IMG/VR virus record: IMGVR_UViG_3300037193_000497
Span: 1 to 40,374 of that record
From: a virus
DNA length: 40,374 nucleotides
Reading direction: 5' to 3' (one strand)
In this document: positions 1 through 40,374 of the stretch, piece by piece
Position numbering within the stretch: the stretch's first letter is position 1
How the letters are laid out: the number at the start of each line of letters is the position of its first letter
Made by a program: the position numbers and the translations under genes
Notes under the pieces: model-generated
Database searches by the model: none
Told to the model about the DNA's origin: nothing
Seen by the model: only the letters and a program-made list of their open reading frames with translations

Positions 1-57
1 ACAGATATTCTTCACTGCTTTGTGAATAACAATTTGACCTGGCCTCCCCTTTGTAAT
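1..57 (-). CDS. Partial ORF, possible terminase small subunit N-terminus
   Basis: An open frame runs off the left edge and reads ITKGRPGQIVIHKAVKNIC. The lysine-glycine-arginine-proline opening followed by a basic helix is common at the N-termini of phage terminase small subunits, and the neighbouring HNH and T5orf172 genes suit that position. No ATG, GTG or TTG precedes it in frame after the T5orf172 stop, so either it starts at a rare ATT or ATA codon or the match is accidental. Only 19 codons are visible, so the family call is weak. Confidence 0.3.
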   Translation of the reverse strand, partial: MTKGRPGQIVIHKAVKNIC

Positions 58-65
58 GCTTTTCG

Positions 66-404
66 TTATTTATTTGCTTCATACTGCTTATACTTAAGCT
101 TGATGTCTTCGATCTGTTGTTCTGATAGCCTGAACCATTCGTTACCCAATGCGAAGGCATGATAGCGATAGTGTAGCTCCTTCTCATAATCACCTTTGAA
201 TACAGCTAGTATTTGTAGTTCGCTGAAGAAGCTCTGTTGTATGTGGTTGATCCTTACTACCGGGTGGGTTGACCTGCCTATCTTAACGTATCCGCTTAAT
301 GAAAAAGACCTTAGCTTGAATGACTTTATTCGTGTCTCTTGGTGCTTTGTCAAGCGAATGAAGAATATCTGTAGAATGTAATTTGTAAATCCGAGTGCTG
401 TCAT
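66..404 (-). CDS. T5orf172 (GIY-YIG-like) domain protein
   Basis: Protein of 112 aa. From about residue 38 it shows GYVKIGRS, then an arginine about ten residues on, then E-x-x-LH-x-x-Y and NEWFRL. This is the pattern of the T5orf172/MUG113 domain, a GIY-YIG-related putative nuclease fold frequent in phages. The ATG at 404 is chosen over an upstream TTG because it overlaps the stop of the preceding gene as ATGA, the coupling used throughout this operon. Its substrate is unknown. It is the second GIY-YIG-type gene in the left arm, with the one at 6893-7201. Confidence 0.7.
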   Translation of the reverse strand: MTALGFTNYILQIFFIRLTKHQETRIKSFKLRSFSLSGYVKIGRSTHPVVRINHIQQSFFSELQILAVFKGDYEKELHYRYHAFALGNEWFRLSEQQIEDIKLKYKQYEANK

Positions 405-670
405 AGCCAATTATTGCAAGTAGTGTGTAGACCTTGAATTTCGGTAAAAATGCCCACTTTCTTTCCTTCGTGTCTCATAAAACGCTCGTTTTCATACTGA
501 TCACCGAGCATGTACAGATATTGTTCTCTGCTGCTGTCGCGTAGTTTAATACCGGATTGATCAGCATTCTCAAACAGGCAAAACAAAGCATAGTTTAGAT
601 AATCGTTATTAATAAACCTGAACCTGCTGTATTCGGCTACGCTGTTAGCCATGTAGTAGTAAGGGGTCAT
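401..670 (-). CDS. Hypothetical protein, 89 aa
   Basis: I do not recognise this protein. It is rich in Tyr, Asn and Arg, has no transmembrane segment or cysteine pair, and begins MTPYYYMANS. It is coupled by ATGA overlaps at both ends, to a 57-aa gene upstream and the T5orf172 gene downstream. That tight packing supports it as a translated member of the minus-strand operon. Confidence 0.6.
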   Translation of the reverse strand: MTPYYYMANSVAEYSRFRFINNDYLNYALFCLFENADQSGIKLRDSSREQYLYMLGDQYENERFMRHEGKKVGIFTEIQGLHTTCNNWL

Positions 671-840
671 TCTTTCTGGAATAAGTGTCCGTTAAACTCT
701 GTTTTGTTCGTAATTACGATCTTGATGTACGTTTCTGGGGCATGAAATCGCTTCTCACTGTCATCAATGGCATTCATTTGCTCCTGACTGGTTATCTCTG
801 GCAAGGGCTGATACATAGGTATGAAAGGCGTTCGTTTCAT
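667..840 (-). CDS. Small hypothetical protein, 57 aa
   Basis: A short frame beginning MKRTPFIPMYQPLPEITSQE fills the gap between the HNH gene and the 89-aa gene, with ATGA overlaps at both its start and its stop. It is acidic in the middle, has no recognisable domain and is probably soluble. The double overlap is the main argument that it is real. Confidence 0.6.
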   Translation of the reverse strand: MKRTPFIPMYQPLPEITSQEQMNAIDDSEKRFHAPETYIKIVITNKTEFNGHLFQKE

Positions 841-1133
841 TTATTGTATTTTCTATTCTTGTCCTGTGCCGACTTTCTTGCGTGGCACCTGTTTGTCAAT
901 GATTGTAAATTGCTCATGTCAGTTCTGCTGCCGCCTTCTTTTATCGGCTGTATGTGATCCACCATTTCCGCCTTTACCCTCTTTCCAGCGCATTGATCAC
1001 ACTCGCAAAATGGATTTAATTCAAGTTTACGGGCTCTGGTTGCCTTCCATTCTGCGCTATTGTACCATGGATCAGGGTTGTACCTGGTTTGTGTGCGCTT
1101 TATCCACGGTCTCTTTCGTTCCGGAATTATCAT
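837..1133 (-). CDS. HNH endonuclease
   Basis: Protein of 98 aa with a compact HNH nuclease core. CECDQC supplies a zinc-binding cysteine pair, VDHIQPI carries the catalytic His of the beta-hairpin, NLQSL supplies the Asn, and RCHARKS supplies the final Cys-His metal ligand. Free-standing HNH proteins of this size next to terminase and portal genes are typical of HK97-like phages, where they assist packaging-linked DNA cleavage; that role is inferred here. Its start overlaps the 3' end of the interrupted coiled-coil gene by about 60 bp in another frame. No closer in-frame start keeps the Trp-rich N-terminus. Confidence 0.88.
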   Translation of the reverse strand: MIIPERKRPWIKRTQTRYNPDPWYNSAEWKATRARKLELNPFCECDQCAGKRVKAEMVDHIQPIKEGGSRTDMSNLQSLTNRCHARKSAQDKNRKYNK

Positions 1134-1296
1134 TTTCTACGTGATTTGAGTCCTCACCAAGTATCTCAGAAGCGTCGCGCAGTGTTGTTTTAAGCCTGCC
1201 AATCTTCCTTCTGAGGATGATAGCTTTGTCGTGAAATTCCTGTTCTTTTGCTTCGCTGCCTTTGAGTTCTTTTTCGAGTTCGTTGATCTTCTGTAA
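1072..1296 (-). pseudogene. 3' fragment of small coiled-coil gene split by an IS
   Basis: This frame has no usable start codon of its own and reads QKINELEKELKGSEAKEQEF at its beginning, a strongly helical, probably coiled-coil protein. The missing start lies at 3237-3239 beyond the insertion sequence. Removing 1297-3222 plus one copy of the 8-bp duplication restores an uninterrupted frame beginning MDILQKINELEKEL and ending near 1072, about 77 aa. The insertion falls after about five codons, so the gene is very probably inactive. Its original function is unknown. Confidence 0.8.
1289..1296. repeat. Target-site duplication, left copy
   Basis: TTCTGTAA lies directly outside the left inverted repeat. 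The same eight bases occur directly outside the right inverted repeat at 3223-3230. Eight bp is the duplication length known for IS1595-family elements. Confidence 0.92.
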
Positions 1297-1320
1297 GGTA
1301 ACTATATATTTATTGACCCT
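1297..1320. repeat. IS left inverted repeat
   Basis: Starts GGTAACTATATA and ends TTGACCCT. It matches the inverted sequence at 3199-3222 at 22 of 24 positions, with mismatches at positions 13 and 19. Confidence 0.9.
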
Positions 1321-1330
1321 AACCGGGTTT

Positions 1331-1352
1331 AAAGAAAGCCGGACTTTCCGGC
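1331..1352 (-). terminator. Intrinsic terminator inside the IS
   Basis: On the minus strand GCCGGA-AAG-TCCGGC forms a perfect 6-bp stem with a 3-nt loop, followed by TTTCTTT. It lies just after the stop of the 78-aa HTH-like gene and would end the IS operon before the element's edge. Confidence 0.8.
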
Positions 1353-1362
1353 AATCTGTTTG

Positions 1363-1599
1363 TTAAACTTCTCTCTGTGAGATCAGGCGCAAAGCATCAT
1401 TAAATGCATCAGTTTCCCCACTCTCCAAATCGTCACGTAATTCCAGGAGAATCTTTGAGAGCTTTTGCATTTCATCGTCACTTAAAGACCTCCCATCTGT
1501 ACCGTTCAATTTTTTATTGAACGCATCCTTTGACATGCCCATCCTGATGGCTAGCAGATTTCGGTTTAACTTCCATTTGTCAATCACTTCTTTAAGCAT
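1363..1599 (-). CDS. HTH-like passenger protein of the IS
   Basis: Protein of 78 aa. Residues about 8-45 read like a helix-turn-helix of the XRE type: LLAIRMGMSKDAFNKKLNG resembles the paired helices in which the second helix contacts DNA, followed by an acidic helical tail. Its start overlaps the transposase 3' end by 16 bp, implying translational coupling, and it is followed by a terminator inside the element. A role in regulating the element, or as a host-interaction passenger, is inference. Confidence 0.65.
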   Translation of the reverse strand: MLKEVIDKWKLNRNLLAIRMGMSKDAFNKKLNGTDGRSLSDDEMQKLSKILLELRDDLESGETDAFNDALRLISQREV

Positions 1600-2516
1600 A
1601 GTTGTTTGTAGGTTAAATGTGAATTGATATTGTTGAGCATAGCGTCAAATCGGAAGTTTTCAGAATAACCACGGGTGTTGTATCTGAACACAAATTCATC
1701 AAGGTATTTTTGAAGATGCTTATCAGACATTGAATGGTAGATGCCGATTACACCACGTTTCAGTAGTGACCAAAAGCCCTCTATTGAATTTGTATGAACA
1801 CCATCCTTTGAGTATTCACCAGCACCGTGATTGATAAACTGGTGTTTGAATATGCGAGAAAGGCCACGGTAGCCCCACCATTCGTCTGTGTGGACGGTTG
1901 AACCGAACTCCACATTGTTTACGATGAAAGGCCGTAAGCTGTAGCCACGGGTATTTAAGACCTTAATTGCGCGAAGCTGGCCGCCACGCTCAATAATGCC
2001 CAGCACTGGAATTTTAGTTGCTGATGAGCGGCCCTGCGTTCCGGGTGTCTGCTTTGATTTGTGTTTGTTTGACTCCTTGCCACCTATGAAAGTTTCATCC
2101 GCTTCAATGATGCCTGTAAGTTTTTCGCCATTGCTGATGAGAAGCGTGTGACGAACACGGTGCAGCATAAACCAAGCGGTCTTTTGCGTTACCCCTAAGT
2201 CACGATGTAATTGCAGGGATGAAATACCTTTCTTATGTGATGTGATCAGGTAGATTGCGGCAAACCATTTTTGAAGACTGATTTTAGAGTCTTCGAAGAT
2301 AGTACCAACTTTAACGGAAAATTGGCGCTGGCATTTGGCGCACTTGTAACGCTTTCCATCCGTGTACTTGAATACGTGATCGTGTTTACATTCTTTGTAA
2401 GGACAAACGATATTACCGTTCCAGCGAATCAGTTCCAGATAATCACGGCAAACCTGCTCATCTTTAAAGTAAGTGAGCAAGTCTACAAGGGTTTTGAATT
2501 TACGAAGGGCTACCAT
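1584..2516 (-). CDS. IS1595-family (ISXO2-like) transposase
   Basis: Protein of 310 aa that should catalyse cut-and-insert or replicative movement of the surrounding element. An N-terminal zinc ribbon (CPYKEC at about 38 and CAKC at about 58) precedes the family helical segment. The DDE-type core is visible as EADETFIGG (first Asp), VHTDEWWGY (second Asp) and HTNSIEGFWSLLKRG, where Asn takes the third catalytic position, as is usual for ISXO2-like members. Length is normal for the family and no frameshift is seen, so the enzyme looks intact. The gene starts by TAATG overlap with the upstream passenger gene. Confidence 0.93.
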   Translation of the reverse strand: MVALRKFKTLVDLLTYFKDEQVCRDYLELIRWNGNIVCPYKECKHDHVFKYTDGKRYKCAKCQRQFSVKVGTIFEDSKISLQKWFAAIYLITSHKKGISSLQLHRDLGVTQKTAWFMLHRVRHTLLISNGEKLTGIIEADETFIGGKESNKHKSKQTPGTQGRSSATKIPVLGIIERGGQLRAIKVLNTRGYSLRPFIVNNVEFGSTVHTDEWWGYRGLSRIFKHQFINHGAGEYSKDGVHTNSIEGFWSLLKRGVIGIYHSMSDKHLQKYLDEFVFRYNTRGYSENFRFDAMLNNINSHLTYKQLCLKK

Positions 2517-2743
2517 TATTCAATCAGTTTGGTGATGGGAGGCAAATTTTCAGCGCTATTTTGTAACCATTCCAATTCATCTGGATTGATGATGAATTGC
2601 GTTTCATCCAAAGAATAGCCAATTGAAGGTATCGTTACAGTAATTACAAACGCCCCATCATCGTAGATGGATTCTATTTTTAGAACAGTACCGAATTTTA
2701 CAATCCGTTTTAGTACTGTCATTGTTTGAATATCGGTGTTCAT
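2516..2743 (-). CDS. IS passenger protein, 75 aa
   Basis: A small protein that appears beta-rich: VKFGTVLKIESIYDDGAFVI and then an acidic stretch ending in PDELEWLQNSAENL. The pattern of alternating strands suggests an SH3- or tudor-like barrel, but I do not recognise a family. It overlaps the transposase start by one base (TAATG), so it is probably co-translated. It lies wholly within the inverted repeats and is therefore carried by the element. Confidence 0.6.
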   Translation of the reverse strand: MNTDIQTMTVLKRIVKFGTVLKIESIYDDGAFVITVTIPSIGYSLDETQFIINPDELEWLQNSAENLPPITKLIE

Positions 2744-2791
2744 TTTTTAGCACGTTGCTGATGGGAACCGGATTTTTAAAAAGGGAGGCTT

Positions 2792-3085
2792 TTAAGCCTG
2801 CCCTGTGGTGATGAATCTTGTGAAGTATTGATCTTCGTTAATTTTCAAGATCTCCATTGTATCTTTTTTAGTCGCCTCAGAGATACCGTTGAATTTCTTT
2901 GCGAGGAACATTTGATCTTTTACTTTCTTCTCTCCGTACGCACCGAAAAGGTTAATAACACACTCTGAACCGTAAGTCTTAGAGCCTACCTGAAACACGT
3001 TCTTAATCTCCCGTCCGCAGCAAGCGCAAGTATATTCGTAACCGGCTACGTTTCTAAGTTTGGTGATTTCGATTTTCTGTGTCAT
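2792..3085 (-). CDS. IS passenger protein with zinc-binding cysteines
   Basis: Protein of 97 aa, first gene of the IS operon. YTCACCGREI at about residue 18 and TYGSEC at about residue 37 supply three or four cysteines suited to a zinc site. The rest is Lys-rich and helical. No catalytic motif is visible, so a DNA- or RNA-binding role is only a guess. It lies about 27 nt downstream of a good promoter inside the element. Confidence 0.6.
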   Translation of the reverse strand: MTQKIEITKLRNVAGYEYTCACCGREIKNVFQVGSKTYGSECVINLFGAYGEKKVKDQMFLAKKFNGISEATKKDTMEILKINEDQYFTRFITTGQA

Positions 3086-3108
3086 TGTCGTATTGTTTAA
3101 TTATGATA

Positions 3109-3139
3109 TAAAGATAATCCATTTGGATTTACCGCGCAA
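3109..3139 (-). promoter_or_regulatory. Promoter of the IS operon
   Basis: On the minus strand a TTG is followed by 20 nt and then TATCTTTA, a one-base mismatch to the Bacteroidota -7 element TAnnTTTG. It sits just upstream of the first passenger gene and within the element. Confidence 0.65.
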
Positions 3140-3198
3140 GGTTTTTCATTAAAATATTTCATAATTCTTTAAAAACGCTGTTTTTGGCCAAATTTGAA

Positions 3199-3222
3199 AG
3201 GGTGAATAAGTATATAGTTACC
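3199..3222. repeat. IS right inverted repeat
   Basis: Read from the outside inward on the minus strand it begins GGTAACTATATA and matches the left repeat at 22 of 24 positions. Confidence 0.9.
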
Positions 3223-3239
3223 TTCTGTAATATGTCCAT
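3223..3239 (-). pseudogene. 5' fragment of the IS-split gene, with its start codon
   Basis: ATG at 3237-3239 begins MDILQ and runs straight into the IS. It lies 17 nt after the stop of the 107-aa gene at 3257, the right spacing for a former operon member. The right copy of the target duplication (TTCTGTAA, 3223-3230) is part of this coding sequence. Read-through into the IS gives only a 24-aa peptide. Confidence 0.8.
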
Positions 3240-3256
3240 AGAATTAAATTGTTTCA

Positions 3257-3580
3257 CTATTGTTTTGGTATAAGGCCAAGTATTAAATCGACGTTAACAA
3301 TGGCTCTGCAAGAATGTTCGAGTATTTGCTTTGTCCTCTCGATTGATTTGATATGATCATAAACCTTAATAACGGTGTTGTATGAATGAGGTACTGTAAT
3401 AGCTATCTCTCTTAACTCAGCCTCTATACGCTCTGCCTCTTTGTAATCAACGCCACGTAAAATCAAAGTTCGTTGATACTCGGATTTAACGCTGTTCTTT
3501 GGCAATTCCAAGATACGCTCCAATTCTCTGAATCGTGCACTTTCATCTTCAGCCTGTCTGAGTAATTGAAAGATATTCAT
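3257..3580 (-). CDS. Hypothetical helical protein, 107 aa
   Basis: An almost entirely helical, charged protein (for example ESARFRELERILEL and YKEAERIEAELREI) without cysteines, membrane segments or a motif I recognise. It is the gene immediately before the IS-interrupted gene, so the insertion may also reduce co-expression of the genes further downstream. Confidence 0.65.
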   Translation of the reverse strand: MNIFQLLRQAEDESARFRELERILELPKNSVKSEYQRTLILRGVDYKEAERIEAELREIAITVPHSYNTVIKVYDHIKSIERTKQILEHSCRAIVNVDLILGLIPKQ

Positions 3581-3595
3581 CGCTTCAATATTTGT

Positions 3596-4057
3596 TCAAA
3601 AGTAAATCAATAACGCTATTGCAAACACAATTAAGCGGATAGCAAATCTCCAATTAGGGCCTATCCGATGCCAGAATTTTATCTGCTCTGATCGCGAGGT
3701 CTTGCCCTCGTACGTGAACCAATTGGAACCGGGTTTTATTACTCCATTCCTTTCAAGCTTGTAAGTTACAAAGTAGCTGAAGGTAAGGAAGTGGATTGCA
3801 AATGACATGAATATCGCAGAGGCTATACTCGATATTGACAAATCAGAAGGATGAACATTAAAATACCTAATAACTGTTGCCAGCCAGCCAAACAACAAGA
3901 AACCGAATATCCTGAGATAAATGTCAAAGCCCCTGAAGCCTTTCTCTTTGAGTGATTCACCGCTTCTGTCGTTTCGGCTTTCGATGATCACCGGCAAGCA
4001 AAGAACAAAGAAGGCCACTACCGCAGCTATTAAGGAATAAATAGGGTTAAAATGCAT
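3596..4057 (-). CDS. Four-segment membrane protein
   Basis: Protein of 153 aa with hydrophobic segments near residues 6-24, 48-66, 76-98 and 134-152, separated by basic loops. It is therefore predicted to be an integral inner-membrane protein. It is not obviously a holin, since it is longer and lies far from the amidase. It sits in the small-gene operon downstream of a 51-aa gene. No family recognised. Confidence 0.65.
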   Translation of the reverse strand: MHFNPIYSLIAAVVAFFVLCLPVIIESRNDRSGESLKEKGFRGFDIYLRIFGFLLFGWLATVIRYFNVHPSDLSISSIASAIFMSFAIHFLTFSYFVTYKLERNGVIKPGSNWFTYEGKTSRSEQIKFWHRIGPNWRFAIRLIVFAIALLIYF

Positions 4058-4074
4058 TGAATTTCAGTTAGTTA

Positions 4075-4230
4075 TTACCATTTAAAGCGTTCGATATACT
4101 TTGCTATGGCGATCATCAAAGCATACTTTTCGGAATTATAGATTATTACATCATGGTCAACATAAGTTTCTGTTTCTTGCTTGATCAACTCTAGTAAACG
4201 TTCAAGCTCTTTAATGTCTTCTTGTGTCAT
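4075..4230 (-). CDS. Small hypothetical protein, 51 aa
   Basis: A short helical, acidic protein beginning MTQEDIKELERLLELIKQET and ending in ERFKW. Its start overlaps the stop of the preceding 56-aa gene as ATGA. It fills an otherwise empty interval in the operon, which supports it being real. Confidence 0.55.
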   Translation of the reverse strand: MTQEDIKELERLLELIKQETETYVDHDVIIYNSEKYALMIAIAKYIERFKW

Positions 4231-4397
4231 ATCCTTCCCTTTTTCTTCTTGAAATCAACTATCTTCCATATCCATGTTCCCACGGCGACAGCGTTGAAGA
4301 TCCAGCCTAATATGTCCCAGTCGGTACCTATGATAATGGCTGTGCCTATGAAGATAAGCAATCCGGTAGCAAGTGAGGTTGGTAATATCTGCTTCAT
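4227..4397 (-). CDS. Small membrane protein, 56 aa
   Basis: Two hydrophobic stretches (LATGLLIFIGTAIII and LGWIFNAVAVGTWIW) are followed by a basic tail DFKKKKGRI, so it is probably a two-pass membrane peptide with the tail in the cytoplasm. ATGA overlaps join it to the genes on both sides. The size and topology would also suit a small holin-like or superinfection-exclusion peptide; neither can be shown. Confidence 0.6.
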   Translation of the reverse strand: MKQILPTSLATGLLIFIGTAIIIGTDWDILGWIFNAVAVGTWIWKIVDFKKKKGRI

Positions 4398-4708
4398 GAT
4401 TGACTGACTTTAAACTTTTCTCCTAACACAACTTCATGCGCAAATCTGACAATCGAAATCAATTGAGAATCATGGATCGTTGTGAAGTATTGGCTGTTGT
4501 AAACTGTATACTGCACCTTGTACATGCGCCTGCACTTAGTGTCGCCACTTACCTCACCGAATCCGAATATAGATTCGCCTTTAACCGATCCTGTTATCTC
4601 CGTAAAAGCGTCTACCACTACCCCTTCTTCTTCTTCAGCCTTGTTGTAGTCTCTAAATCCGTGTGCACCTGTGGGATAATACCGAAATTTAATTGTGTTG
4701 CCGATCAT
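4394..4708 (-). CDS. Hypothetical protein, 104 aa
   Basis: A soluble, beta-rich protein with an acidic run (EEEE at about 26) and Gly-Phe-rich centre (SIFGFGEVSG). The N-terminal half, TIKFRYYPTG and GVVVDAFTEI, looks like a small beta-barrel. No cysteine pair except a single Cys. I do not recognise the family. It is coupled to the 56-aa membrane protein by ATGA. Confidence 0.6.
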   Translation of the reverse strand: MIGNTIKFRYYPTGAHGFRDYNKAEEEEGVVVDAFTEITGSVKGESIFGFGEVSGDTKCRRMYKVQYTVYNSQYFTTIHDSQLISIVRFAHEVVLGEKFKVSQS

Positions 4709-4727
4709 ATTGTTTGTGTTGGTGTTG

Positions 4728-4901
4728 TCATGCGTCTCCGTTCATTGTGTCTGCAAAATAGTCTGTCCACTCTTCGAGTAGTTCAGCGCGGTCATCATCA
4801 TTTAATGCTTTCGCTCTAGCGTTGTCAATTGCTGTTATGACTCTGTTCGCAAACTCAGCAGCCATTTGCCAATTCTTTTCTCTTCGCTCCTGTTCTGTCA
4901 T
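4728..4901 (-). CDS. Small hypothetical protein, 57 aa
   Basis: Helical, acidic protein beginning MTEQERREKNWQMAAEFANR and ending DYFADTMNGDA. Its ATG overlaps the stop of the NinG-like gene, so it is probably translated by coupling from that gene. No known domain. Confidence 0.6.
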   Translation of the reverse strand: MTEQERREKNWQMAAEFANRVITAIDNARAKALNDDDRAELLEEWTDYFADTMNGDA

Positions 4902-5308
4902 AGCCCCTTTTTACGTCTCAGTTCCTTTACTTTATCGGTGAACTCCTGTAGCTTTTCTTCAAGCTCAGGACGGGTGAATTTCTCCATTGAGTGAGCTTTT
5001 AAATTGAGATCCACTAACGCTTTCTTTTTCATGGTCAAGCCCCAGCGTTGAATATGTTCGTAATGATTAAAACGATTACAGTCTTGACAGGCCGGAGCGA
5101 GATTTGGAAGATAGAAACGCGTTGCCATATTTGCTCTGTCTTTGAAATGAGCACAATCGCTATCGGCCCACCAAAGTCTTTCAGAGCAAGAAACGCATTT
5201 AACTGTACCTCTATCGTCAGCAGCATTCAGCCTCACGTAAAGCGAAACCTGTTCGTCAACCTTCTTTATCAGGGCTCCTAACTTTTCAACTTTGATTGCC
5301 GTTCTCAT
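4898..5308 (-). CDS. ninG: NinG/Rap-like recombination nuclease
   Basis: Protein of 136 aa resembling lambda NinG (Rap), a structure-specific nuclease that resolves branched recombination intermediates. Visible landmarks are CVSCSERLWW at about 38, DCAHFKDRANMATRF at about 51 containing the conserved His, and CQDCNRFNHYEH at about 74, so that the paired CxxC elements frame an HNH-like core. The C-terminal 50 residues are a basic helix. The family places it in phage recombination and replication, although here it sits among small minus-strand genes and not with a recognisable recombinase. Confidence 0.85.
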   Translation of the reverse strand: MRTAIKVEKLGALIKKVDEQVSLYVRLNAADDRGTVKCVSCSERLWWADSDCAHFKDRANMATRFYLPNLAPACQDCNRFNHYEHIQRWGLTMKKKALVDLNLKAHSMEKFTRPELEEKLQEFTDKVKELRRKKGL

Positions 5309-5309
5309 T

Positions 5310-5546
5310 CTATTCTGCCCCCTCAGAGGCGGTTACTTTTTCGATGGGTTTAGGAAGATGTTGCCAATGCGTAACGCGGTAGATTTCTCTACTTGTCAAA
5401 TCCGAGTACCATTTACCATGATCGTGTGCGTAATATGCTACAGTCATTTTAGGCTCCATTATTCCAAAAAAGGGCTCATCAAATTGAACCAGTACTTCAA
5501 ACGTCCCCTCGTCTGGTTTCTGTTGACCTGCGTCTATCCACTCCAT
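5310..5546 (-). CDS. DUF551-like phage protein
   Basis: Protein of 78 aa beginning MEWIDAGQQKPDEGTFEVLV and ending with VTHWQHLPKPIEK. The opening W-I-x-x-x-x-x-x-P, a central VAYY and a closing THW-x-x-LP-x-P are the signature of DUF551, a family of phage-encoded proteins of unknown function. It ends one base before the NinG-like gene. Confidence 0.7.
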   Translation of the reverse strand: MEWIDAGQQKPDEGTFEVLVQFDEPFFGIMEPKMTVAYYAHDHGKWYSDLTSREIYRVTHWQHLPKPIEKVTASEGAE

Positions 5547-5567
5547 ACATTTTTCTTTTATAACCTA

Positions 5568-5732
5568 TCAAAAAATTCTTTTTATACGACGTTCGTCCAC
5601 TTGCATTTTTATAGGCTCGTAAGAAGCTCGGCTGCCATTGGTGAATTTCCAGATTTCATTTTCCCATTTAGCAACCTCCCAATCATGGTTCTCATCCCAC
5701 TTAACCCAATAAAAACCCTCTTCTCTCTTCAT
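5568..5732 (-). CDS. Small Trp-rich protein, 54 aa
   Basis: Begins MKREEGFYWVKWDENHDWEV and has five Trp in the first 30 residues. The GFYWVKW...WEVAKWENEIW pattern closely resembles the C-terminal half of the plus-strand protein at 15877-16110 (GYYWVKYQGQWLIAEY), so the two probably share a small phage domain. It is short for the family, and function is unknown. Confidence 0.6.
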   Translation of the reverse strand: MKREEGFYWVKWDENHDWEVAKWENEIWKFTNGSRASYEPIKMQVDERRIKRIF

Positions 5733-5754
5733 ACTGTTGTTTACCCCATTTTAG

Positions 5755-5940
5755 TTAACCGATTGTTGCTGCCTCACCGTCTTTGGTTTTGATCTTACTC
5801 AGGAAGTCTTTCATCTTGTCTTCGATACGTTTCCTTGACTCTTCCTTAGTCTCTGCACGCATGGTATGGGCTTTATCAGGATCGGCTATTTGCACGATAG
5901 CAAACTCAAATGGAGAAACTACTTTCTTGTCGGTGTTCAT
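5755..5940 (-). CDS. Hypothetical protein, 61 aa
   Basis: A charged protein with a helical, Lys/Glu-rich centre (RAETKEESRKRIEDKMKDFL), no cysteines and no membrane segment. It lies just downstream of a strong intrinsic terminator, so it needs either its own promoter or read-through from the glycine-rich gene. I see no convincing promoter match in the 30-bp gap. Confidence 0.55.
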   Translation of the reverse strand: MNTDKKVVSPFEFAIVQIADPDKAHTMRAETKEESRKRIEDKMKDFLSKIKTKDGEAATIG

Positions 5941-5968
5941 ATTCGTATTTTCATTTAAATGTCGTAAG

Positions 5969-5990
5969 AAAAAAAGGGTAGGCTCTACCC
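5969..5990 (-). terminator. Intrinsic terminator after the glycine-rich gene
   Basis: On the minus strand GGGTAG-AGC-CTACCC is a perfect 6-bp stem with 3-nt loop, followed directly by seven Ts. The TAG stop codon of the glycine-rich gene lies inside the stem. Confidence 0.85.
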
Positions 5991-6407
5991 GTAAATAGAG
6001 CCGTTGCCGTAGCCGTTGCCGTTGCCGTAGCCGTTGCCGTAGCCGTCGCCGTAGCCGTCGCCGTAGCCGTCGCCGTAGCCGTTGCCGTTGCCGTCGCCGT
6101 CGCCGTCGCCGTAGCCGTCGCCGTAGCCGTTGCCGTCGCCGTCGCCGTAGCCGTAGCCGTTGCCGTTGCCGTAGCCGTCGCCGTTGCCGTTGCCGTTGCC
6201 GTAGCCGTCGCCGTAGCCGTCGCCGTAGCCGTTGCCGTCGCCGTCGCCGTTCAACTGCAAATATTTTGGATCAGCACCGGCCTCTAGCACATCCTTAATT
6301 GATACTGCTGTTTGGCCTTCAAAGTTTTCTCTGTAAAACTCCATCACACCATCAACACAGGCTCCATTATGGACGACCTCGTTAACAGTGATTAGGCGTT
6401 GTTCCAT
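5985..6407 (-). CDS. Protein with long Gly-X (X = Asp/Asn/Tyr) repeat tail
   Basis: Protein of 140 aa. Residues 1-53 form an ordinary domain (VNEVVHNGACVDGVMEFYRE, then IKDVLEAGADPKYLQLN). The rest is about 41 Gly-X dipeptides with X limited to Asp, Asn or Tyr, ending GSIYG. Short N-terminal domains with such Gly-rich tails occur in other phage proteins, with unknown function. The tail is encoded by an almost perfect hexamer repeat and could change length by slippage. The start overlaps the 90-aa gene upstream by 16 bp, and its stop is buried in a terminator stem. Confidence 0.75.
   Translation of the reverse strand: MEQRLITVNEVVHNGACVDGVMEFYRENFEGQTAVSIKDVLEAGADPKYLQLNGDGDGNGYGDGYGDGYGNGNGNGDGYGNGNGYGYGDGDGNGYGDGYGDGDGDGNGNGYGDGYGDGYGDGYGNGYGNGNGYGNGSIYG
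6000..6248 (-). repeat. GGCNAC hexanucleotide repeat array
   Basis: About 41 tandem copies of GGCNAC on the coding strand. The Gly codon is always GGC and the second codon is always NAC, with N being G, A or T and no C, so only one position in six varies. The array is wholly within the glycine-rich gene and in frame. Confidence 0.95.
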
Positions 6408-6664
6408 TTCTCAGCGGCTTTATCGGTAACAGAGAATACCGCAGTAATGTCGTGCATAACATCAACATCAGCGGCAGCGCCGATCTTTGACGACTTTGTT
6501 GGGCCATCGCTGGCAAGCTCCATAACTCCTTTTGTCGTACCGAAGTAAATAGCCATGCGGCAATTCTTCAGATTTGTGAGGATTGGCTGAGTAAGATCTG
6601 TTGCGTCTTCGACCTGGGCGAAGAACACTCCGCGATGCTTGGTAGTAATCAAAACATTTTTCAT
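6392..6664 (-). CDS. Hypothetical phage protein, DUF6948-like
   Basis: Protein of 90 aa: an N-terminal beta hairpin (NVLITTKHRGVFFAQVED), a central RMAIYFGTTKGVMELASDGP and a C-terminal VDVMHDITAVFSVTDKA. The order of a short strand pair, an aromatic arginine-containing stretch and a closing hydrophobic strand recalls the phage DUF6948 group; this is a memory-based match and uncertain. It overlaps the glycine-rich gene, suggesting the two are made together. Confidence 0.6.
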   Translation of the reverse strand: MKNVLITTKHRGVFFAQVEDATDLTQPILTNLKNCRMAIYFGTTKGVMELASDGPTKSSKIGAAADVDVMHDITAVFSVTDKAAEKWNNA

Positions 6665-6698
6665 TTGTATATTTGGTTTTTAAATGTGTCATTCTGAA

Positions 6699-6728
6699 AG
6701 CCGGTGTTTGGTAGCATCGGCTTTTTTA
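6699..6728 (+). terminator. Hairpin with T-run, possibly bidirectional
   Basis: AGCCGGTG and CATCGGCT form an 8-bp stem (one G-T pair) with an 8-nt loop and TTTTTT on the plus strand. No plus-strand gene lies to the left, so it may instead shield the minus operon from antisense transcription or act with the hairpin at 6746-6774 as a paired barrier. Confidence 0.5.
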
Positions 6729-6745
6729 TCTTTAAAAATCTGGCA

Positions 6746-6774
6746 GCAGAACCGACAGTCTTACAAGGTTCTGC
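6746..6774 (-). terminator. Perfect 8-bp hairpin after the GIY-YIG gene
   Basis: GCAGAACC and GGTTCTGC are perfectly complementary with a 13-nt loop. On the minus strand a T-run follows about ten bases later, so termination after the GIY-YIG gene is plausible but weaker than for the other terminators listed. The 228 bp between 6665 and 6892 hold this and the preceding hairpin but no convincing gene. Confidence 0.45.
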
Positions 6775-6892
6775 GTGGCATCGGATCGTAACTACTTCGA
6801 ACTAACTTTACTCCATTCATTCAAGGGCTTCAGTGTTCTTTTCATCCCCGAGTTGTTTTCGCTCACTCAGTTCGCCGCCAGATGTTTGTCTT

Positions 6893-7201
6893 TTAAACAA
6901 GCTCCTTAAACCTATGATAATGGTGTCTATTCTCAATAGGCTTAAATATCCTTATTAATCTTTTTTCATAATCAGAAACTATTTCATAGTCGCATTCAAT
7001 GAACCTAAAAGAATCAAACCAACGACTATGGCAAAGGCTCGATTTATGGTTAGTGATACGACTTCTTAGGTTATGAGTCATACCTATGTAAACAACAACT
7101 CCTTTTTTAAGCAAAAAATATACACAGCAAATCATGTGATCCGTATTAAGAACATCATTCACTTTATGACGACGGACTTTAAAGTATTTATTAGGCTTCA
7201 T
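6893..7201 (-). CDS. GIY-YIG nuclease
   Basis: Protein of 102 aa with a single GIY-YIG domain. VYFLLKKGVVVYIGMTHNL at residues about 27-45 holds the paired tyrosines (V-Y-F and V-Y-I-G), followed by a conserved Arg in LRSRITNHK, and a Glu later in SDYEKRLIRIF that fits the metal-binding residue. Free-standing GIY-YIG genes in phages usually act as homing endonucleases or help degrade DNA; which applies is unknown. It is joined by ATGA overlap to the excisionase-like gene upstream. Confidence 0.85.
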   Translation of the reverse strand: MKPNKYFKVRRHKVNDVLNTDHMICCVYFLLKKGVVVYIGMTHNLRSRITNHKSSLCHSRWFDSFRFIECDYEIVSDYEKRLIRIFKPIENRHHYHRFKELV

Positions 7202-7350
7202 TTCAAATCAACCTTAACAAAAGTTACACCATCAATTATAACGGTCGGAAGCTTACCCTCATTAATAAGCTGGTAAATCCTTGACCTGTTACGTTTTACG
7301 CGGTTTGCGTAGTTCTGAACCGTTTTTAGCTGTTCTATTTCGACTTTCAT
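7198..7350 (-). CDS. Excisionase-like HTH protein, 50 aa
   Basis: A 50-aa protein: TVQNYANRVKRNRSRIYQLI followed by NEGKLPTVIIDGVTFVKVD. This is the winged-helix pattern of the MerR/HTH_17 excisionase family, a helix-turn-helix followed by a beta wing containing G-x-L-P and G-x-x-F-V. It is the first gene of the leftward operon, divergent from the early operon, where repressor or excisionase-type regulators commonly sit. No integrase is visible, so a transcriptional role is at least as likely as excision. Confidence 0.7.
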   Translation of the reverse strand: MKVEIEQLKTVQNYANRVKRNRSRIYQLINEGKLPTVIIDGVTFVKVDLK

Positions 7351-7354
7351 GTAA

Positions 7355-7386
7355 CAAATGTGCAGGACAGGTTTCTAATTTCCAAA
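7355..7386 (-). promoter_or_regulatory. Probable leftward promoter
   Basis: On the minus strand TTTG, 20 nt, CACATTTG: one mismatch to TAnnTTTG. It lies only about four bases before the ATG of the HTH gene, so the transcript would be nearly leaderless. Confidence 0.5.
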
Positions 7387-7428
7387 TGAAAGCACAAAAA
7401 ATAATTAAAATAATTTCTCGCTAAACAC

Positions 7429-7459
7429 TTGCGTACTAGACAAACGTCTATTACCTTTG
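7429..7459 (+). promoter_or_regulatory. Rightward early promoter
   Basis: TTG, 20 nt, TACCTTTG: an exact match to the Bacteroidota TTG-N-TAnnTTTG promoter. It lies 21 bases before the ATG at 7481 and would drive the whole plus-strand operon. It also rules out the TTG at 7457 as a start codon, because that triplet lies within the -7 element. Confidence 0.8.
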
Positions 7460-7480
7460 ACATATCAAACATCGAATCAC

Positions 7481-7675
7481 ATGGAAAACACAGCAAAGCC
7501 TAACAAGGAACTCAAAACTGGCAGGGAGTTTATTAATATGAAATACTCAGACCTATCACAATCTCAAAAAGCTCAGGCTAACATTAGGCGTGCGAAGCTT
7601 GGCATCTCAGAAGAAGAGGTTAGATGTTATACAGTGTACACAGATAATGGAGAAATAAAATCAGTAATGATATGA
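7481..7675 (+). CDS. Hypothetical protein, first gene of early operon
   Basis: Protein of 64 aa beginning MENTAKPNKELKTGREFINM, then a helical SQSQKAQANIRRAKLGISEE and a short beta end. No family recognised. The ATG at 7481 is chosen because it lies a short distance downstream of the early promoter. Its stop overlaps the start of the next gene. The N-terminal MENTAKP resembles MSNTAKP of that neighbour, which may reflect a shared translation-initiation region. Confidence 0.65.
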   Translation: MENTAKPNKELKTGREFINMKYSDLSQSQKAQANIRRAKLGISEEEVRCYTVYTDNGEIKSVMI

Positions 7676-7899
7676 GTAACACAGCAAAGCCCGTAGTAGA
7701 AGTAATAGTAGAGAAGAACGCCGCTCAAGTCGGTAATGACATTAGAAATTTTGTCGTGGCAGAAAGCGGATGGGATCTTGGCGATCCATCAGGCATTGGC
7801 TCTACGCTGGAAGAGGCTATCGAGGATTTCAAAGATAGTTGGATGTTTAAGCTAAATCAAGAAATCGAAGTGAAGGTAATCGAAACCAAAATAGTCTAA
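7672..7899 (+). CDS. Small protein with HicB-like motif
   Basis: Protein of 75 aa. GIGSTLEEAIEDFKDSWMFK near residue 41 matches the G-x-G-x-T-x-x-EA pattern at the end of HicB-type antitoxin partial RNase-H folds. The N-terminal strand (VEVIVEKNAAQVG) would fit the first strand. No HicA toxin or DNA-binding tail is present, so it is more likely a stand-alone HicB-like phage protein than a toxin-antitoxin pair. Confidence 0.6.
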   Translation: MSNTAKPVVEVIVEKNAAQVGNDIRNFVVAESGWDLGDPSGIGSTLEEAIEDFKDSWMFKLNQEIEVKVIETKIV

Positions 7900-7920
7900 C
7901 GAAATTAAATACTGAGAGAT

Positions 7921-8136
7921 ATGAGCTACGATCCAACCCTTTCAAGGCCCTATCACAGAAAGCGTGATTACATCAGTGGAATAAAAGAAGGGGTTTCATT
8001 TGAGATCATCGAGACACAAATTGGCGAAGTCGATGTTTATATTAATGCAGACTTCGGACGTGGCAAGGTTCTCGATTTTCTTTACGAAGAATTGAAGCCT
8101 TATGCATTAAACACAATACATAAACTAACAAAATAA
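7921..8136 (+). CDS. Hypothetical protein, 71 aa
   Basis: A soluble alpha/beta protein: basic N-terminus (RPYHRKRDYISG), a beta stretch VSFEIIETQIGEVDVYINAD and a helical end. I do not recognise it. It is packed 21 bases after the previous gene and four bases before the next. Confidence 0.6.
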   Translation: MSYDPTLSRPYHRKRDYISGIKEGVSFEIIETQIGEVDVYINADFGRGKVLDFLYEELKPYALNTIHKLTK

Positions 8137-8139
8137 AGT

Positions 8140-8505
8140 ATGACCGCAAAATTTATCGAGGACAGGGGATACACGGATAGCGACATGGAAATTAAGCTAA
8201 CCAGAAATTTCGAAAAGGTAAATGAGCACTTCGGCATTCTATTGATTAGCAAAGATGAACCATTGTACCAAAAGCGTTTGGTTGAGGCTATCTTAAACTT
8301 GAACGCATCAGTTCTTCAAGGCTCAATAAGCAAAGAATCTAGTCAGCTTCATGCCGATCATATGTGGGCAATTAAATTAATTGGTAGCTTCTGCGGCTAT
8401 TACATTGGGTGTACCTCATGGGAGGTAAATAAAATTAAGGACTTTGATAAACTGGAGCTAACTACACGACTTAAAAAAATAATTGATCACATCGAAAGAT
8501 CTTAA
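8140..8505 (+). CDS. Hypothetical helical protein, 121 aa
   Basis: A mainly helical protein with two Cys (SFCGYYIGCTSWEV) near the C-terminus and no other motif. It has no signal peptide or clear membrane segment. Family unknown; position in the early operon suggests a host-takeover or DNA-metabolism accessory role only by context. Confidence 0.6.
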   Translation: MTAKFIEDRGYTDSDMEIKLTRNFEKVNEHFGILLISKDEPLYQKRLVEAILNLNASVLQGSISKESSQLHADHMWAIKLIGSFCGYYIGCTSWEVNKIKDFDKLELTTRLKKIIDHIERS

Positions 8506-8517
8506 AATACAAGAATC

Positions 8518-8631
8518 ATGACCTTCGACCACAAGAGAGAGAAATACGTTTTCTACGCCTTTGTTTTTATGTGCGTGGTGTTCTGCGCTATTGCTGGATA
8601 TGGATTAATATTAGCTTTTAAACCCTATTGA
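8518..8631 (+). CDS. Single-pass membrane peptide, 37 aa
   Basis: Begins MTFDHKREKYVFYAF and continues with a roughly 20-residue hydrophobic segment containing two Cys (MCVVFCAIAGYGLILAF). The charged N-terminus would face the cytoplasm. It is one of several tiny membrane proteins in this phage. It is supported by close packing, with only 12 bases before it and three after it. Confidence 0.55.
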   Translation: MTFDHKREKYVFYAFVFMCVVFCAIAGYGLILAFKPY

Positions 8632-8633
8632 AC

Positions 8634-8885
8634 ATGATAATTATTGAGAGAGTTAACACTCAAGTTCGCGTTAAGATCGAGAACGGACCGCTTGGGCATT
8701 GGTATGCGTTTTCGTTTGAATGTAACGACGACTGTTACGCGGATCTACTCAGGCAGCACTTTCAATCTGCTCTCTGGAATCGTATAGAAGCAATTCGAAA
8801 GCAAGAGTACGAAGAAGGCTATAAAGCAGGTAGGTCAAAGAAGGAAAAGAAAAAGTATTTTTATACATCAATGAAACTATCATGA
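8634..8885 (+). CDS. Hypothetical protein, 83 aa
   Basis: N-terminal beta segment (IIIERVNTQVRVKIENGPLG), aromatic centre HWYAFSFEC and a long basic helix ending in KKEKKKYFY. The ATG at 8634 is preferred over a TTG six bases upstream, which lies inside the previous gene. The YEEGYKAGRSKK stretch is a common helical tail in small phage proteins. Function unknown. Confidence 0.6.
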   Translation: MIIIERVNTQVRVKIENGPLGHWYAFSFECNDDCYADLLRQHFQSALWNRIEAIRKQEYEEGYKAGRSKKEKKKYFYTSMKLS

Positions 8886-9058
8886 ACCAGCTCTATTTTC
8901 TACCCATCGGAAACGCTATCTACTGGTCTACGGACATTATTGAGATCATTAACTTTGCAGCCCACTACGGAGAACACGGCAACATAGAAGAGGGAGCAAT
9001 AGTATCTTTTAAGATACCCAATGTTATCTGCATACACAAATTTAGCGTCACAAAGTAA
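8882..9058 (+). CDS. Hypothetical protein, 58 aa
   Basis: A 58-aa protein beginning MNQLYFLPIGNAIYWSTDII and containing EEGAIVSFKIPNVICIHKF. It appears to be a small beta-rich fold. It is coupled to the previous gene by an ATGA overlap, which is the main support. Confidence 0.55.
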   Translation: MNQLYFLPIGNAIYWSTDIIEIINFAAHYGEHGNIEEGAIVSFKIPNVICIHKFSVTK

Positions 9059-9069
9059 TTGAGAAAGAT

Positions 9070-9414
9070 ATGAACACAAACGAACAGAAACACACGCCAA
9101 CGCCTTGGGAATCAGAGGTTCTTTCAGATGGATATACAATAGCTATTTCTAAAAATGGAATCGATTGGTGCATTGCCACTTTGCATTGTGCGCCAATGAG
9201 TGAAGAAACCAAAGCCAACGCCGATCTTATCGTCCGGGCTGTTAACAATTTCGAACCCATGCAGGCCAGAATCCAAGAGCTGGAAGAGGCCTTGAAAAAG
9301 GTGTGCAATGAATCACGAAGGTTCGCTGTATACGCAGATCTGCCGAGGGAAGACTTTTCAGGCAGCGAAACTTACAAGGCTGAACAACTTCTCCAATCAT
9401 CAAAGCAACTCTGA
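9070..9414 (+). CDS. Conserved phage protein (HTPTPWE family)
   Basis: Protein of 114 aa opening with KHTPTPWESEV and carrying ANADLIVRAVNNFEPM at residues 47-62. The combination of an N-terminal H-TP-TPW and a central A-N-A-x-x-I-V-x-A-V-N is a widespread small phage family of unknown function found in early operons. A coiled-coil segment (ARIQELEEALKKV) follows. Confidence 0.7.
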   Translation: MNTNEQKHTPTPWESEVLSDGYTIAISKNGIDWCIATLHCAPMSEETKANADLIVRAVNNFEPMQARIQELEEALKKVCNESRRFAVYADLPREDFSGSETYKAEQLLQSSKQL

Positions 9415-9420
9415 CAACAT

Positions 9421-9744
9421 ATGGAAACAAATGAATTTTTGTTAAAAAGGTCGTATAGATATTATCCTCAAAAATATGAATATCCTTACGAGTGGTCAGC
9501 TTTATATGAGCATAGACTTACCGACTTTGAAACTAACGCAGTTTGCCAGACTAATAACCGTCTTTGTATACATGTTCACGAGTATAAGTTTATTGATCAA
9601 CCATTACGATACACAGTGGAGATAGTTGCCGAACGAAAAAATTTATGGTGGACATTGAATTGTTACTCTATGGATCAGTCTACACTCGAAAATCAAATTG
9701 AATTCATTGAAAATACGTTGATTAAAATTTTTAACACAATTTAA
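9421..9744 (+). CDS. Hypothetical protein, 107 aa
   Basis: Aromatic-rich protein (SYRYYPQKYEYPYEWSALYE) with a beta-strand centre and a closing helix EFIENTLIKIF. AT content looks higher than in its neighbours, judged by eye from the codons. I do not recognise a family. Confidence 0.55.
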   Translation: METNEFLLKRSYRYYPQKYEYPYEWSALYEHRLTDFETNAVCQTNNRLCIHVHEYKFIDQPLRYTVEIVAERKNLWWTLNCYSMDQSTLENQIEFIENTLIKIFNTI

Positions 9745-9774
9745 TCACTCTCTGACAACAGAAACAAACAACTC

Positions 9775-9960
9775 ATGAGCAGACCAGTTTATTTAGGCGA
9801 CGGTGTTTATGTGCACACCAACAATGGTAACGTAGTTCTAACGACGGGACACCATGAAATACTGAAGTCGGAAAACGTGATTTATCTTGACCATAACACA
9901 CTTAGTAAATTTCTCGAATACTTGAAGGAACTAGATGAATTGACAGAAACAAACAACTAA
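9775..9960 (+). CDS. Conserved small phage protein, 61 aa
   Basis: VYLGDGVYVHTNNGNVVLTT followed by a helix after VIYLDHNTLSKFLEYLK. The pattern of YLGDGVYV, then V-L-x-T-G, then I-Y-L and a closing helix is recurrent in small phage proteins of unknown function. It is probably a small alpha/beta fold. Confidence 0.65.
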   Translation: MSRPVYLGDGVYVHTNNGNVVLTTGHHEILKSENVIYLDHNTLSKFLEYLKELDELTETNN

Positions 9961-9985
9961 CTAAAACCAAAATCCGCAATACGGT

Positions 9986-10384
9986 ATGGAAACTAAAAAA
10001 AGCAAAGTAACAACAATTGAGAAACGGGATCAAAAGGATGGCTACGGCAACACGTCTTTTGTGGTCTCGTTTGAGAACGGTGATAAAGGTTGGTATACTT
10101 CAAAGAACGAAGACCAAACCAAGTTTGTAGCTGGCAAGCAAGCGGAGTACATCATTGAAGAAAAGCAAGGCGCTAAAGCTAAGTACTTCAAGATAACTAT
10201 CCCCCAGAAAGAAAACAACTTTGGCAGCGGTGGCTTTCAGAAAAAATCTGCTGATCCTAAGGTGCAGATCATTTCATTTGCCGCAAGCTATACAAAGGAT
10301 CTAATCTGTGCAGGTAAGGCCACCCCTGAATCATTCGAATTTACATTTGATAAGATATACAACAAAATGATTTCAAAGTTATGA
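9986..10384 (+). CDS. Putative OB-fold nucleic-acid-binding protein
   Basis: Protein of 132 aa. Residues 7-72 alternate strands and glycine turns (VTTIEKRDQKDGYGNTSFVV, then GDKGWYTSK, then GKQAEYIIEEKQGAKAKYFK), which suggests a five-strand OB-type barrel like those of single-stranded-DNA-binding proteins. A flexible Gly/Lys stretch follows and then a C-terminal helical domain. The next genes are conserved in phage replication regions, so SSB-like activity is the best guess. The stop overlaps the next start. Confidence 0.5.
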   Translation: METKKSKVTTIEKRDQKDGYGNTSFVVSFENGDKGWYTSKNEDQTKFVAGKQAEYIIEEKQGAKAKYFKITIPQKENNFGSGGFQKKSADPKVQIISFAASYTKDLICAGKATPESFEFTFDKIYNKMISKL

Positions 10385-10872
10385 ATTCTGAAGCCCCGTC
10401 TAATCCAGTAAGCCTCCTACGTTTGGGGGCTTCTACTTCCCTTCAAACTAAAGTACTTTCACAGCGGATAATAGAGGCTGTTGATAATGGTGATATTTCC
10501 GCGCTGGAAGTGATTGCTTTATTGAAAGCATGGGAAACCGCTTCTGAGATAATTAAGCCTGCAATACGCGCTAAAGCGGTCGTAGAGGCTGAACAACACC
10601 CACAAGGTAAACTAACGCTATACGGTAACCAAATTGAAACGGTTGAGGCTGGAACTAAGTACGATTATGCCGCGAGTAAAGATCCTATCTGGCCACAACT
10701 GGATGCCATTGCTAATACAGCAATTGAAAGACGTAAAGAGCGTGAAGCCTTTCTGAGGACAATAAAACCGGGCGACATTACAACCGCTGTTGATCCTGAA
10801 TCAGGCGAAGAAGTGCGATTAGTTCCGCCACCTAAAACAAGTACCACGACTGTAAAGGTAACCTTAAAATAG
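10381..10872 (+). CDS. Conserved phage protein of the replication/recombination region
   Basis: Protein of 163 aa: an N-terminal helical domain with Ala-rich helices (IIEAVDNGDISALEVIALLK), then an AGTKYDYAASKDPIWPQLDA element and a basic helix ERRKEREAFLRTIKP. It ends in a Ser/Thr-rich VTLK tail. I recognise the layout from Bacteroidota prophage proteins, but no function is established. It is coupled by ATGA to the OB-fold-like gene. Confidence 0.55.
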   Translation: MNSEAPSNPVSLLRLGASTSLQTKVLSQRIIEAVDNGDISALEVIALLKAWETASEIIKPAIRAKAVVEAEQHPQGKLTLYGNQIETVEAGTKYDYAASKDPIWPQLDAIANTAIERRKEREAFLRTIKPGDITTAVDPESGEEVRLVPPPKTSTTTVKVTLK

Positions 10873-10873
10873 C

Positions 10874-11227
10874 ATGAAAGGATTACTCATTGCCGCGCAG
10901 GTAGAAAATTTATCTACTCGCAAGGATCACACCATCAAAATAACTCTCGGCGCTCAAGAGCTTTCGCCGGCCATCGGCAGTCAATTGCTGTCACTCATGA
11001 ACCAGGTTTGTAGCGTCTACATTTCGCCGTCGGAAATTGACGGCAAGGAGATAAAACAAATCGATTCACTTGAGCCTGACATGCCCAGCAAGTCACCGAG
11101 TCAAAGAATGCGCAACGTACTGTATATTTTATACACTCAGGGTAACGAAGGATTCAAAGAATTCGATTCCTATTACCGCCACAAAATGGAGAACTTTATT
11201 GATGAACTAAAGAAAAACATTCAGTAA
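10874..11227 (+). CDS. Conserved phage protein, 117 aa
   Basis: KDHTIKITLGAQELSPAIGS at about residues 18-37 forms a strand-helix unit, followed by a Cys-containing strand (VCSVYISPSEI) and a C-terminal helical half (SQRMRNVLYILY, EFDSYYRHKMENF). It occurs directly after the previous conserved gene, and the pair probably forms one functional unit. No enzymatic motif is visible. Confidence 0.55.
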   Translation: MKGLLIAAQVENLSTRKDHTIKITLGAQELSPAIGSQLLSLMNQVCSVYISPSEIDGKEIKQIDSLEPDMPSKSPSQRMRNVLYILYTQGNEGFKEFDSYYRHKMENFIDELKKNIQ

Positions 11228-11234
11228 ATTACTA

Positions 11235-11867
11235 ATGAATAAAAGTACCCACGACAAAGTCTTCGACAAGAGCAGGGTTCACAAATGGAATGGAGACAAA
11301 TGCACTCTTTGTGGCATAGAGAAGAAGGCAAAACGTATTCCAATCAGGAACGGCACCACAGACGTATATTCCTATGATAATTTCAAGACATTTCGACTTT
11401 ATGCGGGTCAATGTGATTTAAAGAAATACATAGAAAGCATGGTAATGCCTGAACCAAACACAGGTTGTTGGTTTTGGATGGGTTTTGTTACGAGTCACGG
11501 CTACGGTAAGATTGTATTCAACGGCAGAAAGGTCGCGGCACACAGAATATCCTACGCTGTTCACAAGGGCAAAATAAAAGATGGCGCTGTAATTTGTCAT
11601 AAGTGCGATGTTCCTGGTTGTGTAAACCCAGATCATTTGTTTTTAGGTACACAAAAAGACAATGTTCATGACATGATCAGAAAGGGTAGAGCCAAATTCC
11701 CGATTGTAAATAAAGGTGAGGCCTCGCACTTGGCTAAGGTTTCGGCCGATACAGTGCTAAAAATAAGGGCATCAAACCTTTCAAACGTGGAAGCATCGGA
11801 GTTTTTCGGTCTACCTTATCACTTGGTGTATCAGATAAGAAAAAGGATATCATGGAAACATATATAA
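11235..11867 (+). CDS. HNH homing endonuclease (HNH_3 type)
   Basis: Protein of 210 aa. CTLCG near residue 22 is an extra zinc knuckle. The HNH_3 core runs from GCWFWMGFVTSHGYGKI through AAHRISYAVHKG to ICHKCDVPGCVNPDHLFLGT with its Cys/His metal ligands. The C-terminus has a small helix-turn-helix (NVEASEFFGLPYHLVYQIRK) ending in SWKHI, the same ending as the minus-strand NUMOD4-HNH protein at 20675-21157. Such enzymes spread their own gene between related phages. Its insertion between small operon genes fits a mobile intron-less endonuclease. Confidence 0.88.
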   Translation: MNKSTHDKVFDKSRVHKWNGDKCTLCGIEKKAKRIPIRNGTTDVYSYDNFKTFRLYAGQCDLKKYIESMVMPEPNTGCWFWMGFVTSHGYGKIVFNGRKVAAHRISYAVHKGKIKDGAVICHKCDVPGCVNPDHLFLGTQKDNVHDMIRKGRAKFPIVNKGEASHLAKVSADTVLKIRASNLSNVEASEFFGLPYHLVYQIRKRISWKHI

Positions 11868-11883
11868 TTTACCGGTTACGCAA

Positions 11884-12018
11884 ATGAAACTACACCCCTA
11901 CAAAGAGAACACCGAAATCATTTGGAGCAGGAAGATGATGGCATTTGGCTGGTGCTTACTGGCCGGTTTCATTATCGCTGTGTTTATAGTCACTGGATGT
12001 TATTACTTATTTGGTTAA
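11884..12018 (+). CDS. Single-pass membrane peptide, 44 aa
   Basis: Hydrophilic N-terminus (MKLHPYKENTEIIWSRKM) followed by a hydrophobic segment FGWCLLAGFIIAVFIVTG. Probably anchored in the inner membrane with its N-terminus in the cytoplasm. Function unknown. Confidence 0.55.
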   Translation: MKLHPYKENTEIIWSRKMMAFGWCLLAGFIIAVFIVTGCYYLFG

Positions 12019-12033
12019 AAAAATATTTACAAA

Positions 12034-12312
12034 ATGAAGTTCAAACCTGGACAGAAAGTAGTATGCATTCACAAGGGTGATTGGCGAGGCTTAATTTACG
12101 GATCAATAGACAACGGTTTCAAGCCAAAATTCAACGAGGAGGTAACTATACATGGGTACGGAAAATTAAATGGCTTAACCGGTGTATCATTGATTGAATA
12201 TCCCATAAATTCTTACGGATCGCCACAAATGTTTTTAGAAAAATGGTTTGTACCCTTAATGGACATATCCGAGCTTACCGAAATACTCAACCATGAACCA
12301 GAACACGCTTAA
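12034..12312 (+). CDS. Conserved phage protein, 92 aa
   Basis: Starts MKFKPGQKVVCIHKGDWRGL and ends with KWFVPLMDISELTEILNHEP. The pairing of an N-terminal F-x-x-GQ-x-V-V-C-I strand, a central EEVTIHGYG and the closing F-x-PL-x-DI-x-ELTEIL is common among small Bacteroidota phage proteins of unknown function. Probably an SH3-like barrel with a helical tail. Confidence 0.65.
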   Translation: MKFKPGQKVVCIHKGDWRGLIYGSIDNGFKPKFNEEVTIHGYGKLNGLTGVSLIEYPINSYGSPQMFLEKWFVPLMDISELTEILNHEPEHA

Positions 12313-12347
12313 CAACCATTCGATAAATCACTAAACCCAATTACTTT

Positions 12348-12485
12348 ATGGAAAACTACGACAGAGAAGAAGAAGAATTTAATGTGCCTATTAAACTCAC
12401 GGTGTTTCAGAAGATCATTTACTTCCTCGGCACTCTCGGGTTCTGCGGTTGGGTCTGGTTTGTTATCTGGCATCTTGTACACTAA
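12348..12485 (+). CDS. Single-pass membrane peptide, 45 aa
   Basis: An acidic N-terminus (MENYDREEEEFNVPIK) precedes a hydrophobic segment from IIYFLGTLGFCGWVWFVIWH. Predicted membrane peptide, the third in this operon. Its TAA overlaps the ATG of the next gene (TAATG). Confidence 0.55.
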   Translation: MENYDREEEEFNVPIKLTVFQKIIYFLGTLGFCGWVWFVIWHLVH

Positions 12486-12616
12486 TGGTTATCGATATGA
12501 AAGCGAAATGTAAATCGGGTAATCACAATTATCAGATTCAGCCAAAATCAGGATGCAAAAACGGCGTTCCTCTTTGGAAATGTAATCGATGTGGTAACAA
12601 AGTCTATTCAATGTAA
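12485..12616 (+). CDS. Small zinc-ribbon protein, 43 aa
   Basis: Cys at about residue 9, His at about 14 and CNRC near residue 33 form a probable zinc ribbon (KCKSGNHNYQ and WKCNRCGNKV). The start overlaps the stop of the previous gene as TAATG. Small zinc ribbons like this often bind nucleic acid or RNA polymerase, but there is no direct evidence here. Confidence 0.6.
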   Translation: MVIDMKAKCKSGNHNYQIQPKSGCKNGVPLWKCNRCGNKVYSM

Positions 12617-12617
12617 T

Positions 12618-13031
12618 ATGCAATGTTCTCGTTTTTCATCTGAATGTAAGCGCGGTTGTACAGGGGTCTGCCGTGCAAAGAATGTATACTGTCCATCGAA
12701 TGGAACTGAAGGCGCTGGATTCACTGAAGAGTACTGCATGAACTGTTTGCATTGTGATCCAGACCCGAACGGTAAAAAGCAATGTGAAATATTACTCGCG
12801 ACGATGTGCTTTTATCCGACCGAACCAGAATACCCTTTAGAATGGCATTACGATTCGACAGGTAATCCAAGGTGTTCAAGGTACGTGAATTGGGATTGGG
12901 GAACAAACGGTGATCCTGACGACCCTGATAATCCCAATAAACCACCTGATCCACCCGACCCACGACAGCTAAATCTTTTCCCACTGTACCACCCTGAGTT
13001 ACTCAACGAACTTCAACGACAAATCGCATGA
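12618..13031 (+). CDS. Cysteine-rich phage protein, 137 aa
   Basis: The first 90 residues contain about a dozen Cys, in groups such as CSRFSSECKRGCTGVC and CMNCLHC, which suggest several zinc sites. A Pro/Asp-rich linker (NGDPDDPDNPNKPPDPPDPR) and a helical end follow. The ATG at 12618 lies one base past the previous stop and is preferred to an upstream GTG inside that gene. No family name is known to me. Confidence 0.65.
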   Translation: MQCSRFSSECKRGCTGVCRAKNVYCPSNGTEGAGFTEEYCMNCLHCDPDPNGKKQCEILLATMCFYPTEPEYPLEWHYDSTGNPRCSRYVNWDWGTNGDPDDPDNPNKPPDPPDPRQLNLFPLYHPELLNELQRQIA

Positions 13032-13222
13032 TTTTAACCTCCAAAGAGCTAGAGATAATACGCCTTATGGCTGATGGGAATTCTAATAAGGTTATCGCAA
13101 TGAGAACCGGATTTAGCGCGGCGACCATCGAAACGTATCGCATCAGAATGATACACAAGATGGAGTTAAAAAACTCTTGTGAGCTAGTGGCCTATGCTTT
13201 AAGAAACAACCTCATAAAATGA
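13028..13222 (+). CDS. LuxR-type HTH DNA-binding protein, 64 aa
   Basis: The entire 64 aa is a GerE/LuxR C-terminal domain: LTSKELEIIRLMADGNSNKV, then IAMRTGFSAATIETYRIRMI where the recognition helix lies, then HKMELKNSCELVAYALRN. There is no receiver or ligand-binding domain, so it would act as a constitutive or protein-regulated binder. It is coupled by ATGA to genes on both sides and lies upstream of the promoter-containing non-coding stretch, which may be one of its targets. Confidence 0.85.
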   Translation: MILTSKELEIIRLMADGNSNKVIAMRTGFSAATIETYRIRMIHKMELKNSCELVAYALRNNLIK

Positions 13223-13461
13223 TCAAAATAACAAGACGTGCGCCAAAGATCGCCAGAGGCGGATCAACTGGACATTCATCGTATGACTGGGATAATTCAG
13301 GAATCGTTTTTAACGACGACTTCGTAGAGAAAGCACTGTCCCGCGATCAGCGAAAGAAAGACGCTAAGGAGAACGGTTTAAAACGCTACCACGCCAACAA
13401 GAAAGAACGTGAAGGTAGAGACACCCGCCAGGATTTCAATAAACGCTACGGGGATTTATGA
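13219..13461 (+). CDS. Basic hypothetical protein, 80 aa
   Basis: Highly charged protein (KKDAKENGLKRYHANKKERE) with a short aromatic N-terminal half. It is likely to be a nucleic-acid-binding or disordered protein. Coupled by ATGA to the LuxR-type gene upstream and to the following gene. Confidence 0.55.
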   Translation: MIKITRRAPKIARGGSTGHSSYDWDNSGIVFNDDFVEKALSRDQRKKDAKENGLKRYHANKKEREGRDTRQDFNKRYGDL

Positions 13462-13661
13462 TGCAGTGGGAAACCTGGAAGATCAACGGGGGCTTTATAC
13501 GGCCTTCCGTTGCTGAATTCACTCCGATCATAATCGATATGGAGACATTGCGGAAGTGTCGCGCAGGACTGAAGAAGAAGATCACAAAGGCAAAGGGGTC
13601 AAAAAAGGTGAGGCTCACGCTTATAAAGGAAGAAATAGATTTTTTGATTGACAACCTTTGA
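13458..13661 (+). CDS. Hypothetical protein, 67 aa
   Basis: A helical basic protein: SVAEFTPIIIDMETLRKCRA followed by LKKKITKAKGSKKVRL and a final helix. It is the last gene before the 700-bp non-coding stretch. Its ATGA overlap with the previous gene supports the start. Confidence 0.55.
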   Translation: MMQWETWKINGGFIRPSVAEFTPIIIDMETLRKCRAGLKKKITKAKGSKKVRLTLIKEEIDFLIDNL

Positions 13662-13679
13662 AAACTTTTTCTCTTACTA

Positions 13680-13739
13680 TTTGGGAAAAATGACCTCGTT
13701 AATTTACATTTGAAAATAGGTTCGCGTGCCTTATCTTTG
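13680..13739 (+). promoter_or_regulatory. Nested tandem Bacteroidota promoters
   Basis: Two exact consensus promoters share an element. P1 is TTTG at 13680, 21 nt, TACATTTG ending at 13712. P2 uses the last four bases of that -7 box (TTTG, 13709-13712) as its -33 element, then 19 nt, then TATCTTTG ending at 13739. No coding gene begins within 600 bp downstream, so the transcripts are expected to be non-coding RNAs, a tRNA-like RNA, or a long leader. Confidence 0.75.
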
Positions 13740-13744
13740 AAGCG

Positions 13745-13823
13745 AATCATAAAGATTTTAGGAACCCTTAGTGGATGGATCGGAAGTAAGGCACCGGTTG
13801 TTCGCTGAGGGTTTCTGCATTTT
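13745..13823 (+). ncRNA. Putative hairpin small RNA or leader
   Basis: Predicted transcript from the tandem promoters. AGGAACCCTTAG (13760-13771) pairs with CTGAGGGTTTCT (13805-13816) as a 12-bp stem with two wobble pairs, enclosing a second stem ATCGG/CCGGT. A short T-run follows at 13820. It could be a roughly 75-nt small RNA with a weak terminator, or the 5' leader of the tRNA-like transcript. No open frame is present. Confidence 0.45.
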
Positions 13824-13825
13824 AT

Positions 13826-13927
13826 GGCCCACTAGTTTAATGGTGAGAATACTTTACGATAGACGCGCAACTCGTCGCTAAAAACTAGTAGCGTATTGAG
13901 ATACAGGTTCGATCCCTGTGAGGGCTA
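13826..13927 (+). tRNA. tRNA-like sequence, unusual length, isotype unresolved
   Basis: The 3' half has a perfect T-arm (ACAGG-TTCGATC-CCTGT) directly followed by GAGGGCT, which pairs with GGCCCAC at the 5' end except for one A-A mismatch and one G-U pair. TAGTTTAATGGTGAG resembles a D-arm with its GG loop. At 102 nt it is longer than an ordinary tRNA. One fold gives an anticodon stem AATAC/GTATT with a 40-nt loop. Another gives a class II tRNA with anticodon AGA (Ser) and an extra arm CGCTA/TAGCG. CCA is not encoded. It may be a degenerate or interrupted tRNA. Confidence 0.5.
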
Positions 13928-13944
13928 CCCTATAAAAAACGTTT

Positions 13945-14131
13945 TGCAAGACTTGTTAAAGCGTGTTTGTAACAGAGACAAACGAAAAACAAGTTGCTTT
14001 TGGATTTAGCTACTACCCGATGGAAGTTAATGAGGGACTGTCGGGTACGATCAACGAAGACGAAAATTCCGGGCTCTGCCAACGCCGACAACCCGGCCGT
14101 GAAAATCTTTAACTCCCCAGTCTTCGATTGC
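13945..14131 (+). ncRNA. Strongly folded non-coding segment
   Basis: Four independent helices lie in under 190 nt. ACTTGTT (13951) pairs with AACAAGT (13988), enclosing GTTTGT/ACAAAC with a 7-nt loop. TACCCGA (14014) pairs with TCGGGTA (14041). CAACGAAGAC (14052) pairs with 14120-14130 through ten pairs and one bulge, enclosing CCGGG/CCCGG. Such dense nested pairing is typical of a structured RNA. No ATG-started gene covers it. I know of no RNA family that matches. Confidence 0.45.
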
Positions 14132-14360
14132 CGTTACGGGATGCGGATGCTTTCTATTGGCAGAGTAGATCAATCTGTTTAAACAAAGATCTATTAACCC
14201 AGAATTACAATACAAATATACTGATTAATATTCTTAATTGGGCTTTGTAGGGTATTTCACGGGAAAGGCGAGTCATGCCCATACATCAACTAAGGTCTTA
14301 GGTTGAAATAAATATCCGATTCCTGTAACAAATTACTAACACATAGTGTATAATTGTGGT
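14132..14360. other. Remainder of the non-coding stretch
   Basis: No supported gene. A hairpin TAGATC (14166) / GATCTA (14188) with a 16-nt loop is present, and the rest is AT-rich. I see no consensus promoter for the ribbon-helix-helix gene that follows, so that gene may depend on read-through from the tandem promoters at 13680-13739. Confidence 0.4.
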
Positions 14361-14534
14361 ATGAAAGAACACACAAACGTAAGAATCGATTCTGAACTTC
14401 TGAAATTATTGAGGGACGCCGCGAAGAAAGAAAGGCGATCATTTACAAATTACATTGAAGTTGTGCTTTGGGATCATGTGAATTCTGAAAGCCAGAAAGA
14501 ACCCGCTAAGAAATTAATTAAGATGGGAAGATGA
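14361..14534 (+). CDS. Ribbon-helix-helix DNA-binding protein, 57 aa
   Basis: HTNVRIDSELLKLLRDAAKK followed by ERRSFTNYIEVVLWDHV is a complete Arc/MetJ-type ribbon-helix-helix unit: a short strand (NVRID), helix A and helix B with an S-x-x-N-Y-I-E turn. Such proteins bind operators as dimers. The ATG at 14361 is used instead of a GTG 15 bases upstream, because it starts immediately before the strand. It is the first gene after the non-coding stretch and may regulate it. Confidence 0.8.
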   Translation: MKEHTNVRIDSELLKLLRDAAKKERRSFTNYIEVVLWDHVNSESQKEPAKKLIKMGR

Positions 14535-14599
14535 TCCGCACTTTCGACGACTTCTGGAAACTTCTTTCTGAAAACCCTATATGGTTAGAACATGTATAA
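14531..14599 (+). CDS. Tiny ORF, 22 aa
   Basis: MIRTFDDFWKLLSENPIWLE followed by His-Val and a stop; it overlaps the stop of the ribbon-helix-helix gene and the start of the 115-aa gene. FDDFW-x-x-L resembles the N-terminus of longer small phage proteins, so this may be a truncated relic or a translational-coupling peptide. Confidence 0.4.
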   Translation: MIRTFDDFWKLLSENPIWLEHV

Positions 14600-14939
14600 A
14601 CTCGCTGTAACAATTTGGTTCACTTTCTACGAGCATCACACCGGAGAACAATATGTATTTGATGGGAAGGATGGCCGGCACTTAAAGCAACTCCTTAAAA
14701 AAGTTGAGGCAAAGGTGAAGCAAAAGAACATGGAGCCCAACGAGGAAAACATTTTGAACAGCCTGAAAGGATTCTTAAATTCAGTGAAAGACCCGTGGAT
14801 CTTGGAGCATTTAGAAATCAGTTTAATCAATAGCAAATTCAATTCATTGTATGTCAACGCCGTCAGAAATAACCCGTTCACAGCAACAGACAGGATTACA
14901 GAAATTGTCAGAAAGCGTAATTCTCAAGGAGCAGGATAG
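14592..14939 (+). CDS. Conserved phage protein, possible replication accessory
   Basis: Protein of 115 aa. The N-terminal WFTFYEHHTGEQYVFDGKDG followed by a basic helix (LKQLLKKVEAKVKQ) is a recurring pattern in Bacteroidota phage replication regions, where F-Y-E and Y-x-F-x-G-K-D are conserved. The C-terminal half is helical with SKFNSLYVNAVRN. The next gene overlaps it by 89 bp in another frame. No biochemical function is known to me; helicase-loader-like activity is only suggested by location. Confidence 0.6.
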   Translation: MYKLAVTIWFTFYEHHTGEQYVFDGKDGRHLKQLLKKVEAKVKQKNMEPNEENILNSLKGFLNSVKDPWILEHLEISLINSKFNSLYVNAVRNNPFTATDRITEIVRKRNSQGAG

Positions 14940-15456
14940 AGAATCGGTGATAATATTTGTCGCTCAACTTATTAACCGATTGGGCAAGCTGTATCAAATA
15001 CCTGGATCATCAGACGAACACTGTGTGATACTTGCCGAATGGGTTTACGACAATTACAAATTTGAGTCACTGGAAGCGGTTAAAGAATGTTTGCGTAATC
15101 CACCGGAGACTTTTGATGAACAGGGCCGGAAAGAAAACAATTGGAGACTGACCCCAGACAGAATACAAAAGTGGATGACCGTAACACTTGAGCGAGAGGC
15201 CATCAAACGCGAGAAGGAAAACGAAAAACTGAAACTTGATTTCAAGGATGAATTAACTCCACCATCAGAGCAGGAAGATTATGCAGAATATTATAAAAGG
15301 TTTTACGGTGGATTTAAAGAGCGTATTGATAACGGTGAAGCACTCAAAGACGAACCAAAGATTGAACAGCAAGCAGCAAACGCCGGATTCATGGATGAAG
15401 GTTATCTAAAGTTTAAAAAAGAACGATTAAAGAAACTATCTGGTGAACATGGATAA
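14851..15456 (+). CDS. Hypothetical replication-region protein, 201 aa
   Basis: A helical, charged protein. Residues 25-80 (ESVIIFVAQLINRLGKLYQI, HCVILAEWVYDNY) form a folded helical domain, followed by WRLTPDRIQKWMTVTLERE and a highly charged, probably coiled-coil C-terminus. The layout (winged or helical N-terminus plus flexible C-terminus) is like phage replisome organisers or helicase loaders, but no diagnostic motif is present. Confidence 0.6.
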   Translation: MSTPSEITRSQQQTGLQKLSESVILKEQDRESVIIFVAQLINRLGKLYQIPGSSDEHCVILAEWVYDNYKFESLEAVKECLRNPPETFDEQGRKENNWRLTPDRIQKWMTVTLEREAIKREKENEKLKLDFKDELTPPSEQEDYAEYYKRFYGGFKERIDNGEALKDEPKIEQQAANAGFMDEGYLKFKKERLKKLSGEHG

Positions 15457-15709
15457 AATATGTACTGTATGTGGAGAATTAAAGCCGATGCCTACTATAG
15501 CCGCATTCGATAGAGACTTTCCCGGATGGTGTAGTAGTTGTATTCATGGCGAGGTTGAATTTCTTTACAGAGAATGGCAGGCACTAACACCCGAGCAACG
15601 CAATCGAAGAATAGCAAACTGTGAGGGTTATAAAATGATTCACGGAACAAACACAATACCCATTGAAAGTACTATCTGTTTACCACAAGGAGGGACAGAT
15701 GGTGTTTGA
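15449..15709 (+). CDS. Small zinc-binding protein, 86 aa
   Basis: CTVCGELK at about residue 5 and WCSSC at about residue 28 form a four-Cys zinc ribbon. A WQALTPEQRNRRIANCEGYK helix follows. The ATG at 15449 overlaps the end of the preceding gene; a GTG six bases earlier is possible. Similar CxxCG...CxxC proteins are common in phage early operons. Role unknown. Confidence 0.65.
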   Translation: MDKICTVCGELKPMPTIAAFDRDFPGWCSSCIHGEVEFLYREWQALTPEQRNRRIANCEGYKMIHGTNTIPIESTICLPQGGTDGV

Positions 15710-15842
15710 TGGTAATAATCAACACGCAGTAGATATTCGCGGATGGGGCCGATTACTGTATATGGAAAACGGGGCTTTGATACAAGATGCTTTCGGTGAG
15801 TTAGTCGCTGACCTGCTGAACGAAAAATTCAAAACGATTTAA
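15699..15842 (+). CDS. Small hypothetical protein, 47 aa
   Basis: Begins MVFDGNNQHAVDIRGWGRLL and ends FGELVADLLNEKFKTI. The middle (RLLYMENGALIQDAFGELVA) is an ordinary small alpha/beta pattern often seen in phage genes. It overlaps the preceding gene by 11 bases. Confidence 0.55.
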   Translation: MVFDGNNQHAVDIRGWGRLLYMENGALIQDAFGELVADLLNEKFKTI

Positions 15843-15856
15843 TCTATGAAAGGATA

Positions 15857-15871
15857 CGCCTCTAAACAAAA
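15857..15871 (+). repeat. 15-bp direct repeat, copy 1
   Basis: CGCCTCTAAACAAAA occurs here and again at 16112-16126, each time shortly before an ATG (six and eight bases). It also lies within a 13-codon ORF starting at 15846. Confidence 0.75.
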
Positions 15872-15876
15872 ACGAT

Positions 15877-16110
15877 ATGAGATATAAGTATTCATTTAAG
15901 CTAATAGGGTTTGGCAAGTACGAGCAAGTTAAAGAAGAAATAAAGGAGCCTAGACCTAATGGATACTACTGGGTTAAATATCAAGGCCAATGGCTTATCG
16001 CGGAGTATGCAGATCGTATGTGGATTTTTCTGGGTGACATTGGCCTAATGCTTGATTATCACTTCGATAAAATACATGAAGTAAAAATTGAAGAGCCTAG
16101 TTACAATTGA
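15877..16110 (+). CDS. Hypothetical Trp-rich phage protein, 77 aa
   Basis: The C-terminal half, GYYWVKYQGQWLIAEYADRM, resembles the minus-strand 54-aa protein at 5568-5732 (GFYWVKWDENHDWEVAKW). Both appear to be small single-domain beta proteins with a shared Y-W-V-K and W-x-x-A pattern. The N-terminal 25 residues are basic. Preceded by the first copy of a 15-bp direct repeat. Confidence 0.6.
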   Translation: MRYKYSFKLIGFGKYEQVKEEIKEPRPNGYYWVKYQGQWLIAEYADRMWIFLGDIGLMLDYHFDKIHEVKIEEPSYN

Positions 16111-16111
16111 T

Positions 16112-16126
16112 CGCCTCTAAACAAAA
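16112..16126 (+). repeat. 15-bp direct repeat, copy 2
   Basis: Exact second copy of the sequence at 15857-15871, directly upstream of the ATG at 16134. The spacing to the start codon is similar in both cases. Confidence 0.75.
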
Positions 16127-16133
16127 CAGAAGT

Positions 16134-16331
16134 ATGAACTGGATTAGAAAACTTTTTATGTTAGATCAATGGGAGTATGGGACTTGTGGCGCAACGGGAT
16201 CTACCGATAAACTGAAGGCAAGAAGAAATAATATAATATTACTTTACTGTAATGCCGAGTCTAGTTTTGCATGGTACAAGTACCGTGTAGTCTTGTTTAC
16301 GCAAAGTGACGTGGAGTCAGGTTTCGTTTAG
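16134..16331 (+). CDS. Hypothetical protein, 65 aa
   Basis: Begins MNWIRKLFMLDQWEYGTCGA, then a basic stretch and a beta-rich end (SSFAWYKYRVVLFTQSD). Two Cys are far apart. The ATG at 16134 is preferred over an upstream TTG lying within the repeat region. A terminator-like hairpin follows its stop. Confidence 0.5.
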   Translation: MNWIRKLFMLDQWEYGTCGATGSTDKLKARRNNIILLYCNAESSFAWYKYRVVLFTQSDVESGFV

Positions 16332-16337
16332 GTCTTT

Positions 16338-16366
16338 AGCGGCTGTGGGGTTAAACCGCTTTTTTT
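16338..16366 (+). terminator. Terminator-like hairpin before the next start codon
   Basis: AGCGG and CCGCT pair around a 13-nt loop and are followed by seven Ts that run directly into the ATG at 16367. The stem is short. It may act as an attenuator within the operon as much as a full stop. Confidence 0.5.
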
Positions 16367-16681
16367 ATGACAACGATATTATTTAAGCACGGACAGTTCC
16401 AGACAGAAGACGGGATTTGTTTCGAAGATCAGGAAAAGATCGGTGGATTGATAGGGCTGCATGAAGGGCTATTCGATAAGTCTGATATTCCGGAAGGCTC
16501 CACTTATTCAATCCGTGAGAAGGTGGAAGTGGTTGACGTAGGTCAATGCAAAGATTTACTTACCGAATCAGACCATTGTACCTGTGATGATGGATGTAAG
16601 GTGTTCGTCGCCCGTATAATAGAACCCATGAGCACACCAGAACAAAATAGCGAGAAGTGTTTCAAAAACATTAAGCCATGA
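16367..16681 (+). CDS. Hypothetical protein, 104 aa
   Basis: A soluble acidic protein: FKHGQFQTEDGICFEDQEKI at the N-terminus and a Cys cluster HCTCDDGCKVFVARIIEP at about 70-87, which may bind metal. The start codon follows immediately after the T-run of a hairpin. Its stop overlaps the next start (ATGA). Family unknown. Confidence 0.55.
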   Translation: MTTILFKHGQFQTEDGICFEDQEKIGGLIGLHEGLFDKSDIPEGSTYSIREKVEVVDVGQCKDLLTESDHCTCDDGCKVFVARIIEPMSTPEQNSEKCFKNIKP

Positions 16682-17340
16682 AACTCACCCACTGGCTTAT
16701 TCTGGCAATTGTAGTATTGGCGCTCGGTAACGTAATCCTTTGGAACATGCTTTCCGGCTCCGAAATGTCCCGAGAGGCAGCAAGATCCGCTAATACTGAA
16801 AGTGAAAAGCAGTTCCAGAAGGATTTGAGCCAAAGGGACGGCCGTATTTTAACACTGGAACACGAACTAGCCGACACGGTATCAAAACTAAGGTCAAAAC
16901 ATGCGTCGTTCCTGAGTGAAATAAACCGCCTTAATTCGAAGATCGTCCCTGTAGCCAGTTTACCAAAGCTTCCACCCGAGTGTGATACCTGTTTGCACCA
17001 GCTTGTGATCAGGGATGAAAAGATAACCGCGCAATCAGGCTTAATTGAAGGGTTGCAAACTGAAATATCGGTTTCTGAGGCTAAAAACGCCGAGATCAAG
17101 GATGAGTTGTTTGGAAAAATAGAACTACTGGACAGCGCCAACTCCGCAAAGTTCAATAAAATAGACAGTCTTTTAAGCGTACCAGAGCCTTCCACCTGGC
17201 AATTGGGTATTACCGGAGGAATTGGAACAACACTTTCAGACGGCAAGCTTCACGCGGGGCCGACCATCAACTTCGGGTTGACCAAAACGATAAAGATTAA
17301 GAAGATAAGACTACGTGATTTATTTCGTAAGAAAAGGTAG
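16678..17340 (+). CDS. Membrane-anchored coiled-coil protein, possible spanin-like
   Basis: Protein of 220 aa with an N-terminal membrane anchor (LILAIVVLALGNVILWNM), a long coiled coil (about 30-90), a CDTC pair at about 102, further coiled coil, and a C-terminal beta stretch WQLGITGGIGTTLSD plus a basic tail. Anchor plus periplasmic coiled coil is the layout of Rz-type inner spanins, but the protein is longer than usual and lies far from the amidase. The glycine-rich end recalls outer-membrane beta strands. Lysis role unproven. Confidence 0.5.
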   Translation: MKLTHWLILAIVVLALGNVILWNMLSGSEMSREAARSANTESEKQFQKDLSQRDGRILTLEHELADTVSKLRSKHASFLSEINRLNSKIVPVASLPKLPPECDTCLHQLVIRDEKITAQSGLIEGLQTEISVSEAKNAEIKDELFGKIELLDSANSAKFNKIDSLLSVPEPSTWQLGITGGIGTTLSDGKLHAGPTINFGLTKTIKIKKIRLRDLFRKKR

Positions 17341-17367
17341 TATCTTGGTGATTGGTAGAGTGGTTGG

Positions 17368-17422
17368 AAACCGGTTCCCAGAAAAAGCGTAAGGGGTTAT
17401 GTTGAACGGGGACCGGTTTTTT
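17368..17422 (+). terminator. Long-stem intrinsic terminator
   Basis: AAACCGGTTCCC and GGGGACCGGTTT form a 12-bp stem with one wobble and a 28-nt loop, followed by a T-run. It follows the coiled-coil gene and precedes a separate gene at 17452. Confidence 0.7.
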
Positions 17423-17451
17423 CATGGCAAAAGATTTGTACATTTACCCAC

Positions 17452-17763
17452 ATGGGATCATTATTTACATTCAACATTAACAACCATGTTGACTTATCCC
17501 AACTTGAAAGGGACGTTAAACAAATTAAAACCATAGCAATGGCAACCAAGGAACAATTTCAACAAGCACTCACAGAACTTACCAGTTCAATCGAGAATAT
17601 AGCTACAGACATTCAAACTCTTGTGGACCGTCTTGAACAAGGTGGATTATCTACAGCCGAAGAAGAGGAAATATTTACTCAATTACGGGCTGCTGCTGAT
17701 CGCGCTAAGAACATAGCCGATATTAATCCAGAAGAGCCAACTACTCCAACACCGCAGGCTTAG
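17452..17763 (+). CDS. Coiled-coil protein, 103 aa
   Basis: Helical throughout: VDLSQLERDVKQIKTIAMAT and SIENIATDIQTLVDRLEQGG, then STAEEEEIFTQLRAAADRAK and a Pro/Thr tail. The heptad-like spacing suggests a homo-oligomeric coil, as in some small phage virion or accessory proteins. An internal ATG at 17539 (MATKEQFQQAL) is an alternative start. It lies between a terminator upstream and the small-RNA locus downstream, so it probably has its own promoter; TACATTTA at 17436 is a weak candidate. Confidence 0.6.
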   Translation: MGSLFTFNINNHVDLSQLERDVKQIKTIAMATKEQFQQALTELTSSIENIATDIQTLVDRLEQGGLSTAEEEEIFTQLRAAADRAKNIADINPEEPTTPTPQA

Positions 17764-17780
17764 TTTGTTTGGCATTTGAA

Positions 17781-17809
17781 TTTGGCTTAATTTCGCGGTA
17801 TTAGTTTTG
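17781..17809 (+). promoter_or_regulatory. Promoter of putative small RNA
   Basis: TAGTTTTG (17802-17809) fits TAnnTTTG exactly. TTTG elements lie 17 nt (17781) and 23 nt (17775) upstream, the two ends of the accepted spacing range. No gene starts on the plus strand downstream. Confidence 0.5.
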
Positions 17810-17814
17810 AGGTG

Positions 17815-17976
17815 GAGTAATCCCTGACACGCAGGACTGCACTAAAGGCCCACGCCAGACCCAGTTACTTCAAAACTTTTTGCAAGGCACGGCCACGCTG
17901 AGGACAGGCCCACGATGATCAACAAAGGTTCATCACACATTTTAACCCGGACGCGCAAACGCCCGGGTTTTTTTAT
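17815..17976 (+). ncRNA. Putative small RNA at the convergent junction
   Basis: About 160 nt between a consensus -7 element and a strong terminator, with no open frame. Local pairing is visible: GGAGTAA (17814) with TTACTTC (17865), and GATGA with TCATC before the terminator stem. It lies immediately beyond the early operon and 8 bp from the 3' end of the convergent beta-helix gene. No RNA family recognised. Confidence 0.4.
17944..17975 (+). terminator. Intrinsic terminator at the convergent junction
   Basis: AACCCGG and CCGGGTT form a perfect 7-bp stem with a 12-nt loop, followed by TTTTTTTATT on the plus strand. It ends rightward transcription before the leftward late genes. Confidence 0.85.
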
Positions 17977-17984
17977 TGCAAGGT

Positions 17985-19136
17985 TCACGGCTTTAAAATG
18001 AGTTCTTCGCCAGTCGGAAGGAAATATTTCTTTGTGGTCATTCCGGCAAATGTTGATGATATTACCGTTATTGTTTCGTCAGTCTTTACAACGAATGGTA
18101 TTTCAGTTACCCGACCGCCGTTGAATGTCCTGTAGATTGGTTTCCCTGCCGAGTTAATTGTGTCTCCTGAGTACGTGATGCTACATCCGTCCGCAGTAAA
18201 AATAACAGCCTTCGTAAGAGGCGCGCTGATTTTGTTTGCTACAAATTTTGAGTTTGATTTAAGGTATGCAATCTGATTCCCTGGTATCGCATCGCCTTGA
18301 TCATATATGTTATTGGTTAATTCTATGTCGCTTCGTGTGGCTGAATAAACAAATTGCGGAATACGGCTTATAACATTGTTCCTGATTATTACTTTGTCAT
18401 TCTTGCCATTGAGACTCAGACCCGAGACATGATCCAAATTTTTTTCTAATCCTCCATTTGTTCCGGTGTTGTTCTCGATTAGTGTCCATCGCACATTTGC
18501 AAGCTGCCAGAAGTCGCGGCGGGTGTTTGAAATGTTTGTGTTGCGGATGATCAGGGTGTCCAGGTAGGCTTTTGTCGGCTGATTGTACCCGATGTACATG
18601 CCCTCACCCATAGCACTGGTTACGATTAACCCATCTACGATAAGCGTACCGTGGCTGAATGCTGGATCTGAATAACTTTCAACCTGGAAAGCTGCGCCCC
18701 CGCTTTTGCCATTCTGATGGAGCCTGCCGCCCTTCAATGTTACGTTGTTCCACTTGCCGTAAACGTAAACAAGCTGCCCACAAACGCCAGTGGATAGGCC
18801 ATTCCCGGTCACTTTACCGTTGACCAAATCAATGACCACGTTTTTACAGTCGGCTATCTGGACCGTCTTATTATCAGTTGCCGCTGTTACACCGCCTTCT
18901 AATATGATCGTTCCTCCGATCAAGTTTTTAACGGTCAGTCGTTTCGGGTATTCACCGATGAGCTTCACTGAGTAATTCCCCTTGTGATCGATGTTCCGGA
19001 AGTCGATTGTGTTGTCAGCTACGGAATAGTTCGGAGTGTTTGGTACTTTCTTATCGTAAAGCAGTTTGAAATCAATAACATCCTGACCGTTGGCGATGAT
19101 TGAGACAAAAAGAAGTAGTGCGGTTATTAATTTCAT
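17985..19136 (-). CDS. Secreted right-handed beta-helix protein
   Basis: Protein of 383 aa with a clear Sec signal peptide (MKLITALLLFVSIIANG then QD). The mature protein is a series of short strands and Asn-rich turns (TLIIRNTNISNTRRDFWQLA, VIIRNNVISRIPQFV, IELTNNIYD), the pattern of pectate-lyase-like parallel beta-helices. Phage beta-helices are often tail spikes that cleave polysaccharide, but those lack signal peptides. Export suggests a periplasmic, surface or released enzyme, or a lysogenic-conversion factor. It lies downstream of a bidirectional terminator, separate from the lysis genes. A weak promoter (TTTG, 19 nt, TACTTTCT) is possible. Confidence 0.75.
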   Translation of the reverse strand: MKLITALLLFVSIIANGQDVIDFKLLYDKKVPNTPNYSVADNTIDFRNIDHKGNYSVKLIGEYPKRLTVKNLIGGTIILEGGVTAATDNKTVQIADCKNVVIDLVNGKVTGNGLSTGVCGQLVYVYGKWNNVTLKGGRLHQNGKSGGAAFQVESYSDPAFSHGTLIVDGLIVTSAMGEGMYIGYNQPTKAYLDTLIIRNTNISNTRRDFWQLANVRWTLIENNTGTNGGLEKNLDHVSGLSLNGKNDKVIIRNNVISRIPQFVYSATRSDIELTNNIYDQGDAIPGNQIAYLKSNSKFVANKISAPLTKAVIFTADGCSITYSGDTINSAGKPIYRTFNGGRVTEIPFVVKTDETITVISSTFAGMTTKKYFLPTGEELILKP

Positions 19137-19204
19137 ATTTTTATTTCTTTATCTTAGTTCTTTGCCGAGAGAGGGCAGAAAGTATTTCAAAGGTCAGGTA
19201 TACC

Positions 19205-19236
19205 AAAAAGGCTGTCGGGACGCGATGGCCTTTTTT
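19205..19236. terminator. Bidirectional intrinsic terminator
   Basis: AAAAAGGC and GCCTTTTT are perfectly complementary around a 15-nt loop and give a T-run on both strands. It separates the lysis genes from the beta-helix gene on the minus strand. The stop codon of the 45-aa gene lies at its right edge. Confidence 0.75.
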
Positions 19237-19372
19237 ATTTATTCTGGCTTTCAGAATACTTAATTACCATCGCTGTACTCGGCTCGTCAAGACCAAACAA
19301 CACTCGATTGTAAGCTATTCTAGCTCTGTCAACAACACTTAATTTAACTGTAATGGTATAGGTGTAATTCAT
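19235..19372 (-). CDS. Small hypothetical protein, 45 aa
   Basis: MNYTYTITVKLSVVDRARIA then YNRVLFGLDEPSTAMV; a small strand-helix protein. Its ATG overlaps the stop of the amidase gene (ATGA) and its stop codon touches the terminator stem, so it is the last gene of the lysis operon. Function unknown. Confidence 0.55.
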   Translation of the reverse strand: MNYTYTITVKLSVVDRARIAYNRVLFGLDEPSTAMVIKYSESQNK

Positions 19373-20019
19373 ATCGGTTTGAGTTGTTCACACATCATTA
19401 TAGCATCGAATAAACATTTGGCTATTCTTATTTGCCCTTCTTCGGATAACAGGAATTCAGCCTCTTTTTTGTTATCGAAGAATAAGTTTTCGACAAGGAT
19501 CGCGGGGCAGTCAGTTTTCCTAAGAACATAGAAGTCGGCTTCTTTATCTGCATCTCCGTCGCTTTTATCGGCTCTGAACTTGAAATCATGGAAATGTTTT
19601 TGATATGTGTCAGCGAAGATATTTGCAATCTTATCAGACTTTGTTTGTCCGGGACTAGTAAAAATCTCATTCCCGGATCCACCACCGCTATTGCTGTGGA
19701 TGGACAGATAGATAGCCCTTTTGTCTTTTCCATAAATTGCGTCTGCTTTTGATACTCGTTGAGCTAGTGGTGTGTCTTCAATGTCATCGGCTACTACAGC
19801 GTAATCGATTCGTGCGCCTTGTAGCATTCCGATAAGCTTATTTGTAATGTCGCGATTGACAACGCCCTCGTATATTGTGAAAGTATCGTGCTTAAACATC
19901 TTTGCCGGTGCTGTGGTGTATCCGTTAGGGCCCATACCGCCGTGCCCTGGATCTAGAATCCACAAGTATTTACTGTGCTTCTCCCATAGATACTTTCCGT
20001 CTAATAGTAGTTGACTCAT
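19369..20019 (-). CDS. Endolysin, N-acetylmuramoyl-L-alanine amidase (Amidase_3)
   Basis: Protein of 216 aa that should cut the bond between muramic acid and the stem peptide. Amidase_3 landmarks are in order: WILDPGHGG at about 20 (zinc His), YEGVVNRDI at about 50 (zinc Glu), LSIHSNSGG at about 105 (zinc His) and ILVENLFFDNKKEAEFL near 175 (catalytic Glu). The family's zinc residues are all present and the length is normal. There is no signal peptide, so it needs a holin. Membrane-protein genes lie directly upstream in the same operon. Confidence 0.93.
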   Translation of the reverse strand: MSQLLLDGKYLWEKHSKYLWILDPGHGGMGPNGYTTAPAKMFKHDTFTIYEGVVNRDITNKLIGMLQGARIDYAVVADDIEDTPLAQRVSKADAIYGKDKRAIYLSIHSNSGGGSGNEIFTSPGQTKSDKIANIFADTYQKHFHDFKFRADKSDGDADKEADFYVLRKTDCPAILVENLFFDNKKEAEFLLSEEGQIRIAKCLFDAIMMCEQLKPI

Positions 20020-20327
20020 TTCTTTGGATACTTTACTCGGTACTGTTTAAGCTCTGCGATATCTTCGTCGTGCTGCTTGTGCTTTTCTTCATGAACCTTT
20101 GTGATCGACGTCAACTCATGTACGCTTTGTTGGATGCTCTCCATGAATTTATCAATCTTAGAATAGTAAGATTCCTGCTTTGCAAGATACCGGTTTACAA
20201 TCCAGATTACAAGGCCCGTAATGACTGTCCCGAGCCCAAGCGTAACCGCGTAATAAAACCAACCGTCAGGAGCTTGGCCGGGGCCAATATCTCCAAGCGA
20301 AAAGGCAAATGAGAATAATCTTAACAT
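20016..20327 (-). CDS. Membrane-anchored protein of the lysis region, 103 aa
   Basis: A transmembrane segment (WFYYAVTLGLGTVITGLVIW) at about 23-45 is followed by a helical, charged, probably coiled-coil domain ending in YRVKYPKK. It resembles an Rz-type inner spanin or a small holin-associated protein, and sits immediately upstream of the amidase with ATGA coupling. The ATG at 20327 is used; a TTG 12 bases earlier is possible. Confidence 0.6.
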   Translation of the reverse strand: MLRLFSFAFSLGDIGPGQAPDGWFYYAVTLGLGTVITGLVIWIVNRYLAKQESYYSKIDKFMESIQQSVHELTSITKVHEEKHKQHDEDIAELKQYRVKYPKK

Positions 20328-20700
20328 ACTGAAACTCAAATATAAAATTACTACCTATTACTGAAGCTGGACCCAAGTCAATAACAAACCAAGCCTCATG
20401 ATAACATGCGATATAATCAATCAGGTCAGCGAATTCTAACCAGAATAGAGCATTGATGAAACGCCATCCGGATACAAGATAAAAAGCATGCAGTAACATC
20501 ATTATATACACATGTTGACAGAAGTAATAAACATAGCTGCCAAGAGCCATTTTACCATCCCACCCATCATAACCATGGAAGAAAGGGAAAAAACTATGTC
20601 TACTTGTGAAGTCCCATTCAACTAAAGTGTAGAGGGTATCCACAGAATATGCACAAACTATGATAAGGACAGCCTTAGATATGTTTCCACGATCTTCCAT
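20266..20700 (-). CDS. Multi-pass membrane protein of the lysis region
   Basis: Protein of 144 aa with hydrophobic helices near residues 10-28, 55-78, 80-95 and 120-138, rich in Tyr, Phe and Trp. The ATG at 20700 lies within the 3' end of the NUMOD4-HNH gene and is the first ATG available. Its aromatic-rich four-helix layout could be a holin, but the length is above the usual class I size. The next gene overlaps its end by 62 bp. Confidence 0.6.
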   Translation of the reverse strand: MEDRGNISKAVLIIVCAYSVDTLYTLVEWDFTSRHSFFPFFHGYDGWDGKMALGSYVYYFCQHVYIMMLLHAFYLVSGWRFINALFWLEFADLIDYIACYHEAWFVIDLGPASVIGSNFIFEFQYVKIILICLFAWRYWPRPSS

Positions 20701-21157
20701 ACCGTATGTCTTTAATCTGGTGTATAGACACCCCAAACTTTTTCATTATTTGTTTTCTTGATAGAGTTTGTGAGGCTCTTATTCCACGAACTATTTCCTC
20801 TGTAATCTTTGCTCGCGGGTGATTTTCGCCTTTATTATCCTGAAGGCCTATCCTAAAGGAGTGCTTAACGTTATCGGATTGAGTGCACCATTCAAGATTC
20901 TCCACCCTATTATCTGTTTTTATTCCATTCAAGTGATTCACTTGTGGTAGATTATCCGGATTGTCAATGAACGCCAGTGCAACCAACCGATGCACTAAGT
21001 AATTTCTATCCTTACCATTATGAGGAAACCGAACACGGTAATACCCCTTTTTTATCATTCTGTAGTAAAACTCTTTACCCCATGAATTTCGCACTCGGCC
21101 CATATTGGACACTGAATAACGCGGCTCAAATGGAATCGGTTTCCATATTTCTTCCAT
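20675..21157 (-). CDS. NUMOD4-HNH homing endonuclease
   Basis: Protein of 160 aa. NUMOD4 opens the protein (EEIWKPIPFEPRYSVSNMGR followed by VRNS), the HNH_3 domain follows (LVHRLVALAFIDNPDNLPQV then NHLNGIKTDNRVENLEWCT), and a small helix-turn-helix (LSRKQIMKKFGVSIHQIKDI) closes with GRSWKHI. All catalytic elements are present. It is a typical free-standing phage homing endonuclease and is probably a recent arrival in the lysis region. The neighbouring membrane gene starts inside its 3' end. Confidence 0.92.
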   Translation of the reverse strand: MEEIWKPIPFEPRYSVSNMGRVRNSWGKEFYYRMIKKGYYRVRFPHNGKDRNYLVHRLVALAFIDNPDNLPQVNHLNGIKTDNRVENLEWCTQSDNVKHSFRIGLQDNKGENHPRAKITEEIVRGIRASQTLSRKQIMKKFGVSIHQIKDIRYGRSWKHI

Positions 21158-21201
21158 GCTTTAAATGTAGGAAAAAATAAGGTTCTAACGAAATCCACCG
21201 T

Positions 21202-21390
21202 TCATGATCCCCCACCTGGAGGCGGCGGTGGCGCAGGCGGAGAACCGCTCTGCGTCATTAAATTGCAGTTGTTGAAGGTGCAGTTTGTGAAAGTAACACC
21301 GCCGTAGTTCTGCTCGTAATAAAGTTCATTATGAACTTCCTCCGCTGGTTCCGGTTCCGGTACTTCCATTTTTTTTACTTTCTTGGACAT
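21202..21390 (-). CDS. Small Asn/Pro-rich protein, 62 aa
   Basis: An acidic start (KKMEVPEPEPAEEVHNE), then YGGVTFTNCTFNNCNLMTQS, a repeat-like strand pattern similar to one coil of a pentapeptide or beta-helix protein, and a Pro/Gly tail. No signal peptide or lipobox. Its first 62 bp overlap the preceding membrane-protein gene in another frame, recalling Rz/Rz1 overlap, although this product does not look like an Rz1 lipoprotein. Confidence 0.5.
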   Translation of the reverse strand: MSKKVKKMEVPEPEPAEEVHNELYYEQNYGGVTFTNCTFNNCNLMTQSGSPPAPPPPPGGGS

Positions 21391-21541
21391 ATCGCTTTAA
21401 GTTTGAATCGATTTCCTCAATCTGGCGTATCCTCTTTTCGTACCGCTCCCTGTCTTGCCCTGCTCTCTTTAGTAACCATTTGCCAATAGCTATGCCGGTT
21501 AACAGCATAACAACGCAAATGCAGCTTACTAAATACACCAT
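21329..21541 (-). CDS. Membrane-anchored coiled-coil protein, 70 aa
   Basis: N-terminal transmembrane segment (VYLVSCICVVMLLTGIAIGK) followed by a charged helix (DRERYEKRIRQIEEIDSNLK) and a Gly/Ser/Thr tail. This is the general layout of a small inner spanin. The ATG at 21541 is chosen; a GTG nine bases upstream also exists. The next gene begins inside it. Confidence 0.55.
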   Translation of the reverse strand: MVYLVSCICVVMLLTGIAIGKWLLKRAGQDRERYEKRIRQIEEIDSNLKRYVQESKKNGSTGTGTSGGSS

Positions 21542-21626
21542 AGCCCCCACTTCATTTAGGTTACTCTAACTTTTACTTTAGCTCTATGAAAATGGGCTAA
21601 TTTTTCATAGAAGGCTTCTAACAAAA

Positions 21627-21908
21627 TTACTTTTCCTTCGTTTCCGTCTCGGTAATCTTCAATTCTTTCTTTGTCACTACTCCTGTCCTCAGTTCTACCA
21701 ATTGGCTCATGGTTACAAGTCCCAAGCAAAGCAACGCGAAAGACAACCATACCATTACAAGCTCAACCACATTCTGATCGTTAGAATGCTTGTAAGTTAT
21801 CCAAGCTGAAACAGGAACAACCGCCACAAAAGCAGATAGCTTACGTGCAGATGCTCCGCCGCTATCTGTGTTGAAGCTGTTCCATATATCAGCAAAAAAC
21901 TTTTTCAT
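21627..21908 (-). CDS. Two-pass membrane protein, holin candidate
   Basis: Protein of 93 aa: SFNTDSGGASARKLSAFVAV, first hydrophobic segment to about residue 38, a short loop (THK...NDQNVVE), second hydrophobic segment ELVMVWLSFALLCLGLVTMS, and a Lys/Glu tail. The GGASARKLSAF opening and two-helix topology match small Bacteroidota phage holin-like proteins. Location between tail fibre genes and the lysis region supports a lysis role. Coupled by ATGA to the gene upstream. Confidence 0.6.
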   Translation of the reverse strand: MKKFFADIWNSFNTDSGGASARKLSAFVAVVPVSAWITYKHSNDQNVVELVMVWLSFALLCLGLVTMSQLVELRTGVVTKKELKITETETKEK

Positions 21909-22240
21909 TCAGCGATCATTTCCAAAAGTTCGAAATCATAATTCTTATCACTATGAATCTTCTCAATCTCAGATAGTAGTGCCTTATCAGAAGTTAACTT
22001 AATACTCTCTTCTAAAAGTACTTTTACTTCCTCTTCGCCTTTTTCTTTTGCCTCTTTTAAATCCTCAATAAGCTCATTATGATGAATGATAAGCTCTTTG
22101 TGTATCTTCTGAAGTTTTCTTTTTAACCCAAGCCCTATGTTTTCAAACAACAAACCGCTGACCGGTTTCTGTGTCGCGGGGTCATAGGCTGAAATAGTCA
22201 ACAGAATAGACTGCACATGTTTTTTTTGTATTTCTATCAT
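21905..22240 (-). CDS. Hypothetical coiled-coil protein, 111 aa
   Basis: Starts with a beta-like segment (VQSILLTISAYDPATQKPVS), then long helices rich in Glu and Lys (LIEDLKEAKEKGEEEVKVLL). Probably soluble and oligomeric. It lies between fibre-region and holin-candidate genes and may be a virion accessory or chaperone; no family recognised. Confidence 0.55.
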   Translation of the reverse strand: MIEIQKKHVQSILLTISAYDPATQKPVSGLLFENIGLGLKRKLQKIHKELIIHHNELIEDLKEAKEKGEEEVKVLLEESIKLTSDKALLSEIEKIHSDKNYDFELLEMIAE

Positions 22241-22251
22241 CTGTTTTAAAA

Positions 22252-22647
22252 CTAAAATACCGCTGTTGGAGTTTTTGAATTTACATATGCTATGGCAAGC
22301 TCTTCGAACTTTGCTGTGTCTACCATGTAGTCAATTACCGTAGCAACATTGAAGGGCAACGCATCATCCCACAGAATCATTCCCTTCAGTAATACTCCGA
22401 AGTCTTCCGGCGCTTGTGGATTGTCTGATATCGTGATGTTTGCAACCGTTCGAGATGCCCATGTCCAATTCTTAGCCCATCGTTTATAGTCGTTAAGCTC
22501 GGCAATGCGCGCTGATATAAAAGCGGGATCGTCATTTGACCAATATTGAGCGAAATCACGTAACGCCCATGATACCTGATCTTTGAAGTCCTGGTTGTTT
22601 ACCAGTTGTTCTTTTTCTTCTGAAATTAGTACTCGGTCTACGGCCAT
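22252..22647 (-). CDS. Tail-region hypothetical protein, 131 aa
   Basis: An alpha-helical Trp-rich protein (QVSWALRDFAQYWSNDDPAF, YKRWAKNWTWASRTVANI). It is placed directly downstream of the tail fibre gene, where fibre chaperones or small accessory virion proteins are often found. I cannot assign a family. Confidence 0.6.
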   Translation of the reverse strand: MAVDRVLISEEKEQLVNNQDFKDQVSWALRDFAQYWSNDDPAFISARIAELNDYKRWAKNWTWASRTVANITISDNPQAPEDFGVLLKGMILWDDALPFNVATVIDYMVDTAKFEELAIAYVNSKTPTAVF

Positions 22648-22675
22648 GATGTTTTTTATTTAAAGTTAAAAATTT

Positions 22676-24517
22676 TTATACTAAAGTGAATGTCTTTGTT
22701 ACGCCACCTACTCTCATTTTTACGTCGGTTCCGTCAAACCATAAATCTCCGTCGTTGGGAGACGTTGGCGCAGTTCCTGAGTCTATCCTAAGAGATGAAT
22801 GAGCCGTTGTTGAGGCTCCGATATGAACGATAGCTGTAGGAGCATTAGATGCACATTGGAATCCTGATAGCCCGGATTCAGCAATGAAAGCACGAAGTAT
22901 CTCAGTCCCCGCTTGCGTACCTGTGACTACAGGTGCGTAACGGAAACCGATACCGATAAATCCAGTGTGGTTTACAATCAGCGACCTGGCGTCCCAAATG
23001 CTATTATAAGTGTAGTTGGTCGCGCTTGTTGTTGCTCCCCCCGTATATTTACTACCAAATCCTACGTGTGATGTAGTGCCTGATCCAGACAATTGAAACG
23101 AGTGAAGCAAATGCCCCGCCCCGTTGGCCGCGTTGGTAGACATTGATCCCCCGAAATCTGAGCCTGTTGCTTTAGTGGTCCATACATAGCGACCATCTGC
23201 AAATAATTGGTGCGTTGTCTGTCCTGAGCTGTTGACACCCCTAAACACTTCTGCTATCGATGTGGCATTCCCTGCTACTACCTGTATTCCGATCGATGCC
23301 GCTGGCGTTATACTTCCCCCGTGGGTAGTGTCAACCCTCAAAGAGACGTGCGATACCGCTGCCCCTGTTGAGTTATTAAGAGCACCACTGACCCGCACCA
23401 TGGAGAGAAGATCGTTGGCCGTTCCCTTGCCTGTTATGGTCCCGTTGAAAACCGAACCATAAGCAGACACAGCAGCCCCCGCAGGCACAGTGTAAGTACT
23501 TGTAACAGTGAAATTCCCTGCTACTGTTGCTGATGTTGAACTAAAGCTATGAGTACCAGCGCCGGTGAAGCTCAGGTTATTACCTCCGTTAGCTATTGTA
23601 GGAGCTCCGCCTGATCCAGATAAGGTTGTTGTTCCGGTTACCTTCCATCCTAAAGCATCGTTACCGTCAAGCTTTTGAATGGCTTGTAAAATAGTGTCTG
23701 TGGCTGCTACTGTTCCGGCTCCTGCTGTGTACCCTGTAAGAACTTTAGCGATTACCGCGGCATTGGATAGGGTTACGGCACCGGCATTATCTATTGTAGC
23801 CTGTCCGCTCATAGCTACTGAGGTAGCCACACCAGAAACATTACCAACGATTATATTCGCGCTTGCTACAGCATTAGATATGAAGTTGTTAACCACATAT
23901 CGCTTTGATACGTGTGAATTGTCTTGATATGTCGCGGTGTAATCAGCCTGATCGATTATACTCTCAGGTGAGGCTCTATTGTCTTGAACTCTTATTGAAC
24001 TGTCTCCCTGGTTGAATATGAGAGAAATGTCCCCTGCTCTGATAGTGAGAATTCTACCCGATCCAAGGTCAATAATAAAGTCGTCTGTTGTTAATTCGGC
24101 TCCTTCTGTTAGTACTGAATCAAGGTCTTGAGTGCCACCACCTGCGCTAAATCTAAGCGGCAACCAGTTGCCTGTTGTTTGGCCTGGAGCATTTGTTAAC
24201 GCTAAAACCAAATCACCAGCTACATAAGCATTGCCACCGAGAGTCCCGCCAGTTCCAATTGGATAAATATCCCCAGCTCGGATACTTCCATCAGCCGCAG
24301 AACCCGCGCCAACATCAGGGAACAGGTTTGTCGAGGCATCATAGCTTCCCATCAAAACAATGGCTTCAGCAACGTCACGATCCACTGAATTCAAAAAAGA
24401 ATCAGCGATATCCTGTCTAAAATCTCTAACGTCAAGCTCAGAAATATCTCTGGTAGAGTTATCGGCAAACAGGGTTGCGTACTTCGATAGAAAGGCGGAT
24501 GTACTTAATGCTGCCAT
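22676..24517 (-). CDS. Tail fibre protein
   Basis: Protein of 613 aa. The N-terminal domain (FLSKYATLFADNSTRDISEL, then RDFRQDIADSFLN) is the conserved virion-attachment segment of Bacteroidota phage fibres. The rest is beta-rich, low in charge and rich in Gly, Ser, Thr and Ala (TVAGNFTVTSTYTVPAGAAV), as in elongated trimeric fibres, and the end GDLWFDGTDVKMRVGG is a common C-terminal motif. It probably binds the host surface. Confidence 0.75.
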   Translation of the reverse strand: MAALSTSAFLSKYATLFADNSTRDISELDVRDFRQDIADSFLNSVDRDVAEAIVLMGSYDASTNLFPDVGAGSAADGSIRAGDIYPIGTGGTLGGNAYVAGDLVLALTNAPGQTTGNWLPLRFSAGGGTQDLDSVLTEGAELTTDDFIIDLGSGRILTIRAGDISLIFNQGDSSIRVQDNRASPESIIDQADYTATYQDNSHVSKRYVVNNFISNAVASANIIVGNVSGVATSVAMSGQATIDNAGAVTLSNAAVIAKVLTGYTAGAGTVAATDTILQAIQKLDGNDALGWKVTGTTTLSGSGGAPTIANGGNNLSFTGAGTHSFSSTSATVAGNFTVTSTYTVPAGAAVSAYGSVFNGTITGKGTANDLLSMVRVSGALNNSTGAAVSHVSLRVDTTHGGSITPAASIGIQVVAGNATSIAEVFRGVNSSGQTTHQLFADGRYVWTTKATGSDFGGSMSTNAANGAGHLLHSFQLSGSGTTSHVGFGSKYTGGATTSATNYTYNSIWDARSLIVNHTGFIGIGFRYAPVVTGTQAGTEILRAFIAESGLSGFQCASNAPTAIVHIGASTTAHSSLRIDSGTAPTSPNDGDLWFDGTDVKMRVGGVTKTFTLV

Positions 24518-24521
24518 GTTT

Positions 24522-27500
24522 TTATGCTCTAAATCCTAAACTATACCCTACCGTAAATCCTGCATCAATATCGGGAGAATCAGGATCGTTTACAACGTCT
24601 TTCAGCTCTGAAAGATCAAAACCAACACTGTAGCTTCTGTCGCGAAGCTCAAACCCCATAAACATGTACATTTTGCTGTTGTCAAATAGCTCCTTCATAA
24701 TTGTACCATAGTTTATTTCTTGTCCGACTTTCATTGAGCCTGTTAATTTGAAGCCATAATTTTTATATTGACTTGTGTAGTCGTTGGCGTACAACTCAAG
24801 TAATTTACCCGAGCCAGGTCGATAAGTTCTTTCCCATACTTGGGTAGGGGTTCCGTCAAGTTTATTGAAAAAGTTTTTATACGTTCTTTCTGAGTTGTTG
24901 ATGTTGTCAATGTCCATGTCATTCAATAAAAACTGATCCTCATAATCAATCTTTATATTGACATTATTTGTTTTTTCAATGGTGATGTTATCTGCTGGCT
25001 CCGCTCCATTCGGTAAAAGTCTCAATACAACGTTATCCATATACCAATAAGTAATTCTGGAATCCGGTACAGGATTAGCCGTGTATCTATCACTCCTTGG
25101 AGCAACGCGACGAATCACATATTTTTCCTGAAGTACCCAAACTTTTTGATTGGTGTCATCGTCGTAATCGTCTGGTCTTATTATTTCATCCCCATCGTTA
25201 TCCGAGTTCTCATCAGACAGCTCGTAATAGAAATAACTAAACGCAGATAAGGGTGATCCTCCCGGAGGCGTATAAATTATTTTACCCTTAACCCTATACC
25301 CTGGCCACAAATCAACCGTGGGAATATTGGTTAAAGCTGAATGATTTGTAGCAAACTCGTCGGACTCAAAATCAACATACTTTTCGTTATGCAGTATAAA
25401 TTCGACTTGAAAGTCTTCTAATACAGGTTCGTCGCCTACATCTCTCATAGGGGCGACTATATTATAGTCCTGCCCGTCATTGAAGGCATCGACGTAAATT
25501 GAATTGTATTTATGAGCCTCGTTATCACTCCATCCAAAAAACTCATTGTAGTAGTAACTCCCTACCTTTAGCATCCATGACAATCTAACCCATAAAGGAG
25601 GATTGGATGGGTACGGAGTACCAGCTCTATTGAGGCCTTCTGGTGAGAGTATTGCTGAGTATTGAAATTTGTACTCGAATGCATCTTGATTACTATATTC
25701 TATCGACCCCTCCGCAGAAGTTAATTTAATCCTCTCGCCGGGCTCTCCAAGTGTTGTTCTTATTATCTTATAGTAAAAATTATACTTACCTTCAAATGCA
25801 TTGGTTGCCTTTATTCCAAACTCAGCACCAGGTGATTCAGATATATTTACATTCCAGTGTGTAAATGCGGCTTTGCCTTCGGGAGTTTCATAAACATCTT
25901 CCTGCTCGAATGAATAAGATCTAACAAGGCTAGGCCGTTCTAATAGTGTATGTTCAAAGAACAAGACACCGTAAGCAGGAATTATTTCAAGAACCTGATC
26001 ACGCGAAGTAAAAGCTGCCTCCATCGCCAAGATCCTGTTCTGAATTTCGAGAAAATCATTTATCGTTCCGTCTGAGATAAGAACCCCTTCCGCATTGTAT
26101 TCTTGGTATTCGAATTCATGAACAGCCTCTTCAATTGTTTGAATAATCCATTTTGCGTTCTTTTGGTATATTCGGCATCCGAAAGGCTTTATAATTTGCT
26201 CCAGTACAGTAAAGCAGTCTTCCGGCGTTTGGTCTTCGTTGTCGGCTAAGAACGTGGAGGCGTCAAATTTACTCTCTACAAGGGCGTTGCTTGTCATCGA
26301 TTCCTCCAGTCTATTGACTGCTGAGATTATGTTTAATCCAAGATCCGTCTTCCGAAGGATTTCCACAATGGCCTTCATGGTGACAATGTCATCTCTGAAC
26401 TTGTTGCCTGCCGAATCAACAAAGCTTTCTTTCTTCAAATCAGCCAATCCATCAGTGGCAACAATAGTCACCTGATAAGGTGTGGGTCCGTAAATCTCAG
26501 AATAGTTTGCAGCTAAAAGGTATCCAATCCACTTCAAGTCATATTCAACAATTCCGCCCGGATCGGCTTGTGTCTCATTATCGAATGCGTCAATATGGTA
26601 TGTAGCTAACGCAACTGCTGAAGGTTGGTAAGCCTGTACAGCGATTGACACAGCCCCAGACGGAGCTATAAATGTGTACTCACCCGTGATTGTGGTGATA
26701 GCTGTACCATTACTTGGCAATGGTACAATCTTTTCCTCAAGAACATTGTTAGAAGCGTCTAGCACCTGAATGTAAAATGTAACCCCTGCCGGGTACCACC
26801 CATTATCATTCTGTCCCCTGAATGTGTACGAAAATGTGTACTCACGACTTGCCTCAAAAGCATAGTCTGTTTTCAAAAGATCACTGTATGAATTTATGGG
26901 AGTAAGATTGAACTCTATTCTCGGAACCGCGCCGGTAGTCCAGTCTATACCGCTTCCGGCAACGTTCGTCCATAAATTTAATGCATCAAGAACTGCCGGT
27001 GTGAATGGCGTCGATGGTGCATCGAACATTTTATAGTACCGCATCTGGTACTTTCTTTCGTCTTGCGTGAAAAGATCCAAGAAATAAAAATGCTCAGGTG
27101 ACAGTAAGTTAAGTCTCGCCTCACTGGCTATTACTGGCTTAAACTTATTAATATCATTGCCGTTGTATTTTAGTGTGAAGGGTTCGCCAGTTCCCTCAAC
27201 CGGTATTACATCACCAGTGTATCCGCGTTCCAGAATGTCAATCCTCGTGTTGATGTTATTCGCATCCGGGTAATCGAGTCTGTATTTCGGGCCATATTGC
27301 ACCGGAACTCCTAATACAATATCGATTGAATCAAAACACCCAATGGCGTCTTTTGCGTAGAACGTGTAAGAACCAGCCAAAAGCCCGGTGAACTGTGGTG
27401 ATGATTGACCTTCCGAGGAATAATCAAAATCTGGATCAGTGGAAAACTTTATAGGCCCGTTTGATGAACTTGCTTCGAGTGTGACTATGCCGTCTGCTGT

Positions 27501-27896
27501 TACGCTGTCAGATGCCGCAACTGTAGTATACTCATCGATTGACAAATCACAAACCGTCAATGAGCAAGACGCATGATTAGTCTGAACTATTATTTCAGTG
27601 TAAGGGAAATTGCTTTTACTTCGGAATGATGTAAGATCCAGGCCATCGCAAAAATTATAAATCGAATATCCTCCCCCTTCTCGGCCTGCTGAATTGAAAA
27701 GTTCATAGTCTTGTCGTCTGGCCCCTAAGTCTGGACCGGAGGTCATTAGCGTTCCGGTAGTATCCGATTCATCGTCGTACTCGTAAACCTCGATAGCCTC
27801 TGTGGACGTGTTCCAAAATGTGTTTACATACTGACCTACGCCCAAACCGCCGGTAGCCGTTTTTATCTGATATCTGAAAATTAAATTGAGAGCCAT
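24522..27896 (-). CDS. Large tail tip / host-recognition protein
   Basis: Protein of 1124 aa between the tape measure and the tail fibre, the place of the tail-tip or baseplate hub protein. The N-terminal 200 residues include immunoglobulin-like beta domains with Cys pairs. From about 205, YRLDYPDANNINTRIDILER and SEARLNLLSPEHFYFLDLFT form a domain shared by many Bacteroidota phage tip proteins. The C-terminus (FELRDRSYSVGFDLSEL) is also beta-rich. No catalytic motif is evident, so a structural and receptor-facing role is inferred. Confidence 0.7.
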   Translation of the reverse strand: MALNLIFRYQIKTATGGLGVGQYVNTFWNTSTEAIEVYEYDDESDTTGTLMTSGPDLGARRQDYELFNSAGREGGGYSIYNFCDGLDLTSFRSKSNFPYTEIIVQTNHASCSLTVCDLSIDEYTTVAASDSVTADGIVTLEASSSNGPIKFSTDPDFDYSSEGQSSPQFTGLLAGSYTFYAKDAIGCFDSIDIVLGVPVQYGPKYRLDYPDANNINTRIDILERGYTGDVIPVEGTGEPFTLKYNGNDINKFKPVIASEARLNLLSPEHFYFLDLFTQDERKYQMRYYKMFDAPSTPFTPAVLDALNLWTNVAGSGIDWTTGAVPRIEFNLTPINSYSDLLKTDYAFEASREYTFSYTFRGQNDNGWYPAGVTFYIQVLDASNNVLEEKIVPLPSNGTAITTITGEYTFIAPSGAVSIAVQAYQPSAVALATYHIDAFDNETQADPGGIVEYDLKWIGYLLAANYSEIYGPTPYQVTIVATDGLADLKKESFVDSAGNKFRDDIVTMKAIVEILRKTDLGLNIISAVNRLEESMTSNALVESKFDASTFLADNEDQTPEDCFTVLEQIIKPFGCRIYQKNAKWIIQTIEEAVHEFEYQEYNAEGVLISDGTINDFLEIQNRILAMEAAFTSRDQVLEIIPAYGVLFFEHTLLERPSLVRSYSFEQEDVYETPEGKAAFTHWNVNISESPGAEFGIKATNAFEGKYNFYYKIIRTTLGEPGERIKLTSAEGSIEYSNQDAFEYKFQYSAILSPEGLNRAGTPYPSNPPLWVRLSWMLKVGSYYYNEFFGWSDNEAHKYNSIYVDAFNDGQDYNIVAPMRDVGDEPVLEDFQVEFILHNEKYVDFESDEFATNHSALTNIPTVDLWPGYRVKGKIIYTPPGGSPLSAFSYFYYELSDENSDNDGDEIIRPDDYDDDTNQKVWVLQEKYVIRRVAPRSDRYTANPVPDSRITYWYMDNVVLRLLPNGAEPADNITIEKTNNVNIKIDYEDQFLLNDMDIDNINNSERTYKNFFNKLDGTPTQVWERTYRPGSGKLLELYANDYTSQYKNYGFKLTGSMKVGQEINYGTIMKELFDNSKMYMFMGFELRDRSYSVGFDLSELKDVVNDPDSPDIDAGFTVGYSLGFRA

Positions 27897-30110
27897 CTAT
27901 CCAGTAGTTCTATCGCTTAATTGCTGTTGCCTGTTTATTACCAAGACGAGGTCCGGTCCTTGGATACGGAACTCACCACCTATTTTTATTTCAAATCCAC
28001 CCTGCCCTATTCCTCCTGCTGTTGATCCTCGTGAGCCCCCTGAGCGGCTAGATCCTCCACCAGTTGGATCAGCCCCCATTGATGATATGGAGCTGGTTAT
28101 CGCTGATCCCAGCGCGATCAATGCTATACCTGCGGCAATGGCAACGTAACCATTAAGAGATTCCAATGAAGCCTTAAACGCTTCTACGCCTATGCCAGCA
28201 GTCAAAACCATTTCTCCAAGCTGAACCAATACGTTTCCAAGTACGCTTAATAAAGCCTCTCCTAAATCCTGGCTCCCAGATATCGCCCTACCTAAAGCTT
28301 GACCGAGTCCGGAAAGGGCATTACTTACAATGCCAGAAAAATCGATCATCTTTTCTCTCGTTGATCCCAAAAAGTTGGTGAGATTTATATCAGCAAACTC
28401 TAATGAATCAATAAGATCCTGTGCATCAACAGGAGGAATTGAAAACGCTTGTTCTCCCTTACCTTTACCCGTTAAAAATGCCAGTATATCGCTGTCGCTT
28501 GAACTCTCATCGAGAACTAATTCGCCAGTGACATTAACTGAAATGTTTGATAAAACTGTACTTGCTCCGAATACTTCATCACGAACTCCGGCAATCTTAT
28601 TGCGGATCACTTCTATTTTTAATAGCGTGTCGTCAATTTGTTTTTGAAGATTTCTGAGGCCTATGATATCACCTGTTGATGTCTCTTCTTCTTGAAGTCT
28701 GCGGAATTTCTTTACTTTTTCTTCTAATAACTGAATAGTTTCAATGGTTGCATTAATCTCACCATCATTATTAGGATCAACGATTGTTTTTATCGGGTTG
28801 TTCTTGATAAACACTTGAACCTTGCCGAATTCATCACGTAAAACAATTAGTTTCTTTCCAGTTCTGTCGGCTATTTCTGCAAGCCCATCGAGATACTTTT
28901 GCAGGGTGTCTTTGTCTGGATTACGTATTTTCGAAAGCAATCCATTTACATTTTCTAATGCCTCTTCTAAAGGTATGTCCTGACTTAATCCCTTAGCTAT
29001 TGATGCGTACGTGCGCAAGACAACAGTGTTCAAGTCGATCCATAATCCTACAGCTTTACCTATAATGCTATTCTGATCGTTGAAAGCTCTGACCAAGTCA
29101 GTCAACGATTGAACTACAGTTCTTATAGAACCCGTGACTTCACCTTGACCCTGTATTACCGCATCGTAAGACCCAGAAAGCTCCTTTAAATCGCCAGCTA
29201 AAGTATCCCCAACAATGTCGGCGGTTCTCTTGGCCGCCCCCTCAGCGTTATTTAAAGCTTTAGTTAAAGCTTCTGTCTTTTGCTGATTCTGGGTAAGGAC
29301 AAGTAATGACGCATAAGCTGTGCGGCCTACTTCATCGTTTGCCTGCGCGAAAGAAAGACCCCTATCAGCAAGCTCTTTCAACCTGACCGCGAGAGGACGA
29401 CCATCCTTGGCAAGGTCTGTGATAATTTTTCTTAGTGACGTGCCTGCCTGAGATCCGCGTATACCAGCATCAGCAAGCGTTCCGAGCAAGGCCGTGGTTT
29501 CTTCTACCGTAAGGTTTGCGGACTTCGCGATAGGAGCAACGTACTTCATTGCTTCCGTGAAGTTGCTCAAACCTAAAGCAGACCGGTTGAATGATTCAGC
29601 CATCACATCAACCACGCGCCGGGTTTCTGAAGCATCCAGCCCAAAGCCACGTATGGTCGAACCTGCCGTATCCGCCGACTTAGCCAGATCTTCACCAGTT
29701 GCCGTCGCCAGGTCAACAGTGGCCTCTGTGGCATTGAGTATTTCCGAAACACTAAAACCAAGTCTTCCAAATTCTGTTTGAAGTTCGGCTACTTGTTTGG
29801 CTGTGAACTGGGTTGTCCCCCCAAGCTTAAGCGCACTATCATTAAGTTTTGTGAATTCTACATCCGTGGCGTTGGTGATGGCCTGAACGGTTTTCATCTG
29901 CTGTTGAAACTCCTTCATTGAGTTCACAGCATCGCCAATCACGCCAACTAAAGCAGACGCACCGAGCCCGACGCCCAGTGTCCCCGCCGCTCTTGTTATT
30001 CCTCCTGTAAATGCTTGAAATTGCTTCTCACTTTGTTTTAGCGCAGCATTAAACTGAGCTGTATTAGCCCTCAACTCTACCGCTAACCTTGCTAATACAT
30101 TTTCAGCCAC
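27897..30110 (-). CDS. Tail tape measure protein (TP901 core)
   Basis: Protein of 737 aa. Residues 80-330 form the TP901-type tape-measure core: KLGGTTQFTAKQVAELQTEF, then TAGSTIRGFGLD and GIRGSQAGTSLRKIITDLAK. Helical scaffolding and a hydrophobic segment (YVAIAAGIALIALGSAITSS) near 665 follow, the latter typical of the part that enters the membrane at DNA ejection. Translation appears to begin at GTG (30110), overlapping the preceding gene by 8 bp. The modest length implies a fairly short tail. Confidence 0.93.
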   Translation of the reverse strand: MAENVLARLAVELRANTAQFNAALKQSEKQFQAFTGGITRAAGTLGVGLGASALVGVIGDAVNSMKEFQQQMKTVQAITNATDVEFTKLNDSALKLGGTTQFTAKQVAELQTEFGRLGFSVSEILNATEATVDLATATGEDLAKSADTAGSTIRGFGLDASETRRVVDVMAESFNRSALGLSNFTEAMKYVAPIAKSANLTVEETTALLGTLADAGIRGSQAGTSLRKIITDLAKDGRPLAVRLKELADRGLSFAQANDEVGRTAYASLLVLTQNQQKTEALTKALNNAEGAAKRTADIVGDTLAGDLKELSGSYDAVIQGQGEVTGSIRTVVQSLTDLVRAFNDQNSIIGKAVGLWIDLNTVVLRTYASIAKGLSQDIPLEEALENVNGLLSKIRNPDKDTLQKYLDGLAEIADRTGKKLIVLRDEFGKVQVFIKNNPIKTIVDPNNDGEINATIETIQLLEEKVKKFRRLQEEETSTGDIIGLRNLQKQIDDTLLKIEVIRNKIAGVRDEVFGASTVLSNISVNVTGELVLDESSSDSDILAFLTGKGKGEQAFSIPPVDAQDLIDSLEFADINLTNFLGSTREKMIDFSGIVSNALSGLGQALGRAISGSQDLGEALLSVLGNVLVQLGEMVLTAGIGVEAFKASLESLNGYVAIAAGIALIALGSAITSSISSMGADPTGGGSSRSGGSRGSTAGGIGQGGFEIKIGGEFRIQGPDLVLVINRQQQLSDRTTG

Positions 30111-30803
30111 GTCGTTTTTTTATCGGTATGTTTTTAAACCGCTGTGTCAATGCCTCAAACATAGACTCGCCGGTTGCTTTCACTTCTTCGGTAACCTCGT
30201 CATAACTCAATCGGTAGAAGTCTTTGCCGACGTATGGAGGTGTATTTTTGGCGCGGTTTACATTGGCGATTAATGCCATGGTATTCCGTTCCAACTCAAT
30301 CAATAAATCTCGATCCTGTTTGCGCCGGTCATTGATCGACTTTATCCTTAAAGCCCACAGTGACCATTCGTAGAATGACAAATCCCAAAAGTCTTTTGGA
30401 GATCTACCCAGTTCTACTACCCACAGCGCTTCACATTCCTCTATGCGGGTTGATCCTGCCCCGCTGTCACCGGGGCCTTCAGGTTTTTTACTGTGAAGGC
30501 TTTAATGAGTTCCATGATCATCATTCGACTATCAGCAAGCCCGATTTCATCCATCCAGTCACAAACCTGTTCCTCCGTGATTTCTGAATTTTGCCCTTTC
30601 TCTTTCGCGTAATGAATTGCGCAAGCCTGAAGAAACGACACCAGGAATTCCACGTTGTTATTGACGGTCAGTTTCCGGAAAACATCCTCCATCACCTCGA
30701 TCCCAGTAAGTTGCCTGATAACCTTGAACGTGTAGGTTCCGAATTTGAACCCTACAGTTTTCCCCTGGATTTCTTTTTCAATAACTCCGTTTTCTACCGT
30801 CAT
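30103..30803 (-). CDS. Tail assembly chaperone, -1 frameshift product (gpGT-like)
   Basis: A -1 slip at 30483-30489 joins the 120-aa upstream frame to the downstream frame and yields a product of 233 aa. After the slip the open frame continues PEGPGDSGAGSTRIEECEAL through PKDFWDLSFYEWSLWALRI to the stop at 30103 with no interruption. The downstream frame has no ATG, which is expected if it is made only by frameshifting, as for lambda GT. The extended protein would bring tail-tube subunits to the tape measure. Confidence 0.85.
30441..30803 (-). CDS. Tail assembly chaperone, zero-frame product (gpG-like)
   Basis: Protein of 120 aa. An N-terminal strand pair (GKTVGFKFGTYTFKVIRQLT) is followed by helices (VEFLVSFLQACAIHYAKEKG, SRMMIMELIKAFTVK). 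Size, position between the tail-tube and tape-measure genes and the frameshift signal at its end identify it as the short form of the tail chaperone pair. Its last 12 codons include the slippery site and the stem-loop. Confidence 0.85.
   Translation of the reverse strand: MTVENGVIEKEIQGKTVGFKFGTYTFKVIRQLTGIEVMEDVFRKLTVNNNVEFLVSFLQACAIHYAKEKGQNSEITEEQVCDWMDEIGLADSRMMIMELIKAFTVKNLKAPVTAGQDQPA
30458..30489 (-). promoter_or_regulatory. Programmed -1 ribosomal frameshift signal
   Basis: The zero frame reads GTA AAA AAC, so AAAAAAC at 30483-30489 is the classical A-AAA-AAC slippery heptamer in phase. A 6-nt spacer (CTGAAG) is followed by a perfect hairpin GCCCCG-GTGACAG-CGGGGC at 30458-30476. Confidence 0.88.
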
Positions 30804-31213
30804 GAGTTATACAAATAAAGTGGACCGCGAGGGCTGAAAGTAACTGAGTATGTTGAAGCCGCATTGACCGGGTTTGTCCATGTGAACGCGCTGATAAAAG
30901 CCTCTCCTTCGAAGTACGGGTCATCTACAGTGTTCCCTGTGGCCATCCGCACTGTCACAGTCTCCTTGTTCATGAAAAGCTCCGCGAGAGCTGGGAGTCC
31001 TACTGGTGCATCAAGTTTTGTATTTCCGTCTACCTGGATGTTCCAGTCCCTTGAACCAGGAGTGAATGTTACCGCGCCGTCATCATCCTTACAAGTAGTT
31101 TCGATTTGGTTGTTTGTTCCGCTAAGAGTTCCGCCAGTGGTACAGCCGATGGCAACGCCATCAACGTAAACTAGCACCGCATTTCCGCTTATAGTTCCTG
31201 CTGTTACTGCCAT
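30800..31213 (-). CDS. Major tail tube protein
   Basis: Protein of 137 aa and beta-rich throughout: GNAVLVYVDGVAIGCTTGGT at the start, SRDWNIQVDGNTKLDAP in the middle, and STYSVTFSPRGPLYLY at the end. This arrangement matches TP901-1/lambda V-type tube subunits, which stack as hexamers. It directly precedes the chaperone genes, the standard order in long-tailed phages. Confidence 0.85.
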   Translation of the reverse strand: MAVTAGTISGNAVLVYVDGVAIGCTTGGTLSGTNNQIETTCKDDDGAVTFTPGSRDWNIQVDGNTKLDAPVGLPALAELFMNKETVTVRMATGNTVDDPYFEGEAFISAFTWTNPVNAASTYSVTFSPRGPLYLYNS

Positions 31214-31219
31214 TGTTGT

Positions 31220-31399
31220 TTATTTTTTAAGTTGTGATAAGTTTATTTTCTTCTTTTTGCGCGATGCAAATCCGGCTCCCGTAAAGTCATCCGCTGCATC
31301 TCCAATTTTTTCACGCGTCTCAGGCGTTACGTCCATCTTCTGACCGACGAAATATTTCTTTCCGTTAATCTCTGTCGCTTTGGTTATTACTATTCTCAT
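31220..31399 (-). CDS. Small hypothetical protein, 59 aa
   Basis: Starts MRIVITKATEINGKKYFVGQ and ends with a basic RKKKKINLSQLKK tail. The ATG at 31399 overlaps the stop of the upstream gene (ATGA) and is preferred to an earlier start inside that gene. The strand-turn-strand beginning resembles the 76-aa protein at 33869-34099, also a small Lys-rich protein among head-tail genes. Confidence 0.6.
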   Translation of the reverse strand: MRIVITKATEINGKKYFVGQKMDVTPETREKIGDAADDFTGAGFASRKKKKINLSQLKK

Positions 31400-31818
31400 G
31401 TTATTGAGACTCGTTTCATTTGAGCCCGGTAAATTCCTATGTGACAAAACATGTCGCTGCCTGATTCATAATGATCGTAGTCATTAATCAAGTGTATCCC
31501 GTCAAATGTGCATGCGTCGGTTACTACTTCACTCTCTGACTCAATGGCTAATCTCGCCGCTTCATGCATTAATTCCGTTTTCCTGAATCCTTCTTTACTC
31601 CATGCGCGAACTTCATACACTGGAAAATCTAAAGTTCCAATACAGTTCAATTGACCGGTAGTCTCATTTTGTTTTTTGAGGACTGTATAAAATGGCTGTT
31701 TCTCCAACTGTGGAGCCACCACCGGGTACACCTTGTATTTACCGGTGGCCGGGCTCTCTTCAACAAGAGCTTGTACCGCTGAATTGTTAATCATTATTTG
31801 GATAATCCCTGAAGTCAT
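31396..31818 (-). CDS. Tail terminator / completion protein (DUF3168-like)
   Basis: Protein of 140 aa: GIIQIMINNSAVQALVEESP then KYKVYPVVAPQLEKQPFYTV is the usual opening of DUF3168/tail-terminator proteins, where a short helix is followed by the V-Y-P and P-Y-x-x-V strands. VYEVRAWSKEGFRKTELMHE and a final beta sheet follow. In the family it caps the tail tube at its head-proximal end. The order (connector, gp10-like, this gene, tube) supports the call. Confidence 0.75.
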   Translation of the reverse strand: MTSGIIQIMINNSAVQALVEESPATGKYKVYPVVAPQLEKQPFYTVLKKQNETTGQLNCIGTLDFPVYEVRAWSKEGFRKTELMHEAARLAIESESEVVTDACTFDGIHLINDYDHYESGSDMFCHIGIYRAQMKRVSIT

Positions 31819-32255
31819 TTCGCGTACCTTCTCATCGTTCTTAATACTATCTTCCGAGTATCACTAATATAAAATTGTTCGACCCTGCCTTTTGTTCTCT
31901 CAAATGCCGGTTTGGCAAACGGTTTCTTTGTCATCACACCTCTATTTGCTCCTGCTCTGGTTCTTCTTGGCCCGGTACCAAACTCAACTAAATGCCCATG
32001 AAACCCTCTGTATGGTGACCGCCTTCTAGGCCCAACTCTCACAACGCTATCCTCTGTAACAGACTGTGATAATCTATAAGCGCCTATTGAATAATACAGC
32101 CTGCCAGTTTCTCCAATAGGTACGATCCGCTGTTCTTCATCGACCACTATTTTTGCTGCGGCCGCATTTATATTACCCATTACCCGGTGACTCACCGACC
32201 GAGGCAATTCCTTGAAAATTGCATCTATCTCTTTGTCTCCTGTTATGGTTATCAT
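31815..32255 (-). CDS. HK97 gp10-like tail completion protein
   Basis: Protein of 146 aa. GDKEIDAIFKELPRSVSHRV at the N-terminus and VPIGETGRLYYSIGAY then HGHLVEFGTGPRRTRAGANR are hallmarks of the HK97 gp10 family: an N-terminal helix, a P-x-x-TG-x-L motif, and a conserved H-x-x-L-V-E-F-G-T. It joins head and tail during assembly. ATGA coupled with the genes on both sides. Confidence 0.88.
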   Translation of the reverse strand: MITITGDKEIDAIFKELPRSVSHRVMGNINAAAAKIVVDEEQRIVPIGETGRLYYSIGAYRLSQSVTEDSVVRVGPRRRSPYRGFHGHLVEFGTGPRRTRAGANRGVMTKKPFAKPAFERTKGRVEQFYISDTRKIVLRTMRRYAK

Positions 32256-32605
32256 GTCTCTAATTCAACATACTCCCCACCAGATTCAGCCGTCAGTTTC
32301 ATAAACCGTTTACGGTCTAAAAAAATAATGGCCTTTATATTATAAAGTCTACCATTGTAGACTATTCTCATCGCCTCATTTATTCCGCCGGTGTACCTGA
32401 TGTAAAAATCAGCAACAGTAACAGCAGTTAGTTTGTCGTCGCGATAATATTCACCACCGCTTTTTTCATCAACTCTTGCCCAGGGCACTAGGAACGTTAT
32501 CCATCCCGTTTCGGCGTCTTCATTGGATACATTTTCTCCTACATCTTTGTACTGGATTGTTATCTGCCGGTCCAGTTTTCCAATCTGCTCTTTAGACTGT
32601 AGCAT
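32252..32605 (-). CDS. Head closure / head-tail adaptor protein
   Basis: Protein of 117 aa with the SPP1 gp16-type opening IGKLDRQITIQYKDVGENVS, a central TFLVPWARVDEKSGGEYY, and VTVADFYIRYTGGINEAMRI. This is a beta-barrel adaptor that closes the DNA-filled head and accepts the tail. It is coupled to the gp10-like gene by ATGA. Its start overlaps the end of the glycosyltransferase-like gene by 14 bp. Confidence 0.85.
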   Translation of the reverse strand: MLQSKEQIGKLDRQITIQYKDVGENVSNEDAETGWITFLVPWARVDEKSGGEYYRDDKLTAVTVADFYIRYTGGINEAMRIVYNGRLYNIKAIIFLDRKRFMKLTAESGGEYVELET

Positions 32606-33302
32606 ATTTCAAAGAACAAATAGCGTCTACCTCTTCAGTACTCAATCCTTCAAAAGCTTTTGATATCGGGTAACTCATCCCTTTTTCTTGAAAAGGCCAG
32701 ATGTTAGTTTCGCTTTTGATATCAATGGCTAATGGTTCGTCACTTTTTACGCGCCTCTCCAAGTACCCAGCTCTAGCCAGCGCAAAGGTTGAATTATTAT
32801 CAAGTCCGCATGTGGATAATTCAGCCCAAAGTTTCCACTTCATCCCCTCCAACGCATCGCGCCTGATCATTCTTCCAAGTCCGAATTTTGCATCTCGGTC
32901 ACTCCACCGACGGCAAGCGCCTGTGACAGAGTCGATCATAACAAAATCTCTAAGCGCAAAAACTGATCTGTCTTCAGACAAATCAAAAAGATTCAAGTAC
33001 TCACTTTTCAACAAGTCATCAGAGCCAATTTCAACCAGGTAATCGAATTCCTTTTTCTGCAATTGCTTTAGCCCGTGATTCTTCTTTGCTCCAAGCGGTT
33101 GATTTTTATGAGTGCAGTATTCTACATCGTACCTATTGCACAACCCAACCAGCTCAGTGAAATAAGGATCTTCAGGACTCAGTACTGCAAATGCCTGCAC
33201 GGGGAAAAGACGCTTTAACCTGCTAATCCCCATGAAGCAAATTTCTGTTATCTCTGGGCGTTTCCATACTGCCAGGTAAATGAGAAATTTATACTTCTGC
33301 AT
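32592..33302 (-). CDS. Glycosyltransferase-like protein (GT-A/GT2 type)
   Basis: Protein of 236 aa. The N-terminal strand KFLIYLAVWKRPEITEICFM, then THKNQPLGAKKNHGLKQL and DYLVEIGSDDLL, follow the GT-A nucleotide-sugar-binding pattern in which the Asp pair of a D-x-D-like motif (GSDD) binds metal and donor. The same H-x-N-x-PLG and GS-x-D pattern occurs in the protein at 39587-40369, so the two are related. The ATG at 33302 is chosen because it overlaps the connector gene end. Its location between two head-tail connector genes is unusual and hints at modification of the virion. Confidence 0.75.
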   Translation of the reverse strand: MQKYKFLIYLAVWKRPEITEICFMGISRLKRLFPVQAFAVLSPEDPYFTELVGLCNRYDVEYCTHKNQPLGAKKNHGLKQLQKKEFDYLVEIGSDDLLKSEYLNLFDLSEDRSVFALRDFVMIDSVTGACRRWSDRDAKFGLGRMIRRDALEGMKWKLWAELSTCGLDNNSTFALARAGYLERRVKSDEPLAIDIKSETNIWPFQEKGMSYPISKAFEGLSTEEVDAICSLKYATV

Positions 33303-33846
33303 TCCAGTAAACTTTAATGTTGTCAAGCAACTCCATCCAGCTATCTGAATTCTCGTTAGTATCGCCTCGCTTTTCGTAATCCAATGCAAGCCGCTTTTTT
33401 ATAGCCAGCTTGACAAGCTCAGAGGCCTCGGCTTCACCTGCATCATAAGTAACTACGACGTTATTCAATGTCCTGCTTGTGTCTGGCCATCCTGAGTCAT
33501 TTACCCGGAGCTTAGCAAGTCCACTTTGAACATCGATGTAGTAATTAGCCGGATCAAAAGTTGTCTCCACATCATCACCATCGAGATAAACAACCTCGAT
33601 TGATTCGGGATCAACCGGCCCATAAGGAAGCACAAGGTCGCCACAAAATCTATCCAACTTAACCACACGGGTCTGAGTAATAAAACTCAAACCCGCATAG
33701 TTTTCGCAGGCGATCCGCGCCGACGTAATCAGCGAAGTAATCAACGCGTTTTCGTCTGTACCGTCAACTTTAAGCCAGGCTTTCGCCTCCTCAACTGTTA
33801 TCGGTTCAGAAACCGGCTGCGTTGTAACCCTGCTGTATACTATCAT
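33289..33846 (-). CDS. Head-tail connector, HK97 gp6-like
   Basis: Protein of 185 aa. VSEPITVEEAKAWLKVDGTD followed by ALITSLITSARIACENYAGL is the standard N-terminal helical bundle of gp6-like connectors. A beta region (DLVLPYGPVDPESIEVVYLD) and C-terminal helix LVKLAIKKRLALDYEKRG follow. It would form the dodecameric or 13-mer ring under the portal. The next gene overlaps its 3' end by 14 bp. Confidence 0.9.
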   Translation of the reverse strand: MIVYSRVTTQPVSEPITVEEAKAWLKVDGTDENALITSLITSARIACENYAGLSFITQTRVVKLDRFCGDLVLPYGPVDPESIEVVYLDGDDVETTFDPANYYIDVQSGLAKLRVNDSGWPDTSRTLNNVVVTYDAGEAEASELVKLAIKKRLALDYEKRGDTNENSDSWMELLDNIKVYWNAEV

Positions 33847-33868
33847 CTTGTGTGGACCTTTTGATTAC

Positions 33869-34099
33869 CTACACGATGCGCTTGGCGTCCTTGGCTACTT
33901 TCGCCGCGTCCGTCACTTTTTTTTTCTCCTTGTCTCCGTCAGGACCTTCGATGTTCCAATACCCTGCGAACTTCACAGCTTCTTCATTGGTTACATCGAT
34001 AGGAACTCCCTTGTGAGCGATTACATCTGTTGCTTTTTTGTGACCCTCCTTCACTTCATTTCTGAGAAGGAAGGTCTTTTTTGGTGTTAACCTTGGCAT
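33869..34099 (-). CDS. Small basic hypothetical protein, 76 aa
   Basis: Basic protein with a central IDVTNEEAVKFAGYWNIEGP and a Lys-rich tail. It lies between capsid and connector genes, where small head decoration or connector-associated proteins may be found, but no family is recognisable. Strongly charged, no membrane segment. Confidence 0.6.
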   Translation of the reverse strand: MPRLTPKKTFLLRNEVKEGHKKATDVIAHKGVPIDVTNEEAVKFAGYWNIEGPDGDKEKKKVTDAAKVAKDAKRIV

Positions 34100-34123
34100 A
34101 TTATTTCGCTGATTTTAATTTGA

Positions 34124-35458
34124 TTATGTCAATGCTGGAAGAGTAGTGTTCCAATCTTTCACTACCGCAAACTCTTCAGGATGCTCAATGTCAATATCCG
34201 CGTATGTGTTAACCACGATACGAAGCTTATTCACAAGCGCTTGAGTGTATGGATCGAACAGGATACCAACACCGCCCCATGTCGCCATGATCGCGGATGA
34301 CCAGTTTGATGAGAAGATCAACGCGGAGAGTCCGGTAGTTGTCTCAGCCAAATCAGAAGGGATGCGATTCGTCACACGGAATGGATGACCCCAAAGTCTT
34401 GTGTCGCCAGGTCTCAGGATGAAATTACCCTCAGTTCCGCCAGTTTGATACGGCGTGAGCGCAAGAGACGCAAACCCGTTTGAGTTCATAACAAACCCAC
34501 TGTTACCATCGCGGCCATTGTCAGCCATTACAGCCGCAACCAGAGCCACCAGGGCACCGTATGTCATATCACCGCCGGATGTACCAAGAGATACCACATT
34601 CACGCCTGTGAAATTGAGTATACCCACAGGAGAGTTACCGCCGGTAGGGCCATTTACCAATGCTGTGTCAAGCGCCGCGCCGATACCGTACTGGATCTTA
34701 CCGCGGAGGTATGATTCTGTAATCTCTTCAGACTGCACAAGCATCTGACCTGAAATGTCAGTGTAACCGGCAAGTCTCTTTGGAGACAAGTCGATTGCAT
34801 CATATGTTAGAGTGAATTCATCAGCAGATGAGTTTTCAGTCTCCCATACAAATGTCGCTTCGTTTGTCTCGCGAGGAATTTTGATGTTACCCTTAAGTCC
34901 ATTGTACTTCGTTACTCCGAACTGATCAGCAATCAGTGGAATACGGAGAGACTTGATCATCGGCTTGTACTCGGTACGTACCAAGTCAGCTCCTTCAGTT
35001 GCAACATCAAGCAAACGTTGATTGTTGTTTTTACCGTAGTCGATGAATCGTGATGGGATCAAAAGTTGACCCTGAGGAACTTCTACACCGGCCTCTTTAC
35101 ATTCCTTCACTGCCTCGTCGTACATCTCACGCTCGAATCCTTCAACAGATCCTTTGTAGTTGTTACGGGAGATGCTCCGCGCGGCTCGGCCGTATGAGAA
35201 CTGAGAAAGTTCACGGTTTTCAGAGGCGTTGTCCTGGATTGCGCCAACTGCTTTTGCAGAAGCAATGCGCTTGCTTGTCGCTTCAATGCCTTCCAGCTTC
35301 TTAATTTCTTTGTCGAGTGTTTCGATTTCAGTGTTCAGCGCATCGAGTTTTGTCGTCTCGTCGTCGGTGAAATCGCGGCCTTCGCCGGCTTTTGTGAGGG
35401 CTTCAAATTGATTGAATTTATCCGCCCGATCTTCGCGTAATTGTTTCAGCTTTTTCAT
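34124..35458 (-). CDS. Major capsid protein, HK97 fold
   Basis: Protein of 444 aa. Residues 1-65 form a charged helical delta-domain-like scaffold (LREDRADKFNQFEALTKAGE, LNTEIETLDKEIKKLEGIEA). The HK97 core follows, with the N-arm and E-loop region near 150-230 (VPQGQLLIPSRFI, VWETENSSADEFTLTYDAID) and the axial domain GKIQYGIGAALDTALVNGPT, then SGFVMNSNGFASLALTPYQT. It is cut by the adjacent protease during maturation, as is usual for this family, removing the helical N-terminus. Confidence 0.95.
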   Translation of the reverse strand: MKKLKQLREDRADKFNQFEALTKAGEGRDFTDDETTKLDALNTEIETLDKEIKKLEGIEATSKRIASAKAVGAIQDNASENRELSQFSYGRAARSISRNNYKGSVEGFEREMYDEAVKECKEAGVEVPQGQLLIPSRFIDYGKNNNQRLLDVATEGADLVRTEYKPMIKSLRIPLIADQFGVTKYNGLKGNIKIPRETNEATFVWETENSSADEFTLTYDAIDLSPKRLAGYTDISGQMLVQSEEITESYLRGKIQYGIGAALDTALVNGPTGGNSPVGILNFTGVNVVSLGTSGGDMTYGALVALVAAVMADNGRDGNSGFVMNSNGFASLALTPYQTGGTEGNFILRPGDTRLWGHPFRVTNRIPSDLAETTTGLSALIFSSNWSSAIMATWGGVGILFDPYTQALVNKLRIVVNTYADIDIEHPEEFAVVKDWNTTLPALT

Positions 35459-36195
35459 TTTCTGAGTTTTTCTAATTGTTGTTTGTATTTATCAAGATTG
35501 GGGTCGGACCCCCGTGTTTCTTCTGGTTTGTCTTCCGGCTTTTCCTGTGCTTCGATTGAATCCAGTAGGTCGTTAACCGTCTTTCTGATCGTAACCACAT
35601 CAAGACCAATATTCCTCAGGAAAGACACGCCTGCGGCTGCGTGATTTTTTATGCTTCTCCGCGCTGCTTCTGGATTTGAGGGAATGTTGACCACCGACCA
35701 TTCCAATAGCTCCTGCCCGTCGAAATAATACGTTTCTCCGATTACTTTTCCGTTGGCGTCTTTCTCTGCTACTTTTTTGCCTTGCCCCACCTCCAAAAAT
35801 CCTACACTTGCAGCCCTTAAAGTTCCATCAAGTACCTTTTGAAATATTTTTTCCGCTGTTGGGTTTATCTCTGCGCGATCAAACTTCAAATCGGCCATCA
35901 TCAACGTGCGCCCTTCATGCTCTTCGAAATAAACACGACTTGAACCGATCACGTCGTCAGGTGATGCCGGCACACACATGTTATCGCCGTACACATTGTG
36001 CTGATATCCTACAATTGGGTTCGCGGTGTAATTATCCAGTTTCCAATTCTTCATATTCACGACGGACCTGTGACGGTCCTTCATGTCGGAAGAAATTACG
36101 AACGGTATAGTCCTAGTTTCCTCAGCTTTTTTGCGCTGCTCTGATCCTGCCGGAAAAGACATTGTAACTAGACCCGATAAATATTGTTTCTCCAT
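35455..36195 (-). CDS. HK97-family prohead protease
   Basis: Protein of 246 aa. The family's serine protease pattern is visible: NPIVGYQHNVYGDNMCVPAS contains the catalytic His, LDGTLRAASVGFLEVGQG contains the catalytic Ser, and LLEWSVVNIPSNPEAARRSI is the conserved third motif. A charged C-terminal tail (AQEKPEDKPEETRG) may be a scaffold-like extension. Located between portal and capsid and overlapping the capsid start by 4 bp. Confidence 0.93.
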   Translation of the reverse strand: MEKQYLSGLVTMSFPAGSEQRKKAEETRTIPFVISSDMKDRHRSVVNMKNWKLDNYTANPIVGYQHNVYGDNMCVPASPDDVIGSSRVYFEEHEGRTLMMADLKFDRAEINPTAEKIFQKVLDGTLRAASVGFLEVGQGKKVAEKDANGKVIGETYYFDGQELLEWSVVNIPSNPEAARRSIKNHAAAGVSFLRNIGLDVVTIRKTVNDLLDSIEAQEKPEDKPEETRGSDPNLDKYKQQLEKLRK

Positions 36196-36196
36196 T

Positions 36197-37477
36197 TTAG
36201 TTTAACACTGTGTGTCCGTTTATGTGAGACTTCCCATTTACAGGCTGAGCCGACGGTATTACCTCAGTCTCCATTTTCTTTCTTAGCGATTCAATGCCAT
36301 CCTGATCACCGGGAATCATCGCCCCTTGAATCAGCGGCACGTCTCCGCCATCGTATTCGTTTAAATCCTCAAGACTCCTGCCCTCGTTTCTTGTCATCAA
36401 TCCGATGTTAATCATCGACTGATAGAAGGCCTGTCTTGCTGCAAGATCCCCACGGAGCAATCCGTTCATATTGAACTTTGTCCCCATAGTCATTTTCTCG
36501 CGCTCAAAGAACAATTTCATGTTGTTCTCCTTTTCGATGTTCGTGCACTTAGGAGTGATCGTATGTTTTGCATAAACCAAGTCGGATTGCTCGGCATTTG
36601 AGTAGGTTACCCTTTCAAACTTCTGCGCGAACATTGGAGGCAACTGCCAAAGACCGTATATTTCAAGCTCGTTGTTCTTCTTTGTTTCGTTATACTGAAC
36701 CTCGTCACCCGGTGTCATGATTGGATTGTAACTCCACTTACCAGACAATACCGCAACGTCACCCTTGCTTCTTTGCTGCCACAGCTTCCTATTTTCGGCT
36801 CTTTGCTCTGGGCTCAAGTTCCCCTCATAACCAAGAACGCCAGGCGGTTGAGCGCCAAGTATGAGACTTGCGTATCTCTTCAGCTTCTTAGCCATGCCCA
36901 TTGTATCCTGATTTTCCAGGATTATAGATCTGCCACAAATGCCGTCCAGTGCATTGAATCGGTAGTGCAGAATATCCCATGATGAAACTGTTTCGCCCTG
37001 GTAGTGATACCACAACCGGCCGTCAGACTTCGTAATAGAAACCTCCCACGGTTCCCAGATGTCTAAGCTTGCCGGACGCTGACGACTGTCTCGATTGATT
37101 CGAGCGTAAGCATTATCCCAACCGCCGACGTGAATCATTAGCGTTTTCCAAAAAACGGGTGCGCTCATGTAGTCGTTTGGCTCCTGAGATAACAGCCAGT
37201 AAACCGGGTGATCCGTTAAAACATTTTTCCTGCCTCCTTTTTCTTCGATTACGTTTATCGGAAGTGACGCGATAGTGTTTGCTGGAACGTTGACTGATAT
37301 TCCAACCGCCGCGATTCTGAGCCCTTCACGAATAGAAACGTGTTCATCAATGACGCTATCACCGAGTAAAATTGATTGCAGCAACGACCCGTTAATGGTA
37401 GCAATCCCCTCCGGATGACTCCGGTTATTGGCGTTACCCCACTCCATACGGAACGAACCCAACTCAATTTTGCCCAT
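36197..37477 (-). CDS. Portal protein, HK97 family
   Basis: Protein of 426 aa from the ATG at 37477; an earlier frame extension to 37498 is possible but lies beyond the expected start MGKIELGSF. Core landmarks are VNVPANTIASLPINVIEEKG, LTDHPVYWLLSQEPNDYMSA, VSSWDILHYRFNALDGICGR and VTYSNAEQSDLVYAKHTITP, all typical of the portal wing, stem and clip. It forms the dodecameric DNA channel. The upstream genes here are sugar-modifying enzymes and not terminase. Confidence 0.93.
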   Translation of the reverse strand: MGKIELGSFRMEWGNANNRSHPEGIATINGSLLQSILLGDSVIDEHVSIREGLRIAAVGISVNVPANTIASLPINVIEEKGGRKNVLTDHPVYWLLSQEPNDYMSAPVFWKTLMIHVGGWDNAYARINRDSRQRPASLDIWEPWEVSITKSDGRLWYHYQGETVSSWDILHYRFNALDGICGRSIILENQDTMGMAKKLKRYASLILGAQPPGVLGYEGNLSPEQRAENRKLWQQRSKGDVAVLSGKWSYNPIMTPGDEVQYNETKKNNELEIYGLWQLPPMFAQKFERVTYSNAEQSDLVYAKHTITPKCTNIEKENNMKLFFEREKMTMGTKFNMNGLLRGDLAARQAFYQSMINIGLMTRNEGRSLEDLNEYDGGDVPLIQGAMIPGDQDGIESLRKKMETEVIPSAQPVNGKSHINGHTVLN

Positions 37478-37506
37478 GTAGATGCAAAACACGGACACAT
37501 TACTGA

Positions 37507-37536
37507 TTGCACGTATAAAAAATTTTAGTACTTTTA
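37507..37536 (+). promoter_or_regulatory. Promoter of the isolated plus-strand gene
   Basis: TTG, 19 nt, TACTTTTA: one mismatch to TTG-N-TAnnTTTG. It lies 17 bases upstream of the ATG at 37554 and faces opposite to all surrounding late genes. Confidence 0.6.
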
Positions 37537-37553
37537 TAAAACCTCAGGGAAAC

Positions 37554-37763
37554 ATGGGTCATAAAATGTTTGATGCCTTTAGTCGGGCATTTGAAGAGAA
37601 AAAAAAAGGCGGCCTAAACAACATTGAAGCGTTCGACCGCGCAAAAGAAGAGTTTACCAAAAACTTCGAGTTCTCACCATACAAGGATGCGGAAAGTTTT
37701 ATAGCCACAAGAAGCTATCACCGCAGGGAGGAAAGAAACCTACTCAGAAGGCGTAAGCGTTAA
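37554..37763 (+). CDS. Isolated plus-strand protein, 69 aa (moron-like)
   Basis: MGHKMFDAFSRAFEEKKKGG then NNIEAFDRAKEEFTKNFEFS, a helical basic protein ending in RREERNLLRRRKR. It is the only plus-strand gene in the late block, has its own promoter, and is squeezed between the portal (divergent) and the amidotransferase (convergent, overlapping by 4 bp). This is how independently expressed accessory genes are placed in lambdoid-type phages. The ATG at 37554 is preferred over one at 37482 because the promoter lies between them. Function unknown; the Arg tail suggests nucleic-acid binding. Confidence 0.6.
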   Translation: MGHKMFDAFSRAFEEKKKGGLNNIEAFDRAKEEFTKNFEFSPYKDAESFIATRSYHRREERNLLRRRKR

Positions 37764-38884
37764 CAGCAATACTTCCGGTAAGCGGTCGCCGGGAAGATGC
37801 CAAACTTCATAAGAACCCAAAATACAGGTTTCCATGCCTTAAAGTTTGTCATTTTATAGTCACTGCGTGGACGTTTCGGGGAATACTCAACAAGCCTAAG
37901 TAGATGATCCTTACGATCACCGAGATCATTTAAATCAAATTCTGTTTCCTGTTGCAAAAATTCTTTTGCTGCTGTCTTGGAGAGTTTACCCTCGCGGATC
38001 TGAGCAGATAAATAAGTTTTGCGCTTGTCGATACCGAACTTTTTAGGCAGAACATACCCGCCAATGAAAGCCGTGTAAATGTTTTCGTTATGCTTCGCGC
38101 CGTAAGATTGCCATCCCCATTGTTTCAGAGTCTTCAAAATGCCGGTCCTATCGTAATCCTGGTAATGGTATGGACGGACTTGTTTAATTCCGATGATGCC
38201 TCCCCATATCTGATCCCACACTGTTAACAACGGATAGTTGAACAGGTCTTTACCGTTGAACTTTCTGTAGATTGAATTAAGATACGTGTAATCAATCACG
38301 CTCCATGCTTTCGGACTGCTGCCCTCTTCACGGAATGAGTGTCCATTCAAAATATATTTAATGCCGTGATCTTTTGCGGCCTTATACATGAGCTTTGACA
38401 TTACTACGTCGTTCGCGATATCGCAATCAGGAACACCTGCGCGTAGTAGTGAGTCGGTTAAATTATCGTACTCATGTTTATCAACGAAGTATTCAATGAA
38501 ATTAACGTTGAGCCGATCAACTAACACGCGAATGTTATTATTAGCTGACTCTCTATTGGTTCTGTTGTTGAAGTGAATAACCAACGGACGAAGGCCCCAA
38601 ACTTTAACAGCCATGTAAAGCATTACGCTCGAATCTTCCCCTCCGCTGATCCCAATAAGACAATCGTACTGCTTACCTTTGCCTTTCGATTTAATCTTGT
38701 CAAGTAATGGCGGCCACTTGTCCGGGTTGGCGTTGTTCCGTAGTTCGGTTTGTAGATGACACATCTCACATTCGCCATCATCATGAATCTTTACGAATGA
38801 ATCATCGAATAAACACGTGATGCATTCTATGGGGCCGTTTATTGCCTTAAAAATGTCTAATCCTTTTACGGTTGCTGTTTTCAT
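37760..38884 (-). CDS. N-acetyl sugar amidotransferase (WbpG/PseA-like)
   Basis: Protein of 374 aa. The N-terminus has a zinc knuckle (ECITC at about 19 and CEMC at about 38). The PP-loop ATP-binding motif is YDCLIGISGGEDSSVMLYMA at about 73, followed by a strand PLVIHFNNRTNRESANNNIR. These are the landmarks of the family that amidates N-acetylated sugars in O-antigen, pseudaminic- or legionaminic-acid pathways, using ammonia from a HisH-type partner. No such partner is visible here, so host ammonia or a host glutaminase would be needed. It is coupled to the glycosyltransferase-like gene upstream, which argues for a shared glycan pathway. Confidence 0.85.
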   Translation of the reverse strand: MKTATVKGLDIFKAINGPIECITCLFDDSFVKIHDDGECEMCHLQTELRNNANPDKWPPLLDKIKSKGKGKQYDCLIGISGGEDSSVMLYMAVKVWGLRPLVIHFNNRTNRESANNNIRVLVDRLNVNFIEYFVDKHEYDNLTDSLLRAGVPDCDIANDVVMSKLMYKAAKDHGIKYILNGHSFREEGSSPKAWSVIDYTYLNSIYRKFNGKDLFNYPLLTVWDQIWGGIIGIKQVRPYHYQDYDRTGILKTLKQWGWQSYGAKHNENIYTAFIGGYVLPKKFGIDKRKTYLSAQIREGKLSKTAAKEFLQQETEFDLNDLGDRKDHLLRLVEYSPKRPRSDYKMTNFKAWKPVFWVLMKFGIFPATAYRKYCC

Positions 38885-39615
38885 AGGAATAATTTGTTAG
38901 GAAGGTTTACGAACTTTTTTATATCGGCGGCTATGTGTTTATTGTCTTTGTGTCGTGATTCGTATTCAAGTATTATAGCATCACACAATTTATAAAGATT
39001 ATCCCACTTTATAGAGTGTGGTATGTTGCCATTGAATACAGACCTTCTTCCCATCAGTCCCATCTCCAAATTTGTATTTGGGCAACCATCATAAGCTGTT
39101 AACCTTAGGTTAATAAAGCAACTTTTATAAACCTCTATTAATTCTTTTCTTGAGTACGTTTCATGAGTAGCACGAATCACGTTCAATCCAGTGATGTGTT
39201 TTATCTCTGGAATCATGAACTCACCATAGTAGTTTGCTGATTCTTCTGACATATCCGAAGAATAAAAGTAAATATTCTCGCCTCTCTTGCATGGTTTCAA
39301 ATTCGCGATAGTCGCGGATATTGGCAAAAGCTCACTTTCAATTCCGTATTGATCCAGAGAGTGTTTTATCCAGTGAGAGATTGCGTAATGCTTCGCCGGT
39401 TTGCTTTTCATGATTCCAACGTATTGGCAATCCTTCGCGTCCATTCCTTGCCAGACTACAATAACTTTAGATGGATGTTTTTGAAACAAATACGCGTCAT
39501 AAGCCTGATACATCCCGAATATTACGAGAGGTTTTGAACTGTCGTGGTAATCAACAAGGTTGTATTTCTTCTTAAAGTCAAGCCCGTCAAGACTGCTGCT
39601 TATGTGGCACTGCAT
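38881..39615 (-). CDS. Glycosyltransferase-like protein (GT-B type)
   Basis: Protein of 244 aa. The C-terminal part INLRLTAYDGCPNTNLEMGL then MGRRSVFNGNIPHS matches the end of GT-B (GT4-like) enzymes, where the acidic residue of N-x-E-x-x-L-M-G contacts the nucleotide sugar. The N-terminal half has strands such as KPLVIFGMYQAYDAYLF and SKVIVVWQGMDAKD. It is shorter than typical two-domain GT-B enzymes and may be reduced. It overlaps the gene upstream by 29 bp and the amidotransferase downstream by ATGA. Confidence 0.65.
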   Translation of the reverse strand: MQCHISSSLDGLDFKKKYNLVDYHDSSKPLVIFGMYQAYDAYLFQKHPSKVIVVWQGMDAKDCQYVGIMKSKPAKHYAISHWIKHSLDQYGIESELLPISATIANLKPCKRGENIYFYSSDMSEESANYYGEFMIPEIKHITGLNVIRATHETYSRKELIEVYKSCFINLRLTAYDGCPNTNLEMGLMGRRSVFNGNIPHSIKWDNLYKLCDAIILEYESRHKDNKHIAADIKKFVNLPNKLFL

Positions 39616-40369
39616 TAAAAATTAGTTTTGCTTCCGGAAAGTTGTAATCTAAAAAATCGCCCACCTGATAAATCTTTTGTGACTTCAGTTCACCATTCCA
39701 ATGGTCTACAAACTGGTGTTTATTCTCCCAGTGATCGGTAGAAATGCTCATGCTTTTTATCTTTTCACTGCTGGCAAGATGCAACTTACCTCCGACTTTA
39801 AGCACTTTTTGCTGCATGGAATAGTCTAAACTTCGATCTAAATGGTCATCAAATGGTTTCCACTCCAACTTGTTTAAGACTCTGCTGCTTATCAGGCGAC
39901 CTATACCAATAGATTCCCCTTTTCGGTTGTTTGAATACCCTGGCCAATAGCATAGCCTCATCTCATCACCGATGTCGAGAAAGAAACACCCAGCCGTTCC
40001 AATCAAATCATACTCTGCAATATTCGGTGCAAGTTCGGAGATCCAGTTATCGCTAACGAAGTCAGACGACCCAACAAATAAGCAGGCATCAGGTTTATGT
40101 TTCTCTGCCGCCTGAAATGCTGCGTTCCATTTTTGACCGAGCGGTCTGTTTCTGTGCTGCACCCATTCAGCGCCGAGTGATTCACAAATTATTCTTTCTT
40201 CGCGTTCATCGCCTGAACAAATTACCTTATGAACTCTGTTTTTCTTGTGAAGCCTTTCGACTGTCTGATGAAGTAAGGGCAATCTACCGTGAACGGGAAG
40301 ACAGGCTATCACTCGCGGACCCCCACAGCACTTACCAGAATCATCAATCGGACACACACCGTCATGCAT
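39587..40369 (-). CDS. Glycosyltransferase-like protein (GT-A/GT2 type)
   Basis: Protein of 260 aa. An N-terminal Cys-rich lead (CPIDDSGKCCGG) precedes the GT-A pattern: VIACLPVHGRLPLLHQTVER, then VQHRNRPLGQKWNAAFQAAE and ACLFVGSSDFVSDNW, with the Asp-containing GSSD in place of the D-x-D motif. CYWPGYSNNRKGESIGIGR is a plausible acceptor region. It is related to the protein at 32592-33302 by the H-x-N-x-PLG and GS-x-D pattern. It begins 5 bp inside the right edge; whether genes upstream belong to the same cluster cannot be seen. Confidence 0.75.
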   Translation of the reverse strand: MHDGVCPIDDSGKCCGGPRVIACLPVHGRLPLLHQTVERLHKKNRVHKVICSGDEREERIICESLGAEWVQHRNRPLGQKWNAAFQAAEKHKPDACLFVGSSDFVSDNWISELAPNIAEYDLIGTAGCFFLDIGDEMRLCYWPGYSNNRKGESIGIGRLISSRVLNKLEWKPFDDHLDRSLDYSMQQKVLKVGGKLHLASSEKIKSMSISTDHWENKHQFVDHWNGELKSQKIYQVGDFLDYNFPEAKLIFNAVPHKQQS

Positions 40370-40374
40370 TAAAC

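Follow-up and report, generated by a model that had tools for sequence, protein, structure and literature searches.

A 684-nt gene-free stretch in the early operon of a tailed phage is tentatively interpreted here as encoding an orphan noncoding RNA of the phage, in which a 5′ domain of two kissing hairpins precedes a tRNA mimic. This interpretation has a computed basis, consisting of promoter matches, hairpin statistics, loop complementarity, and a tRNA family score.

Results

The window (the whole stretch of DNA analyzed, 40,374 bases) is a single IMG/VR record of a tailed phage. Portal, head, and tail genes were found on the minus strand, and small genes form a rightward block between about 7.4 and 17.8 kb. 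By protein similarity, the host is probably a member of the Bacteroidota; the protein encoded at 12591–13031 had INPHARED matches in 29 phages, all of Flavobacterium, and the nearest head proteins include one from Cellulophaga phage phi39:1. Elsewhere on the minus strand, the record carries an IS1595-family (ISXO2-like) transposase gene (1584–2516) and, adjoining the portal gene, a gene for a 374-aa protein (37760–38884; 61 to 75% identity in relatives) that matches PP-loop/ThiI weakly, just above the Pfam cutoff, and has no PHROG match.

The gene next downstream of the gene-free stretch, at 14346, encodes a ribbon-helix-helix protein resembling the Arc repressor. Within the stretch, a 62-aa frame (13994–14182) had no Pfam or PHROG family match, and a hidden or broken gene was rejected, as neither this frame nor a hand-made join of two frames matched either database. 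No intrinsic terminator was found between 13739 and 14346, a direct-repeat array of replication iterons was absent, and no integrase (considered in connection with an attP site) was present among the phage proteins searched.

The Bacteroidota promoter consensus comprises TTTG at −33 and TAnnTTTG at −7 (PMC2483708). Exact matches number 5 in 40 kb (1.6 expected), 2 of which overlap within the gene-free stretch (Table 1); a sigma-70 scan gave no excess of matches. From the upstream match, transcription is predicted to start near 13719, the first base of hairpin A. An earlier note on this DNA had placed a structured segment (13945–14131) downstream of consensus promoters; promoters do exist, but 200 nt upstream (13680–13739) and of the Bacteroidota type.

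Table 1. Coordinates of features in the window and in contig L011
Feature	Position	Strand	Details or basis
Gene-free stretch	13662–14345	+	684 nt, within rightward early operon; ORF list and family searches
Bacteroidota-type promoter	13680–13712	+	TTTG-N21-TACATTTG; exact consensus match
Second promoter match	13709–13739	+	TTTG-N19-TATCTTTG; overlaps first; exact consensus match
Hairpin A	13719–13748	+	7 pairs (13719–13725/13742–13748), 16-nt loop with GUGCCUUA; fold
Loop sequence GUGCCUUA	13726–13733	+	5′ half of proposed kissing interaction; complementarity
Hairpin B	13759–13817	+	20 unbroken pairs (13759–13778/13798–13817); fold
Loop sequence UAAGGCAC	13787–13794	+	3′ half of proposed kissing interaction; complementarity
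tRNA-like domain	13826–13927	+	Rfam RF00005, 35.2 bits (cutoff, 29)
Acceptor	13826–13832/13920–13926		One A.A mismatch, one G.U end pair
D arm	13835–13850		Loop UUUAAUGGU
Insert in place of 17-nt anticodon arm	13852–13898	+	47 nt (about 30 extra)
T arm	13903–13919		UUCGAUC
Discriminator	13927		A
Segment flagged earlier	13945–14131	+	Helices real, not significant; 3′ part of putative transcript; fold and stem counts
Helix	13950–13957/13988–13995		8 pairs; sequence
Helix	13964–13970/13978–13984		7 pairs; sequence
Helix	14014–14023/14038–14047		10 pairs including G-U; sequence
Helix	14052–14061/14120–14130		7 + 3 pairs, one bulge; encloses CCGGG/CCCGG stem
Inner stem	14069–14073/14092–14096		CCGGG/CCCGG; enclosed by preceding helix
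3′ block	14130–14265	+	Hairpins better than shuffled (z = −3.06); fold versus shuffles
Apparent permuted tRNA genes, L011	2789–2903, about 3015–3115, about 5160–5245		ARAGORN on doubled sequence

The stem of hairpin B (12 Watson-Crick and 8 G-U pairs) exceeds those of all 1,000 shuffles (maximum, 18) and of every other place in the 40-kb phage. The sequence GUGCCUUA in loop A is a perfect 8-nt complement of one in loop B (duplex, −10.7 kcal/mol), and two stem-loops with an 8-nt loop complement were reached in 9 of 2,000 shuffles. The fold of 13719–13822 had a z score of −4.48 (equaled by 0 of 200 shuffles), with weaker values for 13719–13930 (z = −2.92; 1 of 200 shuffles) and 13719–14265 (z = −2.34; 1 of 100 shuffles). 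Because the region had already been inspected when the statistics on promoters, hairpins, and kissing loops were calculated, these carry some selection, which touches least the tRNA family score and hairpin B, whose 20-pair stem has no equal in the phage.

The tRNA-like domain starts nine nt downstream of hairpin B (RF00005 E value, 1.5e-5 in 801 bases and 1.8e-7 for the record). It resembles tRNA in its acceptor, D arm with UUUAAUGGU loop, T arm with UUCGAUC, discriminator A, and score above the family cutoff but differs in having 47 nt rather than 17 in the anticodon region and no anticodon loop. A 5-bp anticodon stem with a seven-nt U33 loop is absent unless about 26 nt are removed; with introns allowed, ARAGORN returned only a forced tRNA-Thr(AGU) with a 26-nt intron (ATAGACGCGCAACTCGTCGCTAAAAA) and a mismatched stem. 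Both ARAGORN without introns and a fast-filter Rfam scan of the whole window missed the domain. In a folding model without tertiary terms, the cloverleaf scored −19.0 versus −27.0 for an alternative fold; because simple folding prefers the alternative, the cloverleaf assignment draws on family similarity and not on energy. The 102-nt domain alone (z = −1.43) folded no better than shuffles. A class II long variable arm was rejected, since 13869–13898 could fold in this way yet leaves no anticodon stem, and ARAGORN on the doubled sequence detected no permuted tRNA in 13600–14400.

The segment at 13945–14131 had drawn attention for four helices, without a gene, at a density deemed unlikely by chance. 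All four are real complementary stretches, and the segment has no recognizable gene (Pfam, PHROG). The density claim, however, failed the note’s own proposed comparison of folding energy with shuffles: on the plus strand, the segment gave −44.6 and its shuffles averaged −43.4 (z = −0.29; 71 of 200 shuffles folded equally well), on the minus strand the z score was −0.33 (dinucleotide shuffles, both strands), and each half had a z score of −0.82. Stems of ≥7 pairs with G-U allowed were average in number (10 versus 10.0 in shuffles), and Watson-Crick stems of ≥6 pairs were nominally enriched (8 versus 3.4; 2.4% of shuffles) in a count that includes mutually incompatible stems. The idea of a structured RNA in a gene-free segment is supported for 13719–13927 upstream, where the tRNA-like domain had been overlooked, but not for 13945–14131 itself. 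The loop of the CCGGG/CCCGG hairpin (14074–14082) and a downstream stretch (14157–14165) form a 9-nt perfect complement, a possible second pseudoknot of a kind expected by chance about once per 684 nt.

Homologues were sought by blastn with the whole region and with pieces of it, and none was found in INPHARED or PLSDB. Pattern scans of IMG/VR for the D arm and for extended tRNAs, and of prokaryote genomes, gave no homologue of the locus; all seven IMG/VR matches to the kissing-loop pattern were in unrelated sequence, those inspected resembling protein-coding DNA. Through neighboring proteins, one contig (L058) was found with one gene in common and without this region. Relatives identified via the portal and head proteins, mostly late-gene fragments, had neither the region nor a tRNA, and no tRNA was found in 26 searched related-phage records, most of them fragments. 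By these searches, the gene-free locus is an orphan, single-copy element without a homologue.

A stretched-anticodon tRNA pattern identified seven IMG/VR stretches. The domains at L008 7034–7147 (32.5 bits) and L011 3454–3572 (45 bits) belong to the tRNA family and have enlarged anticodon arms and well-paired acceptors. A stricter pattern for stretched tRNAs had 0 matches in 84,980 prokaryote genomes, which hints at a restriction of such domains to phages, with the proviso that the IMG/VR and genome patterns differ. In L008, a 56-kb phage contig, a long near-perfect hairpin replaces the anticodon arm.

In contig L011 (IMGVR_UViG_3300028797_002318), three or more tRNA genes also appear to be circularly permuted, with the 3′ half before the 5′ half. 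Their acceptors pair (e.g., GCCGTAG/CTGTGGC), each is flanked by inverted repeats (e.g., AAGTTACTT...AAGTAACTT and then ACTTACAA), and one scored 49 bits against Rfam YrlA (below the cutoff of 69). A literature search on permuted tRNA and phages gave no paper on such genes in a phage. The 38-nt anticodon-region insert of L011 3454–3572 shares a stem-plus-ACTTACAA motif with these genes. At about 3775–4970 of the same contig, tRNA-Leu-like halves lie about 1.1 kb apart with a NUMOD/HNH endonuclease between them (4275–4790), possibly a group I intron, although Rfam reported none. Unusually long tRNA-Ile(UAU) genes (about 95 to 101 nt) were seen in large phage contigs (L010 6364–6439, L013 7702–7777, and L014 10155–10224).

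Discussion

For the proposed noncoding RNA, we infer that it is transcribed, that RNase P and RNase Z process it, and that it serves as a decoy. From a start near 13719, the transcript would be cut by host RNase P near 13826 and by RNase Z near 13927. The products would be a kissing-hairpin RNA of about 107 nt from the 5′ end and a tRNA mimic of 102 nt, the latter stable, and 13945–14131 would form a 3′ trailer or linker of the transcript. As the mimic cannot decode, it would most likely act by occupying a tRNA-binding host factor, for which a processing or modifying enzyme and a tRNA-cutting defense nuclease are candidates; for want of an anticodon loop, the mimic would escape cleavage by such a nuclease.

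The strongest competing reading is that of a decayed tRNA gene, in which an insertion destroyed the anticodon arm and left a neutral relic, the hairpins being an unrelated leader or processing element. We rate it as unlikely, though a serious contender. The A.A mismatch and G.U pair of the acceptor, the lack of a usable anticodon, the lack of conservation evidence, and the absence of a tRNA from all 26 searched related-phage records (mostly fragments) fit decay, but the D arm, T arm, and most of the acceptor still reach 35 bits, and directly upstream lie a highly nonrandom 5′ domain and two strong promoter-like sequences. Useless DNA, moreover, is usually lost quickly from phage genomes.

Next in rank, and improbable in our estimation, is the view that the stretch serves the downstream operon (the gene at 14346 and further early genes) as a structured 5′ leader, transcribed from the promoter at 13680, with folds that control expression and the tRNA-like element as a processing site. 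There being no terminator between 13739 and 14346, the RNA could be a simple leader or be read through, and an Arc-like repressor as the next gene is consistent with this; however, a leader of 600 nt would be long, and the tRNA homology is left unexplained.

We give still less credence to a functional tRNA that contains an intron. Excision of 26 nt (ATAGACGCGCAACTCGTCGCTAAAAA) would yield a tRNA-Thr(AGU) with U33, as called by ARAGORN with introns allowed, and the L011 phage contig likewise has a tRNA with a 38-nt insert; against this, a U.U mismatch stays in the anticodon stem, and self-splicing needs far more than 26 nt. To our knowledge, the archaeal/eukaryal tRNA splicing endonuclease is absent from bacteria, and we know of no bacterial process that removes 26 nt from the anticodon region.

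GOLLD and ROOL are ornate phage noncoding RNAs of several hundred nt, located near tRNAs and assembling via kissing loops (PMC12286853). The locus is very unlikely to be a member or analogue of this group: it is similar in length, phage setting, adjoining tRNA, and loop-loop complementarity, but no Rfam covariance model of either was matched, even at an E value of 10 with lax filters, and its 3′ part is folded no more than by chance. That the whole is nothing but chance helices in a noncoding gap, true of 13945–14131, is scarcely credible for 13719–13927 given the upstream statistics and the tRNA family match.

Other known RNAs offer partial parallels to the proposed mimic. The bacterial Y RNA YrlA (RF02553) is a noncoding RNA with a tRNA-mimicking module, but its T arm precedes its D arm (permuted), whereas the phage domain has D and then T, and Rfam gave no YrlA match in the window. 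Transfer-messenger RNA also has tRNA-like ends around foreign sequence; unlike it, the phage domain contains a genuine D arm and just 30 extra nt and lacks internal pseudoknots. No Rfam match to tmRNA was obtained, and ARAGORN needed a lowered threshold to call any, marked “tag not identified.” The stable RNAs C and D of phage T4 derive from its tRNA gene region and are not themselves tRNAs; the likeness to the present locus, by description only, is that of phage-encoded stable non-tRNA RNAs.

A wider proposal, which we put forward as speculation more apt to be wrong than right by a good measure, is a new class of phage RNA that joins a kissing-hairpin domain to an anticodon-less mimic, is matured by the tRNA enzymes of the host, and shields the phage by titrating or resisting tRNA-targeting defenses, with similar mimics in L008 and L011.

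The element is unusual but single-copy, and no homologues of it were found. As ARAGORN and a fast whole-window Rfam scan both miss it, anticodon-less mimics may be underreported in phages. Should the element be expressed, it would offer a concrete, easily tested candidate for an RNA of Bacteroidota phages that interacts with the host tRNA machinery or with tRNA-targeting immunity.

Follow-up and report, generated by a model that had tools for sequence, protein, structure and literature searches.

An exchangeable glycosyltransferase and amidotransferase cassette between the terminase and portal genes of uncultured phages

In the uncultured tailed phages described here, the space between the terminase (TerL) and portal genes is an exchangeable slot, in which a GT-A-fold glycosyltransferase appears paired with one of two types of amidotransferase. 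The reading we prefer, to which we give about an even chance, is that of an accessory, late-expressed glycan cassette whose product is an amidated or amidinated sugar, probably for virion proteins. The window (the whole stretch of DNA that was analysed) is an entire linear IMG/VR record of 40,374 bp, so that its right edge coincides with the end of the contig. The relevant features are the following.

39587..40369, minus strand: GTA1, GT-A-fold glycosyltransferase, 260 aa
38881..39615, minus strand: GTB, compact GT-B-fold (GT4-like) glycosyltransferase, 244 aa
37760..38884, minus strand: AMIDO, PP-loop N-acetyl-sugar-amidotransferase-like enzyme (WbuX/WbpG/NASAT kind), 374 aa
37482..37763, plus strand: small opposite-strand ORF in the gap between AMIDO and portal, 93 aa
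36197..37498, minus strand: portal protein, bounding the cassette slot downstream (PF04860, E 1.5e-74)
32592..33389, minus strand: GTA2, second GT-A paralogue amid head-tail connector genes, recognized by profile comparison to GTA1

Cassette layout and enzymes

The sequence-only reading had placed three overlapping ORFs upstream of the portal gene, and all of them are there, intact and on the minus strand, with overlaps of 29 bp (GTA1/GTB) and 4 bp (GTB/AMIDO) and a gap of 262 bp between AMIDO and portal. The ATG of GTA1 lies only 5 bases from the contig end; its homologues begin at about the same point in the alignment, so GTA1 looks complete. A position between terminase and portal had also been proposed, and it agrees with eight relatives (L002, L003, L004, L008, L009, L010, L014, and L018) in which TerL, itself outside the window, is found immediately upstream of the GT-A gene. 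The 93-aa ORF, which gave no family match, has a 44% identical counterpart at the equivalent site in L003 and may or may not be a cassette member. Elsewhere in the window, an IS1595/ISXO2-like transposase with a zinc ribbon (1584-2516, minus strand; PF12762 E 3.5e-45, PF12760), also matching PHROG families of unknown function, sits inside the phage contig. Distant matches of the tail and capsid genes include Cellulophaga (Bacteroidota) phages.

AMIDO had been read as an N-acetyl-sugar amidotransferase, an assignment sustained by its matches to the NCBIfam WbuX model TIGR03573 (E 1.3e-47, 162.9 bits) and to the profile of a solved NASAT structure (PDB 8wex, E 3.6e-6). The curated cut-off of the former, 203.2 bits, is reached neither by AMIDO nor by its relatives (147-170 bits), and by these scores the viral enzymes appear as a sister branch of TIGR03573, outside its curated membership. 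The NASAT hallmarks are a PP-loop SGGxDS and a tetracysteine CxxC...[GN]xCxxC (PMC10607449). AMIDO has both, as S80-G-G-E-D-S85 and as a zinc-type C21-C24-C39-C42 (GECEMC), and the SGG, the DS and the four cysteines are invariant in 25 viral members. In a maximum likelihood tree with 52 cellular amidotransferases these 25 form a single clade (support 100/100). Glutaminase PF00117 was detected in none of the 25 viral records searched, and a HisH-like neighbour (motif, within 4 kb) at no viral locus compared with 31 of 58 cellular amidotransferase loci, such HisH/HisF-type ammonia-supplying partners near NASAT being common but not universal; the NASAT version would thus use free ammonia or a host HisH. 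GT-A, GT-B, and connector GT-A genes were absent near the cellular amidotransferases, apart from one very weak connector-GT-A-like match (L085). A QueC/deazaguanine reading of AMIDO was discarded, with matches of only E about 0.01-0.08.

The GT-A and GT-B types suggested from the letters were recovered as full folds in AlphaFold models, with Z about 18 each. The GTA1 model (AF2, pLDDT 91.7) is best matched by the WrtF fucosyltransferase (Z 18.2, rmsd 2.5, 179 residues aligned), while GTB (pLDDT 91.1) is a complete two-domain GT-B fold of the GT4 type (Z 18.1 over 232 of 244 residues), structurally matched by GT4 enzymes such as BshA and TarM at Z 17-18. By sequence GTA1 gives weak family matches only, with 12.3 bits against PF00535, short of the cut-off of 23.3, and E 1.2e-5 for one of its relatives. 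GTB has no Pfam match, PHROGs and NCBIfam are equally uninformative, and its identity was resolved by fold alone; a PDB sequence search returned nothing for either protein. GTA1 also has weak Pfam CTP_transf/NTP_transf matches, and its Foldseek list includes CMP-KDO synthetases, but a cytidylyltransferase reading was rejected: ranked by Z, its matches are all GT-A glycosyltransferases, and it conserves the DXD-like and LD motifs.

Across 26 sequences GTA1 keeps the motifs PLGxKW, GSSD (DXD-like), and LD; GSSD/GSDD and LD are kept in three GT-A subfamilies and, from their position, would be the metal motif and the catalytic Asp. For GTB, the E-x7-E motif reads D-x7-E in the window (DGCPNTNLE), and several relatives lack the first acidic residue. 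The sequence-only reading had further noticed a related GT-A gene among the connectors, and GTA2 does match GTA1 (hhalign E 8e-15; independent genome search E 3e-15), has a likely ATG start at 33302, and conserves GSDD and LD. Its homologues occur at 71 viral loci, many of them without a cassette, and the connector-region GT-A may serve the virion or its assembly in a more general way, independently of the cassette. In the GT-A tree the NASAT-paired, AsnB-paired, and connector proteins form separate clades (SH-aLRT 99 each) with PLGxK, GS[SD]D, and [LM]D in common.

Distribution of the cassette and exchange of the slot

Scanning viral contigs with amidotransferase and GT-A profiles, we found the module in about 28 distinct uncultured phage contigs besides the window, which bears out the co-occurrence in related phages that had been suggested as a check; these counts include near-copies, and the relatives are metagenomic fragments, so presence and absence are given as the fragments show them. 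GT-A was always accompanied by an amidotransferase just downstream, and two short contigs carry the amidotransferase end alone. Identity to the homologues is about 40-75% for GT-A and the amidotransferase and 23-52% for GT-B, which was found in 15 other module contigs and is missing from the rest. The trio is present in L003, even though its portal is only 24% identical to that of the window, and in L005, with a P22-like portal, and head genes adjoin the module in phages of unrelated types, this P22-like-portal kind included. Since the homologues keep their order in many independent contigs and the motif residues are invariant, the trio does not result from chance. Degraded active sites, named beforehand as evidence against the proposal, were not encountered, the catalytic motifs being conserved. 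Adjoining the portal gene of L005 there is also a 1042-aa ORF with a LAGLIDADG/intein-like segment (11829-14957).

Outside viral contigs, the GT-A family was absent among the matches listed in a pattern scan of 84,980 species genomes and from 395 Bacteroidota genomes in a profile search that detected its positive control, and on these searches the GTA1 family appears to be virus-only. Nor were prophage-borne copies of the cassette found in the genomes scanned by pattern or profile. A cultured-phage collection gave no match to AMIDO (queries from the window and from two relatives), GTA1, GTA2, or the AsnB-paired GT-A, and the closest match in the structure library is a 49% identical protein of an uncultured Caudovirales phage, whose name states no more than a GT-A-type domain.

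When the scan was widened, with portal and connector GT-A as queries, 44 TerL-to-portal intervals were obtained, nine of them with GT-A and a NASAT-like enzyme, nine with a divergent GT-A and an AsnB-like amidotransferase, six with other genes, and 20 empty. The AsnB-like enzyme of these sister phages is roughly 520 aa long, with an N-terminal glutaminase and a conserved Cys2. GT-A is present in 18/18 intervals with an amidotransferase and in 0/26 without one (Fisher p about 1e-12, near-copies included), and no contig has both amidotransferase types together. In a portal tree with 38 rows, at least 10 changes are needed among the three cassette states, from which it follows that cassettes have been gained, lost or swapped. 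This exchange, together with the constant pairing of GT-A with either amidotransferase type, had escaped the sequence-only reading and tells most about the locus. There is also more than one landing place, as in L175, L176, and L178 the GT-A/AsnB pair lies upstream of neighbouring TerL and portal genes.

The slot is without a cassette in the close relatives L169, L174, and L180-184, so virions can be built without it there. In L169, with a portal 60% identical to that of the window, TerL is followed by the portal gene after 230 bp, which indicates that these genes are an accessory cassette and not assembly machinery; accessory as it looks, the cassette would fit a decoration. Relatives lacking the genes had been named as a result that would speak against the proposal, and the empty slot of L169 is partly of this kind.

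Other genes were seen at these loci. The slot of a cassette-free lineage (L140:4499-5362) holds a CoiA-N-like gene (PF25164, E 1.3e-5), an HNH/AP2-type homing-endonuclease-like gene splits the cassette between GT-A and GT-B in L008 (3023-3667), and in L018 the amidotransferase gene is followed by one with weak AP2 similarity. Homing endonucleases may help to mobilise the cassette.

Sugar chemistry and the probable acceptor

The genes accompanying the module point to sugar chemistry. They include a sugar N-formyltransferase with a sugar-type C-terminal domain in L004 and L005 (dTDP-4-amino-4,6-dideoxyglucose kind, E 8e-62), a short DegT-type aminotransferase ORF in L005, a PIG-L deacetylase in L018, L026, and L113, a hexapeptide acyltransferase in L018 and L113, a sulfotransferase in L025 and L026 (weak matches), a methyltransferase in L012 and L149, and further glycosyltransferases inserted in some modules. 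A full nucleotide-sugar pathway was not among the genes seen in the window. We regard sugar amidation plus transfer as likely. AMIDO would use ATP (PP-loop chemistry, AMP + PPi) to place nitrogen onto a nucleotide-linked amino sugar, most likely converting an N-acetyl into an acetamidino group; the GT-A enzyme would transfer the resulting amidated or amidinated sugar, and GT-B, where present, would extend the glycan by another sugar. The AsnB-like version would supply its own glutaminase domain. With either partner, an amide-type nitrogen on the sugar transferred by GT-A would be the shared theme.

Being co-directional, overlapping, and within the terminase-portal block, the genes are probably expressed late. 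Their position in the packaging and head block, together with the paralogue in the connector region, suggests the virion as acceptor, which we take to be an evenly balanced proposition. Glycan attachment to virion proteins would then most likely take place in the cytoplasm as the particle is assembled, GTA2 acting as a standing partner.

One alternative, which we consider unlikely but worth serious attention, is that the cassette makes or alters LPS or another surface glycan of the host, resulting in a superinfection block or a receptor change. In bacteria, NASAT and AsnB/WbpS enzymes take part in O-antigen and A-LPS pathways (PMC10607449, PMC7468200), and the tailoring enzymes fit LPS chemistry. 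However, the three gene products are small and of soluble type, flippase, polymerase, and membrane anchor genes are absent among the scanned module genes, the module stands beside head genes in several phage types and not in a lysogenic-conversion position, and no prophage-borne copies were found in the genomes searched.

Two further alternatives seem very improbable to us. DNA hypermodification, with the sugars placed on modified bases for restriction evasion, has precedent in other phages that use glycosyltransferases and tailoring enzymes (as cited in PMC12619734), and the sequence-only reading had listed DNA among its possible targets; it is disfavoured here because a thymidylate-synthase/hydroxymethylase family gene is found in 0/25 records (the window and 24 others). 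There was also no Tet_JBP match (the control was likewise silent), a C5-methylase occurs in few records and not in the window, and the cassette lies among late packaging genes instead of replication genes. We give equally little credit to the idea that the PP-loop enzyme AMIDO modifies something other than a sugar (for instance protein, peptidoglycan or tRNA) and is paired with glycosyltransferases incidentally. PP-loop enzymes are diverse, AMIDO has weak matches to ThiI, MnmA, and NadE, and AsnB-like enzymes also amidate peptides, but the next-best match is E 1.5e-5 against the 1.3e-47 of TIGR03573, the amidotransferase is exclusively paired with GT-A, and the neighbours are sugar-tailoring genes.

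Returning to the glycan cassette, we propose, as a tentative view that we hold at somewhat less than even confidence, a modular, horizontally exchanged virion-glycan locus in which a virus-only GT-A family has co-diversified with two distantly related kinds of PP-loop amidotransferase (NASAT or AsnB-like); every phage lineage would then have a particle coat bearing an amidated or amidinated sugar, its type switching by cassette exchange. If this is right, a wide range of environmental phages, and not a few mycobacteriophages alone, would glycosylate their virions, and selection on the coat would act on the charge chemistry of the sugar (amide or amidine). Viral "asparagine synthase" genes readily pass for auxiliary amino-acid metabolism; in this slot, an enzyme of glycan metabolism is the likelier reading. 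With its defined hotspot and its matched set of cassette-bearing and cassette-free phages, the locus also opens the role of phage glycans to testing.

Comparison with known systems

Phage virion glycosylation (Che8 and its relatives) and both amidotransferase types in bacteria are already known. For the paired, exchangeable terminase-portal cassette and its virus-only GT-A family we found no description in the open-access literature or cultured-phage records searched, in line, as far as that literature goes, with the initial impression that this was not a described system. Chloroviruses and mimiviruses similarly have virus-encoded glycosyltransferases and sugar-making enzymes that decorate virion proteins (excerpts of PMC9614988), although their hosts are eukaryotic, and in those excerpts there is no swapping of a NASAT/GT-A cassette at a packaging locus. 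Virion glycosylation is also described for the cluster F mycobacteriophages (Che8; Freeman 2023, cited in PMC11256854 and PMC12619734). According to the excerpts, Che8-type phages also encode glycosyltransferases thought to decorate a capsid or tail-tube protein, but no amidotransferase is mentioned there, and in Maravista (F1, related to Che8) the glycosyltransferase genes are located towards the right genome end and not between terminase and portal.

As for the enzymes, the viral NASAT-like proteins share with the bacterial NASAT of O-antigen clusters (TIGR03573, PDB 8WEX) the SGGxDS PP-loop, the tetracysteine, a similar length, and sugar-gene neighbours. They differ from WbpG/WbuX/NASAT in forming one clade outside the sampled cellular ones, in scoring under the cut-off, in being without a HisH/HisF-type partner, and in their location in a phage packaging and head block. 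In Porphyromonas gingivalis the AsnB-like WbpS (PGN_1234) yields a sugar uronamide in the Wbp/Vim pathway (PMC7468200), and an AsnB-like amidotransferase with a glutaminase domain is what it shares with the slot of the sister phages. The sister-phage enzyme, a putative sugar amidotransferase that does not occur in the window, differs from WbpS in adjoining a viral GT-A and head genes.
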